A stretch of DNA of 64,000 bases from Pseudodesulfovibrio thermohalotolerans (lineage in GTDB: Bacteria > Desulfobacterota > Desulfovibrionia > Desulfovibrionales > Desulfovibrionaceae), in the NCBI RefSeq assembly GCF_021353295.2, contig NZ_CP120635.1:3055501-3119500 (forward strand), in the 5' to 3' direction. The notes beneath the pieces were generated by a model. It was not told the origin of the DNA. It made no database searches and saw nothing but the letters and a program-made list of their open reading frames with translations. The translations under genes were made by a program, and so were the position numbers. This document shows, piece by piece, positions 1-64,000 of the stretch; position 1 is the stretch's first letter, and every line of letters begins with the position of its first letter.

Positions 1-190
1 GGCCAAGACGCAGGGGGCGGGCCTGGGTCCAGGGCACCGGAAGCAAAGTCCTCTGCCGCTTTTGAACCCGCGGCAAGTTTATCCGGATGCTGCATCGCGG
101 CCGCCGCAGCCGCGGGAGCCGCCTTTGCCGCACCTGCCGCTCCGAAAATGCCGGAGTTGATCCCGATAACCCTACCTATGGCACGGGGTT
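1..190 (-). pseudogene. RHS C-terminal tail fragment (headless copy)
   Basis: Read on the minus strand, about 36-185 translates to a peptide (starting GRVIGINSGIFGAAG, ending DFASG) almost identical to residues near the C-terminus of the RHS protein at 432-1736. After DFASG the sequence diverges (ALDPGPPPASW versus YFDESPPPASW) and runs off the left edge. A TAA stop lies in frame about six codons upstream of the shared part, so this copy has no start or core of its own. It looks like a displaced RHS tip left by recombination, as is common at RHS loci. The direct match to the intact gene is what I see; the recombination history is inference. Confidence 0.75.
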
Positions 191-199
191 ATATGAGCT

Positions 200-228
200 A
201 ACCGCCCCACCAATCCGGCAGGGCGGTT
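200..228 (-). terminator. Inverted repeat after the small RHS-linked gene
   Basis: AACCGCCC and GGGCGGTT form an 8-bp stem with a 13-nt loop just downstream of the stop of the 232-435 gene. There is no good T-run, so terminator function is uncertain. Confidence 0.35.
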
Positions 229-231
229 GTA

Positions 232-435
232 TCATTTGTTATTTCCCTGGTTGCGGGACGGAGAACGAAGGAACCAGGACAGGACAGGAATTGCAATCCC
301 CCCGCTCAAGATAATGTATTCGACCCAGCCGTACACAGGAAACCCCTTAAAATAGGATTCACCCGAACTAAGACTGAGGATACTTGTTATTATCATTGCC
401 AGGCTGATTGCGATTTCCGCTGGCTTGATTCTCAT
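232..435 (-). CDS. Small two-TM protein coupled to RHS gene (possible immunity protein)
   Basis: 67 aa. Two hydrophobic segments, about residues 6-24 and 40-57, are separated by a short polar stretch, and the tail is basic and polar (SRNQGNNK). Its ATG overlaps the TGA of the upstream RHS gene (ATGA at 432-435), which suggests translational coupling. A purine-rich GGAAG lies a few bases upstream. Position directly behind an RHS tip is where an immunity protein would sit, and membrane-embedded immunity proteins are known for such systems, but I recognise no family. The RHS tip is alanine-rich and not a toxin I recognise, so the toxin-immunity reading is inference only. Confidence 0.55.
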   Translation of the reverse strand: MRIKPAEIAISLAMIITSILSLSSGESYFKGFPVYGWVEYIILSGGIAIPVLSWFLRSPSRNQGNNK

Positions 436-1736
436 TTTTTCTTCCTTCTTTTATATTCATTGCTTCCCTTACCGGCCAAGCCTCCTAAATAGCCCGGCCA
501 GGAAGCTGGCGGCGGGCTTTCGTCGAAGTAACCGGAAGCAAAGTCCGCTGCCGCTTTTGAACCCGCAGCAAGTTTATCCGGATGCTGCATCGCGGCCGCC
601 GCTGCCGCGGGAGCCGCCTTTGCCGCACCTGCCGCTCCGACAATGCCGGAATTGATCCCGATAACCTTGCCCATGGCATCATGGACGCCCTCGGTGGCCG
701 TGGGCTTGTCCTTGCCGTAATCCTTGTCGGTCTTCTTGCCGAACCAATCCGCGGCCTTGGCCGACAGATACGATCCGGTGGCGCTGATGGCGGTCGCACC
801 TGCCATGCCTGCCGCAAAGGGCAGGAGAAACGGCAGCAGCCCTGTCGGATCGTTGGCATTGACCGGATCATCAAGGCAGTACCCATACCAGTCCGGATCA
901 CCACCCCTGTCTCCGATGGGGTCGGGCGCGGTCCACCGGCCGGTGAACGGATCGTAATCCCGCCAGCCGAAGCGGACGAATCCCAGATCCCGGTCGTGCA
1001 GGCCGCCCGCAAAGCCGAGGGGTACGCGCAGGCCCGGATTGGTGTCCGCTATTATTCCGCCGAAGGGATCGTAGAGAACTTCCTTTATCACGTTGCCGTC
1101 CGCGTCGGCAACCACGCGCAGGGAGCCGACCTGGTCATAGCGCAGGGTGAATACGGCCCCGTCCTCGCGCCGCATGGCCGAGGGCAGTCGCTCGTCGTCA
1201 CCGTACCCGAACTCGTAGCCCATGCGCCCGTCGTGGAACGCGCCGAGCCGGATGAAGTCGAGCCATTGGTAGGCCTCGACGAGTTGGCCGTTGAAATACT
1301 TGGCGGCCCGCCGGCCCTGCTCGTCGTGGCGAAAGGTGTAAACACGATTTTGATTCTCCTCTTCCATCTTGAGCAGCCGGTAGTCTGGCGCGTACTCGTA
1401 CAGGTGGTACGTGCCGCCGTTCGACCAGATGGACCGGAACCCGTTTTCGTCGTGCGTGAACCCGTTATTTCCCGCGCTCATAAGCCGGTTGTCCAGGTTG
1501 TACCGGTAGTCGCGGTAGCTGGACCCCACGGTCGCCGGGAAGCAGTCCCGCTGGCGGCGGCCGTCCCGGTCGTAATAGCACTGGCAGATAAGCCGATTGT
1601 CCAGGTGCGCCTCGAAAAGCCTCCCGGCCTTGTCGTAGGCATACTTCCAGACTACAGGCCGACCGGCCACGATTTCGGTTTTCTCCACGATTCGACCGTT
1701 CCGGTCGTGCTTCAGCCTCATATCAAATACGCTCAT
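432..1736 (-). CDS. Short RHS-repeat core protein
   Basis: 434 aa from an ATG with a GGAGG seven bases upstream; the open frame continues 20 codons further but without a better site. YD-type repeats are visible (YDKAGRLFEA, YDRDGRRQRD, YDQVGSLRVVADADG), then the RHS-associated core (LYDPFGG, LGFAGGLHDRDLGFVRFGWR, DPFTGRWTAPDP, DDPVNANDPTGL). After the conserved NDPTGL comes a variable tail of about 130 residues rich in Ala and Gly and ending in KRRKKK. RHS proteins build a hollow shell around a C-terminal cargo, often a toxin; this one is far shorter than the usual 1000-plus residues and has no visible secretion N-terminus. The tail is duplicated at 1-190. The tail's activity is unknown. Confidence 0.85.
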   Translation of the reverse strand: MSVFDMRLKHDRNGRIVEKTEIVAGRPVVWKYAYDKAGRLFEAHLDNRLICQCYYDRDGRRQRDCFPATVGSSYRDYRYNLDNRLMSAGNNGFTHDENGFRSIWSNGGTYHLYEYAPDYRLLKMEEENQNRVYTFRHDEQGRRAAKYFNGQLVEAYQWLDFIRLGAFHDGRMGYEFGYGDDERLPSAMRREDGAVFTLRYDQVGSLRVVADADGNVIKEVLYDPFGGIIADTNPGLRVPLGFAGGLHDRDLGFVRFGWRDYDPFTGRWTAPDPIGDRGGDPDWYGYCLDDPVNANDPTGLLPFLLPFAAGMAGATAISATGSYLSAKAADWFGKKTDKDYGKDKPTATEGVHDAMGKVIGINSGIVGAAGAAKAAPAAAAAAMQHPDKLAAGSKAAADFASGYFDESPPPASWPGYLGGLAGKGSNEYKRRKKK

Positions 1737-1830
1737 AGGATATCCTCCGGGCCACTGAGCTGACGGCCCTGTTTTTATTTGCGGAGAGCGTACCATGGGT
1801 TTTTCGGCCCAAATGGGCGAAACACGGCGG

Positions 1831-1893
1831 TGTCGGTGGAATGCAGCCGAATGTCGGTCGAATGCATGGTACGGTCGGCGAAATACACCAAAA
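1831..1893. repeat. Three tandem 21-bp repeats
   Basis: Units begin at 1831 (TGTCGGTGGAATGCA), 1852 (TGTCGGTCGAATGCA) and 1873 (GGTCGGCGAAATACA), exactly 21 bp apart, with the last six bases of each unit variable. A 21-bp spacing is two helical turns, so these could be same-face protein sites. Confidence 0.6.
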
Positions 1894-2120
1894 AAACCGT
1901 ATCTTCCGCTTGACAGGTTTCACCAAAGGGGCTGGTGGGGCGAAATGGTTGGGAGCCCCCTTTCCGGCGAGGGGAAAGATTGTCTCGCGTTGTGCGCCAA
2001 TGGTTTCCGGTTTTGCCGATACCGATTTGCTCGGGGGCGTCCGAACAGTTGATGACAATCTTTGAATCCTTTGTTTGAGGCTTGCTGACAACACTTTCAG
2101 ATCCCTGGATCGGACAATGA

Positions 2121-2156
2121 AAAAACGGTTGTTTTTGATCAAAAACGACCGTTTTT
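2121..2156. repeat. 36-bp near-perfect palindrome centred on GATC
   Basis: Arms of 18 bp meet at a central GATC; the left half reads AAAAACGGTTGTTTTTGA. One position is a T/G pair, otherwise symmetric. It could be an operator or a bidirectional hairpin. No loop, so a DNA-binding site is more likely than an RNA terminator. Confidence 0.6.
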
Positions 2157-2625
2157 CGTAAAACGCATCCTTTTGGCCAGACATGAGCGGAATTGAATTC
2201 CCGGCTCGTTTTGATCAATCGGAACCGTTTTGTACAAATTAGGCCCAAAGGCATCCGATCTATTCAGGCTAGGCATGAGACACAAGGAAAGGTGGCCACT
2301 GAGAACGGCTGGGAAATGGTTGGGGCGGACTCAGAGATGTCTTTCGGTATATATTCCTCATCTGCTCCCGAGAGGCCGCCCCCGGATTGCCGGCTCCCTC
2401 CATGACATGGCTCATGACTTGCTGGCCGCTTTTCCGACTTCGGCCAACCCAACCAGCCAGATTCTTCCGGTGGCCACCTCCAGAGGTTTTCCTCCTTTTC
2501 AGTCCTTTTTGTTTTTTTCAAAAAAAAACATCCGCCCCCCTTCCGACATTTGACTTTCATTTCTCCGGCGGTGTCAAACTGGACTGTTGGCCGAGTTTTG
2601 ATGAGCAACCTCAACCGAAGGGGAA

Positions 2626-3555
2626 GTGGAAACTGAGGGAAGGGAAATATCCCAGGCGAGCCATGCCGGGTACGGCTACCTGCTAGCCCCCATCTTAAAG
2701 GAATGGGCGCACACCCTGCTCCATGATCTCGACGAAGACACCATTCGGGACTACCGCATCCGTGTCGCGGAACAGACCAAGGCGAAGCTGGTAGCCAGGG
2801 GCGAAGAAGGCAAGAACTGCAACGTCCTTGCGAACCGACGCCTGTTCGTCATCAAGCAGGTGTTCGCCCAGGCTGCAAAGCACGGCTTGATCGAAAAGGA
2901 CATTGCGTGGGACATCCTCTCTCTGTCGGAAAAGGACAGTGAACGGAAGAACGCCCAGAAGCCACTTGAAATTGAAGAACTGCTTGCGGCGGCCCGTCAG
3001 CGCAGGGCGAAACATTATCTGCCCCTGGCGATCCTCTTGGCGGTCGAGCACGGATGCAGCACCCAAGAAGTCCTCAGCCTCAAGTGTGCCGATGTGGACC
3101 TTGCGGAAAATCACATCACGTTCCACCGGACAAAAAACGGGGTGACCCGAACCCACCGGATCATGCCCCGTACCCGGAATGCGCTCATCGCTCGATTCGA
3201 ACATGTCGCACAATATCGGAAAAAGCGCGGCGTGAAAGTCAAGGGGGATTACGTGATCGGCAACATGGATGGCACCCCGTTCAAGTCGATCAGGACCGCA
3301 TGGGATGGACTGTGTAACGACCACGACTTCGACGACCTGCACTTCCATGACCACCGCCACACCTACTGCACCAATGCGCTTAAAGCGGGCTGTACGCTCA
3401 AGGAAACCAGCGTCATGATCGGCCACAAGACCCTGCGCATGACGGACCGCTACAGCCTCCTTGAAGGCGTGATGGACGATGGCCCGCAGGACCGTCTGGC
3501 CGCCCGCTACGCCATGGCCACAGAAAACGGCCCGTCGGAAGCGGCGGACACATAG
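2626..3555 (+). CDS. Tyrosine recombinase-like integrase, probably inactive
   Basis: 309 aa from a GTG behind AAGGGG. The C-terminal catalytic domain of phage-type integrases is clear: HDHRHTY (HxxR box), IGHKTLRMTDRY with the second His and the Tyr nucleophile, and a TKNGVTR beta-hairpin with the Lys. The first catalytic arginine, normally in a TGxRxxE context, appears replaced: the equivalent stretch is EHGCSTQEVLSL, with Ser where Arg is expected. The N-terminus is shorter than usual and lacks a clear arm-binding domain. The gene sits about 80 bp from tRNA-Ala, a common integration target, but I found no second copy of the tRNA end. Likely a remnant of an integrated element. Confidence 0.8.
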   Translation: METEGREISQASHAGYGYLLAPILKEWAHTLLHDLDEDTIRDYRIRVAEQTKAKLVARGEEGKNCNVLANRRLFVIKQVFAQAAKHGLIEKDIAWDILSLSEKDSERKNAQKPLEIEELLAAARQRRAKHYLPLAILLAVEHGCSTQEVLSLKCADVDLAENHITFHRTKNGVTRTHRIMPRTRNALIARFEHVAQYRKKRGVKVKGDYVIGNMDGTPFKSIRTAWDGLCNDHDFDDLHFHDHRHTYCTNALKAGCTLKETSVMIGHKTLRMTDRYSLLEGVMDDGPQDRLAARYAMATENGPSEAADT

Positions 3556-3592
3556 CGGACATATTCCTGAAATCCGCCATCAGGCACGAAAA

Positions 3593-3622
3593 AAGGACTT
3601 CAAGCAATCGCTTGAAGTCCTT
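3593..3622. terminator. Bidirectional terminator between integrase and tRNA-Ala
   Basis: AAGGACTTCAAGC, a 4-nt loop AATC and GCTTGAAGTCCTT form a perfect 13-bp stem with A-run before and T-rich bases after. It can serve the integrase gene and the convergent tRNA-Ala. Confidence 0.75.
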
Positions 3623-3632
3623 AACTTTCTAG

Positions 3633-3708
<76 letters not shown>

Positions 3709-3845
3709 ACGTCGTTGGGTGGAGGGGTATTTATCCAAGGGACGGGTGGATGTCAACCTGAAAAATTATGGAAATCTCTTGTTGATTGATTCGAGGGCGG
3801 TCTTGCAGTAAGAAATGAGGACTGTTGGAATCATTGGGAGAATCC

Positions 3846-4844
3846 ATGGGGCAGGTCCTCAAGAAAATATTCATCAAACTGTTGTGGGTATGCGTGGTCT
3901 TTTTGGGGATCACGATCATCAGTTTCTGGGTCATCCATCTGGCTCCGGGATCGCCCACGGATTTGCAGACCACGCTGAATCCCGAGGCGGGCGTGGAGGC
4001 GAGGTTGCAGCTCGAAAAGCTCTACGGCCTCGACCAACCTCTGCACGTGCAGTACGCGAACTGGCTCAAGCGGCTGGTCCATCTCGACTTCGGCCAGTCC
4101 ATGTCCGGCGACCACAGGCCCGTGTGGGACAAGATCCGTGAACGGCTGCCCCTCACCTTCGGCATGAACGTGGCCTCCATGATCCTGACCCTGCTGATCG
4201 CCGTGCCCATAGGCGTGGCCGCGGCATGGTGGCGGGGCGGCGCCTTCGACAAGATTTCCACGGTCATCGTCTTCATAGGATTCGCCATGCCCGGTTTCTG
4301 GCTGGCGCTCCTGCTCATGCTCTGGCTCGGCATCGCCTGGCCCGTGCTGCCCATCTCGGGACTGACCTCCATGGGCTTTGAATCCATGACCGCCCCGCAG
4401 CAGTGGTGGGACGTGACCAAGCATCTGATCCTGCCCATCTTCATTTATACGTCCGGCTCGTGGGCGGGCATGTCCCGGTTCATGCGCTCCTCCATGCTCG
4501 AAGTCCTGCGCCAGGATTACATCATGACCGCGCGGGCCAAGGGGCTGCCCAGCCGGGTCGTCCTGTTCAAGCACGCCCTGCGCAACGCGCTCATGCCGGT
4601 CATCACCATTCTCGGCCTGTCGGTCCCGGCCCTCATCGGCGGATCGGTCATCATCGAATCAATCTTCGCCCTGCCCGGCCTTGGCCAGCTCTTCTATCAG
4701 GCGGTCATGGCCCGCGACTACCCGCTGATAATGGGCAGTCTGGTATTCGGCGCGGTGCTGACCCTGGCGGGCAACCTTCTTGCCGACGTGGGCTACGGCC
4801 TGGCCGACCCGCGCATCCGCATAGGCAAGGGGGGAAGCCGATGA
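3846..4844 (+). CDS. ABC transporter permease, DppB/OppB type
   Basis: 332 aa from the ATG preceded by GGGAG at five bases; a TTG 21 bases upstream with GAGG is an alternative. An N-terminal membrane segment (IKLLWVCVVFLGITIISFWVI), the periplasmic loop LAPGSPTDLQTTLNPEAGVEARLQ and several further TM segments match the DppB family. The coupling loop MTARAKGLPSRVVLFKHALRNALMPV and the tail SIFALPGLGQLFYQAVMARDYPLIMG are typical. It forms the inner-membrane channel for di- or oligopeptides (or nickel, in relatives) with the DppC-like partner that overlaps it by ATGA. The ATPase and binding protein genes are not next to it here, so the substrate is not known. Confidence 0.9.
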   Translation: MGQVLKKIFIKLLWVCVVFLGITIISFWVIHLAPGSPTDLQTTLNPEAGVEARLQLEKLYGLDQPLHVQYANWLKRLVHLDFGQSMSGDHRPVWDKIRERLPLTFGMNVASMILTLLIAVPIGVAAAWWRGGAFDKISTVIVFIGFAMPGFWLALLLMLWLGIAWPVLPISGLTSMGFESMTAPQQWWDVTKHLILPIFIYTSGSWAGMSRFMRSSMLEVLRQDYIMTARAKGLPSRVVLFKHALRNALMPVITILGLSVPALIGGSVIIESIFALPGLGQLFYQAVMARDYPLIMGSLVFGAVLTLAGNLLADVGYGLADPRIRIGKGGSR

Positions 4845-5683
4845 AACGCCGTCCGCTCAAACGCGTCCCGCCGTGGGCGCGGCACGCCCTGCTCCTGATC
4901 GGCGCGCTCATCGTCGGCGTCATGTCCGTGGGGGCTGTCTTCGCCCCGTTCATCGCACCCTACGATCCGAATTTCATCAACGTGGACGCCCTGCTTCTGC
5001 CGCCGAGCGGCACCCACCTCATGGGCACGGACGCCCTGGGCCGCGATGTGTTTTCGCGCATCCTCTACGGCGGGCGCGTGTCCCTATGGGTCGGATTCGT
5101 GGCCGTGGGCCTCGCCACCTCCATCGGCCTGGTCCTGGGACTCGTCGCGGGCTACTTCGGCCGCGTGGTGGACGAAATCATCATGCGCGGCGTGGATGTC
5201 ATGCTCTGCTTCCCGTCCTTCTTTCTCATCCTGGCGGTCATCGCCTTCCTGGAGCCGAGCCTGACCAACATCATGATCGTCATCGGGCTGACCGGCTGGA
5301 TGGGCGTGGCGCGACTGGTGCGGGCCGAGACCCTGTCCATCCGCGAGCGGGACTACGTCCTGGCCGCCCGGGCCGCCGGAGCCGGACCAACGCGGATCAT
5401 CTTCCGCCACATCATGCCCAACGCCCTGGCGCCCGTACTCGTGTCCGCCACCCTGGGCGTGGCCGGAGCCATCCTGACGGAATCCTCGCTTTCCTTCCTG
5501 GGCCTGGGCGTCCAGCCGCCGGACGCCTCCTGGGGCAACATCCTGATGGAAGGCAAGGAAGTGCTGGGCATCGCGTGGTGGCTTTCCGTTTTCCCGGGCC
5601 TGGCCATCCTGCTGACCGTCCTCGGCTACAACCTGCTCGGCGAATCCCTGCGCGACCTCCTGGACCCGCGTCTCAAGCAATGA
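4841..5683 (+). CDS. ABC transporter permease, DppC/OppC type
   Basis: 280 aa; ATG overlaps the stop of the DppB-like gene. N-terminal TM segment, then the family signature FAPFIAPYDPN and HLMGTDALGRDVFSRILYG, five to six membrane spans, and the coupling loop VLAARAAGAGPTRIIFRHIMPN. C-terminal LSFLGLGVQPPDASWGNILMEG is diagnostic of DppC. It pairs with the preceding permease in the inner membrane. The next gene (a GNAT) overlaps its stop, so the three are probably one transcript, though the GNAT is not known to take part in transport. Confidence 0.92.
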   Translation: MKRRPLKRVPPWARHALLLIGALIVGVMSVGAVFAPFIAPYDPNFINVDALLLPPSGTHLMGTDALGRDVFSRILYGGRVSLWVGFVAVGLATSIGLVLGLVAGYFGRVVDEIIMRGVDVMLCFPSFFLILAVIAFLEPSLTNIMIVIGLTGWMGVARLVRAETLSIRERDYVLAARAAGAGPTRIIFRHIMPNALAPVLVSATLGVAGAILTESSLSFLGLGVQPPDASWGNILMEGKEVLGIAWWLSVFPGLAILLTVLGYNLLGESLRDLLDPRLKQ

Positions 5684-6153
5684 TCCGCATCCGCCCCGCC
5701 ACGCACGCCGACGAAGGACTCGTCGAAGAGATCATCCGCGCCTCCATGCTGGCGAGCTACGCCCATTTTCTGCCGGCCCCCCTCTTTCAAACGATCCTCG
5801 ACCAGGACCGGCCGGGCCGGGTGGCTCGGGACGACGCCCCGCGCTTCAGCGTGGCCGAGGCGGACGGCGTGGCTGCGGGGATCATGCTCCTCAAGGACAA
5901 CTACGTGGACCACCTGTGGGTAAGGCCTGAATTCATGGGGATGGGCATCGGCTCCGTCCTGCTCGAACATGCGGAGGAACGCGCGGGCCATGCCGGATTC
6001 GACCGATTGATCCTGGATTGCTTCGAAAAGAATGAAAAAGCCCTGGCGTTCTACCGAACCAGAGGTTTCACAGTGGAGCGGATCAGCGATGCCTCCGAGT
6101 ACCTGCCCGGCGAAAACGCCTGCCGACTGTCCAAGCCCCTCGTTTCGGCCTAA
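5680..6153 (+). CDS. GNAT-family N-acetyltransferase
   Basis: 157 aa, start overlapping the DppC-like stop (ATGA). The GNAT fold is visible: N-terminal MIRIRPATHADEGLVEEII, the acetyl-CoA loop WVRPEFMGMGIGSVLLEHAEE (motif A, here GMGIGS) and the C-terminal NEKALAFYRTRGF. Such enzymes move an acetyl group from acetyl-CoA to an amine; the substrate cannot be told from sequence. Cytoplasmic, no signal. Co-transcription with a peptide-type transporter might point to an amino-acid or peptide substrate, which is inference. Confidence 0.85.
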   Translation: MIRIRPATHADEGLVEEIIRASMLASYAHFLPAPLFQTILDQDRPGRVARDDAPRFSVAEADGVAAGIMLLKDNYVDHLWVRPEFMGMGIGSVLLEHAEERAGHAGFDRLILDCFEKNEKALAFYRTRGFTVERISDASEYLPGENACRLSKPLVSA

Positions 6154-6406
6154 CCGCCACAGCCATCGCCGACCGGGCGTAGGTTCCCCTTTTCCGCCGC
6201 GCTGCTCTGGTGTATAACGGCACTCGTTATCCTGTTTGCCCGGACAAGCCCGCTCGCCCGGCAACCTTGCTGCATTGCGTACTGACTACGAACCAACCGA
6301 CCGCCCCTTTCCTCCTGTGAAGCGGCCATGACAAACGCGGAAAGGGATGGAGGTCGGGGGAAGAGCGCACCTTTTCCGCCACTTCCCCGGCCGCCGGAGG
6401 CATCAC

Positions 6407-8020
6407 ATGCTCGAACTGCTGCGCATCCGAAATCTGGCGCTCATTGAGGACGCCGAACTGGAGTTCTCGCCCGGCCTGAACACCCTGACCGGCGAAACCG
6501 GCGCAGGCAAATCCTTCATCCTGCGGGCCGTGGACTTCCTCATGGGCGAACGCATGGACAAGAAGCTTGTCCGCCCCGGCGCGAACAAGGCCACGGTCGA
6601 GGCGCTCTTCGTCCTGCCCGACGGCGAAACCGTGATCCGACGCGAGCTCTCCGCCGAGACCGGACGCAGCAGGGTGTACGTCAACGACGTCCTGTCCTCC
6701 CAGCCAACCATCCGCGACATGGGCGCGCGGCTGGTCATCCACACCTCGCAGCACGGCCAGCAGAAGCTCCTCTCCCCGGCCTTCCAATCCGAAATTCTCG
6801 ACTCGTTCCTGCCGGACCAGTCCCTCCCGGCCGAGAAAAACGACCGCCTCGCCGCGCTCAACGACGTGCTCGAACGCAAGAAACGGCTCTCCGAGAAATT
6901 CAAGGATTTGCAAAAACAGCGGGACTTCCTGGAATACCAAAGGAAGGAGATCGACAACGTTGACCCGCAGCCGGATGAGGAAAACGAGCTTGAAGCGCGC
7001 AAGAAAATCCTCAAGGACCGCGAGCAGGCGGGCGAATGCCTGCAAAACGCCCTGAACGTCCTGCACGGCGAGATCGGGCTGCTCGACGCCATGACCCTGC
7101 TCAACCGCGAGATGGAGATCATCGCCCGGCTCTTCCCCGGTTTCGACGAGGACCGCGAAGCCATCGAGGAACTCCGGATGCGGCTGCACGACCTGGACTC
7201 CCGGCTACGGCGCGGCCCCAAGGATTTCGACGATGACGACCCCATGTCCCTGGACGACATCGAGGCCCGCCTTTTCGAGTTGGCCAAGCTCAAGCGGAAA
7301 CTCAGGCGCGGCCTGGATGAGATCGTTGACATGAAGACTGAAATCGACGATAGCCTCTCCTTCCTGGACGCCTGCGCCCTGGACATGAAGAACCTGGGCC
7401 GCGAGGAAAGCGAGGCCGCCGCCGCGCTCAAGGAGACCCTGGCCAAACTCAACCGCGCCCGAAAGAAGGCCGCCGGAGAGCTGGCCATCCGCATCGTGGA
7501 CGAGCTGACCGACCTCGGTTTCTCCGAGCACGTCAAGGTCCACTTCGATTTCGACGCCCGCGAGCTCTACCCCGGCTGCGACGACATGCGCGGACGCCTC
7601 ATGTGGGTGCCCAACCCCGGCCAGCCCGCCCAGCCCCTGGACAAGATAGCCTCGGGCGGCGAGCTCTCCCGGTTCCTGCTGGCGCTCGTGACCATGCGCG
7701 GCCAAGACGGCAGGGAAGCGGACGCCGCCCCTTCGCTCATCTTCGACGAAGTGGACGCGGGCATCGGCGGGCTCACGCTCAACTCGGTGGGCAACAAGCT
7801 GCGGGCACTGGCCGACCGCCAGCAGATGCTGCTCATCACCCACTGGCCGCAGCTCGCCCGTATGGCCGACCGGCACTTCCTTATCAAGAAGGAAGTCGTC
7901 GACAACGCCACCTACACCCGTTGCGAACGGCTTGAGGGCGGCGAAATCAAATGCGAGCTGGCCCGCATGGCCGGCGGCGGCGAGCAGGGCGCGGCCCTGG
8001 CAGAAAAACTGTGCAGGTAG
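6407..8020 (+). CDS. recN: DNA repair protein RecN
   Basis: 537 aa, close to the usual 550. ATG with GGAGG six bases upstream; an open frame reaches 60 bp further without a better start. SMC-like layout: MLELLRIRNLALIEDAELEF, Walker A GETGAGKS near residues 30-37, long coiled-coil middle (LERKKRLSEKFKDLQKQRDF and later EEN/ELEARKK stretches), then signature SGGELSRFLLAL, Walker B LIFDEVDAGIGG and the D-/H-loop LLITHWPQLARMADRHF. RecN acts at double-strand breaks with RecA. A 250-bp non-coding stretch precedes it; I see no clear LexA box. The MarC-like gene follows 70 bp later. Confidence 0.95.
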   Translation: MLELLRIRNLALIEDAELEFSPGLNTLTGETGAGKSFILRAVDFLMGERMDKKLVRPGANKATVEALFVLPDGETVIRRELSAETGRSRVYVNDVLSSQPTIRDMGARLVIHTSQHGQQKLLSPAFQSEILDSFLPDQSLPAEKNDRLAALNDVLERKKRLSEKFKDLQKQRDFLEYQRKEIDNVDPQPDEENELEARKKILKDREQAGECLQNALNVLHGEIGLLDAMTLLNREMEIIARLFPGFDEDREAIEELRMRLHDLDSRLRRGPKDFDDDDPMSLDDIEARLFELAKLKRKLRRGLDEIVDMKTEIDDSLSFLDACALDMKNLGREESEAAAALKETLAKLNRARKKAAGELAIRIVDELTDLGFSEHVKVHFDFDARELYPGCDDMRGRLMWVPNPGQPAQPLDKIASGGELSRFLLALVTMRGQDGREADAAPSLIFDEVDAGIGGLTLNSVGNKLRALADRQQMLLITHWPQLARMADRHFLIKKEVVDNATYTRCERLEGGEIKCELARMAGGGEQGAALAEKLCR

Positions 8021-8091
8021 AGGGGGTCCCGTACCCCCCATCCCCTCTTCCTCCTGAAACTTTTTAGTACGCGCAACGCGCGGGGTATGTT

Positions 8092-8682
8092 GTGAACCTG
8101 TTTATCTCCCTGTATATCAAGCTCTTTTTTCTCCTGACTCCATTTTTCGTGCTCTCCGTGTTTCTGTCCATGACCGAAGGCATGGAAAAAAAGGAGCAGC
8201 GCAAGCTGGCCGTGCGGACAATCTCGGCGGTACTGGTCATCGCGCTGACCCTCTATTTCGCGGGCAACCCGATCTTCTCCACCCTGGGCATCACCCTGGA
8301 CGGCTTCCGGGTGGGAGCCGGGGCGCTGCTGTTCCTGTCCGCCGTGTCCCTGGTCTCCGGCAAACGCCAGCGGCCCGAGACGGACGACGACTCGGACGTG
8401 GCCGTCGTACCGCTGGCCATTCCCATCACCGTGGGACCGGCCTCCATCGGTACCCTGCTCATTCTCGGCGCGGAACTGTCCACCACCCAGCATAAGCTCA
8501 TCGGCGCGGCGGCCCTGATCTGCGCCTGCCTGTCCGTGGGCCTGCTCCTGATAACCGCCTCCACGGCCATGCGCGTCATCGGCAAAATGGGAATCAACGT
8601 GCTGACCAAGATCACCGGGCTGGTTCTCTCGGCCATGGCCGCCCAGATCATCTTCGCGGGCGTGCGCAACTTCCTGTCCTGA
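8092..8682 (+). CDS. MarC-family (UPF0056) inner-membrane protein
   Basis: 196 aa from a GTG. Six hydrophobic spans are readable, including the first (IKLFFLLTPFFVLSVFLSMT), and family motifs: the TPFF...F.S.T stretch after the first span and the second-half repeat VVPLAIPITVGPASIGTLL. Relatives were once linked to multiple antibiotic resistance but the function is not established. Located between recN and an acyl-ACP thioesterase, without overlap, so no operon inference is strong. A short GC hairpin (GGGGG-loop-CCCCC near 8022-8040) lies before it. Confidence 0.85.
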   Translation: MNLFISLYIKLFFLLTPFFVLSVFLSMTEGMEKKEQRKLAVRTISAVLVIALTLYFAGNPIFSTLGITLDGFRVGAGALLFLSAVSLVSGKRQRPETDDDSDVAVVPLAIPITVGPASIGTLLILGAELSTTQHKLIGAAALICACLSVGLLLITASTAMRVIGKMGINVLTKITGLVLSAMAAQIIFAGVRNFLS

Positions 8683-8769
8683 TTTCTTCCGGCAACGGGG
8701 CCGCCTGAACACGCTCGGTGTCGGCCCCCTCTTTACACAAGACCGGATCTGCCCTAGGAATTGGTTGCC

Positions 8770-9531
8770 ATGACAACCAATTCAGCATTCACATTCGAAC
8801 ACGGCTATGACATCCGCTCCTACGAACCGCGCCCGGACGGCCGCGTGTCCGTCACCGCCATCTGCGACCAGCTCCAGGACATCGCTTCGCGCCATGCCGA
8901 CAAACTCGGCTTCGGCTACCACGACCTGGAGCAGAGCGGACATTTCTGGATTCTCGCCCGCCTCCACCTCATGATGGACAGACTCCCGGGGTTTGGAGAA
9001 CGGACCTCGATCCTGACCTGGCCTTCGGGCAAAGAACGGCTGGTGGCCCTGCGCGACTTCGTGATCTCCGACGGGAACGGGCAAATGGGGACGGCCACCA
9101 CATCCTGGGTTACGCTGAACACCCGAACCCACCGAGCTGATCCGCCCGACGCCGTTCTCCCTGAACGGAGCATTCCCGAGCGCGAACATGCCCTGGTCTT
9201 CCCGACCAAGGCCGTGACGCGGCTCAAAGACGGCGAACACACCGCGCAACTGACGGCCCGACGCTCGGACATGGACATCAACGGTCATGTCAACAACGTG
9301 AAGTATCTGGAATACTGCTTTGAATCCGTGCCCAAGGACTGGGTCAGGGAGAACCGCTGCCACGGGGTGGACATCCAGTTCCGCAGCGAATCCTTTCCCG
9401 GCGACGAATATATCTCGGCCTGTACCATGGACGCCCCCGACCAGGGCATGGACACCTTCCTGCACACCCTGACCAGAATTTCCGACAACAAGGAAATCGT
9501 GCGTATGCGCTCCTGGTGGAAACGTCCATGA
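8770..9531 (+). CDS. Acyl-ACP thioesterase, double hot-dog
   Basis: 253 aa from ATG 8770; a TTG nine bases upstream is closer to TAGGA but less likely. Two hot-dog halves: the N-terminal YDIRSYEPRPDGRVSVTAICDQLQDIASRHADKLG with WILARLHLMMDR and ILTWPSG, and the C-terminal ARRSDMDINGHVNNVKYLEYCFESVP. The D-N-H-N pattern in DMDINGHVNN is the catalytic region of plant FatA/FatB and bacterial relatives. It would release fatty acids from acyl carrier protein in the cytoplasm. The downstream GNAT overlaps its stop, so the two are co-translated. Confidence 0.9.
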   Translation: MTTNSAFTFEHGYDIRSYEPRPDGRVSVTAICDQLQDIASRHADKLGFGYHDLEQSGHFWILARLHLMMDRLPGFGERTSILTWPSGKERLVALRDFVISDGNGQMGTATTSWVTLNTRTHRADPPDAVLPERSIPEREHALVFPTKAVTRLKDGEHTAQLTARRSDMDINGHVNNVKYLEYCFESVPKDWVRENRCHGVDIQFRSESFPGDEYISACTMDAPDQGMDTFLHTLTRISDNKEIVRMRSWWKRP

Positions 9532-9959
9532 GCGCGTCCGTCTCGTTGCGCTTCGACACGGACGGCGTGGACTGGGAACGGGCGGCGGCAATTTTCGAAG
9601 AAGCCCCCCTGGGCGTCCGCGAACCCGACGTTCTTCGCCGAACCTTCGAGAACAGCGACCTGGTCTGCTTCGCCCGGGACGGGGAAACGCTGGTGGGCAT
9701 GGGACGCGCCTTGAGCGACGGCACGGTGCAATCGGTCATCTACGACCTGTGCATGACCCCGGAACACCAGGGCAAGGGGCTTGGAACGCGAATGATGGAA
9801 GCCATGCTCGAACGGCTGCGCACGCCCAACGTGGTCCTTTGGTCCGTGCCGGGCAAGGAACCGTTCTACGCCCGCCTCGGATTCAAGCCCATGCGCACCG
9901 CCATGGCCCGTTTCGAAAACCCCGAGCGGTCCGCATCGCAGGGGTACATCATTCTTTGA
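9528..9959 (+). CDS. GNAT-family N-acetyltransferase
   Basis: 143 aa; start codon overlaps the thioesterase TGA (ATGA). Acetyl-CoA motif A is clear: YDLCMTPEHQGKGLGTRMMEAML, with the QGKGLG loop; the C-terminus has the FYARLGFKP motif common in small GNATs. The N-terminal WERAAAIFEEAPLGVREPDVLRRTFENS may form the acceptor site. Acceptor unknown. The 3' end overlaps by 11 bp the convergent HD-domain gene. Confidence 0.83.
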   Translation: MSASVSLRFDTDGVDWERAAAIFEEAPLGVREPDVLRRTFENSDLVCFARDGETLVGMGRALSDGTVQSVIYDLCMTPEHQGKGLGTRMMEAMLERLRTPNVVLWSVPGKEPFYARLGFKPMRTAMARFENPERSASQGYIIL

Positions 9960-10944
9960 TCCGCTCGGCCATGATACCGGCCAGCAGAGCGGTCAGGTCC
10001 GAATCATAGCGTCTGCCGTCCTCAGCCAGCATCCGCACTGCCTCCGACATGTCGCGGGCCGAACGGTGCGGCCTGTCGCCTATGATGGCCGAGAACGAGT
10101 CCGCAATGGCGCAGAGCCTGCCTTCGGCGGAAATGTCCTTGTCGAACCGGCGGGCGGGATAGCCCGAGCCGTCCAGCCGCTCATGGTGCTGCTCAACGCA
10201 ATCCAGAATGACCTGATCGCGGACCTTTAGCCGCCTGAGCATGTTCAACCCCGCCTCGATATGCCGCTCAAGGGACTCGCGGTCACGCCGAACCAGATAC
10301 TGTTCCTTGTCACGGATGAATTTCGGAACCATGACCATGCCGAGGTCGTGCAGCAGCAGACCGAGGCTCAGACTGACGAGCCCGGCCTTTTCCACCTGGC
10401 CGCCGGTCTGACGAAGATGCAGGGCCAGGCCGATGAACATGGTGTTCACCGAATGGACGGACAGGTCGTATTCCCGCTCCAGGGTATGGGTCAGAAAATC
10501 CACCCGGCTCGGATCGATCCAGATGTATTCGGCCAGGATGCTCACGTCCGTGCGCAAGTCTTCGTAAGTGTCCTCCGTGGGCCGGTTCAGGAACTCGTCC
10601 ATGCGGTTGCGGAAGGCGATGAAGAATATCTCGGCCACCTCCAAAGGCAAAAAGCCCTCTTCCACAAGCAACAGGCCGAGTTCCCGGCTCAGGTGCTCGG
10701 CATAGACGCGATAGTCGTCCCGCAGGAGGTAGAGGCGTCCTTCCTCGGCGAAACGCGCCACCTCGTCCTGTCCCTCCCGGGAGAGCCGTTCCCCGGCCCG
10801 AAGGTAAGGCCCGGTGCGGGCCACATCCGGATCATAGAAGTAAAGGTCCACCGGCGGCCTGAACTTGGGAAAACTCGCCAGAATATTCGGGCTGATCTGA
10901 AGATAAGTCTCGGACAGGGAGGCTGAGTCGGTGTTGTCTGCCAT
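9949..10944 (-). CDS. HD-GYP-like phosphohydrolase, degenerate at one ligand
   Basis: 331 aa from the ATG with AAGGTG five bases upstream; an ATG 42 bp further up is possible. The N-terminal 160 residues (FPKFRPPVDLYFYDPDVARTGPYLRAGERLS) resemble the unnamed domain before HD-GYP in c-di-GMP phosphodiesterases. The HD-GYP core follows: HSVNTMF, LLHDLGMVMVPK, ERHIEAGLNML, CVEQHHERLDGSGYP and ADSFSAIIGDRPHR. The GYP-loop is intact, but the Lys of the usual HDxGK is Met. HD-GYP proteins hydrolyse cyclic di-GMP; activity here needs testing. No receiver or membrane domain is fused. Single gene, convergent with the GNAT. Confidence 0.8.
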   Translation of the reverse strand: MADNTDSASLSETYLQISPNILASFPKFRPPVDLYFYDPDVARTGPYLRAGERLSREGQDEVARFAEEGRLYLLRDDYRVYAEHLSRELGLLLVEEGFLPLEVAEIFFIAFRNRMDEFLNRPTEDTYEDLRTDVSILAEYIWIDPSRVDFLTHTLEREYDLSVHSVNTMFIGLALHLRQTGGQVEKAGLVSLSLGLLLHDLGMVMVPKFIRDKEQYLVRRDRESLERHIEAGLNMLRRLKVRDQVILDCVEQHHERLDGSGYPARRFDKDISAEGRLCAIADSFSAIIGDRPHRSARDMSEAVRMLAEDGRRYDSDLTALLAGIMAERIKE

Positions 10945-11062
10945 TCGTTCACCTTGGTTTGTTCCGCCATGAACCAGACCCATACCCGGATTTTCCCTTG
11001 TTTTGAAGAGCAGGAGAATACAGCGGCCCCGAAAATGCGTTTGAAACGGATAAGCCAAAAAA

Positions 11063-11092
11063 AAGGCGGTCCCCGAACATCGGGGACCGCCT
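11063..11092 (-). terminator. Rho-independent terminator of the ECF operon
   Basis: On the minus strand AGGCGGTCCCCG, a 4-nt loop and CGGGGACCGCCT are followed by eight T residues. It lies 25 bp after the stop of the 11117-12037 gene, so it ends that operon. Confidence 0.9.
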
Positions 11093-11116
11093 GGTCTAAA
11101 GCCGTTTGGGAAAAGA

Positions 11117-12037
11117 CTAGTGGCCCTTGCCCTTGCCGTTGCCGCCGGCATTGGAATTGCCCTTGCCCTTGCCCTTGCCGTTGCCGCCTGCGTTGGAGTT
11201 GCCCGAATTGCCGCGGCCCGAGGAATCCTTGCCCTTGGAGGAGTTGGAGTTCACGGCTCCGGACTTGGCCTTGTCCGAAGCGCGGCTCAGCCCCACGGCC
11301 TTGGAGCCCTTGCCCCCGCTCACGCCGGGGGTGCGGGACACGCCGGACTTGATATTGCGGCCGGTGGCGTTGCCGGGCTGGGCGGCCTTGGCGACCATGG
11401 ACCGGCCATGCTCGCGATTGTTGGCCCGGGCCTGGGTCTTGTTCTGCTGCTTCATGTGCCCGAGACCGAGAGTGCTCGGATGCACACCCAGTTCCTGGGC
11501 GATCACACCCCAGCCCATGTCCTGGGCCCGCATGGACGCGATGGATTCAACAGACACGGACGCCGCTTCGGAGATGGCCTGCTCGGCGTTCTCCTGGGCC
11601 TTCTGGAGGCCGGCCATGGCCGCGTCAAGTGCGGCCTGAGCCTGGGCCTCGGCTTCCGCATCCTCGGCCTGGCGGGCCGCTTCAACGGCGGCTGCGGCCG
11701 TATCCACGGCGGCCTGCGCCTCGGTCACGCCCTGCTCTGCTTCGGCAACGTTCCGGGCCGAGACTTCGGCCACGGCTGCGGCAAGGGCTTCAGCCTTGGC
11801 GGCCTGGGCCGGATTGGCAAAGGACGGGGCCTCGGCCTCATCGTCGCCCGTATCGCCGGTATCGCCGGTATCACCTGTATCGCCGGTGTCAGCGGTATCG
11901 CCGGTGTCGCCGGTCACCTGGGAACCGGCGTCCGAAGCCGAATCATCCGTCTGCGCCATGACGCGGGGAGCCCCAACCGCAAGGGCGAGGACCAAAATAA
12001 GGAGCAACAAACCGAATTTATTCTTCATCATGGACAT
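11117..12037 (-). CDS. Secreted low-complexity protein with TGD repeats
   Basis: 306 aa from an ATG with GGAG nine bases upstream; a TTG 15 bp earlier extends the frame but removes the ribosome site. Signal peptide MSMMKNKFGLLLLILVLALAVGAPRVMAQ. Then a Thr-Gly-Asp tandem repeat of about 25 residues, an Ala/Glu-rich helical part (AAKAEALAAAVAEVSARN...), a small conserved-looking patch (MRAQDMGWGVIAQELGVHPST) and a Gly/Asn/Lys tail with two copies of GNSNAGGNGKGKGK. Exported, function unknown. It is 19 bp behind the TPR lipoprotein and ends the operon. Repeats at DNA level are codon repeats, so length may vary between strains. Confidence 0.8.
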   Translation of the reverse strand: MSMMKNKFGLLLLILVLALAVGAPRVMAQTDDSASDAGSQVTGDTGDTADTGDTGDTGDTGDTGDDEAEAPSFANPAQAAKAEALAAAVAEVSARNVAEAEQGVTEAQAAVDTAAAAVEAARQAEDAEAEAQAQAALDAAMAGLQKAQENAEQAISEAASVSVESIASMRAQDMGWGVIAQELGVHPSTLGLGHMKQQNKTQARANNREHGRSMVAKAAQPGNATGRNIKSGVSRTPGVSGGKGSKAVGLSRASDKAKSGAVNSNSSKGKDSSGRGNSGNSNAGGNGKGKGKGNSNAGGNGKGKGH

Positions 12038-12056
12038 ATGCTTATTCTCCAATTGC

Positions 12057-13013
12057 TTATCGAACCTCGGTAATGAAGTTCACCGCCTGGTCCAGGGCGA
12101 ACACGCTACCGCCCACTTCGACCTTTTCAGCCGTTCCGAACCAGCTCAACGGAAGCCTTGCCCGGCCTATGTCCGGGTTGCTGTTGAGCATGTAGTCGCG
12201 CAGGGCTGCGGCGCGGGCCTTCGCCAGAGAGGCATTGCCCTTCACGTAGGCGACTATGTGCACCGCCAAGTCCCTGTTGGCCTTCATCATCGCGCCGAGC
12301 ACCGCCAGCGAAGCCCTGCCGTCGGCATCCGGGACGCTGGTTCCGGGCTTGAACGTCATGCTTTTCAACGTGACGTTCCGCTGCCCGATTATGTGATTGC
12401 GGTAGGAGAAGTCCCCTTGCAGATTGAGTTGTTCCGTGGCCGTCATGGCCATGCTCCCGTCGGGATAATACTCAAGGAACTGCTTCCATGCCGCAATCTC
12501 GCCGCTCTTCCTGTCAAGTTCCCCAAGGACCCGCGCCCTGTTGTACAGCGCTTCCGGATTGTACGGGTCCAATCCGAGGACCACGTCGTATTCCTTGAGG
12601 GCCTGCGCCCACTGTCCCCGGTCCACGAAGCCGTGCCCCAGGTAGAGGTGGGCGGAAATATGATTCGGGTCGAGGCTCACTGCCTTTTCGTAGGCGGCCC
12701 TTTCCCGGTCGAAATCCATCAAGGCCCAGTAGGCCACCCCGGTCCAGAAGACATAATCCGCGTTGCCCGGGGCGAGTTCAGCGGCCTTCTCCAGATAGGA
12801 AAGACCTTTCTCGGGCTCGTTCAAAGCCAGGTAGTAACGGCCCGTGTAATAGGCCGAATCGGCGTCATCGGGGTTCTCCTTGAACCGCTCGCCCATGACC
12901 CTGATTCCTTCCTTGTACTTTTCCTGCTGCAAATAATACGGCCCCACCACCTTGGCGCATCCGGCGGCGGCCAGAACGGATGCGACAAGCAGCATCGCGA
13001 TAAACTTCTTCAC
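12057..13013 (-). CDS. TPR lipoprotein with OmpA-like C-terminal part
   Basis: 318 aa. Lipobox LAAAGC gives a lipidated Cys around residue 19. About five TPR units follow (for example PDDADSAYYTGRYYLALNEPEKGLSYLE, PNHISAHLYLGHGFVDRGQWAQALKEYD). The C-terminal third (MTFKPGTSVPDADGRASLAVLGAMMKANRDLAVHIVAYV, then ARAAALRDYML) resembles an OmpA-type peptidoglycan-binding fold, though I do not see every expected residue. Likely an envelope scaffold. It lies 90 bp behind an exported protein gene and 19 bp before the TGD-repeat gene, and probably belongs to the ECF-led set. Confidence 0.8.
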   Translation of the reverse strand: MKKFIAMLLVASVLAAAGCAKVVGPYYLQQEKYKEGIRVMGERFKENPDDADSAYYTGRYYLALNEPEKGLSYLEKAAELAPGNADYVFWTGVAYWALMDFDRERAAYEKAVSLDPNHISAHLYLGHGFVDRGQWAQALKEYDVVLGLDPYNPEALYNRARVLGELDRKSGEIAAWKQFLEYYPDGSMAMTATEQLNLQGDFSYRNHIIGQRNVTLKSMTFKPGTSVPDADGRASLAVLGAMMKANRDLAVHIVAYVKGNASLAKARAAALRDYMLNSNPDIGRARLPLSWFGTAEKVEVGGSVFALDQAVNFITEVR

Positions 13014-13104
13014 TCAAAGGCTCCCATGGGTTTCCGGGTCTCTCGACCCCTCAAATGGATATACAGTCGATATGACCGCGAGGTCACATACAAATCGAGA
13101 AATA

Positions 13105-13881
13105 TTAATCGGAACCGGCTCCCCCGGTCAGGCTGCGGCCGGTGATGCCAAGCCGGGCGTAGAGATCGCCCAGGGAGCCACGGTCGGACAGGACGATGAC
13201 GGCGTGAGACGCGACGTGCTTGTCCTTGATGCCCCGCTCCCGGGCGAGAAGCACGAGGCGGATGAGGTAATTCCACTCCGGGGTCAGGGAATCCGAGGCG
13301 AATCCGGCCTCAAGCATGGTCCGGGTCAGGTCGTAATCGAACCGGACCTGACCGAGCAGGGAGACCATCTCGGCCCCGACCAGGAAGGGGATGCGACGCT
13401 GCACGGAGACGCCCCCGAACTCGGCGGCGTAGGCCTCGACATCCTCGCGCGGCACCCCCTTGCTCACTCCTTCGGCCAGGGCCTCCAGAGCGTGGATGTC
13501 CACCTTTTCCCTTGGCTCGGGCAGGAGATTGCGAACAAAGACATAGTCCTCGACCTTCTCCTGAAGCGCATGGGCGATAACCTGGGGCCGGACGTGTTTG
13601 GACAGGCCCTCTTCCAGCTTGTCCTCGAAAGGAGCCAGGGGAAGCTCCAGGCCGCAGGCCTCGACGAGCGGCAGGAGCAGGTCGGCCCCGTGAGCCCCGT
13701 CGATCTCGCCGGAGTCCACGGCGGCGTGAACGCGATCGACCGTTTCGGAATGAACGCCGCATTGGAGCGCGCGTTCCGACACGAAGGCGAGTTCATCCCC
13801 GGCCCCCGCCGGGCGTGCTGGGAAGGCCAGGCACAGCGCCAGCAGGAGAGCCAGGGTACGGAGGCTATAACGCTTGTTCAT
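13105..13881 (-). CDS. Exported helical protein of unknown function
   Basis: 258 aa with a clear signal peptide (NKRYSLRTLALLLALCLAFPARPAGAG). The mature part is mostly helical with repeated acidic/leucine patches (DLLLPLVEACGLELPLAPFEDKLEEGL, HVRPQVIAHALQEKVEDYVFVRNLL). No recognised domain. Its start overlaps by 17 bp the end of the CBM48 anti-sigma-like gene, so it is in the same transcript as the ECF sigma factor. A periplasmic role in the same response is likely; nothing more can be said. Confidence 0.75.
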   Translation of the reverse strand: MNKRYSLRTLALLLALCLAFPARPAGAGDELAFVSERALQCGVHSETVDRVHAAVDSGEIDGAHGADLLLPLVEACGLELPLAPFEDKLEEGLSKHVRPQVIAHALQEKVEDYVFVRNLLPEPREKVDIHALEALAEGVSKGVPREDVEAYAAEFGGVSVQRRIPFLVGAEMVSLLGQVRFDYDLTRTMLEAGFASDSLTPEWNYLIRLVLLARERGIKDKHVASHAVIVLSDRGSLGDLYARLGITGRSLTGGAGSD

Positions 13882-14437
13882 TTGTTCCGTTCACAAAGAC
13901 TATCGAATTTCTGTGGCCGAACCCGTCGTCGCTGGTCATGGGGGCGTTGGGATCGGGCACAAACTGGGTTCCGTTCACCAGGAAGAGATATTCGTGATCG
14001 CCCGGCGGAAGCTGGGCTTCGAGTATCCAGGCTTTGGCTTTCGGACTGTACCACATTACCGAACGCTCCGCCCGCCAGTGGTTGAAGGACCCGACGACCG
14101 AGACGTTGCGGGCGTGCATCCCCGCATCGTGCAGCACGAAACGGACGGAGGCAAGCTCGGGCGCGCCCTTTTCCACGGGTTCGCGGACGGCCACGAACCC
14201 GAGCGCCAGCAGGGCGACGGCCAGGGTCATGGCCGGAATGGCCGTGACGGGCCGAACGGTCACCACCCAGGGCCGCAGGAACCACATCCGCAGCCGTATC
14301 CACAGGGACGGCCGCTTGGGATGCAGCCGGCCCATGATCCGGCAGGTCAGGTCAGCCGGAGGGTCGACCTCGGGCCCGTTCTGCACGGCGTTGATGATAA
14401 CGTCTTCCATATGGGTTTTATTGCGTTTTTCAGTCAT
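13865..14437 (-). CDS. Membrane anti-sigma-like protein with CBM48 domain
   Basis: 190 aa. N-terminal 45 cytoplasmic residues (MEDVIINAVQNGPEVDPPADLTCRIMGRL) look like a short anti-sigma segment. One TM span (TAIPAMTLAVALLALGFVAV) follows, then a periplasmic carbohydrate-binding-48/AMPK-glycogen-binding fold: VSVVGSFNHW, WILEAQLPPGDHEYLFLVNG and PDPNAPMTSDDGFGHRNSIV. Its start overlaps the ECF sigma stop by eight bases, the typical spot for the cognate anti-sigma factor. The CBM48 part could sense a glycan in the periplasm; that is inference from fold and topology. Confidence 0.82.
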   Translation of the reverse strand: MTEKRNKTHMEDVIINAVQNGPEVDPPADLTCRIMGRLHPKRPSLWIRLRMWFLRPWVVTVRPVTAIPAMTLAVALLALGFVAVREPVEKGAPELASVRFVLHDAGMHARNVSVVGSFNHWRAERSVMWYSPKAKAWILEAQLPPGDHEYLFLVNGTQFVPDPNAPMTSDDGFGHRNSIVFVNGTNEQAL

Positions 14438-14987
14438 TGGTTCCCCCGTCGAATTGCTGCCGGACCATGTCCAGCCCTCTGCTCAGGCGCATTTTCGCCG
14501 CGCTGATTCCGATCCCCAGCGTCTCCGCGATCTCCTGCATGGAGAAATCGTGTCGATACCTGAGAATCAACGCCTCGCGATATTTCGAATCGAGATCCAT
14601 CACGGCCGCGAAAGCCTTGGCCCCGTCGATCCGGTCGTTAACGGCCTTGGGCTCGTCCAGCCTGTCCTGTTCGCGAACAAGAACCGCCGCGTCCTCGACG
14701 AACACATGCCTGTCCCGGCCCTCCCGTCGGCCCCAATCCCGGGCCACGTTCAACGCCAGCGTGTACAGCCATGGGAAAAACCGTCTGCGCTGGTTGAACG
14801 AGGCCAACCTTTCATAGGCCCTGACAAAAGCGTCCTGGGCGAGATCGGCGGCAATGTCCTCGTCGCCTGTCATGCGAAGCATAAGGTTATACACGGGCCG
14901 CTGATACTCTCGTACCAGCACGCCATACGCCTGGACGTCGCCCAGCAGTATTTTTCGTATTATTTCCGCTTCGCGTTTGTCTTTCAT
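14430..14987 (-). CDS. ECF-type RNA polymerase sigma factor
   Basis: 185 aa if started at MKDKREAEIIRKILLGD; in-frame GTG/ATG starts up to 45 bp upstream exist. Region 2 is clear (YGVLVREYQRPVYNLMLRMTGDEDIAADLAQDAFVRAYERLASF, RRRFFPWLYTLALNVARDWGRR) and region 4 too (LDSKYREALILRYRHDFSMQEIAETLGIGISAAKMRLSRGL). It would direct polymerase to promoters of this operon and perhaps others. Followed by an overlapping membrane partner, then exported proteins. Divergent from the nitroreductase gene with about 140 bp between them. Confidence 0.92.
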   Translation of the reverse strand: MKDKREAEIIRKILLGDVQAYGVLVREYQRPVYNLMLRMTGDEDIAADLAQDAFVRAYERLASFNQRRRFFPWLYTLALNVARDWGRREGRDRHVFVEDAAVLVREQDRLDEPKAVNDRIDGAKAFAAVMDLDSKYREALILRYRHDFSMQEIAETLGIGISAAKMRLSRGLDMVRQQFDGGTND

Positions 14988-15130
14988 TTCCTTTCCGGCG
15001 AGTCCCCCGAGGAGGCCGCAACTCATCTGCACCTACCTATACGCTCCCACAGCGGTTTAGGTCACACCCTCTTGCCCGGAGTTTTGTACTAGGCTAAAAC
15101 TCTACACGAAGACCAAAGGAGAAAACAACC

Positions 15131-15652
15131 GTGCACTTACATGAGACTCCGGTGCTTGAAGCAATCCGGGAACGCCGCTCCATCCGCCGGTTCACGAACG
15201 AACCCGTGACCCGGGAGGAACTCGCCGCCATCCTGGAAGCGGGCCGATGGGCCCCCAGCGGCCTGAACAACCAGCCCTGGCGGTTCCTGGTGATCGCCCG
15301 CGATGATCCGCGCCGCGAGAAGCTGGCCGGATGCACCAAGTACGCGCGCATCGTCCGCGCCTCGGCCGCCTGTGTATGCGTATTCCTCGAAAAGGCGTCC
15401 ATGTACAGCGAGATGAAGGACCACCAGGGAGCTGGCGCATGTATCCAGAACATGCTTCTCGCCGCTCACGCCCTGGGACTCGGCGCGGTCTGGCTCGGCC
15501 AGATCGTCAACGACCAGCCCGCGGCCCTGTCGGCCCTGGGACTTTCCGAATCCGAATTCGAACTCCAGGCAGTTATCGCCCTGGGACACCCGGACCAAAA
15601 GGGCGATTCCACCCGCAAACCTCTCTCCGAACTGATGTTGGAGGATTATTAA
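15131..15652 (+). CDS. Nitroreductase-family FMN oxidoreductase
   Basis: 173 aa from a GTG with AAGGAG nine bases upstream. Family signature RRSIRRFTNEPVTREELAAILEAGRWAPSGLNNQPWRFLV binds FMN with the RRS and APS/NxQPW residues; C-terminal half has AGACIQNMLLAAHALGLGAVWLG and VIALGHPDQ. Likely a dimeric NAD(P)H-dependent flavoenzyme. It leads a tight plus-strand cluster: its TAA meets the ATG of an MBL hydrolase, then comes the selenoprotein and a flavodoxin-like reductase, so a redox-themed operon. Confidence 0.9.
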   Translation: MHLHETPVLEAIRERRSIRRFTNEPVTREELAAILEAGRWAPSGLNNQPWRFLVIARDDPRREKLAGCTKYARIVRASAACVCVFLEKASMYSEMKDHQGAGACIQNMLLAAHALGLGAVWLGQIVNDQPAALSALGLSESEFELQAVIALGHPDQKGDSTRKPLSELMLEDY

Positions 15653-16272
15653 TGAATATAACCACCATCCCCCTGGGGCCCCTGCAGACCAACTGCTACA
15701 TTCTGGCCAACGGCAAGGAAGCCCTGGTCGTGGACCCCGGCGGCGACCCCGCGCCCGTGCTTGAATACCTTGAGAACGAAGGGCTGACCCTGACCGTCAT
15801 CCTGAACACCCATCTGCATTTCGACCATACCGCCGGCAACAAGGCGCTCTCCGACGCCACGGGCGCGCCCATCATGGCCAACGACGCGGACGGCTACCTC
15901 ATGGACACCTGGCTGGGCAAAGGCGGAGACATGGGCCTGCCGCCCATCGCCCCCTACAAATGGCAAAACCTCGAACAGGGCGAAACCGCCTTTGCCGGGG
16001 CGGCCTGCCGCGTCCTCCATACGCCGGGCCATTCACCGGGCAGCCTGACCTTCCATTTCCCGGACGCCGGGACCGCCTTCGTGGGCGACCTGATCTTCTA
16101 CCGCTCCATCGGGCGCACCGACTTTCCGGGCGGCGACATCGAGGCGCTCAAGCGGTCTGTCAACGAACACATATTCACCATGCCGCCCGAAACCCGGCTG
16201 CTTTCCGGCCACGGCCCGGAAACTTCGGTCGGAGACGAGCGCAACCACAATCCGTTTTTCGGGGGATTCTGA
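15652..16272 (+). CDS. Metallo-beta-lactamase-fold hydrolase (glyoxalase II-like)
   Basis: 206 aa; ATG shares bases with the upstream stop (TAATGA). The metal-binding motif is THLHFDHTAGN, with further ligands in HTPGHSPGS, FVGDLIFYRSIGRTD and LLSGHGPET. Short form of the glyoxalase II-like group, without the long C-terminal helical domain. Probably a thiolester hydrolase in the cytoplasm. Two bases separate its TGA from the ATG of the selenoprotein gene, which indicates translational coupling. Confidence 0.92.
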   Translation: MNITTIPLGPLQTNCYILANGKEALVVDPGGDPAPVLEYLENEGLTLTVILNTHLHFDHTAGNKALSDATGAPIMANDADGYLMDTWLGKGGDMGLPPIAPYKWQNLEQGETAFAGAACRVLHTPGHSPGSLTFHFPDAGTAFVGDLIFYRSIGRTDFPGGDIEALKRSVNEHIFTMPPETRLLSGHGPETSVGDERNHNPFFGGF

Positions 16273-16274
16273 CA

Positions 16275-16517
16275 ATGAGCGAACCCGTTAGCATCGACAT
16301 TCGCGACAAGTGTTGAGGGGTGGGACTGGAGGTAGGTTGGTACCTCCGTTTCGCCCGCGCCGACAGGATTGAAGCCCTGGTCTCCCTCAAGGGAGTCGCC
16401 CAGGTGCGCCACGAGGAGCACGTGTTCCCGGACTGGACCTTCGAGATCGAAGAATTCGAGGACCACGCCAGGGCGGTCATGACCAGGAAGAAACCAGTAT
16501 ACGACAAGGAGCCGTAA
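16275..16517 (+). CDS. Putative small selenoprotein, in-frame UGA as Sec (80 aa)
   Basis: Reading from ATG 16275 gives MSEPVSIDIRDKC, then TGA (16314-16316), then 66 more sense codons in the same frame to TAA. The product would be 80 aa with a Cys13-Sec14 pair. The TGA is followed by a SECIS-like hairpin (16328-16347). The ATG lies two bases after the MBL stop and the TAA abuts the ATG of the next gene at 16518, so only readthrough makes the spacing fit the operon. Downstream codons look like normal coding: GWYLRFARADRIEALVSLKG, VRHEEHVFPDWTFEIEEF. A tRNA-Sec gene occurs at 54221. I do not recognise the family. Neighbours (nitroreductase, flavodoxin-like) suggest a redox role. If the readthrough were wrong, a 13-aa peptide plus a separate 65-aa frame from GTG 16320 would remain. 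Confidence 0.8.
16317..16347 (+). promoter_or_regulatory. Bacterial SECIS-like hairpin
   Basis: GGAGGTA (16328-16334), loop GGTTGG (16335-16340) and TACCTCC (16341-16347) make a perfect 7-bp stem. The loop begins 18 nt after the TGA, within the range known for bacterial SECIS elements, and begins with G residues as SelB recognition needs. This recodes the TGA at 16314 as selenocysteine. Confidence 0.78.
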
Positions 16518-17129
16518 ATGAGCCGCGCCGCCGTCTTCGCCTGCTCCCACCGCCGGGGGGGAAACTCCGACAGGGCCGCCGAGCTCCTGGCCGAAGGCGT
16601 ACGCCGGGCCGGGGGCGAGGCCGACGTCTTCTACGTGCGCAACTACGAAGTCCTGGCCTGCCTGGCCTGCGGATACTGTGACGTCGCCGAGCGGCAGGGC
16701 ATCACGCGGTGCGTCCTGGGCCCCAAGGATCAGGCCTGGGATCTGTTCGAGCACTGCCTGACCGCCAGGACCATCCTCTTCGCCTCGCCCATCTACTTCT
16801 ATCATCTGCCGTCCCGGCTCAAGACGTGGATAGACCGGGGCCAGCAGTTCTGGCGGGCGAGGCTGGACAACGAGCCGTGGATCGCGGGCCTGCCCCGGCG
16901 CACGGCCCACGCGGTCCTTGTCGCCGGTCAGCCATCAGGGGAAAAGCTCTTCGACGGAGCTCGGCTGACGCTCAAATACTTCGTCCAGAATTTCAATATG
17001 GACCTGGCCGCCCCCCTGACCTTCCGGGGACTGGACACCCGCGAAGATCTCCACGCCGAGTCCGACTCCGCCCGACGGATCGCGGAGCTGGGCGAAAGGG
17101 CCTGGACCACGGCCTTAGAAGAGGCCTGA
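16518..17129 (+). CDS. Flavodoxin-like NAD(P)H-dependent oxidoreductase
   Basis: 203 aa; its ATG directly follows the selenoprotein TAA. FMN-reductase fold: AAVFACSHRRGGNSDRAAELLAEGVRRAGGEADVFYV, the Cys-containing CLACGYCDVAERQG typical of iron-sulfur flavoproteins and their relatives, and FASPIYFYHLPSRLKTWIDRGQQFW. The Cys motif here is C-x2-C-x2-C, so the protein may hold a cluster or disulfide. Binding to FMN is likely. Located in the redox operon with the selenoprotein. Confidence 0.87.
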   Translation: MSRAAVFACSHRRGGNSDRAAELLAEGVRRAGGEADVFYVRNYEVLACLACGYCDVAERQGITRCVLGPKDQAWDLFEHCLTARTILFASPIYFYHLPSRLKTWIDRGQQFWRARLDNEPWIAGLPRRTAHAVLVAGQPSGEKLFDGARLTLKYFVQNFNMDLAAPLTFRGLDTREDLHAESDSARRIAELGERAWTTALEEA

Positions 17130-17137
17130 CGGCATCC

Positions 17138-17866
17138 ATGCGCCGATCCATCCCGGCCCTCTTCCGGAAACTCGGCCTCGGGGCCGGGCGCTGCGCGGTC
17201 TGCGGCGCCGTCATGACGGACGGCTCGCAAGTCCTGTGCGACGCCTGCGCCGAGGGACTGCCCTTGCGCACCGGCGGTCTGTGCCCGACATGCGGCGCCA
17301 TGTCCGGCCACGAAACCGATCCGCCCTCCCAATGTCCGGATTGCCGCCTGGAACCGCCGCCCTGGGACGAACTCTATTTCCACGGCCCCTACGCGGGAAG
17401 AATGCGCGAACTCATCATCGGGTACAAGTTCGGGAACAGATACGACCGCAACCGGCTCCTGGCCACGCTTGGAATCGAGGCCTTCGAAGCGCGCCCGGGG
17501 CGCACTCCCGACGCCGTGGTTCCGGTCCCCCTGCACGGCAGGCGGCTCGTCTGGCGCGGATTCAACCAAAGCGCGGAAATCGGCAGGGGACTGGCTCGGC
17601 GGCTCAAGCTGCCTCTGCTCCTCCACGGCCTTGAGCGCACCCGGAACACGCCGCCCCAGACCAGCTTCGGATTCAAGGAACGGCAAATCAACATCAAGGG
17701 GGCCTTTGCCGCGAACCCGGCCCGGATCGAAGGCAGGCGGGTGCTTCTGGTGGACGATGTCTACACCACCGGATCGACCCTGCGCGAATGCGCCCGGACC
17801 TTGCGGCGCGCGGGCTGCGCGGCGGTGGACGTCCTGGTCCTGGCCCGAACCCGACGAGACCTCTAA
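17138..17866 (+). CDS. ComF-family phosphoribosyltransferase-like protein
   Basis: 242 aa; ATG 8 bp after the previous stop. N-terminal zinc-ribbon-like Cys pairs (CAVCGAV, CDACAEG, CPTCGAM, CPDCRL), then the ComF domain: YKFGNRYDRNRLLATLG, VVPVPLHGRRLVWRGFNQSAEI, and the PRPP loop VLLVDDVYTTGSTLRECAR. ComF proteins take part in DNA uptake or in nucleotide metabolism; the precise role is unsettled. Ends the operon that started with the nitroreductase. Confidence 0.92.
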   Translation: MRRSIPALFRKLGLGAGRCAVCGAVMTDGSQVLCDACAEGLPLRTGGLCPTCGAMSGHETDPPSQCPDCRLEPPPWDELYFHGPYAGRMRELIIGYKFGNRYDRNRLLATLGIEAFEARPGRTPDAVVPVPLHGRRLVWRGFNQSAEIGRGLARRLKLPLLLHGLERTRNTPPQTSFGFKERQINIKGAFAANPARIEGRRVLLVDDVYTTGSTLRECARTLRRAGCAAVDVLVLARTRRDL

Positions 17867-17940
17867 CCCATAAATAATGTTGATGTTGCCCGGCTCACGG
17901 TGATAGCATAAAAAAATTGCGAAAAAACGCTACGCAAGGC

Positions 17941-17970
17941 TTGACTTCCTCCGCGTATTGCGGCTAGTTT
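17941..17970 (+). promoter_or_regulatory. Probable promoter of rplU-rpmA
   Basis: TTGACT (17941-17946), then an 18-bp spacer and TAGTTT (17965-17970), upstream of the rplU ribosome site GGAGG (17988-17992). Reasonable sigma-70 type match; not tested. Confidence 0.55.
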
Positions 17971-18000
17971 GCCTCCTCTTACGAATTGGAGGTTTTTATT

Positions 18001-18312
18001 ATGTTCGCTATCATCGAGACCGGCGGAAAACAGTACCGCGTTGAGGAAGGTCTTGAACTCAATGTAGATTTGCTGAAGGCTGATGCCGGCGACGCGCTGA
18101 GCATCGATTCCGTTCTCCTGGTTGACAAGGACGGCGACACCAAGATCGGCGCTCCTTATGTAGAGGGGGCGAAGGTCGAGTGCGAAGTTCTGGGCCATCT
18201 CCGCGGCGAAAAAGTCGTGGTCTTCCATAAGCTGTCCAAGAAAGACGCTCGCAAGACCCAGGGTCATCGCCAGGATTACACCAAACTGAAAGTCAATTCC
18301 ATCAAGGCCTAA
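18001..18312 (+). CDS. rplU: 50S ribosomal protein L21
   Basis: 103 aa, the standard size. ATG eight bases after GGAGG; an in-frame start 15 bp earlier lies inside the ribosome site. [34 protein letters not shown] and the basic C-terminus KSKK-type [22 protein letters not shown] are the L21 signatures. L21 binds 23S rRNA. It heads the conserved rplU-rpmA-obg order. Confidence 0.98.
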
Positions 18313-18332
18313 GGCCTGGAAGGGAGGATAAC

Positions 18333-18602
18333 ATGGCTCATAAGAAAGCTGGTGGTAGCTCCAGAAACGGTCGCGACAGTGCCGGACAACGGCGCGGCGT
18401 GAAGCGTTTCGGCGGACAGGAAGTGCTCGCCGGAAACATCCTCGTGCGTCAGCTCGGAACCAAATTTCATCCCGGCGAAGGTGTCGGCATGGGCAAGGAC
18501 TACACCCTGTTCGCCCTGGTCGACGGCGTTGTCAAATTTGAAAAGTTCACTCGCAAGAAGATCGTCAAGACTCGCGTGAGTGTTACGCCTTCCGAGGCAT
18601 AG
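18333..18602 (+). CDS. rpmA: 50S ribosomal protein L27
   Basis: 89 aa with GGGAGG seven bases before the ATG. N-terminus [20 protein letters not shown] is the conserved L27 start that reaches the peptidyl-transferase centre; no N-terminal extension as in Firmicutes. [23 protein letters not shown] follows. Twenty bases after rplU, same transcript. Confidence 0.98.
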
Positions 18603-18627
18603 TTCCCGATTGCGCGTGTTTTTTTGC

Positions 18628-18663
18628 CGGGCAGGGAGCTCAATTGCTCCCTGCCCGTTTTTT
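18628..18663 (+). terminator. Terminator after rpmA
   Basis: CGGGCAGGGAGC, loop, GCTCCCTGCCCG followed by six T. Separates the ribosomal protein genes from obg, or attenuates between them. Confidence 0.9.
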
Positions 18664-18709
18664 GCGTTGAAGTGAAGCGTGCCCATTCGGGAGCGGCAAG
18701 AGGAAAGAC

Positions 18710-19738
18710 ATGAAATTCGTAGACGAAGCGACCATCAAAGTGGCGTCCGGCAAGGGCGGCAACGGTTGCGCCAGCCTGCGGCGCGAAGCCAACCTGCCCA
18801 AGGGCGGGCCTGACGGCGGCGACGGCGGCAAGGGCGGCGACGTGATCTTTCGCGGCTCCGGCAGGCTGATCTCCCTCTACGATTTCCGTCTGAAACGCCA
18901 CTATGCCGCAAGAAACGGCCAGCCCGGCATGGGCCGCGACCGCTACGGCAAGGCCGCCGAAGACCTGATCGTGGAACTGCCCGTGGGCACCCTCGTCTTC
19001 GAGATCATCGAGGAAGAGGACGGCACCACCCGCGAAGAACTCATCGCCGACCTGGTCGAGGACGGCACCGAGATCGTCATCTGCGAAGGCGGACGAGGCG
19101 GACGCGGCAACCTTCACTTCAAATCCTCGGTCAACCGCACCCCGCGATACGCCGAACCCGGCTTTCCGGGCGAGGAAAAGCAGATACGCCTGGAGCTGAA
19201 GATCCTGGCGGATGTGGGACTGCTCGGCCTGCCCTCGGCAGGCAAGTCCACCTTCATCTCCAAGGTGTCAGCGGCCCGGCCCAAGATCGCGGCCTACCCG
19301 TTCACCACGCTTGTGCCCAACCTCGGCGTCATCGAAGACGACGACTTCACGCGCATGGTTATCGCCGACATCCCCGGCCTCATCGAAGGGGCCAGCGAGG
19401 GACGCGGCCTGGGCATCACCTTCCTCAAGCATGTGGAGCGCACCCGCTTCCTGGTACACATCCTGGCCGCCGAGGACGTCAATCGCGACGATCCGACAGG
19501 CGGCTACGCCATGCTCAACCAGGAGCTGTCCCAGTACAACGCCGAGATGGGTAGCAAGCCGCAGATCAAGGTCATCAACAAGATCGACACCCTGTCCGAG
19601 GAAGATCTGGCCGACATGAAGGCCAAGGTCGAGGCCTCGGGCGAGCGCGTCTTCTTCATCTCCGCCCTGACCGGCGAAGGCGTCGACGAGCTGATGGCCG
19701 AAATGTGGCGGCAACTCGCGCTGCTCGAAAAGGAATAA
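18710..19738 (+). CDS. obgE: GTPase ObgE/CgtA
   Basis: 342 aa; ATG with AGAGGAA upstream. Glycine-rich OBG fold at the N-terminus (KFVDEATIKVASGKGGNGCASLRREANLPKGGPDGGDGG), then the G domain: Walker A LPSAGKST (about residues 170-177), G2 FTTLVPNLG, G3 DIPGLIEGASEGRGLG, G4 NKID and G5 SALTGEGVDEL. No C-terminal OCT extension, as usual in Gram-negatives. A 50S assembly GTPase. Same strand and order as rplU-rpmA upstream and proB downstream. Confidence 0.98.
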   Translation: MKFVDEATIKVASGKGGNGCASLRREANLPKGGPDGGDGGKGGDVIFRGSGRLISLYDFRLKRHYAARNGQPGMGRDRYGKAAEDLIVELPVGTLVFEIIEEEDGTTREELIADLVEDGTEIVICEGGRGGRGNLHFKSSVNRTPRYAEPGFPGEEKQIRLELKILADVGLLGLPSAGKSTFISKVSAARPKIAAYPFTTLVPNLGVIEDDDFTRMVIADIPGLIEGASEGRGLGITFLKHVERTRFLVHILAAEDVNRDDPTGGYAMLNQELSQYNAEMGSKPQIKVINKIDTLSEEDLADMKAKVEASGERVFFISALTGEGVDELMAEMWRQLALLEKE

Positions 19739-19907
19739 CCCTCCACTTCCCCACGGCAGGACACCCTGTCCTCACCGCGCCTTTTGGGGCCTTCCCCACG
19801 ACACCCAGCCCCGCACATGACGGGGCTTCCATTTATGAGCCGAAACAACGCGTTGTCCCGCCGTCCCGGCAAGTCCTTCCTTGCAGGCCGCAACCAGTTG
19901 GAGTACC

Positions 19908-21077
19908 GTGCGCCCCATGACAAAATCGCGCATCACCAGAGATAATCTCCTTGACGACGTCCGCCGTGTGGTAATCAAGGTCGGCTCCGCCGTCATCACC
20001 ACCGGCGACGGCCTGAACAACGCCGCAATCAATCGGCTCGCGGACCAGATTTCCATCTTGTCCGACAAGGGCCTTGATGTGGTTCTGGTCTCATCGGGCG
20101 CGGTGGCGGCAGGCAAGCAGCGCATCCTGGAGCGAACCCGCAGGCAACGACACAACGGCAAGGACATGGCCTCCCGTCAGGCCGCTTCCTCCGTGGGCCA
20201 GGGACGCCTCATGCACGACTACGACGAGGCGTTCGCCCGTCACGGCAAGGTCACCGCTCAGGTCCTGCTTACCCGTAGCGGGCTCAAGCTCCGCGAACGG
20301 TTCCTCAATGCCCGCAACACCATGGAGCGACTTCTGGAATGGGGCGTCATCCCCATCGTCAACGAAAACGACACGGTTTCCACCCGCGAGCTGGAATTCG
20401 GCGACAACGACACCCTCGGCGCCATGTGCCTCGGGCTGATCTGCGCGGACATCTTCATCAACCTGACCTCGGCCGACGGCGTCTTCGACAAGAATCCAGA
20501 CGGCAACCCGGACGCCAAGCCCATCCCGCTCATCGAGGACATCGCGTCCATGGATCTTGAAGCCATGTGCGACGGCAAGACCAACGTGGGCACGGGCGGC
20601 ATGTATTCCAAACTGCGCGCGGCCCGTCGGGCGGCCCAGTTGGGCGTGCCCACCCTGATCGTTTCGGGCAAGGGCCAGTTCGACATCCTAGCCGTGTTGA
20701 ACGGCGGCGCGGGCGGAACCCTCGTCCTGCCCGACGACCGGGTGGTCTCCAACAAGAAATTCTGGCTGGCCTACCACGACAACCCGTGCGGATCCATTCT
20801 GGTGGACGAAGGCGCGGCCAACGCGCTGATGACCAAAGGGACCTCGCTCCTGCCCATCGGCATCACCGAGGTGGAAGGCTGCTTCGACCGGGGAGCCCTC
20901 ATTTTCATCAAGACCGCGGACGGGAACGAGCTTGGAGTCGGCCAGACAAACTACTCAGCGGACGAACTGCGCCGCATCAAAGGCAAACGCACCGACGAAC
21001 TGGCTGCCATCATCGGCCCCACGGTCTCCGACGAGGCCGTCCACCGCGACAACATGCTCCTTGACGCGGCCATCTGA
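19908..21077 (+). CDS. proB: Glutamate 5-kinase with PUA domain
   Basis: 389 aa from a GTG four bases after GGAG; the ATG at 19917 is an alternative (MTKSRITRDN) but sits 13 bases from that site. First step of proline synthesis, ATP plus glutamate to glutamyl phosphate. Amino-acid kinase fold: VVIKVGSAVIT, VVLVSSGAVAAGKQ, VPIVNENDTVSTRELEFGDNDTLGA with VIPIVNENDT, and VGTGGMYSKLRAARRAAQLG. The C-terminal PUA domain begins near LVDEGAANALMTKGTSLLPIGI. Its stop overlaps the ATG of the MFS gene. Confidence 0.95.
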   Translation: MRPMTKSRITRDNLLDDVRRVVIKVGSAVITTGDGLNNAAINRLADQISILSDKGLDVVLVSSGAVAAGKQRILERTRRQRHNGKDMASRQAASSVGQGRLMHDYDEAFARHGKVTAQVLLTRSGLKLRERFLNARNTMERLLEWGVIPIVNENDTVSTRELEFGDNDTLGAMCLGLICADIFINLTSADGVFDKNPDGNPDAKPIPLIEDIASMDLEAMCDGKTNVGTGGMYSKLRAARRAAQLGVPTLIVSGKGQFDILAVLNGGAGGTLVLPDDRVVSNKKFWLAYHDNPCGSILVDEGAANALMTKGTSLLPIGITEVEGCFDRGALIFIKTADGNELGVGQTNYSADELRRIKGKRTDELAAIIGPTVSDEAVHRDNMLLDAAI

Positions 21078-22273
21078 TGCGCAAAATCTACCTCGACCGC
21101 AACCTCCAGTTTGTCTTCGGGGTCACGCTCATGGCCGTGCTCGGGGTGTCGTCCATCATCCCGGCGCTGCCGGACATCATGAAGGGCCTCCATCTCGGGC
21201 CGGTGCAGATCGGTCTGGTCATTTCCTCGTTCACCCTGCCGGGAGTGCTCTTCTCACCCCTCGTCGGCATCCTGGCCGACCGCATGGGCCGCAAGGTGCT
21301 CCTGGTGCCCTCGCTGTTCATCTTCAGCGGCTTCGGCTTCGCCTGTTTCTTCGCCCAGACCATGCAGCAGCTTCTAATCCTGCGATTCTTCCAGGGAGTG
21401 GGAGCGGCGCCGCTGGGCGTGCTCTATTCGACCATGATCGGCGACCTGTACCACGGGCCGGAACGCGGCCAGGCCATGGGCTACAACGCCTCGGTGCTGG
21501 CCATGGGCACGGCCGGATACCCCGCCCTCGGCGGGTTCCTGGCGCTGCTCGGCTGGAACTATCCCTTCCTGCTCCCCCTGCTGGCCATCCCCCTCGGACT
21601 GGCCATCCTCTTTTTCATGAACACCCCGGAGCCGCAGAAAACCGGTAGCCTCAAGGAATATTTCTCCGACGCCTTCCGCCGAATGAAGACTCGCGAGACC
21701 ATGGCCCTGTTCGCCACAACCCTGCTGACCTTCATCATCCTGTACGGGCCATTGGTCACCTACCTGCCCATCCTGCTCAGCCACAGGTTCTCGGCCTCTC
21801 CGGCGACCATCGGCCTGGTCTTCCTGGTCGCCTCGGGCTTCACGGGCATCGCCTCTTTCCAGCTCGGCAAGCTGACCCAGCGTTTCGGGCAGCGATCCCT
21901 GCTCATGGCCGCCGCCGTGCTCTACGGTCTGGCCATGGCGCTCACGCCCTACGCCCCGTCCCTGCTCATGACCATCCCGCCGGTCATCTGTTTCGGCCTG
22001 GCCCAGGGGCTGAATATCCCCACGGTCATGACCATGCTGACCACCATCGCCCCCATGGAGCAGCGCGGAGCGTTCATGGCCGCCAACGGCCTGCTCCTGC
22101 GCCTGGCCCAGACCATAGCTCCGATGATTATGGGCGGTCTCTACGCCCTGTCCGGCATGAGTGCCGTGTACTGGGGCGGATTCGCCTGCGCCGTCGCCAT
22201 CCTGGTCCTGGCCCGATTGTGCATCACCAACACCATCCCAACCTCTAATCCTTCGGGAAATTCAAACCGATAA
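21077..22273 (+). CDS. MFS transporter, DHA1-type
   Basis: 398 aa; ATG overlaps the proB TGA. Twelve TM spans are readable. Motif A between spans 2 and 3 is GILADRMGRKVLLVPSLF; the antiporter motif C-like stretch lies near MGTAGYPALGGFLALLGWNYPF. Such proteins export drugs or small metabolites by proton antiport; the substrate is not predictable. Although coupled to proB, a link with proline is only possible. Confidence 0.88.
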   Translation: MRKIYLDRNLQFVFGVTLMAVLGVSSIIPALPDIMKGLHLGPVQIGLVISSFTLPGVLFSPLVGILADRMGRKVLLVPSLFIFSGFGFACFFAQTMQQLLILRFFQGVGAAPLGVLYSTMIGDLYHGPERGQAMGYNASVLAMGTAGYPALGGFLALLGWNYPFLLPLLAIPLGLAILFFMNTPEPQKTGSLKEYFSDAFRRMKTRETMALFATTLLTFIILYGPLVTYLPILLSHRFSASPATIGLVFLVASGFTGIASFQLGKLTQRFGQRSLLMAAAVLYGLAMALTPYAPSLLMTIPPVICFGLAQGLNIPTVMTMLTTIAPMEQRGAFMAANGLLLRLAQTIAPMIMGGLYALSGMSAVYWGGFACAVAILVLARLCITNTIPTSNPSGNSNR

Positions 22274-22279
22274 GAGAAC

Positions 22280-22426
22280 ATGACCTCCTTCAGATCGCGC
22301 CTGCAACACCGCCTCAATCCCCTGCACGTCTATTGCAGACTCCGCTCACTGGGCATGGCCCATCGGGCCGCCATCCTGGTTTCAAACTGCTGGGAACGCG
22401 CCCTGTACCGCCACATCCTTTCCTGA
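22280..22426 (+). CDS. Small basic protein (48 aa)
   Basis: Starts seven bases after the MFS stop, with AAGAGA just upstream. Translation begins MTSFRSRLQHRLNPLHVYCR and ends ERALYRHILS; Arg- and Leu-rich, likely one amphipathic helix pair. I believe proteins with an LNPLHVYCRLR core recur in Desulfovibrio genomes but cannot confirm here. Function unknown. It probably rides on the MFS transcript. Confidence 0.5.
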   Translation: MTSFRSRLQHRLNPLHVYCRLRSLGMAHRAAILVSNCWERALYRHILS

Positions 22427-22489
22427 TCCCCCCTGGTGCCAATGCTTCGGCAGGTGCCGATTTCTTGCCCGCCGCCGCAGGCCATGCCA

Positions 22490-22509
22490 TTATGCTCAAA
22501 ACAGCATAA
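22490..22509. promoter_or_regulatory. Perfect inverted repeat upstream of TiaS-like gene
   Basis: TTATGCT, six bases, AGCATAA, ending 15 bp before the ATG at 22525. It overlaps the ribosome-binding region (AGAGGGAT), so it may be an operator or an RNA hairpin controlling translation. Confidence 0.45.
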
Positions 22510-22524
22510 GAGGGATAAAAAAAC

Positions 22525-23292
22525 ATGCTGATATACTTAGGCTTCGACGACACCGACGATCACGATTCGCCCATTGGCACCGGACGGCTGGTACGGGAAT
22601 TCGCCAAACTTCTGCCAGAGGGGTACGCTCTGCGGGGCATTGTCCGCCATCAGCTCCCCCGGCTGCGCGACATCCCCTTCACCTCCAACAACAGCTCGGC
22701 CTGCGCTCTGATCGACATGAGCGCGGACCTGTCCACGGACCCCCTGCTGGAGCTGGCCGCAAGCCATCTCACCACGCATTGCGCACCAGGCAGCGACCCG
22801 GGCCTGTGCATGGCGCGGGAGGATGCCGTCACGCCGGGCATGGTGGAATTCGGCAAACAGGCCACCGCCGCCAAACTGACCCAGGGCGAAGCCATTGACC
22901 TGGCACTCCCCATAGAACTGCTCGGCCTGGGCGGGACCAATGACGGGATCATCGGCGCATTGGCCGCTGTGGGGCTGACCCGTTTCGGCTGGTGCGGCCG
23001 GTTCATTGAATACGGAAAACTGCGGGATCTGCCCGACGCCATGACCGTTGGGGACCTCTTCGCGGCGGGCATCGACGTGGTCTCCGTGGACCGCGACCCG
23101 TTGGTGCCCCGGCCCGGCGACGCCGTTGAAAACGCCGCCTGGATACGGCCCTCCCTGTGGGGAGGAAAGCCCGTGTTGCAGGTTCGCGCCGCCGGATTCG
23201 GCGTATGGGAACCGGCCCATGGGAAACGCCCCAAGGCCGGGCACGGCCAGGGAGCGCGCAAAAGAGCGGCTACGGCTCCCGGTATCGCCTGA
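22525..23292 (+). CDS. TiaS-like protein (GxDDTD family)
   Basis: 255 aa. N-terminal LIYLGFDDTDDHDSPIGTGRLVREFAKLL matches the GxDDTD signature of TiaS, the archaeal tRNA-Ile2 agmatidine synthase, followed by VRHQLPRLRDIPFTSNNSSACAL and, later, LGLGGTNDGIIGALAAVGL, the conserved GGTxDGxIGALA-type motif. The long C-terminal OB and zinc-ribbon parts of archaeal TiaS are missing. Bacteria use TilS for this tRNA, so the substrate is probably different. Convergent, overlapping by 23 bp, with the PadR gene. Confidence 0.8.
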   Translation: MLIYLGFDDTDDHDSPIGTGRLVREFAKLLPEGYALRGIVRHQLPRLRDIPFTSNNSSACALIDMSADLSTDPLLELAASHLTTHCAPGSDPGLCMAREDAVTPGMVEFGKQATAAKLTQGEAIDLALPIELLGLGGTNDGIIGALAAVGLTRFGWCGRFIEYGKLRDLPDAMTVGDLFAAGIDVVSVDRDPLVPRPGDAVENAAWIRPSLWGGKPVLQVRAAGFGVWEPAHGKRPKAGHGQGARKRAATAPGIA

Positions 23293-23614
23293 TAAAGGCG
23301 TCCAGCTTGTCGCGCTGCCTCTCCATGTGCAGTATCCACGCCTCCAGAACCTCCAACCCCTCCGCCGTCACCGAATAGACCCGCTTGGCCGGGCCGTCTC
23401 CCTCCGCGTCCCAGGTGGAGGAAACCAGTCCCTCGTCATCCATTTGGCGCAGGTGCCGGTAGATCATGCCCGGAGGCGCGTCCCCCCGCAAAAAACCATA
23501 GTCTCCAATGGACTGAATGAGTTGATATCCATAGGAAGGCCCGCTCCTGAGCGCCATGAGCAGGGAGGGTTGCACGTATCGTTGCGGCTTGGAGCCACCC
23601 ACTTTTTGCGACAT
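23270..23614 (-). CDS. PadR-family transcriptional regulator
   Basis: 114 aa. Winged-helix PadR domain: LLMALRSGPSYGYQLIQSIGDYG, PPGMIYRHLRQMDDEGLVSSTWD, GPAKRVYSVTAEGLEVLEAW, then the dimerisation helix HMERQRDKLDAFIRRY. Divergent from the 67-aa gene at 23706 with a 91-bp promoter region between them, so it probably controls that gene and itself. Confidence 0.9.
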   Translation of the reverse strand: MSQKVGGSKPQRYVQPSLLMALRSGPSYGYQLIQSIGDYGFLRGDAPPGMIYRHLRQMDDEGLVSSTWDAEGDGPAKRVYSVTAEGLEVLEAWILHMERQRDKLDAFIRRYREP

Positions 23615-23630
23615 GAATGTAAAGTCCTTC

Positions 23631-23670
23631 TTGACTATATGTGTTTAAAGGATATATGTTCACTATAGAC
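23631..23670 (+). promoter_or_regulatory. Promoter and likely PadR operator
   Basis: TTGACT (23631-23636), 16-bp spacer, TATATG (23653-23658) facing the 67-aa gene. CTATATGTG and CACTATAG flank the promoter as imperfect inverted arms, which would suit a PadR dimer. Confidence 0.5.
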
Positions 23671-23705
23671 AATTATCCATCAAGGCACAAGCCAAGGAGG
23701 CAACA

Positions 23706-23909
23706 ATGAAGATATTCGTTCGTGAACGTTCGAGAGCTGAAGAAGGCACCAGGAGACCCAGATTCCGCGTGGTCGGCGTCCAGGGCGGCGATCTCAAGAT
23801 TTACGCCAAGCGTGTGCGCAAGTGCGAACTCAACGCACTGGCAGAGCACACCGGAGCAGAGGTCGTCTACCTCCCGCGCGACGGCGAAGGCGCACACAAG
23901 AACGCTTAA
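23706..23909 (+). CDS. Small conserved-looking basic protein (67 aa)
   Basis: Strong AAGGAGG six bases before the ATG. Sequence MKIFVRERSRAEEGTRRPRF, VVGVQGGDLKIYAKRVRKCEL, AEHTGAEVVYLPRDGEGAHK; charged, no signal, no TM, likely a small alpha/beta fold. No family recognised. Divergent from PadR, which points to PadR control. Strong ribosome site argues that it is real. Confidence 0.7.
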   Translation: MKIFVRERSRAEEGTRRPRFRVVGVQGGDLKIYAKRVRKCELNALAEHTGAEVVYLPRDGEGAHKNA

Positions 23910-24293
23910 AACGGCGAGCGACAGCGCGCCCGCACTTTCCCGGGGACTTCCCCCTCATGTTGACGGCTGCTCCCGCACGAAATCTCACCCCGGGAAAACG
24001 AGCAGCCGCATTGCCCCTCATCATATCCGTCCGCCCCGGAACACGTTTTCGGGACGCTTTGCAGCGCGGTTCGCCCGGCAAAAAAACAGCGAAAGCCCCG
24101 GCCCTTTATGGGCCGGGGCCTGTTCATGCCGTTTGCGTGATACGCATAACTGGCCGGGAAGCCACGGCTGGGGCGGCTGCCGCCTTTTCGCACGCCCGGC
24201 CACAGCGGATCGGGGCCGACCCGAAAGGAACGCAGACCGCGAACGGTCCGCCTCCACGGGTTTGCCGCCGTTCCCTTCCAAACAGGGAAACGG
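23910..24293. other. Intergenic, one GC hairpin
   Basis: No gene supported. GCCCCGGCCC (24095-24104), 5-nt loop and GGGCCGGGGC (24110-24119) form a strong stem, with an A-run before it and a T-run on the minus strand only after ten bases. It may end transcription from either side. Confidence 0.5.
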
Positions 24294-25145
24294 CTAATCC
24301 TTGTACACGATGGTCCCCACGTGCTCGCCGTCCAGGGCTGCGTGGAGGTGTTCGGGATGCCTAAGGACATCGATGATCTGGAACGACTTGAGGGTCTTGG
24401 CGTTCTTGAGGAAGGTCAGGACCGGACGTTCGACGATCAGATCGTCGAGATCGAGTTCAAGCAGTTCGTCCACGTGAATCCTGTCATAAAACTTGAGGGC
24501 ATCCCTATCCTTGGCCTTCTTTGGGTCGCTCTCGAACATGCCCTTCTCGTCCTTGAGATAGATAAGCGACTTGGCTCCGATGTTCTCGGCCAGAAGGAAC
24601 GCACCGGAGTCGGTGCGATGGGGCGGTATGGAACCGTGCTCGGCCGGATGCTCGAAAAAGCCGTAAGGCGGGATGCCGGTGGTGATGGGCAGATAGCCGA
24701 GCTGGCAGTACATATGCAACTGCTCAAGGTGCGCGCCGTGGCCGATCATGGCTCCGCCGTGCTTGGCGAGCAGCACCGAGAGCATCTCGGCGTTCTGGGC
24801 CGACACCTTGTCGCCGAGCTTGGACAGGACGCCGGTGGGCATCCCCAGGTCCACGCCGATGGAGTAGACGTGACGGGCCCTGGTGCCGCCACCGCACATG
24901 AGCAAAATCTTGTGTTTTTCCTTGGCTTTGACCAGTTCATCAAGGATGGGAAAGAGAGCCTTGGCCCCCCGGTCCATGATGGACTGGCCGCCGATCTTGA
25001 TTACGTTGACGTCCGGCTGCATACGGAAATACTCACCGGCCTCAGTGCTCCTAAGCAGCTTGCGGTCCACCAGCGACTCGCCCATGAGCGGTGTATCGAT
25101 ATGCAGCCTGCCCTTCTCGTCCTTTTCCTTTATCAGCTTGCCCAT
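24294..25145 (-). CDS. Molybdenum-storage-protein-like amino-acid kinase fold
   Basis: 283 aa from an ATG eight bases after GGAGG; the open frame runs 27 codons further upstream without a site. Fold of UMP kinase relatives: NVIKIGGQSIMDRGAKALFPILDEL, HKILLMCGGGTRARHVYSIGVDLG, MIGHGAHLEQLHMYCQLGYLPITTG and RTDSGAFLLAENIGAKSLIYLKDEKGMF. The sequence resembles MosA/MosB of Azotobacter, which stores polyoxomolybdate in a heterohexameric cage using ATP. Only one subunit gene is here. Directly behind a molybdate-type transporter gene, 100 bp apart, which strengthens the Mo link. Confidence 0.8.
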   Translation of the reverse strand: MGKLIKEKDEKGRLHIDTPLMGESLVDRKLLRSTEAGEYFRMQPDVNVIKIGGQSIMDRGAKALFPILDELVKAKEKHKILLMCGGGTRARHVYSIGVDLGMPTGVLSKLGDKVSAQNAEMLSVLLAKHGGAMIGHGAHLEQLHMYCQLGYLPITTGIPPYGFFEHPAEHGSIPPHRTDSGAFLLAENIGAKSLIYLKDEKGMFESDPKKAKDRDALKFYDRIHVDELLELDLDDLIVERPVLTFLKNAKTLKSFQIIDVLRHPEHLHAALDGEHVGTIVYKD

Positions 25146-25245
25146 TCGGTTTTCCTCCGAGGTCTGTTTATGGATTTCAAGCCATTGTACCTGCCCGGAG
25201 GAAAATGGCAAGCCGCCGGGCATCAAGCCCGACGGAGCATCATGC

Positions 25246-26439
25246 CTAAATGTTGATCTTGCCCCGGTTGATGATCCAGGTGAGGCACAATCCCACGCCG
25301 AACGCCCAGGCCAGGTTGGAGGCCATGGTGATGCCGAGCATGACCATCATGACGAACAGGCCGGAGCGACTCTGGACATCCTGGATGGTCAGGGCCAACT
25401 GCGCACCGGCAAAGAAGAGGAGCATTCCGAGTACGCCCATGGGCAGCAGATGCAGGACGTTTATGGACTGGGCCCCCAGGAATACTGCCAGAGCCACGAA
25501 CAATCCGCCGATGATGATATTGGACCCTGCCGTGCGTGCTCCGAAGGCGTAGTGTGCGGCCAGCCCGCCCGCGCCGTGGCAGAGCGGCATTCCGCCCACC
25601 AGGGCCGAAACCACGTTGGCCAGCCCCATGGAGATGCACAGGGCCCTGTCCGTGACCCGGCGGCTCTCGTTGCCGAAATACTCGAAACTGAGATCCCTGT
25701 TGGCAATGACCGCGTTACCCATGGTCATGGGTATCTGCGGAGCGACCAAGGCGAGCAGCGCAAAGCTGAAGTCCGGCAGGGCCGGGATGCCGAAGGGCAG
25801 GATTTCCGGGAAATGCAGGCCAGGACGGATAACGGCCAGTTCGCGCCACGCCCCGAAAACAGCCCCGAAAACAACTCCGGCCACTACCACCACAAGCCCG
25901 GCCGGGAAACGGTTGCTGCGCAGGAGCAACAGCGCGGCCAACCCGAAAACCACCCCCGTCACCACGGACATGGGCACCGGCCCCAGGGACTGGACGGCGA
26001 GAAACGGCTCCACCGCGCCGCGCATAACCTGCAAGGGATTCTTGCCCACGATGAGGTGGACGCCCTTGGCGAGGAGCAGGATGCCGGTGGAAAGCTGCAC
26101 GCCCCGGATGACCGGCTTGGGCACGAGACGGGCCACCTTGTCGACCAGCCCGGTCCCGCCTAGGAAGAGGAGCATGATGGCCAGGAGAATGCCCGAGGCG
26201 GTGATGACCTGGGGCGTAAGGGCCATGGCGATGCCGTACGCCGAAATGACTTTCATGGGCTGCACGGCGATGGGCACCCGGTAATAGGCCCCGCCAATGA
26301 GGTACATGAGTCCGACGGCCAGAAACAGTCCGGTGGCCGACAGTCCGTTTATCATTATCATGCCGAAGGCCAGCGGCAGCAACGTGCCCAGGTCGCCCAT
26401 GGACCCGGCCCATTCCATCCTGTCGAAGCGAATTTTCAT
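25246..26439 (-). CDS. Molybdate transporter, MOT1/sulfate-permease-like
   Basis: 397 aa; ATG with GGGAG eight bases upstream. About ten TM spans. The first repeat has WAGSMGDLGTLLPLAFGMIMING and PIAVQPMKVISAYGIAM, the second LVAPQIPMTMGNAVIAN and MPLCHGAGGLAAHYAFGARTAG; these two PxxPM-like and CHGAGGL motifs are typical of MOT1-type molybdate permeases. No STAS domain. It is expected to import molybdate across the inner membrane. It is divergent from argB and followed by the Mo-storage-like gene. Confidence 0.87.
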   Translation of the reverse strand: MKIRFDRMEWAGSMGDLGTLLPLAFGMIMINGLSATGLFLAVGLMYLIGGAYYRVPIAVQPMKVISAYGIAMALTPQVITASGILLAIMLLFLGGTGLVDKVARLVPKPVIRGVQLSTGILLLAKGVHLIVGKNPLQVMRGAVEPFLAVQSLGPVPMSVVTGVVFGLAALLLLRSNRFPAGLVVVVAGVVFGAVFGAWRELAVIRPGLHFPEILPFGIPALPDFSFALLALVAPQIPMTMGNAVIANRDLSFEYFGNESRRVTDRALCISMGLANVVSALVGGMPLCHGAGGLAAHYAFGARTAGSNIIIGGLFVALAVFLGAQSINVLHLLPMGVLGMLLFFAGAQLALTIQDVQSRSGLFVMMVMLGITMASNLAWAFGVGLCLTWIINRGKINI

Positions 26440-26474
26440 AAGCCAGTCTCCCGGTTAATTTCCTCGGACTTTAG

Positions 26475-27494
<1,020 letters not shown>

Positions 27495-27497
27495 GCC

Positions 27498-28751
27498 ATG
27501 CAGCACGGATTCTTCACCATCATCCCGCGTACCGAGTTCGAGGCGCTGCTGCGGGGCTTCCCCGTCCTCGCGGCCGAGACCGTTAACCTAGCCCGCGCGG
27601 CAGGACGCGTCCTGGCCGACAACCTGATCGCGCCGCATGACTGGCCCCTGCTCGACCGCTCGTGCATGGACGGTTATGCGGTGAACGCCCGCGACGCATT
27701 CGGGGCCGGGGAATCCAACCCGGGCTACCTGGAATGCGTGGCCGCCCTGCCTATCGACAAGTTGCCGGACATCGCCCTCAATCCCGGGGAATGCGCGCGC
27801 ATCGCCACGGGCGGCGTGCTGCCCGAGGGCACGGACGCCGTGGTCATGGTCGAGCACACCCAGGCCATGCAGGACGGACACGAGGGCGGAACCATCGAGA
27901 TCAGGAAAAGCGTGGCCCCCTTCGACAACGTCATGCAACGCGGAGAAGACGCCCGCAAGGACGCCGTGGCCCTGCCCGCCGGAACGCCCCTGCGCCCGCA
28001 GGAAATCGGCCTTGCCGCAGCCCTGGGTTTTGAAAATCTTTCCCTGCGCAAACGCCCCAGGGTGGGCATCCTGTCCACGGGCGACGAGCTGATTCCCGTC
28101 AGCGAAATTCCCGAACCGGGCCAAGTGCGGGACGTGAACACCCACACCGTGGCCGCCCTAGTGGAACAGGCGGGCGGCATCGCCGTTCCCTACGGCATCA
28201 TCAAGGACGATCTGGAAAGCCTGAGCCGCGCTCTGCAAACGGCCCTGGCCGAGAACGACGCGGTTCTCCTGTCCGGCGGAAGTTCCATCGGCGTGCGCGA
28301 CCTGACGGTTCAGGCCATCGAGGCCATGGACGATGCCGAGATACTGGCGCACGGAGTGGCCATAAGCCCCGGCAAGCCGACCATTCTCGGCCGCGTGGAC
28401 GGCAAACCCGTGCTGGGACTGCCCGGACAGGTGACGTCGGCCCTGGTGGTGGTCCACGTCCTGATTCTGCCGCTCATCCGTCACCTTCAGGGCGACCCGA
28501 ACGCCTTTTCCCAGTCAAAACGCTGCCTGCGCCAGGCGAAGCTCGCCCGCAACGTGGCTTCCAAGCCCGGCCGCGAGGACTATGTGCGCGTCAGGCTGGA
28601 GGAACGCGACGGCGAACCGCCCCTGGCCCATCCGGTGCTCGGCAAGTCGGGTCTGCTGCGAACCATTGTCCAGGCCGACGGGCTGGCCACTATCCCGGCC
28701 GAGTCCGAAGGGCTGTACGCCGACGAGTTGATTGATGTGTGGATTGTCTAA
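27498..28751 (+). CDS. moeA: Molybdopterin molybdenumtransferase MoeA
   Basis: 417 aa, standard size. Inserts Mo into adenylylated molybdopterin. Domain signatures: DWPLLDRSCMDGYAVNA, IATGGVLPEGTDAVVMVEHT, RVGILSTGDELIPVSEIPEPGQVRDVNTHT, LLSGGSSIGVRD and HGVAISPGKPTILGRVDGKPVLGLPGQVTSA. Only 3 bp behind argB. With the transporter and storage protein across the divergent region this makes a Mo-themed neighbourhood, useful for formate dehydrogenases. Confidence 0.96.
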   Translation: MQHGFFTIIPRTEFEALLRGFPVLAAETVNLARAAGRVLADNLIAPHDWPLLDRSCMDGYAVNARDAFGAGESNPGYLECVAALPIDKLPDIALNPGECARIATGGVLPEGTDAVVMVEHTQAMQDGHEGGTIEIRKSVAPFDNVMQRGEDARKDAVALPAGTPLRPQEIGLAAALGFENLSLRKRPRVGILSTGDELIPVSEIPEPGQVRDVNTHTVAALVEQAGGIAVPYGIIKDDLESLSRALQTALAENDAVLLSGGSSIGVRDLTVQAIEAMDDAEILAHGVAISPGKPTILGRVDGKPVLGLPGQVTSALVVVHVLILPLIRHLQGDPNAFSQSKRCLRQAKLARNVASKPGREDYVRVRLEERDGEPPLAHPVLGKSGLLRTIVQADGLATIPAESEGLYADELIDVWIV

Positions 28752-28775
28752 CAGCCTTAGACTGTTGACTTTCGA

Positions 28776-29729
28776 TTAAAATCCGTCTTCCTGGCCGTCC
28801 AGCTCGTATATCTTCCAGCCGCCGGTTCCCTTCATAACCACGAAGACCGAGTCCTCTTCCAGGTTCCGGTCGAGCTTGCCCACCTGAACGCGGTAGGTCC
28901 CGAAGACCCGGACCTCGGCCACATCCTTGTCCATATAGACCAATTCGAAGCCGAGCCCGGACGGGTCCACTTTGGCCGTGCGCAACTGCTTGAAGGTTCC
29001 CCGCTGGCGTTGAATTTCCTTGAAGACCTCGAACTGAAAATCGAACATGTCGCGCACGTGCGGCGCGAACAGAAGATGGTAGTCGTCGTCAAGGGACGTC
29101 TGCTTGACGTAAAAATCGCGGAGCAGCTCCTGTATTTCCGAGGGCACCGGATTGGATGTGTCCGCTGGCGGAATCTGAGGCACGAACGTACCATCCGCCG
29201 TGGCATCGCTTTCCGGCACGGCCATCAGCGTCAGATACAACTTGACCTCGGACACGGCCAGCTTCATGCGCGCCAGGGGCACGCCTTGGGGAAACACGGA
29301 ATCCACCACGATCCGGATGGACTTGGCCGGCCTGCCCGGACACCGGATGACCTGCTCGCCTTTTTCGTCGCGCAGCCAAAAGGGAAACTCCCAGCCGTCG
29401 GGATAGACGATCCTCCCCGAACGGATGCGCCGAAACTTCTCGAACTCCCCTGCACCCTGGTTGCCGTTGTAGATGCCCAATCCCGTGACCCGCACCGGCA
29501 TCTCGAAGGAAAACTCCATCCATTGACCCTCGCCCGCGGATACGCTGCCCCCGGCCCATGCCGTGGACGGATCGCCGTCCATGAGGTTTCCGGGCGCATA
29601 CTTGAACTCAAGGTCCACCTTGAAACTGGACACGGCCACATTCACGTTCAAGGCGAATGCGGGGCCGCAGCAAAAAAGGAATAACAACAGGACGGACGAC
29701 AGGATGACAAAAGGGAAAGGACGCTGCAT
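28776..29729 (-). CDS. Exported discoidin-like domain protein
   Basis: 317 aa from MQRPFPFVILSSVLLLFLFCCGPAFA, a signal peptide; the frame continues upstream but overlaps ahcY. Residues about 25-150 look like an F5/8 type C (discoidin, NADase-type glycan-binding) fold: NLMDGDPSTAWAGGS, WMEFSFEMPVRVTGLGIYNG, SIRIVVDSVFPQG. The C-terminal half (EIQELLRDFYVKQTSLDDDYHLLFAPHVRDMF) resembles a NTF2-like domain. Periplasmic or outer, ligand unknown. Convergent with moeA; downstream of the ahcY terminator on the same strand. Confidence 0.8.
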   Translation of the reverse strand: MQRPFPFVILSSVLLLFLFCCGPAFALNVNVAVSSFKVDLEFKYAPGNLMDGDPSTAWAGGSVSAGEGQWMEFSFEMPVRVTGLGIYNGNQGAGEFEKFRRIRSGRIVYPDGWEFPFWLRDEKGEQVIRCPGRPAKSIRIVVDSVFPQGVPLARMKLAVSEVKLYLTLMAVPESDATADGTFVPQIPPADTSNPVPSEIQELLRDFYVKQTSLDDDYHLLFAPHVRDMFDFQFEVFKEIQRQRGTFKQLRTAKVDPSGLGFELVYMDKDVAEVRVFGTYRVQVGKLDRNLEEDSVFVVMKGTGGWKIYELDGQEDGF

Positions 29730-29844
29730 GAGCGCACCCATAGCACAACCGTCCGCTCCCAGTCCCGCAGAAAAACGGCTCTTCCCGGGTGGCAGGACGG
29801 CCGCTCCCATACAAAGACGGCACGCGGAGGAATTCATAGGCCAC

Positions 29845-29870
29845 AAAAAAGGGAGCCCGTAAGGACTCCC
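29845..29870 (-). terminator. Terminator of sahR-ahcY
   Basis: Minus strand GGGAGTCC, loop TTAC, GGGCTCCC, then six T; 27 bp after the ahcY stop. Confidence 0.85.
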
Positions 29871-29896
29871 CCGTTTTTTCGGCGAATGCCTGTCCG

Positions 29897-31339
<1,443 letters not shown>

Positions 31340-31355
31340 CTAATGGATTGGATTG

Positions 31356-32267
31356 TTATCGTTTTTCAGCCTCGTACAGGACTACGACGAGGCCCATATT
31401 GACCTCAAATTCAGTAACGGAGCGGACGTTGAAACGGGCTTCTTCAAGCCAGTTGCACATGCTTTCCCTGGGAATGCCGAGCCTGCGGTCGCCGTATTCG
31501 GTACGCATAAGCTCGTTTTCGTGCTGGTCGAATTCGGCGATTATCAGCCTGCCGCCGACCTTGAGCACCCTCCCGGCCTCGCGGATTGCGTCCAGCGGTT
31601 TGGCCAGATGATGCAGCACCAGGGACATGACCGTGCAGTCCGCTTCCCAGTCGCGAAGGGGCAGGTGCGTCATCTCGCCGATGCGCAGGCTCATGCGCCC
31701 GTCACCCGAAAACCGCTCCTCGGCCAGCTCCAACATCTTGGGCGAGTTGTCCACGCCGATGACAGAACTCGACGAACGGGACAGGATTTCAAGCATGTCG
31801 CCGGTGCCGCAGCCGATATCCGCGGCACAATCGCATTCGGGCAGCCTGGCCTGAATCTCGCGGCCCAGGTCCAGATCGCCCAGCACCTCGGCTGTCATGC
31901 GGTCCCACTCGGGCGCGATGTCGTCGAAGAACTGCCGGGTGGCCGCCGTCCGCTCAAGGATGACCTTTTCAGCCCGGTTGCGGTCCCGCTCAAGCTCCGG
32001 CTCGCCGGACATGAGCTCGCTCACGCCGTTCAGAAACGCCCGGCCCTGGCCGTCCTCGTTCGCCCGGTAAAAGGCCCACAGCCCTTCCCGGCGCACGTCC
32101 ACAAGCCCGGACTCGGACAATATCTTGAGATGCCGCGAAATCCTCGACTGCCCCATCTCCATGACCTGGACGATCTCACCGACGTTGAGCTCGCACTCCA
32201 ACAGGACATTGACCAGCCGCGCACGCGTTTCATCCGACAATGCTTTGCAATACTTTATTATTTCCAT
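31356..32267 (-). CDS. sahR: ArsR-type regulator fused to SAM-methyltransferase fold (SahR)
   Basis: 303 aa. Residues 1-90 form an ArsR winged helix (IKYCKALSDETRARLVNVLLECELNVGEIVQVMEMGQSRISRHLKIL). Residues about 110-290 are a class I methyltransferase fold with motif I AADIGCGTGDMLEIL and VIGVDNSPKMLE. This matches SahR of Desulfovibrio, which senses S-adenosylhomocysteine and controls ahcY and methionine-cycle genes. ahcY follows directly. A near-perfect palindrome sits 12 bp upstream of the start, fitting autoregulation. Confidence 0.85.
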   Translation of the reverse strand: MEIIKYCKALSDETRARLVNVLLECELNVGEIVQVMEMGQSRISRHLKILSESGLVDVRREGLWAFYRANEDGQGRAFLNGVSELMSGEPELERDRNRAEKVILERTAATRQFFDDIAPEWDRMTAEVLGDLDLGREIQARLPECDCAADIGCGTGDMLEILSRSSSSVIGVDNSPKMLELAEERFSGDGRMSLRIGEMTHLPLRDWEADCTVMSLVLHHLAKPLDAIREAGRVLKVGGRLIIAEFDQHENELMRTEYGDRRLGIPRESMCNWLEEARFNVRSVTEFEVNMGLVVVLYEAEKR

Positions 32268-32278
32268 CGCCTTTCGCC

Positions 32279-32300
32279 TATATCAGGATATCTTGATATA
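32279..32300. promoter_or_regulatory. SahR operator candidate
   Basis: A 22-bp palindrome, TATATCA then GGATATC then TTGATATA, symmetric except for one base pair. It lies just upstream of sahR and is the right type of site for an ArsR-family dimer. Confidence 0.7.
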
Positions 32301-32664
32301 CTGAACAATCGTTACCTAGCTTATGCGCCCCTCCCCCGTCAAGCCCGGACAAGCGCGCGTTCCGCCCATTTCCCCCGCAAGCCGCGCATTCCTCCCGCTT
32401 CAAGGCCAAAGGCCGTTACACTTTGCCCCCATGAACCTCCTGTTTCCACATGCCTTTTTCTTCACGCGGCGTTCTTCGCCTTTTCCCGGCGCGCAGCACG
32501 CGAAAAGAAAGACGCGGAAAACCGGCGCATCGCCTTTTGCGAATTACCGGCGTTTTGGATTATACTTGCGAAGGTCGGACGATTTTTGCGATAGTATGCT
32601 AGGCGCATTCGCCGAGCCGATTGACGGAACTGCACGAACCCCACCGGCTGACAAGGAGCATGAC
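32301..32664. other. Intergenic before universal stress gene
   Basis: No gene supported. It must hold the sahR and UspA promoters. An imperfect inverted pair (TTTTCCCGGCGCGCAG and CACGCGAAAA, 32472-32505) may be a hairpin. AAGGAG for the next gene is at its end. Confidence 0.5.
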
Positions 32665-33552
32665 ATGTTCAATAAGATACTGTTGGCGGCGACTCCCCAG
32701 ATCGACACCAGAACCGCGCCCAAGGCGGCCTTCGACCTGGCCCGTTCACGAAATGCGGAAATGATTCTGTTCCACACGCTGCCTTTGGACCGCGACAACT
32801 GGTGTTCCCTCGACGACCCGGCTATCCGCGAAGAACTGCTGGCATCGACCAAGGCCAAGATCGCGGCCTATTACGAAAAGGACCTCGAAGACATCCGGCA
32901 TTCCATACGGGTAACCACGGGCGTCGCGCACGAGCAAATGCTCCGGATCATCCATGACGAGCGTGTCGACCTCATCGTCATGGGCCATCACACCAGTCCG
33001 GAGCCCCGGGGCAACCGCATGTGGGGGCTGGTGGACACATCCATCCGAAAGGTCTGCGCCAACGTGTTCTGCCCGGTCATGGTGGTGACCAACCCCATGC
33101 CTGCCGGAGCGGACATCAAGCGCATCATCATGGCCACGGACTTCTCCACTCCCTCGGACTCCGCCCTGTGCTACGCGGTGCACATGGCCGCGGCCTTCAA
33201 CGCGCACCTGGACATCTTCCATGTGCTCGACGTGGGCCAGACCAAGCCCAATCCTGAATACTACATGCAGTCCATGGACGTTTTCATCGACAAGGCCCTG
33301 AACCGTATGCGCAGCCGCTACGCCAAGGCCCTGGACGGCATCAGCCACGAATTCCACTGCTGGGAAGGACTGCCCTACGTTGAAATTCTCAAGCGCGCCC
33401 GCCAGGAGAATGCGGACATGATAATCATGGCCCAATACTCGTCCAGCGAGGACCACGCAAAGCCCTCGGTGGGCTCCACCACCATCCAGGTGGCGCTCTC
33501 CCCGGGCTGCCCCGCCGTCCTCGTCAACTACCGCGTGCGCACGTGCATCTAG
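32665..33552 (+). CDS. Tandem universal stress protein
   Basis: 295 aa; two UspA domains. First MFNKILLAATPQIDTRTAPKAAFDLARSRNAEMILFHTLP with VDLIVMGHHTSPEPRGN..GLVDTSIRKVCANVFCPVMVV, second DIKRIIMATDFSTPSDSALCYAVHMAAAFNAHLDIFHVLD with ADMIIMAQYSSSEDH..SVGSTTIQVALSPGCPAVLV. The first domain has GH-x9-G-x-V-like nucleotide-binding loop remnants; the second is less complete. Cytoplasmic, probably ATP-binding in one half. RBS AAGGAG. The start of a set with a PEGA-like lipoprotein and DciA-like gene downstream. Confidence 0.9.
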   Translation: MFNKILLAATPQIDTRTAPKAAFDLARSRNAEMILFHTLPLDRDNWCSLDDPAIREELLASTKAKIAAYYEKDLEDIRHSIRVTTGVAHEQMLRIIHDERVDLIVMGHHTSPEPRGNRMWGLVDTSIRKVCANVFCPVMVVTNPMPAGADIKRIIMATDFSTPSDSALCYAVHMAAAFNAHLDIFHVLDVGQTKPNPEYYMQSMDVFIDKALNRMRSRYAKALDGISHEFHCWEGLPYVEILKRARQENADMIIMAQYSSSEDHAKPSVGSTTIQVALSPGCPAVLVNYRVRTCI

Positions 33553-33560
33553 GAGAACAC

Positions 33561-33983
33561 ATGGTCCGAACGGCAGCCATCCTGAGCGCTCTCGCCTGCC
33601 TTCTGCTGGTAGCCGCCTGTGGCGTGCCCAAGCAGAAAATCGCCGTGTCCACCGATCCGCTGGGCGCGACCGTGTACGCGGACGGCAAAAAAACCTGCGG
33701 GGCAACGCCCTGCTCGGTCAGTCTGGACCGGCAGTCCGACCACCTCCTGACCATCGTTAAGGAAGGATACAAGCAGGAAGAGATAATGATCCGCCGCCGG
33801 TTCAAACCGGACCGGGCCATCCGGGACGGGGTCATCTCCGGCATCATCAAGGGCGCGGACCCCAAGGATGTGGCCTCGGAGGCGGCCCGAGAAGTGGATG
33901 AACAGGAACGTAGCGGCGAAGCCTACGTGCTGGACCCGTCCATCGTGACCATCAAGCTGACGCCTGCGGGCGCGGGAATCTGA
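33561..33983 (+). CDS. Lipoprotein with PEGA-like domain
   Basis: 140 aa; AGGAGA before the ATG. Lipobox LLVAACG places the lipidated Cys at about residue 20. IAVSTDPLGATVYADGKKTCGATPCSVSLDRQSDHLLTIVKEGY is a PEGA-type beta domain found in surface proteins. The rest is polar. Eight bases behind the stress-protein gene, three before the DUF721 gene, so same transcript, but functions seem unrelated. Confidence 0.82.
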   Translation: MVRTAAILSALACLLLVAACGVPKQKIAVSTDPLGATVYADGKKTCGATPCSVSLDRQSDHLLTIVKEGYKQEEIMIRRRFKPDRAIRDGVISGIIKGADPKDVASEAAREVDEQERSGEAYVLDPSIVTIKLTPAGAGI

Positions 33984-33986
33984 ACC

Positions 33987-34472
33987 ATGGCATACCGGCG
34001 TACTACCGACCGACCCAAACGGCTGAGGAAGGCGAAAAGCGTCAGCGACGCCCTGCCCGGCTTCCTGAAGGGACTGGACAGGAGCGGCGGACGCGACCTT
34101 GTCCGCCTGTGGCGCGCCTGGGACGAACTCTTGGGCGACGTGGCCCAAATGGCCCGCCCGCTTGGCCATCGCGGCGGGAGGCTTGTCCTGGCGGCCGACG
34201 ATCCCATCGTCATGCAGGAAGCCCATTACCTCGGCCCCATGATCCTCGAACGGGTCAATGGATTTTTAGGCAAGGAAGTCTTTGACAAAGTGGTGTTCGA
34301 GTTGCTAAACGGCAGAGTTCCTTTGGACGGAGAAGTCCGGCCGGAGGCTCCCGAGCCTCCGAGGAAACTTAAAAAACCTGAGAAGTTAGGCAGCCTGAAT
34401 GATAAGCTGGACCCGGATTCGCCGGTTGGCAGATGTTACCGGGCCTATCAGCGATTGTTTGACGACTCGTAA
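33987..34472 (+). CDS. DUF721/DciA-like protein
   Basis: 161 aa. Core of the DUF721 family: LPGFLKGLDRSGGRDLVRLWRAWDELLGDVAQMARPLGHRGGRLVLAADDPIVMQEAHYLGPMILERVNGFLGKEVFDKVVFELLNG. DciA proteins load the replicative helicase DnaB in bacteria without DnaC. Here the C-terminus is a Pro/Lys-rich linker and a short tail. Downstream: a Rho-N-like small gene then tRNAs. Confidence 0.75.
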   Translation: MAYRRTTDRPKRLRKAKSVSDALPGFLKGLDRSGGRDLVRLWRAWDELLGDVAQMARPLGHRGGRLVLAADDPIVMQEAHYLGPMILERVNGFLGKEVFDKVVFELLNGRVPLDGEVRPEAPEPPRKLKKPEKLGSLNDKLDPDSPVGRCYRAYQRLFDDS

Positions 34473-34510
34473 CCCACATCCTCTTCAGGATCCTTTTTAA
34501 GGAGTACACC

Positions 34511-34861
34511 ATGAGTGAAGAAGTAAAAGAGATTTCCTTTGACGAGCTTGGCCTGACCAAGCCCCTCGAAAAGATGACCGCCAAGGAGCTGCGTGCCCTG
34601 TGCATGGAAAAGCTCCCCATGATTACCGGCGCATCCGGCAAGGAAAAGGAAGAGCTGGTTCAGGAGATCAAGGACGTCTTCGGCATCGTCGAAGAAGAGC
34701 AGATCTCCCCGTACAAGCGCCAGATCCACGAGATCAAGAAGCAGATCCGCGCCATGCGCGTGCAGCGTGGTGAGATTGAAGACCGTGCCCTGCGCGACCG
34801 TCTGCGCCGTAAAATCAACAAACTGAAGAAGCGCACCCGCCGACTCGCCCGGGCTGTGTAA
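34511..34861 (+). CDS. Small charged protein with Rho-N-like helix pair
   Basis: 116 aa; AAGGAGT eight bases before the ATG. Residues about 20-60 (MTAKELRALCMEKLPMITGASGKEKEELVQEIKD) resemble the Rho N-terminal or SAP-type helix-turn-helix. The C-terminal 55 residues form a basic coiled coil (YKRQIHEIKKQIRAMRVQRGEIEDRALRDRLRRKINKLKKRTRRLARAV). Nucleic-acid binding is likely, function unknown. Next to tRNA-Gln. Confidence 0.75.
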   Translation: MSEEVKEISFDELGLTKPLEKMTAKELRALCMEKLPMITGASGKEKEELVQEIKDVFGIVEEEQISPYKRQIHEIKKQIRAMRVQRGEIEDRALRDRLRRKINKLKKRTRRLARAV

Positions 34862-34879
34862 ATTTCTTTAAAAAAGAAG

Positions 34880-34908
34880 TTGACATAAAGAGGCATAGCC
34901 CTTAAATC
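34880..34908 (+). promoter_or_regulatory. Promoter of tRNA-Gln/tRNA-Glu
   Basis: TTGACA (34880-34885), 17-bp spacer, TAAATC (34903-34908), 14 bp before the first tRNA. Good -35, fair -10. Confidence 0.7.
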
Positions 34909-34921
34909 ATCTTCTCGCTGC

Positions 34922-34996
34922 TGGGCTGTCGTTCAATTGGCAGGACGACGGGTTCTGGCTCCGTTAATCAAGGTTCGAGTCCTTGCAGCCCAGCCA
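34922..34996 (+). tRNA. tRNA-Gln (anticodon CTG)
   Basis: TGGGCTG pairs with CAGCCCA; anticodon loop TTCTGGC gives CTG; T-loop GGTTCGAGTCC; encoded GCCA end. Seven bases before tRNA-Glu. Confidence 0.95.
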
Positions 34997-35003
34997 AATT
35001 TGC

Positions 35004-35081
35004 GTCCCCATCGTCTAGCCTGGTCCAGGACGACGGCCTTTCACGCCGTTAACAGGGGTTCAAATCCCCTTGGGGACGCCA
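35004..35081 (+). tRNA. tRNA-Glu (anticodon TTC), island target
   Basis: 78 nt, GTCCCCA with TGGGGAC, anticodon loop CTTTCAC exposing TTC, encoded CCA. Its 3' part is duplicated at 46499-46549 and a full identical copy is at 52235-52312. The element at 35084-46549 is inserted at its 3' end and restores the gene. Confidence 0.96.
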
Positions 35082-35083
35082 AG
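35033..35083 (+). repeat. attL: tRNA-Glu 3' end, 51 bp
   Basis: From ACGGCCTTTC to GACGCCAAG identical to 46499-46549. Together the two copies bracket the island. Strand exchange is probably within the anticodon-to-T-arm part. Confidence 0.85.
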
Positions 35084-35089
35084 GAAATT

Positions 35090-35121
35090 AAAGGCCTTAC
35101 GCACATCGCGTAAGGCCTTTT
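35090..35121 (+). terminator. Terminator after tRNA-Glu, island side
   Basis: AAAGGCCTTACGC, 5-nt loop, GCGTAAGGCCTTT. Supplied by the island; the original tRNA terminator probably is the one at 46559. Confidence 0.8.
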
Positions 35122-35127
35122 CCTTTT

Positions 35128-35155
35128 CACGTGTCACCCGCAAGTGTCATTTTTC
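35128..35155. repeat. Putative integrase arm-type site, left
   Basis: CACGTGTCACCCGCAAGTGTCA with two GTGTCA copies. A near-identical stretch is at 46389-46413 close to the right att copy, which is expected of arm-type sites. Confidence 0.6.
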
Positions 35156-35160
35156 CGGGA

Positions 35161-36216
35161 TCAGCTCCCGACCGCATCGCCCAGGGCCGCATCCAGGGCA
35201 TCCACGGCACCGGTGGTCTTCTTCACCCGGAGGATGTAGCGCTGGGTCGTGGCGATGGACTTGTGCCGAAGCAGGTGCTTCACTTCCATGATGGTCGCAC
35301 CGTTGTCGATAGCCACTCGGGCCGCCAGGTGGCGGATGCCGTGAAAACCGAACGGCTTCACCCCGGCTTCGGCGCACAACCGCTTCAGCCACCGATTGTT
35401 AGGGTCCAGAAGACCGTTGAACCGATTGCCAAAGACCAGGTCCTCGGCGCCGGACACCAGCTTCCATTCGGCCAGCTTGGCGCGAAGCCCTGCGGACATG
35501 GGGAGCTCGTCGAATTCCGCGTTTCCGCTTCGCCGCTTCCGTGTCCAGTAGCCGACAAGCCCGGAACCGAAGTCCACTTCGCTCCACTTGAGCTGCCAGA
35601 GCTCGCTCCTGCGCGGCGCGGTATGGAAGGCCAGCAACAGCAGTTGCCGACGACGAGGTCCGGCCAAGCCCACCGTCTTGCGGAAGTCGTCCAAAGGCGG
35701 GACGTATCGCGGATGGCGATCCTCGGGGAACCTGTCCACATGCTGAAAGGGGATGTCCCGGTCCAGATTGAGGTACTTGATTCCCCACACCCAGGCGGCG
35801 GCCAGATTCTTGCGGTCCTTGTTGGCCGAATTCCCGGACACTACCCTGGCTACCCCGGTCAGGTGTTCCAAGGCCACATGAAGACTGATTCGCCCGACCA
35901 GCGACCGGTCGTCCCTGAGGAAAGACCCCAGTCGCTGGAAAGCCAACCGCTTTTCGTTGTAGGTCTTCCGGCACATAGTTGCCTCGACGTGATCGAGGTA
36001 ACGATTCGCCCATTCCGTCACGGTCAGAGCCCGGCCAATCACATCGGCCTTGGCAGGGTTTTTCTGGTCGGCCACCTTCAATGCCTTGACGGTTTCGCCT
36101 TCCCAGTCCTCTGCCTGTCTCTTGGTTTCAAAGAACTTCGTGCGCCTGATGATCGGACCATGTGTCGGGGTGAAACGCACCACGCCCCTCCACCGTTTTC
36201 CTTCCTTGTAAGGCAT
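35161..36216 (-). CDS. Tyrosine integrase of the tRNA-Glu island
   Basis: 351 aa. N-terminal AP2-like/arm-binding segment (MPYKEGKRWRGVVRFTPTHG), a SAM-like core-binding domain, and the catalytic domain: HTAPRRSELWQLKWSEVDF with the first Arg, Lys-containing TRKRRSGN, HGIRHLAARVA, LLRHKSIATTQRYI with the Tyr. All catalytic residues are present. Located directly inside attL and pointing to the tRNA, the usual layout. It should integrate and, with the excisionase at 36256, excise the 11.5-kb island. Confidence 0.93.
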   Translation of the reverse strand: MPYKEGKRWRGVVRFTPTHGPIIRRTKFFETKRQAEDWEGETVKALKVADQKNPAKADVIGRALTVTEWANRYLDHVEATMCRKTYNEKRLAFQRLGSFLRDDRSLVGRISLHVALEHLTGVARVVSGNSANKDRKNLAAAWVWGIKYLNLDRDIPFQHVDRFPEDRHPRYVPPLDDFRKTVGLAGPRRRQLLLLAFHTAPRRSELWQLKWSEVDFGSGLVGYWTRKRRSGNAEFDELPMSAGLRAKLAEWKLVSGAEDLVFGNRFNGLLDPNNRWLKRLCAEAGVKPFGFHGIRHLAARVAIDNGATIMEVKHLLRHKSIATTQRYILRVKKTTGAVDALDAALGDAVGS

Positions 36217-36255
36217 ATTTTCTCCTGCAGGGAAGGTCGCTTACCATTATTGAAG

Positions 36256-36501
36256 TTACCAAATGCCATGACGATCCGTCAAATCGGACCGACTTGCGCC
36301 TTCGTCCGAGACTGGCGTCTTTTCTGCATGGCCGACCTGGCCCCTGGCGATGTACGCCTTGAGCAGATCATGGTGAAATCGGATGCCCCGTTTCCCAATC
36401 CGAAAAGCCCCCAGCGCGGCAAGCATGGCCGGAGTTCTGACCAAGCTTTCCGAACAATTCAGGATTCGGGCGACATCCTTGACCTTCAATGCGTTCGACA
36501 T
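36256..36501 (-). CDS. Excisionase/AlpA-like helix-turn-helix protein
   Basis: 81 aa. MSNALKVKDVARILNCSESLVRTPAMLAALGAFRIGKRGIRFHHD is a small MerR-like winged helix typical of Xis/AlpA. Forty bases upstream of the integrase on the same strand. Probably sets direction of recombination or controls the integrase. Confidence 0.75.
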   Translation of the reverse strand: MSNALKVKDVARILNCSESLVRTPAMLAALGAFRIGKRGIRFHHDLLKAYIARGQVGHAEKTPVSDEGASRSDLTDRHGIW

Positions 36502-36647
36502 GCGACCTAAACCAAAAGGTTAAACACTTGTCCCGGTGCGGGACTCCCAGCCAACCCTTCAGTTTAAGCACGCCGGTATCTTTGAGAGCAAGGAACCGGA
36601 AACGGATATTTTTGTTTTTTTACAAGTATTGCTCCTGTCCAGTGAAA

Positions 36648-36774
36648 GTCCTCCCCACCCATCGGTTTGAGCCGATGGGCGGGGAGGACGGTTCCATGGG
36701 TGAGACAAATCGCCTGGGCGATTTGTCTCACCCATGGAACCTCACCCCAAAAGGAAACCCCGCCGAAGCGGGGT
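36648..36774. ncRNA. Array of three consecutive hairpins
   Basis: Hairpin 1: GTCCTCCCC-A-CCCATCGG (36648-36665), loop TTTGAG, CCGATGGG-C-GGGGAGGAC (36672-36689), an 18-position stem with one mismatch. Hairpin 2 starts at the next base: a perfect 25-bp inverted repeat, 36690-36714 and 36717-36741, spaced by 2 nt. Hairpin 3: CCCCGC-CGAA-GCGGGG (36758-36773). No gene fits. It may be a structured RNA, an origin-like element or a strong transcription barrier between the excisionase and the second recombinase. Type is a guess. Confidence 0.5.
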
Positions 36775-36778
36775 CCTG

Positions 36779-37738
36779 TCACTGACTACTGCCAAGGTAG
36801 GCATCGGACACATCCCGCCTTCCTGCGGAATGTCCTGCGGTCACTTCGATTTCGTCACGGGCTTCGGCGTCAAGCCGAGGCCATTCATCCCCTGCCACGT
36901 CATAAGCAGTTTGTTGGAAGACTTTTACTGAAGGGTGCTGATTGGGCGGTTGGAAGCCCGTGTGTTCAACGTACAGGCGGTGAAACCGTTCATGACGGTT
37001 GCTGTGCAGCGTCCACCCACTTTCTTTCTTGGTGAACCCGCAAAGCCTAGCCGCGTAGGACAGTTTTTCCTGCCACTTGTCGCCCATCCCTTCAGGCATG
37101 AGATTATGTACCCCCGGTCTGTTGGATTGGCTGGTATATGGCAACGCCCGTTCCAGGGCTTCCTGCTGCTTGTCGGACAGATTGGTCAGCGTCCTCGGCC
37201 GTCCCCCTTTCGTCCCATACTGGACGAGCAGGCTGCGGCCTTCCCTGTCCCAGTCCGTGACCAAATCGACTTTGGCCGACTCTTCTCGACGAAGACCAAG
37301 TTCCCATTGCAGGCGAATTTGGGCGGCACACCGGGGACCGTATTCATAGCCAAACTCGTTTTCCAGCTTGTCGATTGCCCCCTGCACGAAGGCGGGGGCA
37401 ACCGCTTTGCTGTTGGCGTTGGCAATGCTGCCCCGCCGGACGTCAAACGCGTCATTGGTCGGGCTGATGCCAGTATTTCCGTAGGCCTTGCAAAGGTCAC
37501 GGGCCGCCGAAAAAATTTCGGCGATGCGCCCGTCACCCTTGCCTTCTTCCTGCATTTGCCGGGCAACAGCCGCAAAATGCTTGTTCGTGACATTGGTCCA
37601 TTTGCGAACCCCGAACCCTTCACGGCGAAGCCGCTTGGCAAAGGCTCGGGCATTCTGACGGACCCTGTGCTGCTTCGAGCGCGAACCGGACAGGGTTGCC
37701 CTGTTCGCGCCCAGTACCAGACTGATGGATTTTGTCAT
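36779..37738 (-). CDS. Second tyrosine recombinase (Integrase_1 type)
   Basis: 319 aa; ATG with AAAGGAG six bases upstream. N-terminal SAM-like domain (RVRQNARAFAKRLRREGFGVRKWTNVTNKHFAAVARQMQEEGKGDGRIAEIF) is of the Phage_int_SAM_2 kind, and the catalytic part has LQWELGLRREESAKVDL (Arg), SNRHERFHRLYV (Arg box) and AGHSAGRRDVSDAYLG (His and Tyr). Similar proteins occur in integrating elements. Two recombinases in one island suggest either a composite element or a resolvase role for this one. Confidence 0.8.
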   Translation of the reverse strand: MTKSISLVLGANRATLSGSRSKQHRVRQNARAFAKRLRREGFGVRKWTNVTNKHFAAVARQMQEEGKGDGRIAEIFSAARDLCKAYGNTGISPTNDAFDVRRGSIANANSKAVAPAFVQGAIDKLENEFGYEYGPRCAAQIRLQWELGLRREESAKVDLVTDWDREGRSLLVQYGTKGGRPRTLTNLSDKQQEALERALPYTSQSNRPGVHNLMPEGMGDKWQEKLSYAARLCGFTKKESGWTLHSNRHERFHRLYVEHTGFQPPNQHPSVKVFQQTAYDVAGDEWPRLDAEARDEIEVTAGHSAGRRDVSDAYLGSSQ

Positions 37739-38113
37739 GAAATTCTCCTTTCTGAAGTTCGGGGCAGCGCCCCAGGACAAAGCAGGTCGGACCTTCCCCG
37801 TTTGCCGGGGAATGACCTGCCTATGGCGCGAATACGCCACACAACAACCGACACGGGACAAATCAATGTCCGTTTCCCACTGAAGGAAAATTCAAGAATC
37901 CATTTAATAGGGGGTGCCACCACGCAGACTCGTTCGTCCTGCGCATAAAGCGGTGGCCGTGGGGGAATTTCGACAACGGCAGATTTCTAGATACCTGTCG
38001 TTTGTCCGGCGGGGGTGCTGTGTTTCAGCCTGGCGTTTGGCTGTGAAAGTGTGCCGTTTGGAAATGAACGGCAGCGAAGTGTTTGGTGTTACGGCATGTT
38101 AGTGCCAACTTAA

Positions 38114-38153
38114 GCGTTCATCAGTTTAGACTGTCGTCGAAACTTATGAACGC
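38114..38153. repeat. Long inverted repeat, operator-like
   Basis: Arms of 14 bp (one mismatch) spaced by 12 bp. Could bind the XRE regulator, excisionase, or form part of an origin. Confidence 0.5.
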
Positions 38154-38495
38154 GCCTGAACGCGATTTACCTCCTTTGTATTACCGACGTAACCTATGGT
38201 TATGCTCCGAGGATACGACGCCACCAAAGCGGCGCGCAAGAGGCTGCGGCAAAAAATCTGCCTCTCACCGTTTTTATCGCTGCGAGCATGACTCAAGCAG
38301 TCGCCGGGGAAAGGCCAAGCCCTTCGGGCGGACCCTTCGCGGTCCGGCCTTGCCCCGACGACTTTGCTTGCGTCGTCATTTACGCAGGCGACGGCGAGAG
38401 GGATGGCGACTCCGGCTCAAGGGATATGCCTTGGTCCTGCCTCACCCATTCAAGAAAGGCTAGAAAGTGCTTTGCCATTTTTTTCGATTCAGTTA

Positions 38496-38539
38496 TTAAT
38501 AAACTAATTGCGTTACGACATTAATAAGGTAGTTAATAA
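38496..38539. promoter_or_regulatory. Three TTAATAA boxes before XRE gene
   Basis: TTAATAA at 38496, 38521 and 38533, the last just before the ATG of the XRE gene. AT-rich repeats here could be an autoregulatory operator (C-protein-like). Confidence 0.45.
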
Positions 38540-38542
38540 ACC

Positions 38543-39031
38543 ATGTCTGAAAATCAAGTCGTCGACCTCACCCCTGAAAAAACCCCGGAACAATCTCTCA
38601 AGGAAGAAGTCGGGCTTTATCTGAAGCTTGTCCGGGATACTCAGGGCAAACCTTTGAACTGGGTCGCCCAGAAGTTGGGATACTCCAACTCGTTCATATC
38701 CCAGATCGAGAAAGGGCGCGCTCCCATTCCGCTGGATCGGGTCCTAGACTTTTCCTTGGCCTATGACCTCCCCATACCGGAGTTCGTTCGTATCGTTCTC
38801 GTCACCATGCACAACGACACGTATAAGGCGTTGATGAGCATACTGGAAAATGATCCGGAAATGGCCCATGCAGCTAAGCAGTGCCACTCGACGAACGATG
38901 CGAAACTACGAGCCAAACGACGTAAAGCCCTCAATCCGGGACTGAGCTCAAAGTCCCTTGATCGGATGCGAGAATTCATCCTGAAAAACCAAAAACCGGC
39001 ATACGGGAAACCGATGGCAGGCGACGCTTGA
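38543..39031 (+). CDS. XRE-family regulator
   Basis: 162 aa. HTH_3 fold at about residues 22-80: EEVGLYLKLVRDTQGKPLNWVAQKLGYSNSFISQIEKGRAPIPLDRVLDFSLAYDLP. The C-terminal 75 residues are charged and unidentified. It ends TTGA, overlapping the methylase start. Similar placement to controller proteins of R-M systems, so it may time expression of the methylase. Confidence 0.85.
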   Translation: MSENQVVDLTPEKTPEQSLKEEVGLYLKLVRDTQGKPLNWVAQKLGYSNSFISQIEKGRAPIPLDRVLDFSLAYDLPIPEFVRIVLVTMHNDTYKALMSILENDPEMAHAAKQCHSTNDAKLRAKRRKALNPGLSSKSLDRMREFILKNQKPAYGKPMAGDA

Positions 39032-39765
39032 AAGACCTTCGGAAACAAGACTATCTGGGAGTGACTTCATCTTCGGAAGACGGCGACATCCACAACAATG
39101 ACGCATACCTGTTTTTGGAGAATTGTCCTGCCCATCGGTACGAAGCCATAATCACGGACCCGCCCTACGAAATCGGAATTGCAAGCAAGGAATGGGATTG
39201 TAAAGAGCTACAGATCGACGTCCTGGCTTACCAGTTCCATCGGGTCCTGAAACCTGGAGGCAATGTTTTTGTCTTCTGCTCGGACTTCCAATTCGGCACC
39301 TGGTATCGAGAGCTCTCCCGCTACTTCACCAAGTTGCGCAAGTATGCTTGGTGCAAGCCTGATTCGGTCGGATACAACAAAGGTATGTTTCAGGAAAGCT
39401 TTGAACTCGGGCTGCATGCCTGCTCGGACGATTCATACTTCGACATGGGGAATTATTATAAAAATCATACCGTCACAGGAAAAACATCGGGAAAGGAACG
39501 GATAATGCCAGACCCAGATGAAGAGTGGACAAAGGGAAAAGGCTCCAAGGCCCTTCATCCCACTCAAAAATCTCTGGAGGTAATCAAAAACCTGGTTACC
39601 GCATTGAGCAAAGAAGGCGACACGATTCTTGATCCCTTTTCCGGCACCGGTACTCTAGGGGTCGCAGCCAAGCAGTTGGGCAGGAAATTTGAACTGGTCG
39701 AGTATGGATTCCGAAACCACATTGCGGCTTGGGATAGGATTCTGGGGAGAGATTTAACCAGCTAG
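39028..39765 (+). CDS. DNA methyltransferase, DPPY type
   Basis: 245 aa from a TTG overlapping the XRE stop. DPPY motif at about residue 45 (AIITDPPYEIG), target-region middle, and C-terminal HPTQKSLEVIKNLVTALSKEGDTILDPFSGTGTLGVAAKQLGRKFELVE with FSGTGT (SAM-binding). The order DPPY then FxGxG marks the beta class; it methylates adenine N6 or cytosine N4. No restriction enzyme is coded beside it on this strand. Either an orphan or the partner of the convergent operon. Confidence 0.88.
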   Translation: MKDLRKQDYLGVTSSSEDGDIHNNDAYLFLENCPAHRYEAIITDPPYEIGIASKEWDCKELQIDVLAYQFHRVLKPGGNVFVFCSDFQFGTWYRELSRYFTKLRKYAWCKPDSVGYNKGMFQESFELGLHACSDDSYFDMGNYYKNHTVTGKTSGKERIMPDPDEEWTKGKGSKALHPTQKSLEVIKNLVTALSKEGDTILDPFSGTGTLGVAAKQLGRKFELVEYGFRNHIAAWDRILGRDLTS

Positions 39766-39869
39766 AGGCATTAACAATCAAACGTTCGTTGGTAGCCACC
39801 GCAAACGCCCATCAGAGTTTGATGGAAATTTCGTGTGACTTCATTAGAGCTTATAATCTTCGATCCGTC

Positions 39870-41684
39870 CTACTGTTCCTTTTCCCCCGAGAAATTAACA
39901 AAATCGACCCCGATTCTGGAATTCCAATCACCAGTAATCGTTAAAAATCTACTGGCATATTCCGGACGCAACTGTCCTATTACCTCGAATTCGTGTTCAT
40001 GAAATACCAAAGAAGGACTCCCATCGTGCTCTTCGGTACAAATCGTTTTCAACGTCAGTGTGCTGTCGTCATTCAGATATCCGCCGTCTTGTGTGTAAAA
40101 GATATAGGACTGCGGCTGTCGGCTGTTTCCTTGGAGGATTTGGAATGCTTGTATTTTACCATCGACATTGATGAATAAATGGTTAGCTTGCGTCGCAACC
40201 GACAACACTCGGTCCAATTTTGCGTCACGCTGAATTCTCAACGCTTCGAAATAGTTGGCCGGAGACAACAGCCCCCTATATCCGCCCCCCTTTTTATCTC
40301 TTCCCGGGACAAGGTCGCAGGCAGGCGTAGCGCAAATCCAGATACGATTTTTCTTATCTTTTTGGCGAAAAATCATCCCCGTCGTCATGTGCCCGGTTTC
40401 CAAGGGTTGGCAGCAAAGGGTTGCGTTGACGTTTAGGAAAAACTGCCGCTCATCTTCACATTTGAGCTTTTCCAACTTTGTAGCAAGATTGAATTGATTT
40501 TCCTCGGCACAAGAGTCGGTACAATGCGATAATAAACGGCTACCAAAATCCGTTGTTCTCTTTTGGACCTCGAAGGAAAGTACCGAAAGTGCCTTTCTCA
40601 TCAAATCGCCAAATCTCAACTCCGAAACCCTTTCCGAATTCGATGCACGGCACTCGGCCGTCAAGGCACGATAAAGCAAAGCGGCACGGGTTTCCTTGTC
40701 CCCGAAGGCTTGTTCGAGAATATTCGTCCCTCCCTCCTTCAACGTGTTGATGCTTTTGTGAATAAGCATCGATATGGGGGATGGGACATACGTCGTCAAA
40801 CAGTCTTTCAAAATTCCCAGCAGAGTCTTTACAGTGGCTTCTGCTTTGTTTTTATGGACGACGGCGATGAAGACTCCCTTGCCACATATCCAAGGTGACT
40901 GGTCCGAGGCCGTCCCGCAGCCTCGCAAAAGGGAATCCACACGCACGGGACTGTTCGGGAATCTTGTGTTCGCGTATGCCTCAAATGCGTTTTCGAGATC
41001 CTCTTCTTTCGGTGAGCCTTTCAATTCCTGTTTTTTATACCAATCCGCGAGAGGAGCTAATTCACCGGAAAGATAATCGGCCAAATATCCCCCAAGCACT
41101 TCTCCAGGAATTTCCCCGAGACGTCGAGCTGCTCCCTTACTTATTTTTGCCTGCTCGTTTTTCCCGCGAAGGAAATGCGCGATTTCATGCGCGACCTCAA
41201 ACGGGTCGTTGTTGGTATAAACGACTACCAAGTTGAACCTTTTAGTATTGTTCAACAGTTCGAGGATCTCCAGCGCAGATCGTCCGCTATCCGTTTTGTC
41301 ATCCAAGATGAAATCAAGAACCACGAAGTCGGCTTTATTGATAAAACTTGCCTCTTTTTCATAGCCGAGCGCGGTTTTGGCAGTATTCTCAACATCGAAG
41401 ATGTACCCACACTCCCGGCATGACCGGGTCAAATTCAACGCGCGTTCGACATCGGGCAGAATCGGCTCTTCTCCACTATCAACAGAACGCTTCTGCTTGC
41501 CTGCGAAGAGGTCTGCATACTGCGCATCATCTTCCTGCTTCAGGGCTTCAGCGTCGGGGACGACCTCTTCGGTTTCAATTCCGTTGATTGCGTCGGCATA
41601 CGTCGGAAATTTGTCGTCGATGAACAAGACGCTTTTAATCGGGTCGATGTATACTTCCTGGATCAGTTCGGCAGCATTAGGCAT
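39870..41684 (-). CDS. Receiver-domain protein with unknown effector region
   Basis: 604 aa. Residues 15-175 look like a response-regulator receiver with a long insert between strands 1 and 3: acidic pair D23-D24 (SVLFIDDKF), phosphoacceptor D124 (FVVLDFILDD) and T157 (VVVYTNN). Residues 180-604 match no domain I know; a CxxC-like CRECG precedes the acceptor and there are Cys in the C-terminal part (CDLVPGR). Overlaps by eight bases the GHKL ATPase gene, so the two work as sensor and response protein. The effect of phosphorylation is unknown. Confidence 0.7.
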   Translation of the reverse strand: MPNAAELIQEVYIDPIKSVLFIDDKFPTYADAINGIETEEVVPDAEALKQEDDAQYADLFAGKQKRSVDSGEEPILPDVERALNLTRSCRECGYIFDVENTAKTALGYEKEASFINKADFVVLDFILDDKTDSGRSALEILELLNNTKRFNLVVVYTNNDPFEVAHEIAHFLRGKNEQAKISKGAARRLGEIPGEVLGGYLADYLSGELAPLADWYKKQELKGSPKEEDLENAFEAYANTRFPNSPVRVDSLLRGCGTASDQSPWICGKGVFIAVVHKNKAEATVKTLLGILKDCLTTYVPSPISMLIHKSINTLKEGGTNILEQAFGDKETRAALLYRALTAECRASNSERVSELRFGDLMRKALSVLSFEVQKRTTDFGSRLLSHCTDSCAEENQFNLATKLEKLKCEDERQFFLNVNATLCCQPLETGHMTTGMIFRQKDKKNRIWICATPACDLVPGRDKKGGGYRGLLSPANYFEALRIQRDAKLDRVLSVATQANHLFINVDGKIQAFQILQGNSRQPQSYIFYTQDGGYLNDDSTLTLKTICTEEHDGSPSLVFHEHEFEVIGQLRPEYASRFLTITGDWNSRIGVDFVNFSGEKEQ

Positions 41685-44616
41685 TTTCGGCGTCCTTGAA
41701 TTCGATGACGAAATTTGCTCCTTCCAAAGGATGCGGGTCGGAGTCCTTGGCGTATCTTATCGTATGGTGAGCAACGGCCAGGTTTTGGCGGCACAAATAC
41801 AGCCCGACACCACGACCGTTGGTTCTTCGTGTAAAAAACAACTGAAACAGGTTTTCCAAATCGTCCTTGTCGACACCCTTGCCGGTGTCCGACACGACGG
41901 CTTTCCCGTCTATGAAATCCAATTGGACGATCCGCCTTTCTCCGAACTGGACCCAGTAAAGAGAATTGTTCACCAGATTGATGAAAGTGGGATAAATCCG
42001 AGAGGGTAGATCGCGAATGGCCAATCTTTCGAAAGCAGGCGTTACGATGAAATCGATACGGAACTTTTCAAAGGTATCCCCGAAAAACTCGCGGAGATAA
42101 TCGCCGATCTCTTTGCCTGTGATACGGATACGATTACGATATGCCGTTTTCTTCAAAGGGGTGAGAAAACGCAGACGATCCGTCAGCTGGGAAAAAGCTT
42201 CGAGGGCATTTTTGTATGTCGTCAAGTCTCTGACCGCTTTGGGCATTCGACGGAGATAGGTGGAGACTTGCGATTCCAGAGCCTCAAGTTCGTGACCTAT
42301 GATTTCCACGCTGATACCCAACTGGGCGACGCTATGGAGGAGCTGGACCTTTTCTTCCAGTTTGGCGTTTTCCTGATCGGTCCAGAAAAATGCGCCTTCG
42401 ATATCCACATCCTCGACGACCTGGGAAAGACTGTTGATGATGGCGGAATACTTAATTTCGAAGTCGTCGCGAAGCTCGGCATGTTTGGCATCCAACAAGT
42501 TTAAAACCGGAGCCAACCCCTCGCCTTGCTCCAATCGCTTGACGGCCAACGCTGCATTTTTATTGTAAAGCTTTCTGTCTTCAAACGCATTGTTGTCCCA
42601 TCGGACACGGAGCGAGTCCAAGTTATCTTTTATCGTTTTCAGATAGCCGTTGATTTGGCTGGAAAGCCGCGATTCGTTACTGTGAAAACGGCTTAACACA
42701 ATACGTTTAGGATCCCCTAAAAGCCCTTCTGCTTCGCATTTTGCCAAGTCTTTTTTAAGGGTCTCGAGTGCGGAACAAAATTCTCCATATGCGTCTCGAA
42801 AAGCCCTGTAGTCTTCCTCATTTTTGCCCAACGTAGCAGGACGGTTGGGCAGTCGAATCTCATCTCTTAATTCGTTGAACTGGTTCAGCCTTTCCTGAAT
42901 TTGAGCCAACGCCTGGGCATCTCGATTTTTTTGCGCAACATCAAAAAGCTCGATGCACGCTATGGCTTCGTCTCGGCCACCGATAGTTTTGGGAAGAGCC
43001 TGCTTCAGGGCTCTAGAAAAGTTCCTCTGATTGCGTTTTCGTGCCGTTTCCGCCGCCCGCTGCATAGCCAAATTACGTTTTTCGATGTCGGGCAGTTCGA
43101 TGGAGCGCAGTTCAGAGTTCGTTCCAAAAAATTGCCTTGCCGTTTGCTTCAAAACGTTAACGACAAGATCAACCATGTCTCGGCGCGCTTTATTGTCTAC
43201 AAGCCCCTCGCGCCCTGCTTTATCCTTTAGATATGGATTTTCCTCTGCGGTAAAGGAGACTCGGCCGAAACTACGCCGATAGGAGTAAAACTCACGGCCG
43301 GCGTGCCGCGTCCTCCGTCCTTCAATACCAAAGATATCGGCATGTTCTCTCCCGTACGGCATAACACGAAGAGCATCACGGTAAATGCATATTCCTCCGT
43401 ACTTGTCGGCTTGGGACATTATTGAACTATATTCTTCCTCTGAATGGGTCGTAGATTTGTAGTTTTGCTCAATCGTACCAATGCAAAACTTGAACGGTCC
43501 CAACCTTCCTCTGCCTTGGCTTCTGAGGAGCCTGGATGGACGGATTTCAACATCTCCCCTTTCTTTACCAAAGGCCTTTATTGCCCCAGTAAAAACACCT
43601 CGTTCATCAAACTGACCATCAACATAATGTTCAAGTGCATGGAGTTCCTCCAGAGAAAAGCAGTCATCGGACCGGACAATCGTATATTCAGGCTTATCTC
43701 TTTTATGAATAGTAGTACGGTAATCAAAAAAAAGATCCTGTTCTTCAAAGGGATCAATAAAATTGACTAGGGTTTCAACCAAGGCTTGCTTGACCTTATC
43801 GCCGTCCTCGCCCTCGTACTCGTCTCGAACCCAACGGCCCAGTTCGTCATTTACGTCAATGGCAAACATAGCCGTTCCGTGGATGTCGTACTCTGAGGCC
43901 TTCTTCATCAAATCCCACCAGGGGAAAACGTGATCCCATTGCAGAATCGAAAAATCGTCAAAGGCCAATATGGCCTCGCGGGTGGTCTGGTCTACCTCTT
44001 TGTCCTGCTGTCGCTCCAGTTCGTCAAAGCTGTCCCAGGCAGCGCTCAAACGTTTTATCTTACCTTCATCGGCTCCATCCCAACCAAGATTTTCCTTCAA
44101 CGCTTGAAACATTTCAGGGAGTTGTTCAGACAGCTCTTTTATCTCTCCAAATTCGGCGATGGGAAATTCAACGTCGGAGATGAGTAGAAAAGGATTTTCA
44201 AAAAAACGCCAATCGACGAGAATCGCGGCAAAGGAATTCCCTTCCCGCTTCGTTACGACCAAGGTCATTGGGGCAAGATAGGCAGCGGAAAGCCGGCCTA
44301 TGCCTTTTTCGCCTTGCGTTTCCCGTTTGGGAAGGCCGAAACGGTCTTCCGGCCTGCTATCTTTGCGGACCTTGCTTTCCGTACCGATAACAAGCCAGTT
44401 GTCCAATAACTCCTGCGCGTTCATGCCGTGCCCGTTATCCATGACGGCTGCGATAGGAGTTTTACCGTCGAAGATGTGTAGCTCGACGTTTCGAGCATAG
44501 GCATCGTAGGCGTTTTTCCAAAGTTCGCTTACAGCAGTGGGAGCATCGGCAATTTGCCCTCGCCCCAGGTGATCTATGGTGCGCGCACGTGTCTGAAAAC
44601 TGGCCTTATTTATCAT
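41677..44616 (-). CDS. Dual GHKL ATPase with histidine-kinase core
   Basis: 979 aa. The N-terminal half is an Hsp90/MutL/MORC-like GHKL domain: SELWKNAYDAY (N-box, N35/D38), VMDNGHGMN (G1), TQGEKGIGRLS (G2). A long helical and coiled middle follows (about 540-740, KRNLAMQRAAETARKRNQRN and later). The C-terminal part has VEIIGHELEALESQV, a HisKA-like H-box, then a second GHKL: NLVNNSLYWV (N), SDTGKGVD (G1), GRGVGLYLCRQN (G2). So it has a DNA- or protein-clamp type head and a histidine kinase tail. Next to a receiver protein and to dcm/vsr. Likely a phage- or DNA-state sensor; inference. Confidence 0.82.
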   Translation of the reverse strand: MINKASFQTRARTIDHLGRGQIADAPTAVSELWKNAYDAYARNVELHIFDGKTPIAAVMDNGHGMNAQELLDNWLVIGTESKVRKDSRPEDRFGLPKRETQGEKGIGRLSAAYLAPMTLVVTKREGNSFAAILVDWRFFENPFLLISDVEFPIAEFGEIKELSEQLPEMFQALKENLGWDGADEGKIKRLSAAWDSFDELERQQDKEVDQTTREAILAFDDFSILQWDHVFPWWDLMKKASEYDIHGTAMFAIDVNDELGRWVRDEYEGEDGDKVKQALVETLVNFIDPFEEQDLFFDYRTTIHKRDKPEYTIVRSDDCFSLEELHALEHYVDGQFDERGVFTGAIKAFGKERGDVEIRPSRLLRSQGRGRLGPFKFCIGTIEQNYKSTTHSEEEYSSIMSQADKYGGICIYRDALRVMPYGREHADIFGIEGRRTRHAGREFYSYRRSFGRVSFTAEENPYLKDKAGREGLVDNKARRDMVDLVVNVLKQTARQFFGTNSELRSIELPDIEKRNLAMQRAAETARKRNQRNFSRALKQALPKTIGGRDEAIACIELFDVAQKNRDAQALAQIQERLNQFNELRDEIRLPNRPATLGKNEEDYRAFRDAYGEFCSALETLKKDLAKCEAEGLLGDPKRIVLSRFHSNESRLSSQINGYLKTIKDNLDSLRVRWDNNAFEDRKLYNKNAALAVKRLEQGEGLAPVLNLLDAKHAELRDDFEIKYSAIINSLSQVVEDVDIEGAFFWTDQENAKLEEKVQLLHSVAQLGISVEIIGHELEALESQVSTYLRRMPKAVRDLTTYKNALEAFSQLTDRLRFLTPLKKTAYRNRIRITGKEIGDYLREFFGDTFEKFRIDFIVTPAFERLAIRDLPSRIYPTFINLVNNSLYWVQFGERRIVQLDFIDGKAVVSDTGKGVDKDDLENLFQLFFTRRTNGRGVGLYLCRQNLAVAHHTIRYAKDSDPHPLEGANFVIEFKDAENA

Positions 44617-44680
44617 CGTTCAGCCTATATCAACCGATTGTAAAAAAGAAAACCCTCCACACAATGTCGGGCAAATTCAA

Positions 44681-45787
44681 TCAAGCGTCTTGAAGGGCCT
44701 GAGTGATGGTCTTCAACACGGCCACGCCCAAGCGTATCGGTACGGCATTTCCTACCTGGGTTCCGCTGGCCATCAAGCCGCCGTGAAATATAAAGGTCTC
44801 CGGGAAAGTCTGAAACCGTGCAGCATGTCTTACTGTGATCCCGTGGTGTTCCGTAGGATGCAAAAATCGTCCTTTCGATGGGTTGATGCACGCAGTCGTC
44901 ATCGTCGGCCCCGGTCGAGTGGGATCAATCCGTCCATATACGTCTTTATGCCCATTATGCTGACGATGGCATGGGAGTATGCGCCCCGATTGTTGCCGGC
45001 TTCCGCCGTTTAACGGCGTACTTTCGAATACCTTCACCATTTCCGGAGTATGGTTCATGTGGATGCTGTTCGGATCGTCGGGATCAATCGGAAGGGAGAA
45101 TACTTCCGAAGCTGTCCGCCAAGCAGGTAGTCCTTCGATGAGCACTTCTTCGGACTCCGGGGCGAAATGGGTCGGGGCCGGCGGCCACTGAAGTCTGTAG
45201 GGAACCTTGTCCCGAAAGCCCAAAATGAAAACCCGTTTTCTGTTTTGGGGAACGCCGTAGTCCTTGGCGTTGATGACTTGAGGGGGAAGAACTTCGTATC
45301 CGCCTTCGGCGGCCAGCTCATAGAATTTATTCAAATACCGCTCATGACGGGGCCAAAGCAATCCGGGAACATTCTCGACCACGAACGCCTTGGGACGCAA
45401 CGCATTCAAATAGCTAAAGTAATGCAACAGCAGAGCATTTCTGGGGTCGTCGACACCTGCGTCTTTTATTCGATGCGTGGAAAAGCCCTGGCAAGGGGGG
45501 CCTCCCATCAAAACATCGATGCAGCCAGGTTCGATTCCGGCTGATTTTATGAATTTTTCGACGGGAAGTTGTGTGATGTCGTCCGAAAACAGCTTGGGCG
45601 GGTTGGGCTTTTTCTCGACAAGATTGGCCCGGTAGGTCTTGCAGGCATTTTGATTGTTTTCAATGGCAGCGACGACTTGTATGCCGCTCTCCTTTGCAGC
45701 CTCGGAAAAACCGCCTGCCCCGGCGAACAGGTCCACCGCACATAACCTACGAAGTTCATGACGATTTCGCGCCGAGATGTTGACCAT
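44681..45787 (-). CDS. DNA cytosine-5 methyltransferase
   Basis: 368 aa from ATG 45787 with GAAGGG upstream; a TTG six bp earlier is possible. Ten motifs typical of C5-MTases: LCAVDLFAGAGGFSEAAKESG (I), MGGPPCQGFSTH (IV, catalytic Cys), VVENVPGLL (VI), NAKDYGVPQNRKRVFILGF (VIII) and MASGTQVGNAVPIRLG (X). The specificity region is short. Behind vsr and ahead of the GHKL gene on the same strand. Confidence 0.93.
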   Translation of the reverse strand: MVNISARNRHELRRLCAVDLFAGAGGFSEAAKESGIQVVAAIENNQNACKTYRANLVEKKPNPPKLFSDDITQLPVEKFIKSAGIEPGCIDVLMGGPPCQGFSTHRIKDAGVDDPRNALLLHYFSYLNALRPKAFVVENVPGLLWPRHERYLNKFYELAAEGGYEVLPPQVINAKDYGVPQNRKRVFILGFRDKVPYRLQWPPAPTHFAPESEEVLIEGLPAWRTASEVFSLPIDPDDPNSIHMNHTPEMVKVFESTPLNGGSRQQSGRILPCHRQHNGHKDVYGRIDPTRPGPTMTTACINPSKGRFLHPTEHHGITVRHAARFQTFPETFIFHGGLMASGTQVGNAVPIRLGVAVLKTITQALQDA

Positions 45788-45865
45788 ACCCAAATACCCT
45801 TCAGTGCTTTTGAAAAGAATTTGGTTCTTTTTTGCAAAAAACTCAAGGATTATTAACTTATTACT

Positions 45866-46291
45866 CTATTGGATCTTCGTGGGCCCCAAAAAATCCCTTA
45901 GTTTCACCAACAGAGCCTCCGGTTGTTTGGTTTCGCATTCCCAAACTATCAAAACCGCCCACCCGTCGTCGTGCAACCCTTGTAGAACAGCCTGATCATG
46001 CTCGATATTATGACGAAATTTGTTTTCCCAAAAAGGCACATTGGTCTTGGGCATACTGGCGCGTGGACAACCGGGATGCCGGTGCCAAAAACAACCATGG
46101 ATGAATATGACCTTTTTCCTCTTGGTGAAAACCAAATCCGGCGTGCCGATCACTCCACGATAGTTGACCCGAAAACGATACCCGTCGGCATGGAGTAAAC
46201 GGCGAACGACCATTTCCGGTTTGGTATTCTTGCCTTTGATCGAACGCATCATTGCGCTTCGCTTTGCAGTCGAAACAGTGTCCATGAGCAT
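45866..46291 (-). CDS. vsr: Very short patch repair endonuclease
   Basis: 141 aa. DTVSTAKRSAMMRSIKGKNTKPEMVVRRLLHADGYRFRVNYR, GTPDLVFTKRKKVIFIHGCFWHRHPGCPRASMPKTNVPFWENKF: the Vsr fold with the metal site D-x-F-H and HGCFWH zinc residues. It nicks at T/G mismatches made by deamination of methylated C, guarding the host from the dcm neighbour. First gene of the operon; 78 bp before dcm. Confidence 0.95.
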   Translation of the reverse strand: MLMDTVSTAKRSAMMRSIKGKNTKPEMVVRRLLHADGYRFRVNYRGVIGTPDLVFTKRKKVIFIHGCFWHRHPGCPRASMPKTNVPFWENKFRHNIEHDQAVLQGLHDDGWAVLIVWECETKQPEALLVKLRDFLGPTKIQ

Positions 46292-46388
46292 GATAATGCC
46301 AAATGTCCCGAGGAAAAACTATCCTAGGGCAAAGTCCTAATCGCCATCGTGGTCGGTCACTTATTTCGCAATAACGATTTGCCCAAAA

Positions 46389-46413
46389 CACGTGTCACCC
46401 AAGTGTCATTTTC
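46389..46413. repeat. Putative integrase arm-type site, right
   Basis: CACGTGTCACCCAAGTGTCA, matching 35128-35155 apart from two missing bases. It lies about 90 bp inside attR. Confidence 0.55.
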
Positions 46414-46498
46414 AGCGGTAACTATGTTTTTTGTGGTGAATATGGCGTTTTCAACCCATTGAAATAACATAGGTAAGCAACCTTCCGGTTGATTGTTT

Positions 46499-46549
46499 AC
46501 GGCCTTTCACGCCGTTAACAGGGGTTCAAATCCCCTTGGGGACGCCAAG
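46499..46549 (+). repeat. attR: tRNA-Glu 3' end copy, 51 bp
   Basis: Identical to 35033-35083, starting inside the anticodon stem and ending at GACGCCAAG. No 5' half of a tRNA is present, so this is not a gene. It marks the right end of the island. Confidence 0.9.
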
Positions 46550-46558
46550 AGACAGACA

Positions 46559-46591
46559 AACGGGTTGCGGTACATACCGCAACCCGTTTTT
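46559..46591 (+). terminator. Terminator downstream of attR
   Basis: AACGGGTTGCGGT, 4-nt loop, ACCGCAACCCGTT plus T-run. Probably the original tRNA-Glu terminator before island insertion. Confidence 0.85.
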
Positions 46592-46612
46592 CATTGTCCG
46601 ACGATGGACAAG

Positions 46613-46648
46613 AGAAAGCCCCGTAGGTGAAAGTCTCCGGGGCTTTCT
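46613..46648 (+). terminator. Second hairpin after attR
   Basis: AGAAAGCCCCG and CGGGGCTTTCT form an 11-bp stem with a 14-nt loop. Bidirectional terminator possible. Confidence 0.5.
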
Positions 46649-46755
46649 TATGCGGCCCCATGTCAAGGACTCCCTATTTACTCGATTTCCCTATTTCTTA
46701 GGCCAGACTCCACCCTCACCATAACGGCTATTAGTTTGTATTCCTTTTCTTATTC

Positions 46756-46834
46756 GTGCTCTACGGCACCAAGTACCTATTCGGTACGTAAATCAGTTTA
46801 AGATCGCCATTTCTATTTTCGTGGTCTACGCCAC
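46756..46834 (-). ncRNA. Paired hairpins with same loop, downstream of transposase
   Basis: GTGC-TCTACG-GCAC (46756-46769) and GTGG-TCTACG-CCAC (46821-46834) have the same loop and compensating stem changes; GTACC-TATTC-GGTAC (46773-46787) lies between them. This pattern suggests a folded RNA, possibly the IS bridge RNA if it is coded downstream of the transposase. Confidence 0.35.
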
Positions 46835-46857
46835 CAAAGCCCCGCCGCGATCTTTGT

Positions 46858-47919
46858 TCACGACTGCGTTACAGGTAAGCTGAGCTTCCACAAAAGCGCG
46901 GCCAATTTACGAGCAAGCGCAGCTATTGCTTTTTGTGCCACACCATGTCGGCTATAAATTCGGTTGTAGAACTCCCTGGCCCACTCATCTCGCTGCTTCC
47001 ACACCCAAGCTGCTTCAATCAGTAAACTTCGTAATCGCTTTTGACCGACCGGGCGAAGTGTTGCCTTACCCTTGCTGCCTCCACTTTGCCGCATCACTGG
47101 CGCAAGGCCCAGGTAAGCTGTCACCTCTTCGCTGCGATTGAAACGTTCCGGGCGGTAAACCTCTGCCGCAAAAGTCGTGGCCACGACTTCGCCAACGCCG
47201 GGAACGGACCTCATGGCGGCAATACGTCTTGCCTCGTCTTGTTCCCGGATGCTTATTCGCAAACGCTGATCCACTTTGCGTTGTGCACAAGCGAAGTACT
47301 CCAGTTCATCGAGCAAGCTTTCAAGAGTCTCTTTTGCCCCCGAAGGAAGTTCCACCTGATGAAGTGTGAGTATGGCAGCCTTGCTCCAATGGTCCAGATC
47401 GGCAGGCTCCTGCGCTCCAAGATAAAGAAGAAGTGAACGAATCCGTTGTTTAGCTCGACGAAGAGAGTCGGTGAGCTGATGCCTTCGACGCTCAAGAGCA
47501 CGGAAGGCTTCAGCTTCAACGGAAGGAATGGCGATTGGTCTGATCAGGCCGGAGGCTGCCAGCTCTGCCAGTTTGCGGCAGTCCAGGCTGTCGGTCTTGT
47601 TGGTAGCGGTGATGGGGCGCGGGATTCGGCTTGGCGCAGCAACGACAACCGTAACACCTTCTGCTTCGAGGCTCCTGGCCAACTCAAAGCCAGTCGGTCC
47701 AGATTCATAGCAAACCGCGCCAACCTCAACAGGTAATGACATGACAAGCCGGGTGAGTGCTGTTGCATCAGCCGGACAAGTCCAGTCCTTCACGGCACCA
47801 TCAGGTCTGAGCAAAGCCACGCTGAAACTCAGCTTATGGACGTCCACTCCTATCCATACCTTCTCGCCGGAAAACGCTTCAACAAACCGATGAACAGATG
47901 ATACTTTGAGCTTTGCCAT
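46858..47919 (-). CDS. IS110-family transposase
   Basis: 353 aa, full length. N-terminal RuvC-like DEDD domain: KVWIGVDVHKLSFSVAL, YESGPTGFELARSLEAEGVTVVVAAPSRI, NKTDSLDCRKLAELAASG. C-terminal transposase_20 part: MRSVPGVGEVVATTFAAEVYRPERFNRSEEVTAYLGLAPV and SGGSKGKATLRPVGQKRLRSLLIEAAW, with the Ser nucleophile probably in that area. Start overlaps a large hairpin that hides its GGGAGG. Acts in cis with a bridge RNA in relatives. Confidence 0.93.
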   Translation of the reverse strand: MAKLKVSSVHRFVEAFSGEKVWIGVDVHKLSFSVALLRPDGAVKDWTCPADATALTRLVMSLPVEVGAVCYESGPTGFELARSLEAEGVTVVVAAPSRIPRPITATNKTDSLDCRKLAELAASGLIRPIAIPSVEAEAFRALERRRHQLTDSLRRAKQRIRSLLLYLGAQEPADLDHWSKAAILTLHQVELPSGAKETLESLLDELEYFACAQRKVDQRLRISIREQDEARRIAAMRSVPGVGEVVATTFAAEVYRPERFNRSEEVTAYLGLAPVMRQSGGSKGKATLRPVGQKRLRSLLIEAAWVWKQRDEWAREFYNRIYSRHGVAQKAIAALARKLAALLWKLSLPVTQS

Positions 47920-47985
47920 GTCGGCCTCCCTTGGTTTTGGGGTTCACTGGTACTGTTACCAGCAAAACTTGGGAGTGCCGACATG
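47917..47985. repeat. Hairpin over the transposase start codon
   Basis: The minus-strand leader folds as CATGTCGGC at one end and GCCGACATG at the other, with GGGAG/CTCCC and CAAAAC/GTTTTG pairs within, and a TGGTA-ACAG-TACCA tip. Arms are 47917-47939 and 47963-47985. Ribosome site and ATG are both paired, which would limit translation from outside transcripts. Confidence 0.6.
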
Positions 47986-48125
47986 GTATTTCTCTTGCTC
48001 TGTCCGGGATCATCCCTTCTCTATTCCCCGGCAGGACAGCACTGCACGAGGTCATATCTTGCAGCTTGAGCATCCGCCTCGCCCCTTCCCTATGCAGCGC
48101 AAACGGGCGCAACCGCGTTTGTCCG

Positions 48126-49151
48126 CTAACGGGTCCTGAGGAACATCAGCCCGACGAGTACCGCCAGAAGCACGGTCCAGATGATGGCCGCGCGCAGGGT
48201 GGCCTTGTTGGCGCGCTCCTTTTCGTACCAGGACAGGGGGCGGATGCCCTGAGCCAAAAAGGTGCCGACCCCGGCAAGGTTGAGACAAATGACGTTGGCG
48301 GCGAAAAGCAATCCGGCCCCGCCCGCCTCGGGGAACAGCCCCGCCCCCAGGAAGAGGCCGCAGGCGATGAGCGGCGGGAGCAGGGACAGGGCGACCATCA
48401 CCCCGACGAGCGACGTGGGCACGCCCAGGGTGACGGAGATGATCCCGGCCGCGCCTGAAACCATGGCCAGAATGATATCGGAATAGGAGGTCACACTTCG
48501 GGCGGCCAGCTCGGGGGTCAGCTCGGGAACGCCCAAAAACAGCCCGGCCGAGGCCGACAGTGCGAGGCAGAGGAACACCCCGACGGCCAGTGTCTTGAGG
48601 GATTCCCGACTGAGCCGGGCGTCGCCGAGCGTGGCGGCCAGTGCCAGCCCCACGTTCGGACCGAGCAGCGGCGCCAGAACCATGGCCCCGATAATGATGG
48701 CCACATTGTCGCGCAGCAAGCCGATGACGCCCACCAGGGCGGAAAGCAGCACAAGAATAACGTAGTGCTTGGAAAGAAGGGTCGTGTCCAGGACGTCGGC
48801 GTACAGCTCCTCGCGGCTGATACGTCCGTTGCGGGGTCTCTCCTTGTCGCCGAAGGGGTCCTTCTCCCGCTCCTCATCCATGGCCAGCTTGTCCAGCCGG
48901 GGCAAGGTGGCCTCGGCAGGATAGACCACGATGCGATACTTGTCGGTCCAGGCGAAAAGCTGCTCCAGCCTGTCCAGGACGTTCTCGGTCTCCTGCATGT
49001 CCAGGACCAGGCGAAATGACAGGGACTCCCCGTCGTCCAGGGGCGAGGCCCAGAACACGTAGCCCTCGTCCGTCTGCTGCTCCTCCAGGGATTTCTTGAC
49101 CTCGTCCTTGTCAGAACGGGGCGTAACGACTTCGATCACCCGCAATGCCAT
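48126..49151 (-). CDS. DUF389 (TIGR00341) membrane protein
   Basis: 341 aa from MALRVIEVVTP with AAGGTGG upstream; frame extends 30 codons but unsupported. Soluble N-terminus of about 130 residues, then DVLDTTLLSKHYVILVLLSALVGVIGLLRDNVAIIIGAMVLAPLLGPNVGLALA, the DUF389 core, and six to seven TM spans. Function unknown in the family. Follows, without operon signal, a chemoreceptor on the same strand. Confidence 0.87.
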   Translation of the reverse strand: MALRVIEVVTPRSDKDEVKKSLEEQQTDEGYVFWASPLDDGESLSFRLVLDMQETENVLDRLEQLFAWTDKYRIVVYPAEATLPRLDKLAMDEEREKDPFGDKERPRNGRISREELYADVLDTTLLSKHYVILVLLSALVGVIGLLRDNVAIIIGAMVLAPLLGPNVGLALAATLGDARLSRESLKTLAVGVFLCLALSASAGLFLGVPELTPELAARSVTSYSDIILAMVSGAAGIISVTLGVPTSLVGVMVALSLLPPLIACGLFLGAGLFPEAGGAGLLFAANVICLNLAGVGTFLAQGIRPLSWYEKERANKATLRAAIIWTVLLAVLVGLMFLRTR

Positions 49152-49260
49152 GGCGTCCCACCTTGTGTGATTTCCATGACATATGCCTACCACACCGACC
49201 GTCTGGAGTACATGCACAACGGACCGCACTCGATAGGTCACCTAAAAATCCAAAAAAGAA

Positions 49261-49299
49261 GGGGAGGGGAAAGCCGGTCAAACGACTTTTCCCTCCCCT
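49261..49299 (-). terminator. Terminator of the chemoreceptor gene
   Basis: Minus strand GGGGAGGGAAAA, loop, TTTCCCCTCCCC, then T-rich CTTCTTTTTT. 27 bp after its stop. Confidence 0.85.
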
Positions 49300-49325
49300 C
49301 ATTTCGAATTGTGGGACCACCCCGG

Positions 49326-51836
49326 CTAGGCTGAACCAAGCTCGTTGATGAGTCCGTCGAGCTCCTGGGCGATGGAGTTCAATTCATGGCAGGCCTGCGC
49401 CGACTGCGTCATGGCCTGACTGGTGTTATCGGAGATGCGATGCATTTCCTCGGTGGCCCGGGTGATCTGCTCCGAGGTGGACGACTGCTCTTCCGCAGCC
49501 GTGGCGATGCCCTGCACCTGCCTGGCGGAACCGCGCGAGAATTCGACGATCTCGGCCAGGGACTGACCAGCCTCTTCGGCCAGGGACGTACAGGTATCCA
49601 GCACCTGGGCCACCTTGTCGGTCTCGGCGACGTTGCGCTGGGACATGGTCTGGATGGCTCCGATGGCACTGCCAACCTCGGTGGTGGCCACCATGGTCTT
49701 CTCTGCCAGCTTCCGGACTTCATCGGCAACCACGGCGAACCCGCGCCCGGCGTCGCCCGCCCGGGCCGCCTCGATGGCCGCATTGAGCGCCAGTAGGTTG
49801 GTCTGGTCAGCGATGTCGTTGATGACGGTCATGACCCGGCCGATATCATCCACCTGTCCGCCAAGTTCGCCCATATTGGCCTTGAGCCGTGAGGCCAGCT
49901 CGCTGACCTCGTTGACCGAAGCGACCACCTTGGTCACCACGTCGTGCCCGGCCATGGCCTGGCCCTCGGCCTGCTCCGCGTTCAAAGCGGCCTCGTTGGC
50001 GTTGCGCGCCACCTCCAGAACGGTGGCGTTCATCTCCTCCATGGCCGTCGCTGTCTCGGTGGCGCGGTCGCTCTGCTCCTCTGCGCCGCCACGGGATTCC
50101 TCCACGCGCACGGAGAGCTGCTCCGATGCGGAAGTCATGCGCTCGGAAAGCATCCCCGCCTGATCGGCAACGCGCTGCATCTTGCGCTGCGAATCGAGAA
50201 TATCGGTCTGATCCACGATGACCTCAAGCGCGCCCACCACCCTGTCGTTCTCGTCGCGAAGGGGGCTGGCGTATCCCTTGATGTCCACCTCGCCCGAGAT
50301 CAGCTTGCCCCGGGTGGAGCCCACAACCCGCTCCATGACCTGCATGGCCCTGGTGCAGACGCAGTCCTTTGTCCGGCAGATGTCGGTGTTGAACACCTCG
50401 CTGCACGGCTTGCCCATGAGTTCGCCCACCTCCTGCCCGGCAATCTCGCTGGCATTGCGGTTGACAAAAAGGAGATTATGGTCGCGGTCAACGGTGAAGA
50501 TCGGGAACGGGAAAGAGTCGAAGGTCGCCGTGTAGGTGTCGGCCACGCGGTTCATGCTCTGAATGAGCTGGGCGTAGGCCCCCTCGTAGCGGCTTGCGTC
50601 TCCCCGGGACCGGACCACGCCGTGCGCAACCTCGCGGGCCGTGGCCTCACAATCGTCGATGAGCTCGCTGAGCGTCACGGGAATTCGGCTGACGGAACGA
50701 TGAATGGACCCGATCTCGTCGCGGCTGGTGACGGCCTCGCCCTGATCCAGGTCTCCGCGCGCCACTCGCTCGGCCAGGGCGCGGATTTTATCCAAAGGCC
50801 TAAACACGGCGTAGCGCATGACTCCGAGCAGAGAAAGCATGGGCAAAAGCACGGCCAAAGCGAAGAGGACCAGAACCAGGAACACAACGCCGTCCAGAAT
50901 GGCATTCAGGACGGAAATATCGCGGGCCAGGGTAATAACGCCAATGGGTTGGCCCTGGTAGTCCTGCACAGGCAGATAGACCACTGCATAATTGCCGGCC
51001 AGCGTGACGAACCGCCCGCCAGCAGCCTTGTGCAGCATGTCCGCCGTGACCTTGGCATCCAGATCGCCGTTCGCCTTGCCCGCCACGCGAACAAAGGAAT
51101 TGCCGACCAGGGGATACTTTTTCGGGTCCTGCAATTTGGTTGTGGTAGAAAGCAGGGAGGCGTCCATATATAATGTATAAAAGCTCCCCTTCTCGTCCTT
51201 GAAAAGCCTGAACACGTCCTCGTAGCTCTTGAGGACCTCGACCGAACCGAGCTGCCTGCCCGACTCGTCCTTGACCGCCACCAATCCTCGGATGGCGAAA
51301 CCGCTGCGGCCGGGCTCGATACCCCGCCGAGGCTTGCCGTCACGGTTCACATCCAGAACGGTCTTGCGGAAACTGGAAATGTCATCCGACACGTCCATCC
51401 ACTTGCCGTTGCGCTTTGCCTGCTTGTCGCGCCACATGCGCGCCAGGCTCCGTCCGTTGGGCAAATGAAAGTGGAGCCTCAGCTTCTCACCGAGCGCGGC
51501 CTCGTACCCGTCCAACACGGGCTTGAGCTCGGCTCGCAGGGCCTCGCGGGCACTCTGCACGACCGGGTCGCTTTCGTCGGCGAGATTCCCCTGGTGCGCC
51601 AGGGAAAAAGCCCGGATCACGGAAGGCATCCGCCCGAACAGGGCAGCTTCCTCCTGGGCCCGGAGCGCGGCGTCCTCAGTGTTCAATGTCAGGGTCTTGG
51701 CCGCATTCCCCACAAGCATCTCGGCGAAGGATGTCCGCAACTCGCCGAATTGCCCGGTCAGCAGATAAACCCCGATGCAGCCTATCAGCAGCACCAGCGC
51801 CGCCGAAGGCAACAGAATCTTGTACTTGATACTCAT
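49326..51836 (-). CDS. Methyl-accepting chemotaxis protein with Cache, HAMP and PAS
   Basis: 836 aa. TM1 at residues 8-28 (ILLPSAALVLLIGCIGVYLL), a periplasmic Cache-type domain to about 310, TM2 (LDGVVFLVLVLFALAVLLPMLSLLGV), HAMP with the RPLDKIRALAERVARGDLDQ start, a PAS near 440-560, then the MA signalling domain with the hairpin tip VVTVI..DIADQTNLLALNAAIEAARAGDAGRGFAVVADEVRKLAEKT. In the PAS a Cys cluster CSEVFNTDICRTKDCVC may bind a cluster or react to redox. No C-terminal CheR pentapeptide. Ligand unknown. Confidence 0.93.
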   Translation of the reverse strand: MSIKYKILLPSAALVLLIGCIGVYLLTGQFGELRTSFAEMLVGNAAKTLTLNTEDAALRAQEEAALFGRMPSVIRAFSLAHQGNLADESDPVVQSAREALRAELKPVLDGYEAALGEKLRLHFHLPNGRSLARMWRDKQAKRNGKWMDVSDDISSFRKTVLDVNRDGKPRRGIEPGRSGFAIRGLVAVKDESGRQLGSVEVLKSYEDVFRLFKDEKGSFYTLYMDASLLSTTTKLQDPKKYPLVGNSFVRVAGKANGDLDAKVTADMLHKAAGGRFVTLAGNYAVVYLPVQDYQGQPIGVITLARDISVLNAILDGVVFLVLVLFALAVLLPMLSLLGVMRYAVFRPLDKIRALAERVARGDLDQGEAVTSRDEIGSIHRSVSRIPVTLSELIDDCEATAREVAHGVVRSRGDASRYEGAYAQLIQSMNRVADTYTATFDSFPFPIFTVDRDHNLLFVNRNASEIAGQEVGELMGKPCSEVFNTDICRTKDCVCTRAMQVMERVVGSTRGKLISGEVDIKGYASPLRDENDRVVGALEVIVDQTDILDSQRKMQRVADQAGMLSERMTSASEQLSVRVEESRGGAEEQSDRATETATAMEEMNATVLEVARNANEAALNAEQAEGQAMAGHDVVTKVVASVNEVSELASRLKANMGELGGQVDDIGRVMTVINDIADQTNLLALNAAIEAARAGDAGRGFAVVADEVRKLAEKTMVATTEVGSAIGAIQTMSQRNVAETDKVAQVLDTCTSLAEEAGQSLAEIVEFSRGSARQVQGIATAAEEQSSTSEQITRATEEMHRISDNTSQAMTQSAQACHELNSIAQELDGLINELGSA

Positions 51837-52234
51837 CTTTCCCTTACTCCCCTCAATGGATCACATCGCGGATTTCATATTGTCGCCCCTGGTATCAGGG
51901 GTCATTTCAGAACAATTGTTACACCTCTTCTCGTTAGCGTAACACAACTTACTAGCCTTACAACTGGTTAAGACCCACAAATTCAACATAGTTCACAATT
52001 TCACAAACTTTTCCCTCTCATTTCCCGATCGCCAAAAAACCGACATTTTCATTTGTGAAAAAAGCGTATAGCGGCCCGTTTACACACAAGATGGCCCTCC
52101 TTTTGCCCCGTGTCGGCCATTCGATGCGGAAAAGACTTGCCCTCGACTTTTTTTTATGTAAAAAGCCCGATTCCGCGAATGGCTTGAACCGGCTTCAAGG
52201 GCTCACCCCCTGTCGAGACGACCATCGCCCAAGC
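51837..52234. other. Intergenic with tRNA-Glu promoter region
   Basis: AT-rich, about 400 bp. No gene. It contains the chemoreceptor promoter (minus) and the tRNA-Glu promoter, the latter perhaps near 52140-52165 (TTGCCC, ..., TATGTA). Confidence 0.5.
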
Positions 52235-52312
52235 GTCCCCATCGTCTAGCCTGGTCCAGGACGACGGCCTTTCACGCCGTTAACAGGGGTTCAAATCCCC
52301 TTGGGGACGCCA
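52235..52312 (+). tRNA. tRNA-Glu (anticodon TTC), second copy
   Basis: Identical to 35004-35081 along all 78 nt, including CCA. Its 3' end is intact and no element follows, so this site appears free of an insertion. Confidence 0.96.
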
Positions 52313-52322
52313 AGGAAATTTC

Positions 52323-52355
52323 GGGAGGTGGTTGTTCGACCGCCTCCCTTTTTTC
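52323..52355 (+). terminator. Terminator of second tRNA-Glu
   Basis: GGGAGGTGG, loop, CCGCCTCCC with six T. Confidence 0.85.
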
Positions 52356-52823
52356 ATGCCCCGCATCGGACCGCCTCGCCGAATGTGCGTGGGCAACCAG
52401 ATTCCCTCATCTAACGGCCCCGCAACCCCGACTCAAGGCCATAAAGCCCGGCTGTTTCCAAGACGGCCCTGCCTTTGTGCCGAAGAATCCGACATGATTT
52501 AATCAAAGCTCAGTCCGAAATCGTGTAACCGTATCCGCGCAAGCGGCGATACTCTTTTTGTGGACGGTCGGAAGCCGTTCATGGGCCATGGGCCGACATG
52601 ACGCCAACCCGGCGCCCTCCCCAGTCGCCCGAAGGCCCATATTTCGATCGCCAGCCCAGCACGCGAGGCACTGTCTCCCGCCCCGCAAGGGCTTGATCGA
52701 TCTCCCGGGGGCCGCGCCAAGCGCGGCCCCGCAACGGAAAACCCGATGCGATCCCGCTTGTGGCATCGCATCGCATGAGGCATGTTGCGGACATTGACGA
52801 CACGCAAACGATAAAAGGGTCGG
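52356..52823. other. Intergenic before ECF sigma gene
   Basis: No gene supported over about 470 bp; frames here have no ribosome sites or domain features. It should hold the sigma operon promoter. Confidence 0.5.
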
Positions 52824-53423
52824 ATGCCCGAACACATGGACGACGCAGAAGTCATCGAGCGCATTCTTGATGGCGACCGGGACGCCTTCGCGCTCCTGCT
52901 CAAACGGCACGAGAGCCTTGTCTCCCGGCTGGTGGCCGCGCATGTGCCGGCCGAGCAAGCGGCCGAAGTGGCCCACGAGGCGTTTATCCGGGCCTTCAAG
53001 GGACTGCACAGATACCGCCCGATAAAACCGTTCCGCAACTGGCTGACCACTGTGACTCTACGCTGCTGCAAGGATTTCTGGCGCAGGGCATATCGGAACA
53101 AGGAAGCTCCGGTATGCGATTTGAGCGAGGACGGACAACGCTGGCTGGACACGGCTCTGGCGGCAAGATCGAATGAAGAGTTCGAAACCTTGGCGCGGCG
53201 GCGCGAACTCGGCGAGATTCTGGAAGCGGTCCTGGCCATGCTCCCGCCCCTGGACAGGATGGTCTTGACCTTAAGCTATCTGGAAGAACGGCCGACCAGG
53301 GAAACGGCCGAAATGCTCGGCATCAGCGTTCCGAATGTCAAGGTGCGCGCCTTCCGGGCAAAACGTAAACTCAAGATTTTTCTCAAACGCTACGGCATCC
53401 AAGGAGAGGAGCATGAAGCGTAA
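52824..53423 (+). CDS. ECF sigma factor
   Basis: 199 aa; ATG at 52824, or 52836 (MDDAEVIERILDGD). Region 2: DAFALLLKRHESLVSRLVAAHVPAEQAAEVAHEAFIRAFKGLHRYRPIKPFRNWLTTVTLRCCKDFWRR. Region 4: LPPLDRMVLTLSYLEERPTRETAEMLGISVPNVKVRAFRAKRKL. The downstream overlapping small membrane protein and periplasmic sensor-like protein resemble cnr-type metal stress systems. Confidence 0.9.
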   Translation: MPEHMDDAEVIERILDGDRDAFALLLKRHESLVSRLVAAHVPAEQAAEVAHEAFIRAFKGLHRYRPIKPFRNWLTTVTLRCCKDFWRRAYRNKEAPVCDLSEDGQRWLDTALAARSNEEFETLARRRELGEILEAVLAMLPPLDRMVLTLSYLEERPTRETAEMLGISVPNVKVRAFRAKRKLKIFLKRYGIQGEEHEA

Positions 53424-53715
53424 ATCCACCGACAACAACTTTCGCACGCTGCTAAGCATGATCCATGCGGCCCGCCCGGACTGGCGGCCCGACCCAAGCT
53501 GGCGCGACGCCGTTCTGAACGAGGCGCTCCGATTGCGCCTGCCCGTGTCCGGAGACCTGGATCGACTGGCCCCCCGGTTCACCCTGGCGGCCGCCGCCGT
53601 GTCCGGTGTGAGCCTGCTGACCGCCGTATGGTCCCTCAAGGACCTGTCTTCCCAAATACTCTCGGTCATGACCAGCCAGGCCCTGCACTTCGGCACGACC
53701 GGCCTCGGTCTTTAA
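53413..53715 (+). CDS. Small membrane anti-sigma-like protein
   Basis: 100 aa; ATG overlaps the sigma stop by 11 bp. N-terminal 55 cytoplasmic residues (NNFRTLLSMIHAARPDWRPDPSWRDAVLNEAL), then one TM (FTLAAAAVSGVSLLTAVWSL) and a short periplasmic end. Like CnrY-type anti-sigma factors by position and topology; no clear sequence family. Binds the sigma factor presumably. Confidence 0.7.
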   Translation: MKRKSTDNNFRTLLSMIHAARPDWRPDPSWRDAVLNEALRLRLPVSGDLDRLAPRFTLAAAAVSGVSLLTAVWSLKDLSSQILSVMTSQALHFGTTGLGL

Positions 53716-53724
53716 GGAGAAGCC

Positions 53725-54144
53725 ATGCGAAAATGGAAGATATGGACAGCCTTCCTTGCGGTGTTTCTGGCCGGAACCCTGACCGGCGTTGCCGGGACCG
53801 GCCTGTTCCTGAAGCTCCGTTTCGCCCCGCCCCGCGACCACGTGGAGTTTCGGACGAGGATGACCGACCGCGTGTCCGACACTTTGAAACGCGAACTGGA
53901 CCTGACGGATAAAACAGCCGATGCGATACGCGCCGAGGTGGCGACCACCCTCGACCGACTTGAAACCGTTCACGCCGAACTGCGCCCCAAGGCCCGCTCC
54001 ATTATCGACGACGGCATCGCCCGGGTAAAGAACCACCTGGACGACTCGCAACGAACCGAACTCGATCGGCTTATCCGGCAGAACCGGCAGAAACCGTTCA
54101 GCATTTTCCGTCTACCGCCCCCGCCGCCTCCGAACTTCCCCTAA
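53725..54144 (+). CDS. Periplasmic metal-sensor-like protein (CnrX/Spy type)
   Basis: 139 aa. N-terminal signal anchor (KIWTAFLAVFLAGTLTGVAGTGLFL), then a four-helix-hairpin-like stretch (RVSDTLKRELDLTDKTADAIRAEVATTLDRLETVHAELRPKARSIIDDGIARVKNHLDDSQRTELDRL) and a proline tail PPPPPPNFP. Resembles the heavy-metal sensor group CnrX/ZraP/Spy, but I see no clear metal ligands such as His pairs. Likely signals through the anti-sigma partner. Confidence 0.72.
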   Translation: MRKWKIWTAFLAVFLAGTLTGVAGTGLFLKLRFAPPRDHVEFRTRMTDRVSDTLKRELDLTDKTADAIRAEVATTLDRLETVHAELRPKARSIIDDGIARVKNHLDDSQRTELDRLIRQNRQKPFSIFRLPPPPPPNFP

Positions 54145-54220
54145 TCGGGTGCAAAACCAAGCCCAAACACAACCCCCTTGTCCCGCCTGAACAAACTTGA
54201 TAGGGGTTCGTTTCCAGAGA

Positions 54221-54314
54221 GGAAGCGTTTCGGCACCGGTGTGTCGCTTGGTCTTCAAAACCAATGTGTGGCAGTGATGTCACGGGCAGGTTCGACTCCT
54301 GTACGCTTCCGCCA
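54221..54314 (+). tRNA. selC: tRNA-Sec (selC, anticodon TCA)
   Basis: 94 nt. An 8-bp acceptor stem (GGAAGCGT with ACGCTTCC), long D-arm, anticodon loop CTTCAAA with TCA, extra-long variable arm, T-arm CAGG-TTCGACT-CCTG and encoded CCA. All marks of tRNA-Sec. Needed for UGA decoding by SelB; supports the selenoprotein at 16275. Known integration target, and an accessory block begins right behind it. Confidence 0.95.
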
Positions 54315-54325
54315 TCGTTAACAAA

Positions 54326-54360
54326 AAATGCCGATCAGCAATGATCGGCATTTCTTATTT
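54326..54360 (+). terminator. Terminator of selC
   Basis: AAATGCCGATCA, GCAA loop, TGATCGGCATTT then TCTTATTT. Confidence 0.85.
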
Positions 54361-54449
54361 CAGGCAGCGTGCCCAACATCATACCCGACAGCTAGCGGAG
54401 ATTTGAAATCTAGTTATCTGGTACAGCCCCATATTTTTGTTCACAATCC

Positions 54450-54983
54450 CTACGGCAAAAAATCCATTGCGAGTACTCGCCAAATCCTTTGGAAGCCAAA
54501 GGCGTCCCGATTCGACTTCCCATGTCCTTGTTCGAACAGCTCTCGTTGCTTTCGGGCGTCCTCTGCTCTGTCCACTATTTCTGTCACCGAGCCATCATTC
54601 AAAGATAGATCCAAAACCGTATGGTGCGCAGCGGCTGCCTGGTATCCATGATGGACGTAATATTTACGATCGAAATCTTTCACAAGGCGGATTTTCCCTG
54701 TATACGGCACTTTCATCTTTATCCCTTCATACACCCCATCAACTGGAGTCACGCCGTCGATATTAGGATACAAACCATCCTTCGAATTGATATAGAGCCT
54801 TGTGACGTATAACACTTCATCGATGATAGCATAGCTGGCTGAAAACCCCTTTTGTAACGCAGTACATTCGCTTTGGGTTCCCATCCCCCAATCTTCTGGG
54901 GAGAAAAGAGACCCGTTCGTCAATCCGTTGAGAACATAATCTTCGCCTAAAAATGAAATATGATCCGGGAACTGAGCTGTCAT
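54450..54983 (-). CDS. Unknown protein, end of selC-block operon
   Basis: 177 aa. No signal or TM; YVLNGLTNGSLFSPEDWGMGT and TRLYINSKDGLYPNIDGVTPVDG suggest a beta-rich fold, with a helical C-terminus EIVDRAEDARKQRELFEQGHG. No family recognised. Last of a four-gene minus-strand operon, 25 bp after the 202-aa gene. Codon use and base content are lower in GC than nearby housekeeping genes. Confidence 0.65.
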   Translation of the reverse strand: MTAQFPDHISFLGEDYVLNGLTNGSLFSPEDWGMGTQSECTALQKGFSASYAIIDEVLYVTRLYINSKDGLYPNIDGVTPVDGVYEGIKMKVPYTGKIRLVKDFDRKYYVHHGYQAAAAHHTVLDLSLNDGSVTEIVDRAEDARKQRELFEQGHGKSNRDAFGFQRIWRVLAMDFLP

Positions 54984-55008
54984 TTTGATTCTCCTATGAG
55001 CCGTTTAC

Positions 55009-55617
55009 CTATGCGTCATCCCCGCCAAAGACGAGCCAACCGAGACCGAAACCAGCCAGCACTGAGCCGAACCCGAAGCCACTTTTCGCCTTTTTGTATC
55101 GGTTACACCAGGCCTCGAACGCAGCAGCCTCTTCTTCGACTTCGAGGGTAACGGTGAGGTCGATCACGGACCTGCCGTTGCTGAGTTCCGGGTTCATAAC
55201 TATCTGATTGAGCTTTTGAAGTTGGGAGAGCACATCCTGAACGATGCGCCCCATCATATTAAGGAGAAGAGGTTTGCCCTCGATCATGCCGTCCAATGGC
55301 GAGCATTTAACCTCATCCATGCTGTCCAAGATTGACTCCAGTACGGACTGGACTCCTTTAAGGGCAGGCTCGACGTCTTCCGGAATGGTACAGCGTCCGA
55401 GATCGTTAACAGCTTCGACAAGCCAAGGAGCGAACACTTGCAGATCGTCCAACTTGTCGTTGATGAACCACTCGTAGTCAGTGCCATAATAGGCCTCGAC
55501 GAGATCACAATCGGGCTTGCCGTGGAGCCGCTCCGAAAGCTCCATGACCATCTGGCCAGCCAGCTTTCCCATGAGTCGAAATTCCTCGGGGATGATGTAT
55601 TCGATTTCTTCTGACAT
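55009..55617 (-). CDS. Unknown protein with C-terminal glycine-rich hydrophobic tail
   Basis: 202 aa. Mostly acidic helical (MGKLAGQMVMELSERLHGK, DYEWFINDKLDDLQVFAPWLVEAVNDLG), then EEEAAAFEAWCNRYKKAKSG and a tail FGFGSVLAGFGLGWLVFGGDDA which may insert into the membrane. No domain known. Ten bases behind the 789-aa gene in the same operon. Confidence 0.65.
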   Translation of the reverse strand: MSEEIEYIIPEEFRLMGKLAGQMVMELSERLHGKPDCDLVEAYYGTDYEWFINDKLDDLQVFAPWLVEAVNDLGRCTIPEDVEPALKGVQSVLESILDSMDEVKCSPLDGMIEGKPLLLNMMGRIVQDVLSQLQKLNQIVMNPELSNGRSVIDLTVTLEVEEEAAAFEAWCNRYKKAKSGFGFGSVLAGFGLGWLVFGGDDA

Positions 55618-55627
55618 AACCTACCCC

Positions 55628-57997
55628 TTAGTGCCCACTGTCCATCAGATCTTTCTCAAACGATTCCCAGCCGTGGTAGCTGAACACGTACCCCTTGCCG
55701 ACATCCTTGTAGCCGACGCCGACGATGTGCAACGGAAGGTCACGCAGTGAGGTCCTGGTCTCCATGAAAGCCGAAGCCTCTTGGATTGCCTGACTCCACT
55801 CCTGCTTCTCAACATCGAATTCTTTAATGTAGACGAAAAACCGCTTTCCGTTTTGTCCCTCGGCGACATACTGAGGTTGGTTTTCCAGACGGAACGTCAG
55901 CCTGGCATACGACTGCAACCCTTCGGAAGCATTCAGGGCAGCCTCAAGGTGGTTGGTGCCGAAGATATTCGTCCCTCGCTCTTTACTAAAGCTGAGGCGG
56001 CCCATGAACGGCGAGTCGACTTCATCCTCCGCTTCTACAGGCACCCCCTCTTCGGAGAGAAGATACCCTTGCAGCCACAGGTTGCCCTGAATGGCATCAC
56101 CCGGTTTCGGGGTATACTCCGTCAAGAGATGCTCGCCAGCATACAACGTGAGCGGGACCCAATCGTCTTCCCCTGCGTATTGCGTTGAAATCACGCAAAC
56201 CCGATGCCCCATGAATTCCGTCCAATCCACGTCGAGAACTGAGAGGCGGTAGGAATACTCGGCAGGATATTCGAAATCATCCCAAAGGATGGACATTTCC
56301 TTGCCCATGATGACTTTTTGCGGCCCTTTGTCCCTGTACTCGCCATCTTCCAGAAACGTGAGAGGGCCTTCCGTAATCTCAAACTCCTGCTCTTCCGCCT
56401 CCTCAAGCCTCCAGGCGAAGGCATTCAATGCAAAGGGATAGTTGTGATCAGGCCGGTAAACAGAGCGATTCTTGAAATGCTTCGGGTCGAACAATGTCAG
56501 TGATCTGCCGGAAGGAAGCTCCACGTCGACAGAGCCTTCAACGCCGTTCTCCCATTCCTTGAGACCGACGACACGTAATTCGATACCCTCTCCGCTCGTC
56601 GCACTTGGGAATGCGGAATCAAGACGATTGCCGTGTTCGCCTTCGGCCATGGTGATGATCGGCATCGCGAAGAGCTGCTCGTCGACAGGATACACTCCTG
56701 CACATGCAGTGTGGGCCACGCCGCGCACCCTTTCGCAAGGCGGGATATCCACCTTTTCGAGCACCTTCATTTTTTCAATAATGCCGGGGAGGTTGTGTTC
56801 AAAGAAATCCTCAACACTGGGGACAAGCGATTCCCAGTGGCTGCCATGCCCATATCCCTCAATGAATTCGGTGAGCAGACGATCCGCGTCCTCAACTTCC
56901 TGCGGGACGCGAGGGAAAGACTTGAGCTGCGCCTCAAGCGCTTCCTGGCGCTTTGATACATCCTCTTCCTGAAGGCGGTTCAACCCGAGATGAGCTACCA
57001 GGTTGTCTTGGTTCTTTTTCCAGGATGCGTGGTAGCAACTTGCCGCTTCATCAAGAAGACCCAACCCTTCACAACACAGACCGGAAGCGGTTTCCGCCAT
57101 CTCCAAATTTTCCTCTGAAGCCTGTTCAGGATATTTCAAAAGCTGTTCCGCCACATCCAACGCTTCCTTGAAGGCCCGTTTTTCAAGGTGATTCTCAAGG
57201 ACACGTTTGCCCAGCAGCCAGACGTTCTTCTGGTATTGCGGCTCATCAAGCTTGAGTTTGGCAGCATGGATGAAGGTCAAAAACGCGAGCTCGTAGAGGT
57301 TCAGGCGATCGATGGCACAGCCCACGTAGTTCCAGAGTTCCGCATCCTCCAACCCGGAGTCGATTGCCTTGAGAGCGAAAATCGCGGCCTCGACCTCCAT
57401 GCGCAACTGCGAAGCAAGCATAGCGGCCTCTGCCTGAAGCAGACCAAAATCGAGATACTCCGGCCATCGGGCAGCACCGACGACGTACCGCTTGGCCTGC
57501 ACCTCATCCGTATCCATCAACTCACGGAGACGAGCGATCCAGATGTATGCTTTCCGGGTTTGTTCGGAAACGCCGTCCGGTTTGTCGAAAGCCCAGGCAT
57601 GCGTCAGAAAATAAAACTCGTCCTCTGCTGTGATGCCAATGGGCACAGTAATGCCGGAACTCAATATATTCCGGATTTCATCCTCGTAAGGGAACTCTGA
57701 ATGAGCCTGTCGCTGGATGTCGCCGATATAGCCGTCGGCAACAAACTTCAGAGCAATGACGTCACGAAGATAACCGCTCTCATGCAGGCAATAACGGACA
57801 GTCCTCTCTTCACCAGCCCGGCCATGGGAGCTTTCATACCAAACACACTCTCCCTTTTCGTAGGCCAGTTGCAAGCCAGCAGCTTCGAGATGATCTCGAT
57901 CGTACTTGGCTCCGCAAAAATTATTACGAAGCCGGTAGATCGGATCAGAGTTGTCAACGATAGCATTCAGCGCGGTCCGAATATCGTCCCTAAGCAT
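55628..57997 (-). CDS. Large TPR-containing protein of unknown function
   Basis: 789 aa. Residues about 190-370 hold TPR-like helix pairs (AEAAMLASQLRMEVEAAIFALKAIDSGLEDAELWNYVGCAIDRLNLYELAFLTF, EALDVAEQLLKYPEQASEENLEMAETASGLCCEGLGLLDEAASCYHASW). The C-terminal 400 residues are beta-rich without recognised motif (YSYRLSVLDVDWTEFMGHRVCVIST). Start overlaps the HIRAN gene end by eight bases. Probably the main scaffold or effector of the selC block. Confidence 0.7.
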   Translation of the reverse strand: MLRDDIRTALNAIVDNSDPIYRLRNNFCGAKYDRDHLEAAGLQLAYEKGECVWYESSHGRAGEERTVRYCLHESGYLRDVIALKFVADGYIGDIQRQAHSEFPYEDEIRNILSSGITVPIGITAEDEFYFLTHAWAFDKPDGVSEQTRKAYIWIARLRELMDTDEVQAKRYVVGAARWPEYLDFGLLQAEAAMLASQLRMEVEAAIFALKAIDSGLEDAELWNYVGCAIDRLNLYELAFLTFIHAAKLKLDEPQYQKNVWLLGKRVLENHLEKRAFKEALDVAEQLLKYPEQASEENLEMAETASGLCCEGLGLLDEAASCYHASWKKNQDNLVAHLGLNRLQEEDVSKRQEALEAQLKSFPRVPQEVEDADRLLTEFIEGYGHGSHWESLVPSVEDFFEHNLPGIIEKMKVLEKVDIPPCERVRGVAHTACAGVYPVDEQLFAMPIITMAEGEHGNRLDSAFPSATSGEGIELRVVGLKEWENGVEGSVDVELPSGRSLTLFDPKHFKNRSVYRPDHNYPFALNAFAWRLEEAEEQEFEITEGPLTFLEDGEYRDKGPQKVIMGKEMSILWDDFEYPAEYSYRLSVLDVDWTEFMGHRVCVISTQYAGEDDWVPLTLYAGEHLLTEYTPKPGDAIQGNLWLQGYLLSEEGVPVEAEDEVDSPFMGRLSFSKERGTNIFGTNHLEAALNASEGLQSYARLTFRLENQPQYVAEGQNGKRFFVYIKEFDVEKQEWSQAIQEASAFMETRTSLRDLPLHIVGVGYKDVGKGYVFSYHGWESFEKDLMDSGH

Positions 57998-58397
57998 GAC
58001 GGACCTCCGTGGTTATGAAAACTTTCACAGTCACCGCGTTCCATGGCGAAGAGCCGGGACAAGCCTCATCCACTTCGCAAGTCAACTCCACCTGGTCCCG
58101 AAGCAACCGGCTAATGTGCTTGTTGTCCGTTCGTGGAACGTACCCGAGCTTGGTGCGACCATGGAAAATTTCCACTGCATAATAATCGTGGGGATTGCCC
58201 GGCTCGGCCTTGAGGATCAGGCTGTCACCGGGATGCAGCGAATGAATGACTGTCTCCCCCTGGTAGTATTGAAAGCCTGCCACGGAGAATCGGTTGACCA
58301 TAGTTTTGGTCTTCTGAGGCTGCGGCTGTTCTGCCTTGCCGAAAAGAAAAGGAAACGCGGGGATAGCCCCGAGGAATCGTCTTCTGGATATTGTCAT
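57990..58397 (-). CDS. HIRAN-domain protein with Tat signal
   Basis: 135 aa from MTISRRRFLGAIPAFPFLFG; an in-frame ATG 12 bp upstream is possible. The first 25 residues hold an RRRFLG twin-arginine motif and hydrophobic stretch. Residues 38-130 are a HIRAN fold: VAGFQYYQGETVIHSLHPGDSLILKAEPGNPHDYYAVEIFHGRTKLGYVPRTDNKHISRLL. HIRAN normally binds DNA 3' ends in helicases; export would be unusual for that, but stand-alone bacterial HIRAN proteins exist. First gene of the four-gene operon, divergent from the WYL gene. Confidence 0.8.
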   Translation of the reverse strand: MTISRRRFLGAIPAFPFLFGKAEQPQPQKTKTMVNRFSVAGFQYYQGETVIHSLHPGDSLILKAEPGNPHDYYAVEIFHGRTKLGYVPRTDNKHISRLLRDQVELTCEVDEACPGSSPWNAVTVKVFITTEVRHA

Positions 58398-58526
58398 TGT
58401 TCGTCTCATCCTGTTTATTTTCCCGATTGTTGACGACAGGATAGTTGACAGGCATTCCAGATTGCGGAACAGAATACAGAAAAAATGATTTTATGAAACC
58501 AAGTCGATAAAGGAAGTCTAGACAAA

Positions 58527-59525
58527 ATGCCCGCCAAAAAAGATCCGTACAGTTCCCCATCCCAAAAGGCGCTTAGTCTCTACAGCCTGCTCATGTTCAC
58601 AGGACGGTCGTACTCTCTTTCGCAATTGGCTCGTGAGCTGCATTGCTCGAAGCAGACGGTCATCCGCATGATCGAACAAATCAGCCACAGCTTCGGCGGG
58701 AAGGTGGAGAGCAAACTTGAGAGCGGCAAGCGGTTCTACTGGATGCCTTGCCCGAAGGTCGCGCCAAAGATCAGCCTCCGCCCGGAAGAAATCCAGCAGT
58801 TGGAATTGTGCCGGAGGATGGTGATGCATCTGCTGCCCGAAGGTGTCCGGGAACAAGTGCGGCATACTATCGCCAAGACGACCACCCTGCTTTCGAACAT
58901 GAACGACCGGGACAAGGCATTTGAGCCCGTGGCCGTGGCTGAAATCAAGGGACGCATCGATTACAGCCCGCATCAAGAGCACATCACAACCTTCATCAGG
59001 GCCATACAGAGCAAACAGGTCTGCGAGGTGACGTATCATGCTCCCAGCAACCCGCAGGCAAAGACGTATTCATTCGCTCCGATCAAGCTGATTTCCTATC
59101 ATGAAGCCCTCTACGTTACCGGCTGGCGGGTGGAAGACAAGGGAACGCCGACGCCGAGACACTCCATCATGCTCGCGGTGCACCGCCTCAAGAACGTGAC
59201 CACGCAGGCCCGGACATTCGACATCCCCATGGACTCGGGAAAGAAAGCCGAGTTGTTCGGCTTCATGGATCTCGAAAAGATTCGGGTGAAGGTGAAATTT
59301 GACAAGGAGACCGCTGCCTACATTCGTGAACGCGAATGGAGCGATGATCAGGAAATTCAAGAATTCAAGAACGGCAACCTGGTCCTTCAGTTCACAGCGC
59401 GAAGCATGCCGGAAGTAGTCTCCTGGGTGCTCGGCTTCGGTGCGCATGCCATGGTCATGGAGCCCAAGGAACTGAAGGAGCTAATACGCGACGAAATCAG
59501 CGCGTTGGCGCAAAGCTATTTGTAA
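58527..59525 (+). CDS. WYL-domain transcriptional regulator
   Basis: 332 aa. N-terminal HTH (KALSLYSLLMFTGRSYSLSQLARELHCSKQTVIRMIEQI), WYL domain (TTFIRAIQSKQVCEVTYHAPSNPQAKTYSFAPIKLISYHEALYVTGWRV, a YVTGW version of the WYL core) and WCX-like C-terminus (IRVKVKFDKETAAYIREREW, SMPEVVSWVLGFGAHAMVMEPKELKELI). Such regulators often repress defence operons until a ligand binds. Divergent from the HIRAN operon with about 115 bp between. Confidence 0.88.
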   Translation: MPAKKDPYSSPSQKALSLYSLLMFTGRSYSLSQLARELHCSKQTVIRMIEQISHSFGGKVESKLESGKRFYWMPCPKVAPKISLRPEEIQQLELCRRMVMHLLPEGVREQVRHTIAKTTTLLSNMNDRDKAFEPVAVAEIKGRIDYSPHQEHITTFIRAIQSKQVCEVTYHAPSNPQAKTYSFAPIKLISYHEALYVTGWRVEDKGTPTPRHSIMLAVHRLKNVTTQARTFDIPMDSGKKAELFGFMDLEKIRVKVKFDKETAAYIREREWSDDQEIQEFKNGNLVLQFTARSMPEVVSWVLGFGAHAMVMEPKELKELIRDEISALAQSYL

Positions 59526-59720
59526 TCGGGAAAAGCACTCCCCCCTCATTCCGGAACCTGGACTACCATACCGATTGAATTTCCTCACTTGGACAAAAAA
59601 CTTATGAAAGAAGTGTGAAGTACTTTCCGGCAAGCGACTCAAACCTCAATCCCCCGTCGGTAACGCATTTGAAAACGTTTCCACGCCCTGGGCAAAGATG
59701 GCTTGAGGGTGGAAAATCAA

Positions 59721-59927
59721 ATGAACATCCCCCCACTGGTCGAGTGTTTGCTGACAAACAAAGTACCATACCCCGCAACTTCGGAGTTTGACTGTGAAAT
59801 CGATCCTGAGATGCTGGCAGGAGCCAAAGACTTGGTCCTCGGCAGCATTGACAGCCAGATGAACGCGTTGCGTGACAAGCTGGCAAGGGCCTGCCATGCA
59901 GGCCTTTTTCTTTTTCAGCCCACCTGA
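59721..59927 (+). CDS. Doubtful small protein (68 aa)
   Basis: Begins MNIPPLVECLLTNKVPYPAT with GGTGG eight bases upstream. The last ten codons are read through the hairpin of a terminator, which is odd for a real gene, so it may instead be a small RNA or a phage-gene remnant. Confidence 0.3.
   Translation: MNIPPLVECLLTNKVPYPATSEFDCEIDPEMLAGAKDLVLGSIDSQMNALRDKLARACHAGLFLFQPT
59887..59915 (+). terminator. Rho-independent terminator
   Basis: GGCCTGC-CAT-GCAGGCC then five T, C, five T. Ends a transcript coming from the left. Confidence 0.8.
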
Positions 59928-60022
59928 TGCCTGTTTTCGCGACACGGACAAAGCGCAGAACAAATCACCAACGATCACAAAGCCATAGGCAGTCTTAGAG
60001 ACACCTTTTACAACAGGCTCCC

Positions 60023-60033
60023 GTACGCTTCCG
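60023..60033. repeat. 11-bp match to selC 3' end (possible att)
   Basis: GTACGCTTCCG is the same as 54301-54311 in selC. Beyond it similarity is partial. Could be the right end of an element inserted behind selC. Confidence 0.4.
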
Positions 60034-60149
60034 GCGATGTTATTAATCGAACCCGATTAGTTTTTTCATCTTCAGATTATAACTCCCATACGAACGCCAA
60101 TGTGATAATATCGAAGGCACTATAAACCTCAACCCTACGGAGACCGACT

Positions 60150-60512
60150 ATGCCGAATATGGATTACCCCGGGCCATGCCCTAGTTGCATGGGTATCGAT
60201 GGTTGCCCAACAGAAGCCGGCAAACTTGAGGCTGTGGCCAACTACTGCAAGGGACTGGAGATGGAACTCAACACATGGAAGGCTCGCCTCTATGATGTGT
60301 TAGCATCGGAAAAGAGCGGCGACCTTACCGATGAGATCAACCTGATCAAGTCAACGGTAAAAGAAATCGAAGCCATTACCGAGCAAATGCAAGGCACCTG
60401 CCCGAGTAGCTTGAGTGACCAAGAGAAGGTTATCGGCGGCAAACTTGAAGACCTTCGAGTACATTACACCAATGCTCTTAAAGTTATTTCGCCCGGTTGG
60501 TTTGGCGGATAG
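60150..60512 (+). CDS. Small Cys-containing helical protein
   Basis: 120 aa. N-terminus MPNMDYPGPCPSCMGIDGCP has a C-x2-C plus another Cys, possible zinc or redox site; the remainder is helical (ANYCKGLEMELNTWKARLYDVLASE, INLIKSTVKEIEAITEQMQ). Ribosome site near 60140 (ACGGAG). No family recognised. A terminator follows. Confidence 0.7.
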   Translation: MPNMDYPGPCPSCMGIDGCPTEAGKLEAVANYCKGLEMELNTWKARLYDVLASEKSGDLTDEINLIKSTVKEIEAITEQMQGTCPSSLSDQEKVIGGKLEDLRVHYTNALKVISPGWFGG

Positions 60513-60536
60513 CTCCAGCGCATTTATGCCATTAAT

Positions 60537-60563
60537 AAAGCCACCCCTTATCGGTGGCTTTTT
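60537..60563 (+). terminator. Terminator after 120-aa gene
   Basis: AAAGCCACC, 7-nt loop, GGTGGCTTTTT. Confidence 0.85.
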
Positions 60564-60688
60564 CATTTCCTGGAGGTTCCCCAGACCCTTTCATATTGAT
60601 TGTAGGGGCGGTCGTTCTGCCTGGCATGGAATTATCAAGGCGGCCCCGGCTCATGCCGATGACCGCCTTTACTCATGGCCGCAGAAAA

Positions 60689-61054
60689 TCAGGACCAGAT
60701 TTTTTCGGGCATGTACGGATGGGTGCCTTCGATTACTTCAATGCCGGATTTGGCCGTGATTTTTGTAATCACGTCATCCGCGTGGGTACAGTGGTCGGAC
60801 AGGCACGGGCCGATGTGAATCTTGGTGGGCTGCTCGTTCAGGGGCTCGTTCCAGAGCTTGACCTGGGCCAAACGCTGAACGATGGACGCGCCCGGACATC
60901 CTCCGCAGTTGAGGATACCCAGGATCTCGGCATCCTGGTCCTTATAACGCTCGAATTGACCTTCACGCCGGTTGAAGGCCACAAGGCAGCGGGAACAACC
61001 GATGCAGACGTCGTCCATGGTATTCCGGCAGCCAATGATGAGAATCTTTTCCAT
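60689..61054 (-). CDS. CGGC-domain metal- or redox-binding protein
   Basis: 121 aa; GGAGG five bases before the ATG. Residues: IIGCRNTMDDVCIGCSRCLVAFNRREGQF with C-x2-C-x2-C-type pairs, then ILGILNCGGCPGASIVQRLAQ, the CGGC motif, and IHIGPCLSDHCTHADDVI. Small redox or metal-trafficking protein common in anaerobes. Single gene; function not established. Confidence 0.85.
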   Translation of the reverse strand: MEKILIIGCRNTMDDVCIGCSRCLVAFNRREGQFERYKDQDAEILGILNCGGCPGASIVQRLAQVKLWNEPLNEQPTKIHIGPCLSDHCTHADDVITKITAKSGIEVIEGTHPYMPEKIWS

Positions 61055-61516
61055 GCGAACCTCCTGTGTGTAGTTGTCTTCCGTCATTGTACATTTGAAC
61101 GATTGAGTCAATATTCATACTTTCCCGGGAATAAATACTTCCCAACGCCCGCTGAAAATCCACGCGGGACACCGGTTCCAGCGCAATACCCCTGTCGCCC
61201 GTCCAACGCGACAAAACGAACCGTGACGCCGTCCCCGAGCGCAAATGGAACCGGAACGGGCAGCGAAATGCGCAAACAGAATCGGTCCGTCCGCGCCGGG
61301 CGAAGCGCAACCCGTCGAAACGGCACGACTTCATGCTCCAATCCACAAAAAAAGAAGGCGTCCGTCACGCCGAAACAGGTTGAAAACGCTTTTCGACCGC
61401 CTATTTTTTAATGATGAAAACGTGTTGGAAAGGGTTGAAAGGGGCGTCAAGTTGTGGTGGACTGGACAGCATGTCGGTGCTAGGTTGCATCCCCCGGCAA
61501 GATTGGAGGTCTTTCA
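61055..61516. other. Intergenic, nothing clear
   Basis: About 460 bp without supported gene; the frames present lack ribosome sites. A GGAGG at 61505-61509 belongs to the next gene. Confidence 0.5.
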
Positions 61517-61705
61517 ATGTTCAGTTTCTTCACCAATTATAAAAAAGCGGCCATGAAATTTCTCTCCCAACACCAGGTCGGCCAACGACTTTTCTCGACT
61601 GGTGATGGCGGCCGCAAAATGCGCTACCTGCGCGAAAAAGGCTATGTGGTCTCCGAACGCGTTTCGGAAAACCGCTGGGTCCACGAGATCATCAAGAAGC
61701 CCTGA
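61517..61705 (+). CDS. Small basic protein (62 aa)
   Basis: ATG with GGAGG seven bases upstream. MFSFFTNYKKAAMKFLSQHQVGQRL then KMRYLREKGYVVSERVSENRWVHEIIKKP, a compact alpha/beta form like a winged-helix half or DNA-binding fragment. No family recognised. Followed by a hairpin terminator. Confidence 0.65.
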   Translation: MFSFFTNYKKAAMKFLSQHQVGQRLFSTGDGGRKMRYLREKGYVVSERVSENRWVHEIIKKP

Positions 61706-61752
61706 CCAGGCCCCTCTCCCGTCCTTTTTCCGTCTAGACGACGGTAACCAGT

Positions 61753-61776
61753 TCCCCTCGAAAATCGAGGGGATTC
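61753..61776 (+). terminator. Hairpin after 62-aa gene
   Basis: TCCCCTCG, AAAAT loop, CGAGGGGA then TTCT. Moderate terminator. Confidence 0.6.
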
Positions 61777-62013
61777 TAGTTTCATGACCGGCCCATTGCG
61801 GCCGGATTCACTTTTTCTCACACCCCAGCCCCCTACGCGAACTTTCGCTCGGAGACCTTGCCAGCCCTATACGAGGCTCTCCTCTTGAAAACGATTTTCA
61901 AAAACCCACTAAAAGGGTTCCTCCATTTTATCAGCAGGTTATCTAAATAGTGATAACAATTCCTATAAGCAATATTTGCTTGACTTGCTGCCCATATTTA
62001 ACATACCGGGCAA

Positions 62014-62056
62014 GTAGGTATTAAAACCTCGTTGTCGAGTAGGTAATTTAACCTAC
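62014..62056. promoter_or_regulatory. Two operator-like repeats upstream of hmcA
   Basis: GTAGGTATTAAAACCT (62014-62029) and the perfect palindrome GTAGGT-AATTTA-ACCTAC (62039-62056), starts 25 bp apart, about 145 bp before hmcA. A third half-site ATACC lies at 62002. Fits binding of a dimeric regulator; in Desulfovibrio vulgaris the hmc operon is under Rrf1/Rrf2, not seen here as the operon runs off the edge. Confidence 0.6.
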
Positions 62057-62200
62057 CAAAAATAGGGGAATTTAAAACCGAATTTCGCGCGGCGGAGGTG
62101 CCGCGCCTGGGGGGCCGGTAGGGTCCGGAAACGGAACCAGGGGAACGGGCCGAGGAGGCCGGTTCATTGCCATCAACGCTTTTTAGAAAGGGATCGACAC

Positions 62201-63817
62201 ATGGCAAACGGTAAACGGATACTGCGATTGACCGCCATCGCGATCACGCTGGCCGGGGTGCTCGGCTTCCAGTTGGAAGCCATGGGTATGCTCGGCTCGA
62301 CGGATGAGACCGCCGGGCGGCCGGACGTGATCATGATCGACACCATCGCCAGGCTGGAGTCACTCGAACAACCCGCGGCCGTGTTCAAGCACGACGCGCA
62401 CACCAAGGCCCTGAAGGATCAGGGCATGAGCTGCGAATCCTGCCACCAAAAGGATGCCAAGGGCGACTTGACCCTGACCTTCGGCAGGCAGGAAGACGAG
62501 AGCGGCGCGGAACCGACCGCGTCCGGGCTCAAGGACATGTACCACGACAACTGTATCTCCTGCCACGTCAAGAGCGAGGAGAAGGGCTTCAAGACCGGCC
62601 CCAAGGCCGGTGAATGCCGCGGTTGCCACCAGGTCCGGCCCGAGACCGCCGACCGGGTCCCGGCAGGCATGGACAACATGCTCCATTTCGTCCACTGGGA
62701 TTCCAAGATCATCCCGGCCGACCAGGGCAAGGAGACCAACTGCGGAGCGTGCCACAAAAAGGCGGGCGAGGAAGACAGTTGGCGTTTCTCCGACCAGGCC
62801 AAGACCGAACCGCTCAAGGACGTCTTCCACAGCCAGTGCGTGACCTGCCATCAGAGTCTCATTGAGAAGAAGGCCGAGCGTTCCGGTCCGGTGCAGTGCG
62901 CCGGATGCCACGGCGCGGGTGAAATCGCCACGCGCAATGTCGAACTGGCCAAGGACCTGAAGGCCATGGGCGGCACCCTGCCGCGCCTGCCGCGCAAGCA
63001 GCCCGACGCCGTGCTCATGGCCCCCGGAGCCAAGGACAAGGAAGCCGAGGCCAAGGCCGGGGACAAGCCCTCGGGCATGGCACCCGTCGCCTTCGACCAC
63101 AAGCTGCACGAGGCCAAGAGCGACTCCTGCATGACCTGCCACAAGGACGGCGTCAACGCCAAGCTGAACGCCTCTTTCGAAGCCCTGCACAACGTGAACG
63201 ACCCGGCGACCTGCGTGGGCTGTCACGTGCAGGAACAGAAGAAGCCCGAGTGCGCGGGCTGTCATGAGGCGCGTCCCGCGGCCAAGGCGCTGTCCGAGAA
63301 CTCCTGCGTCACCTGCCACAACGTCGACGTCACTGCGGAACCCGGCTTCCGGTTGATGGCGAGCGCGCCCGTGAACCCGGCCGCCATGTCCAAGGAAGAG
63401 AAGGAAGCCATGGCCGCCAAGGTCATCGCCGCCCGTCCCGAGACCCAGGCCATGGTCGCCGAGAAGGATATTCCCGAGTTCGTGAACATCGAGGCTCTGG
63501 CCGATCAATACCAGCCGAGCAAGATGCCGCACCGCAAGATCGTCCTGACCCTCATGAAGGGCATGAAGGACAATCGGCTTGCCGCCACCTTCCACACTTC
63601 GCCCGAGGCGGTCTGCGCCGGTTGCCATCACAACGCTCCGGCCACCCTGACGCCGCCCAAGTGCGCGAGCTGCCACGGCAAGCCTTTCGAGACCGAAGGC
63701 AGGCCCGGGCTGAAGGCCGCCTACCACGGCCAGTGCATGAGTTGTCACCAGGAAATGAAGCTCGAAAAGCCCGCCGCCACCAACTGCGTCGCGTGCCACG
63801 AGAAGAAAACCAACTAG
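62201..63817 (+). CDS. hmcA: High-molecular-weight multihaem cytochrome c
   Basis: 538 aa, near the 545 of Desulfovibrio vulgaris HmcA. ATG with AAAGGG upstream. Signal peptide RILRLTAIAITLAGVLGFQLEAMG. I count 14 CxxCH haem sites (for example CESCH, CISCH, CRGCH, CGACH, CVTCH, CASCH, CMSCH, CVACH); the known HmcA has 16. Extra His ligands are spread between (FKHDAHTK, FDHKLHEAK). It takes electrons from periplasmic hydrogen oxidation to the membrane Hmc complex. Followed 15 bp on by hmcB. Confidence 0.93.
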   Translation: MANGKRILRLTAIAITLAGVLGFQLEAMGMLGSTDETAGRPDVIMIDTIARLESLEQPAAVFKHDAHTKALKDQGMSCESCHQKDAKGDLTLTFGRQEDESGAEPTASGLKDMYHDNCISCHVKSEEKGFKTGPKAGECRGCHQVRPETADRVPAGMDNMLHFVHWDSKIIPADQGKETNCGACHKKAGEEDSWRFSDQAKTEPLKDVFHSQCVTCHQSLIEKKAERSGPVQCAGCHGAGEIATRNVELAKDLKAMGGTLPRLPRKQPDAVLMAPGAKDKEAEAKAGDKPSGMAPVAFDHKLHEAKSDSCMTCHKDGVNAKLNASFEALHNVNDPATCVGCHVQEQKKPECAGCHEARPAAKALSENSCVTCHNVDVTAEPGFRLMASAPVNPAAMSKEEKEAMAAKVIAARPETQAMVAEKDIPEFVNIEALADQYQPSKMPHRKIVLTLMKGMKDNRLAATFHTSPEAVCAGCHHNAPATLTPPKCASCHGKPFETEGRPGLKAAYHGQCMSCHQEMKLEKPAATNCVACHEKKTN

Positions 63818-63832
63818 CCGAAGGAGCATACG

Positions 63833-64000
63833 ATGTTACGCAGAACCTTCCTCGGATTGTTGGGTGCCGCAGGCGCGAGCGCAGCGCTGGCCACACCGGC
63901 CAAGGCCGCAAACAAGCACTTCGGCCCGCATCCCGACACCCACGGCGTGCTTTTTGACGCCACCCGCTGCATCGGCTGCCGCAAATGCGAGCAGGCGTGC
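63833..64000 (+). CDS. hmcB: Tat-exported ferredoxin-like subunit HmcB (partial)
   Basis: First 56 codons only; continues beyond the window. MLRRTFLGLLGAAGASAALATPA is a twin-arginine signal; then HGVLFDATRCIGCRKCEQAC begins the first [4Fe-4S] cluster motif. AAGGAG seven bases before the ATG. Matches the iron-sulfur subunit next to hmcA in Desulfovibrio. Confidence 0.93.
   Translation, partial: MLRRTFLGLLGAAGASAALATPAKAANKHFGPHPDTHGVLFDATRCIGCRKCEQAC

Follow-up and report, generated by a model that had tools for sequence, protein, structure and literature searches.

In mammalian thioredoxin reductase, a Gly-Cys-Sec-Gly tail forms the C terminus of the flavoenzyme itself. Several bacterial selenoproteins also place Cys directly before Sec; Table 1 of a selenoprotein catalogue from 2026 that covers 119 families (PMC13188914) lists this CU motif for SaoL, SaoC, SaoB, KCU-star, MbdU, the Csac_0668 family, and HgcA. 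TusA relays a persulfide from Cys19 to MnmA (PMC5372717), and YeeD and TusA proteins combine two helices, a four-stranded sheet, and a CPxP motif (PMC11073785). Selenoproteins without Cys homologues have been called scarce, with selenoprotein A and a Geobacter cytochrome candidate given as examples (PMC1914089).

The gene analyzed here, which we name selX for convenience, lies at positions 16275..16517 of a 64,000-nucleotide window (the whole stretch of DNA that was studied) from Pseudodesulfovibrio thermohalotolerans, on the forward strand like every feature given below. Judging from its sequence and that of its homologues, selX is almost certainly a selenoprotein gene. It shares the Cys directly before Sec with the CU-motif selenoproteins, whereas the domains listed for these in the catalogue set it apart. 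The vicinal Cys-Sec pair followed by Gly, found in the company of a flavin enzyme, recalls mammalian thioredoxin reductase. This is a resemblance only: unlike that tail, the selX product would be a separate small protein, with Cys-Sec in a loop near its N terminus. As with selenoprotein A and the Geobacter candidate, nearly every member of the family has UGA; unlike these two, the selX family is represented by more than 100 distinct loci, has a clear SECIS-like hairpin, and is accompanied by a related family of Cys-type paralogues.

None of the models in NCBIfam 20 matched the selX product up to E 10. When 21 family members were used, NCBIfam returned two matches up to the same limit (E 0.062 and 0.088), neither to a selenoprotein model, and the best Pfam match was a DUF at chance level (E 0.038); no model of either database fits the family. 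Table 1 of the 2026 catalogue has no recognizable family of this kind and no TusA-like entry. Membership of a listed selenoprotein family was rejected on the NCBIfam scans and this table, in keeping with the preliminary description, in which no known family with a CU-GVGLEVGW core could be named. TusA and SirA were absent from two older selenoprotein catalogues in a term search, and literature searches on SirA/TusA selenoproteins, new families, Desulfovibrio, and Pseudodesulfovibrio, with subscription journals mostly uncovered, listed no recognized report of the family. Apparently undescribed, it is widespread in sulfate-reducing bacteria and their relatives.

The family was probably missed because some methods need Cys or known Sec homologues, and direct Cys members are almost absent. 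The deep-Sep criteria require such homologues, and the accessible part of that report has no new selenoprotein for Desulfomicrobium orale DSM 12838 or Salidesulfovibrio onnuriiensis IOR2 (PMC12013277). We infer these to be our genomes G196, whose member (L148) has an intact frame, and G023, whose member (L086) has an in-frame TAA. The present data add a selenoprotein family carried by 138/247 sampled genomes of the class, more than half, and, in other parts of the phylum, two distantly related subfamilies that also have UGA. They also show how annotation can drop or truncate UGA-containing genes; standard annotation would cut selX at the stop codon.

Reading frame, UGA codon, and hairpin of selX

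The selX frame comprises 80 codons, from an ATG at 16275 to a TAA at 16515-16517. Its codon 14 is an in-frame TGA at 16314-16316, directly after a Cys codon, and rereading the sequence bore out the claim that the frame stays open for 66 codons beyond it. The upstream gene ends with a TGA at 16270-16272 and the downstream gene begins with an ATG at 16518; thus, the read-through frame abuts both neighbors, in agreement with what had been described. In 30 same-genus sequences, pN/pS is 0.29 for codons 2-13, compared to 0.28 and 0.40 in the parts after the UGA. The part of selX 5′ of the UGA is coding and under purifying selection at the protein level.

UGA occupies the site in 106 of the 107 distinct loci of the window family. 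Homologues starting after the TGA, or lacking Cys and Sec at position 14, had been named in the preliminary description as evidence against a selenoprotein. The homologues instead share the upstream codons and the UGA, and Sec or Cys is conserved at that position. If the UGA were an ordinary stop, it would close a 13-codon leader ORF, and a separate protein would start at the GTG just after, for which a GTG-start frame of 65 amino acids is indeed present in the window. Of 106 loci, however, only 58 have GTG at this codon, and 25 have Leu or Ile, and the stop with a downstream start was rejected on this lack of conservation. Selection on the codons before the UGA, a stop that is TGA in 106/106 loci with a SECIS-like hairpin at a fixed register, and co-occurrence with selB likewise argue against a leader ORF and make it very improbable.

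The hairpin (GGAGGTA-GGTTGG-TACCTCC) spans 16328..16347, with a 7-bp stem and the loop GGUUGG. Its coordinates, perfect stem, and loop stand as first described, whereas the distance of 18 nt from the TGA applies to the loop, and the stem starts at 11 nt. A scan of the 244 UGA-interrupted frames in the window retrieved qualifying hairpins in six, selX included, and the stem of selX was the longest. The second-longest, a 7-bp stem with the loop CGATG at 49417 (+), belongs to a frame without other support and is probably a chance occurrence.

Across the window family, the register of the hairpin is fixed. In an alignment of 52 diverse UGA loci (A6), 92.9% of cells are paired, compared to 39-68% when the partners are slid by 1-3, and five of the seven stem pairs have changed on both sides. 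The covariation score is 0.219 versus 0.133 after shuffling, and 0/500 shuffles came up to the observed score; over all five measures used, the observed value was reached by 0/500 shuffles on four and by 1/500 on the fifth. Pair 19-30 is the clearest: A at 19 (an Ile codon) is matched by U at 30 in 28/28 loci, and of the 78 loci with G at 19, 52 carry C at 30, 25 carry U, and one carries G, position 30 being the third base of the Tyr/His codon. The weakest pair, 21-28, is formed in 37/52 sequences.

Codon usage in the stem-loop also differs from that later in the same genes. Val is encoded by GUA in 53/70 cases versus 7%, Gly by GGU in 65/84 versus 11%, Leu by CUC in 95/106 versus 14%, and Arg by CGU in 71/102 versus 9%; since these sequences are related by descent, p-values for the codon bias overstate their independence. 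Synonymous divergence is halved in the hairpin (pS 0.32 versus 0.63 and 0.64 elsewhere). With its fixed register, covariation, and strong synonymous constraint, the hairpin behaves as a bacterial SECIS element would.

Selenium machinery, distribution, and Cys counterparts

The window encodes tRNA-Sec at 54221..54314 (+), where the preliminary description had placed it; ARAGORN predicts the gene, and Rfam RF01852 matches 54221-54310 with 79.6 bits. Absence of selA or selB had been named there as counterevidence. The genome carries both, about 1.7 kb apart, as well as selD with one TGA of its own. Within the class, selB (E ≤ 1e-60) was found in 213/247 genomes, i.e., in 134/138 UGA-type genomes versus 79/109 others. 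In the four UGA-type genomes without it (G099, G224, G237, and G252), a lenient search for selB over the curated cut-off also retrieved none; these assemblies are fragmented (230-510 contigs), and either gene loss or assembly gaps may account for the absence. In genus g15, no genome has a selX or Cys-paralogue match though many have selB, indicating loss or absence in the whole genus.

Among 60 genomes, including that of P. thermohalotolerans, 47 match selX, with 48 matches, 47 of which have TGA. A profile of 21 members (A2) searched against the 247 class genomes matches 140, and 138 of these have the UGA form; the other two are G251 (Cys-type) and G082 (paralogue only). The family core reads D-[ILV]-R-x-[KQT]-C-U-G-[VIL]-x-x-E-[VI]-G-W-[YH]-L-R, with exceptions. 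In an alignment (A3) of 53 of the 107 loci, i.e., the 54 under 68% identity minus L086, D8, L24, and position 14, where L084 has Cys in place of Sec, never vary, and Cys13, E19, R25, and W54 are almost as constant. L086, in genome G023, is a decayed-looking copy whose in-frame TAA falls after the Sec region, and its genome has selB; it was excluded from A3, the tree, and the hhalign profiles and retained in the SECIS and gene-order counts. In L090 (genome G119), Gly replaces Cys before Sec (G-U-G) on a long tree branch, and the mechanism may differ.

The sole direct family member found without UGA is L084, which has Cys-Pro-Cys with a one-residue shift at the site. Its genome is 85% complete, and selB over the cut-off was not found there. 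The locus next to it in the tree, with support of 100/99, is the UGA-containing L151 from the same genus, and the hairpin folds at -10.9 kcal/mol in L084 compared to -18.4 in L151. This lineage bears on whether the residue inserted at the UGA could be an ordinary amino acid instead of Sec. A conserved in-frame stop alone does not name the residue and would allow such read-through. A lineage in which Cys codons stand at the site of the UGA and the hairpin is weaker argues against it, as do the covarying SECIS hairpin, selB co-occurrence, and the paralogues, which have Cys there too. This reading was rejected on SECIS and selB, and we give it virtually no credence. Decoding of the UGA as Sec is, in our judgment, next to certain. 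The proposal of a probable new small selenoprotein translated through an in-frame UGA is thus supported by the UGA in homologues, the SECIS, the machinery, and Cys/Sec at the site.

The paralogues (L225-L258, with L255 from P. thermohalotolerans itself) make up an apparently undescribed small Cys-type TusA-like family. Cys occupies the Sec site in 34/34 loci by reading of the sequences and in 33/34 by a script pattern. D, C, G, and P around the site are common to the eight members that were aligned, and six of these eight are without Cys at the position preceding the reactive one; therefore, parts of the superfamily do without a vicinal pair. The paralogue profile has stop-free matches in 68/247 genomes, that of P. 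thermohalotolerans included, and it picks up the members with UGA as well (E 1e-5 to 1e-8). A Pfam scan of six proteins (five Cys paralogues and L084) gave a single match at E 0.13. In 20 of the 34 loci, the ORF immediately before the paralogue gene ends in C[IV]GK, the C-terminus of mnmE; one of these ORFs is MnmE by Pfam, and the rest are assigned from their C-termini. In the tree, the paralogues fall inside the UGA-type rows. Because support is weak and the columns are few, Sec is only suggested as the older state in the superfamily.

Beyond the class, the A3 search of the phylum matched 8/395 genomes, two of them outside the class and both with UGA. From these, two distant subfamilies were recognized, B (A-D-Y-R-x-D-C-U) in 18/55 genomes and C (I-D-S-R-x-D-C-U) in 24/46, with TGA in each listed match. 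A joint B and C profile matches 31/395 phylum genomes from 21 genera, again with TGA in each match. With the window family as A, the hhalign probabilities are 95.5% for A-B, 96.4% for A-C, and 98.5% for B-C. Both subfamilies were analyzed on 30 fetched loci (L191-L220) of 43 matches. Reading of these loci revealed hairpins near the same place, and the gene neighbors are other than those of selX. In subfamily C (L206-L220), by eye, hydrophobic stretches precede the core, several ending in a lipobox-like Cys. These proteins may therefore act outside the cytosol, and C could represent a separate subfamily of exported selenoproteins. A dihydrouridine-synthase-like gene is located just downstream of the subfamily C frame in 13/15 loci by eye, one of which was confirmed with Pfam.

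Predicted fold, neighboring genes, and a proposed role

AF2 modeling of the window family (pLDDT 92.6, pTM 0.81) predicts strands at residues 5-9, 31-36, 54-60, and 65-71 and helices at 16-26 and 38-50. The order predicted in this way, b-a-b-a-b-b, corresponds to the strand-helix order of TusA. The predicted two helices and four strands are common to TusA/SirA proteins (PF01206), YeeD among them, and D-x-R near the end of strand 1, with the reactive residue (Sec in selX, Cys in TusA) six after the Asp, is a further likeness to TusA. The model thus makes a TusA-like fold of the selX product likely, and we hold it with good confidence. The selX product differs from TusA in having Sec in the place of Cys, one more Cys in front, and Gly instead of the Pro that follows; CPxP is absent, and the motif in its place is C-U-G. 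In Pfam scans up to E 10, the selX product did not match TusA (PF01206), nor was TusA among the families listed for the 21 members, and membership of Pfam TusA was rejected for want of a model match.

An hhalign comparison against a TusA profile, built from the 18 of 30 loci where a motif script located the gene, aligned Sec to the TusA Cys and Gly to Pro. The probability was 31.6%, and none of 300 column shuffles came up to the score of 23.0, the highest reaching 18.0; when subfamilies B and C were compared by themselves, the probability was about 2%. PDB sequences searched with a profile of the selX family yielded no match.

Upstream of selX, at 15652..16272 (+), is the gene of a metallo-beta-lactamase (MBL)-fold hydrolase (PF00753, E 1.5e-33). 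Downstream, at 16518..17129 (+), is that of an NADPH-dependent FMN reductase/flavodoxin-fold protein with a CLACGYC motif (PF03358, E 9.4e-12; PF02525, E 2.5e-9). Within the fetched flanks, a same-strand MBL match lies upstream in 91/107 loci and a same-strand FMN-reductase match downstream in 97/107. The order MBL-selX-FMN reductase is kept in 91/107 loci, 10 loci are without both neighbors, and 6 more are without the MBL gene. Reductase frames were extracted from 103/107 loci (at least L001 and L151 in the wrong frame), and CxxCxxC is present in 83 of these 103.

These features suggest a mechanism. Under the direction of the hairpin that follows the UGA, SelB and tRNA-Sec would translate selX through this codon as Sec. 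The 80 residues of the product would form a single domain with the topology of TusA, in which strand 1 runs into a D-x-R-x-x-Cys-Sec-Gly loop. Sec would thereby stand at the place of TusA's reactive Cys, next to a Cys able to form a selenenylsulfide. As a small carrier, the protein may load its Sec with a chalcogen, either S or Se, or with an electron pair, with the adjacent Cys resolving the Sec-bound state, the flavin reductase encoded next door resetting the carrier, and the MBL-fold hydrolase acting in the same pathway. Taken as a whole, Sec decoding, a TusA-like fold, and the carrier mechanism are our preferred explanation and somewhat probable. That the product is a carrier reset by the flavin reductase, as its anatomy and gene order could indicate, is a tentative proposal. 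As to the chemistry, the indications pull in different directions: the TusA persulfide relay and the mnmE-linked Cys paralogues would point to chalcogens, and the hydrophobic leaders of subfamily C would speak for a more general redox role.

A selenoprotein of a plainer kind deserves weight at this point. The selX product may be a thiol/selenol oxidoreductase that reduces disulfides, peroxides, or an electrophile and carries no S or Se, its TusA-like fold being a mere scaffold. The adjacent Cys-Sec pair and the NADPH-FMN reductase next door fit a reductase relay, and action of subfamily C outside the cytosol would keep it away from tRNA/cofactor sulfuration. Set against this are the Cys paralogues behind the mnmE C-terminus, a context close to the known pathway of TusA, and the paralogues without a Cys before the reactive one. 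We regard such an oxidoreductase as a possibility to be taken seriously, though a doubtful one.

Extending the carrier mechanism, the selX family could be a selenium-based counterpart of TusA, a relay moving S or Se as a Sec-bound adduct, with the neighboring Cys to resolve it and a flavin reductase dedicated to its reset. The family would then belong to a superfamily across the phylum that is ancient and uses Sec almost exclusively, that includes hydrophobic-leader forms maybe acting outside the cytosol, and that gave rise to the Cys versions next to mnmE. We consider this broad picture unlikely as it stands. If the TusA-like reading is true, selX would allow a direct test of the idea that, in a sulfur relay, the site carrying the chalcogen can be taken over by selenium. 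The genome of P. thermohalotolerans also has two ordinary TusA-type genes.
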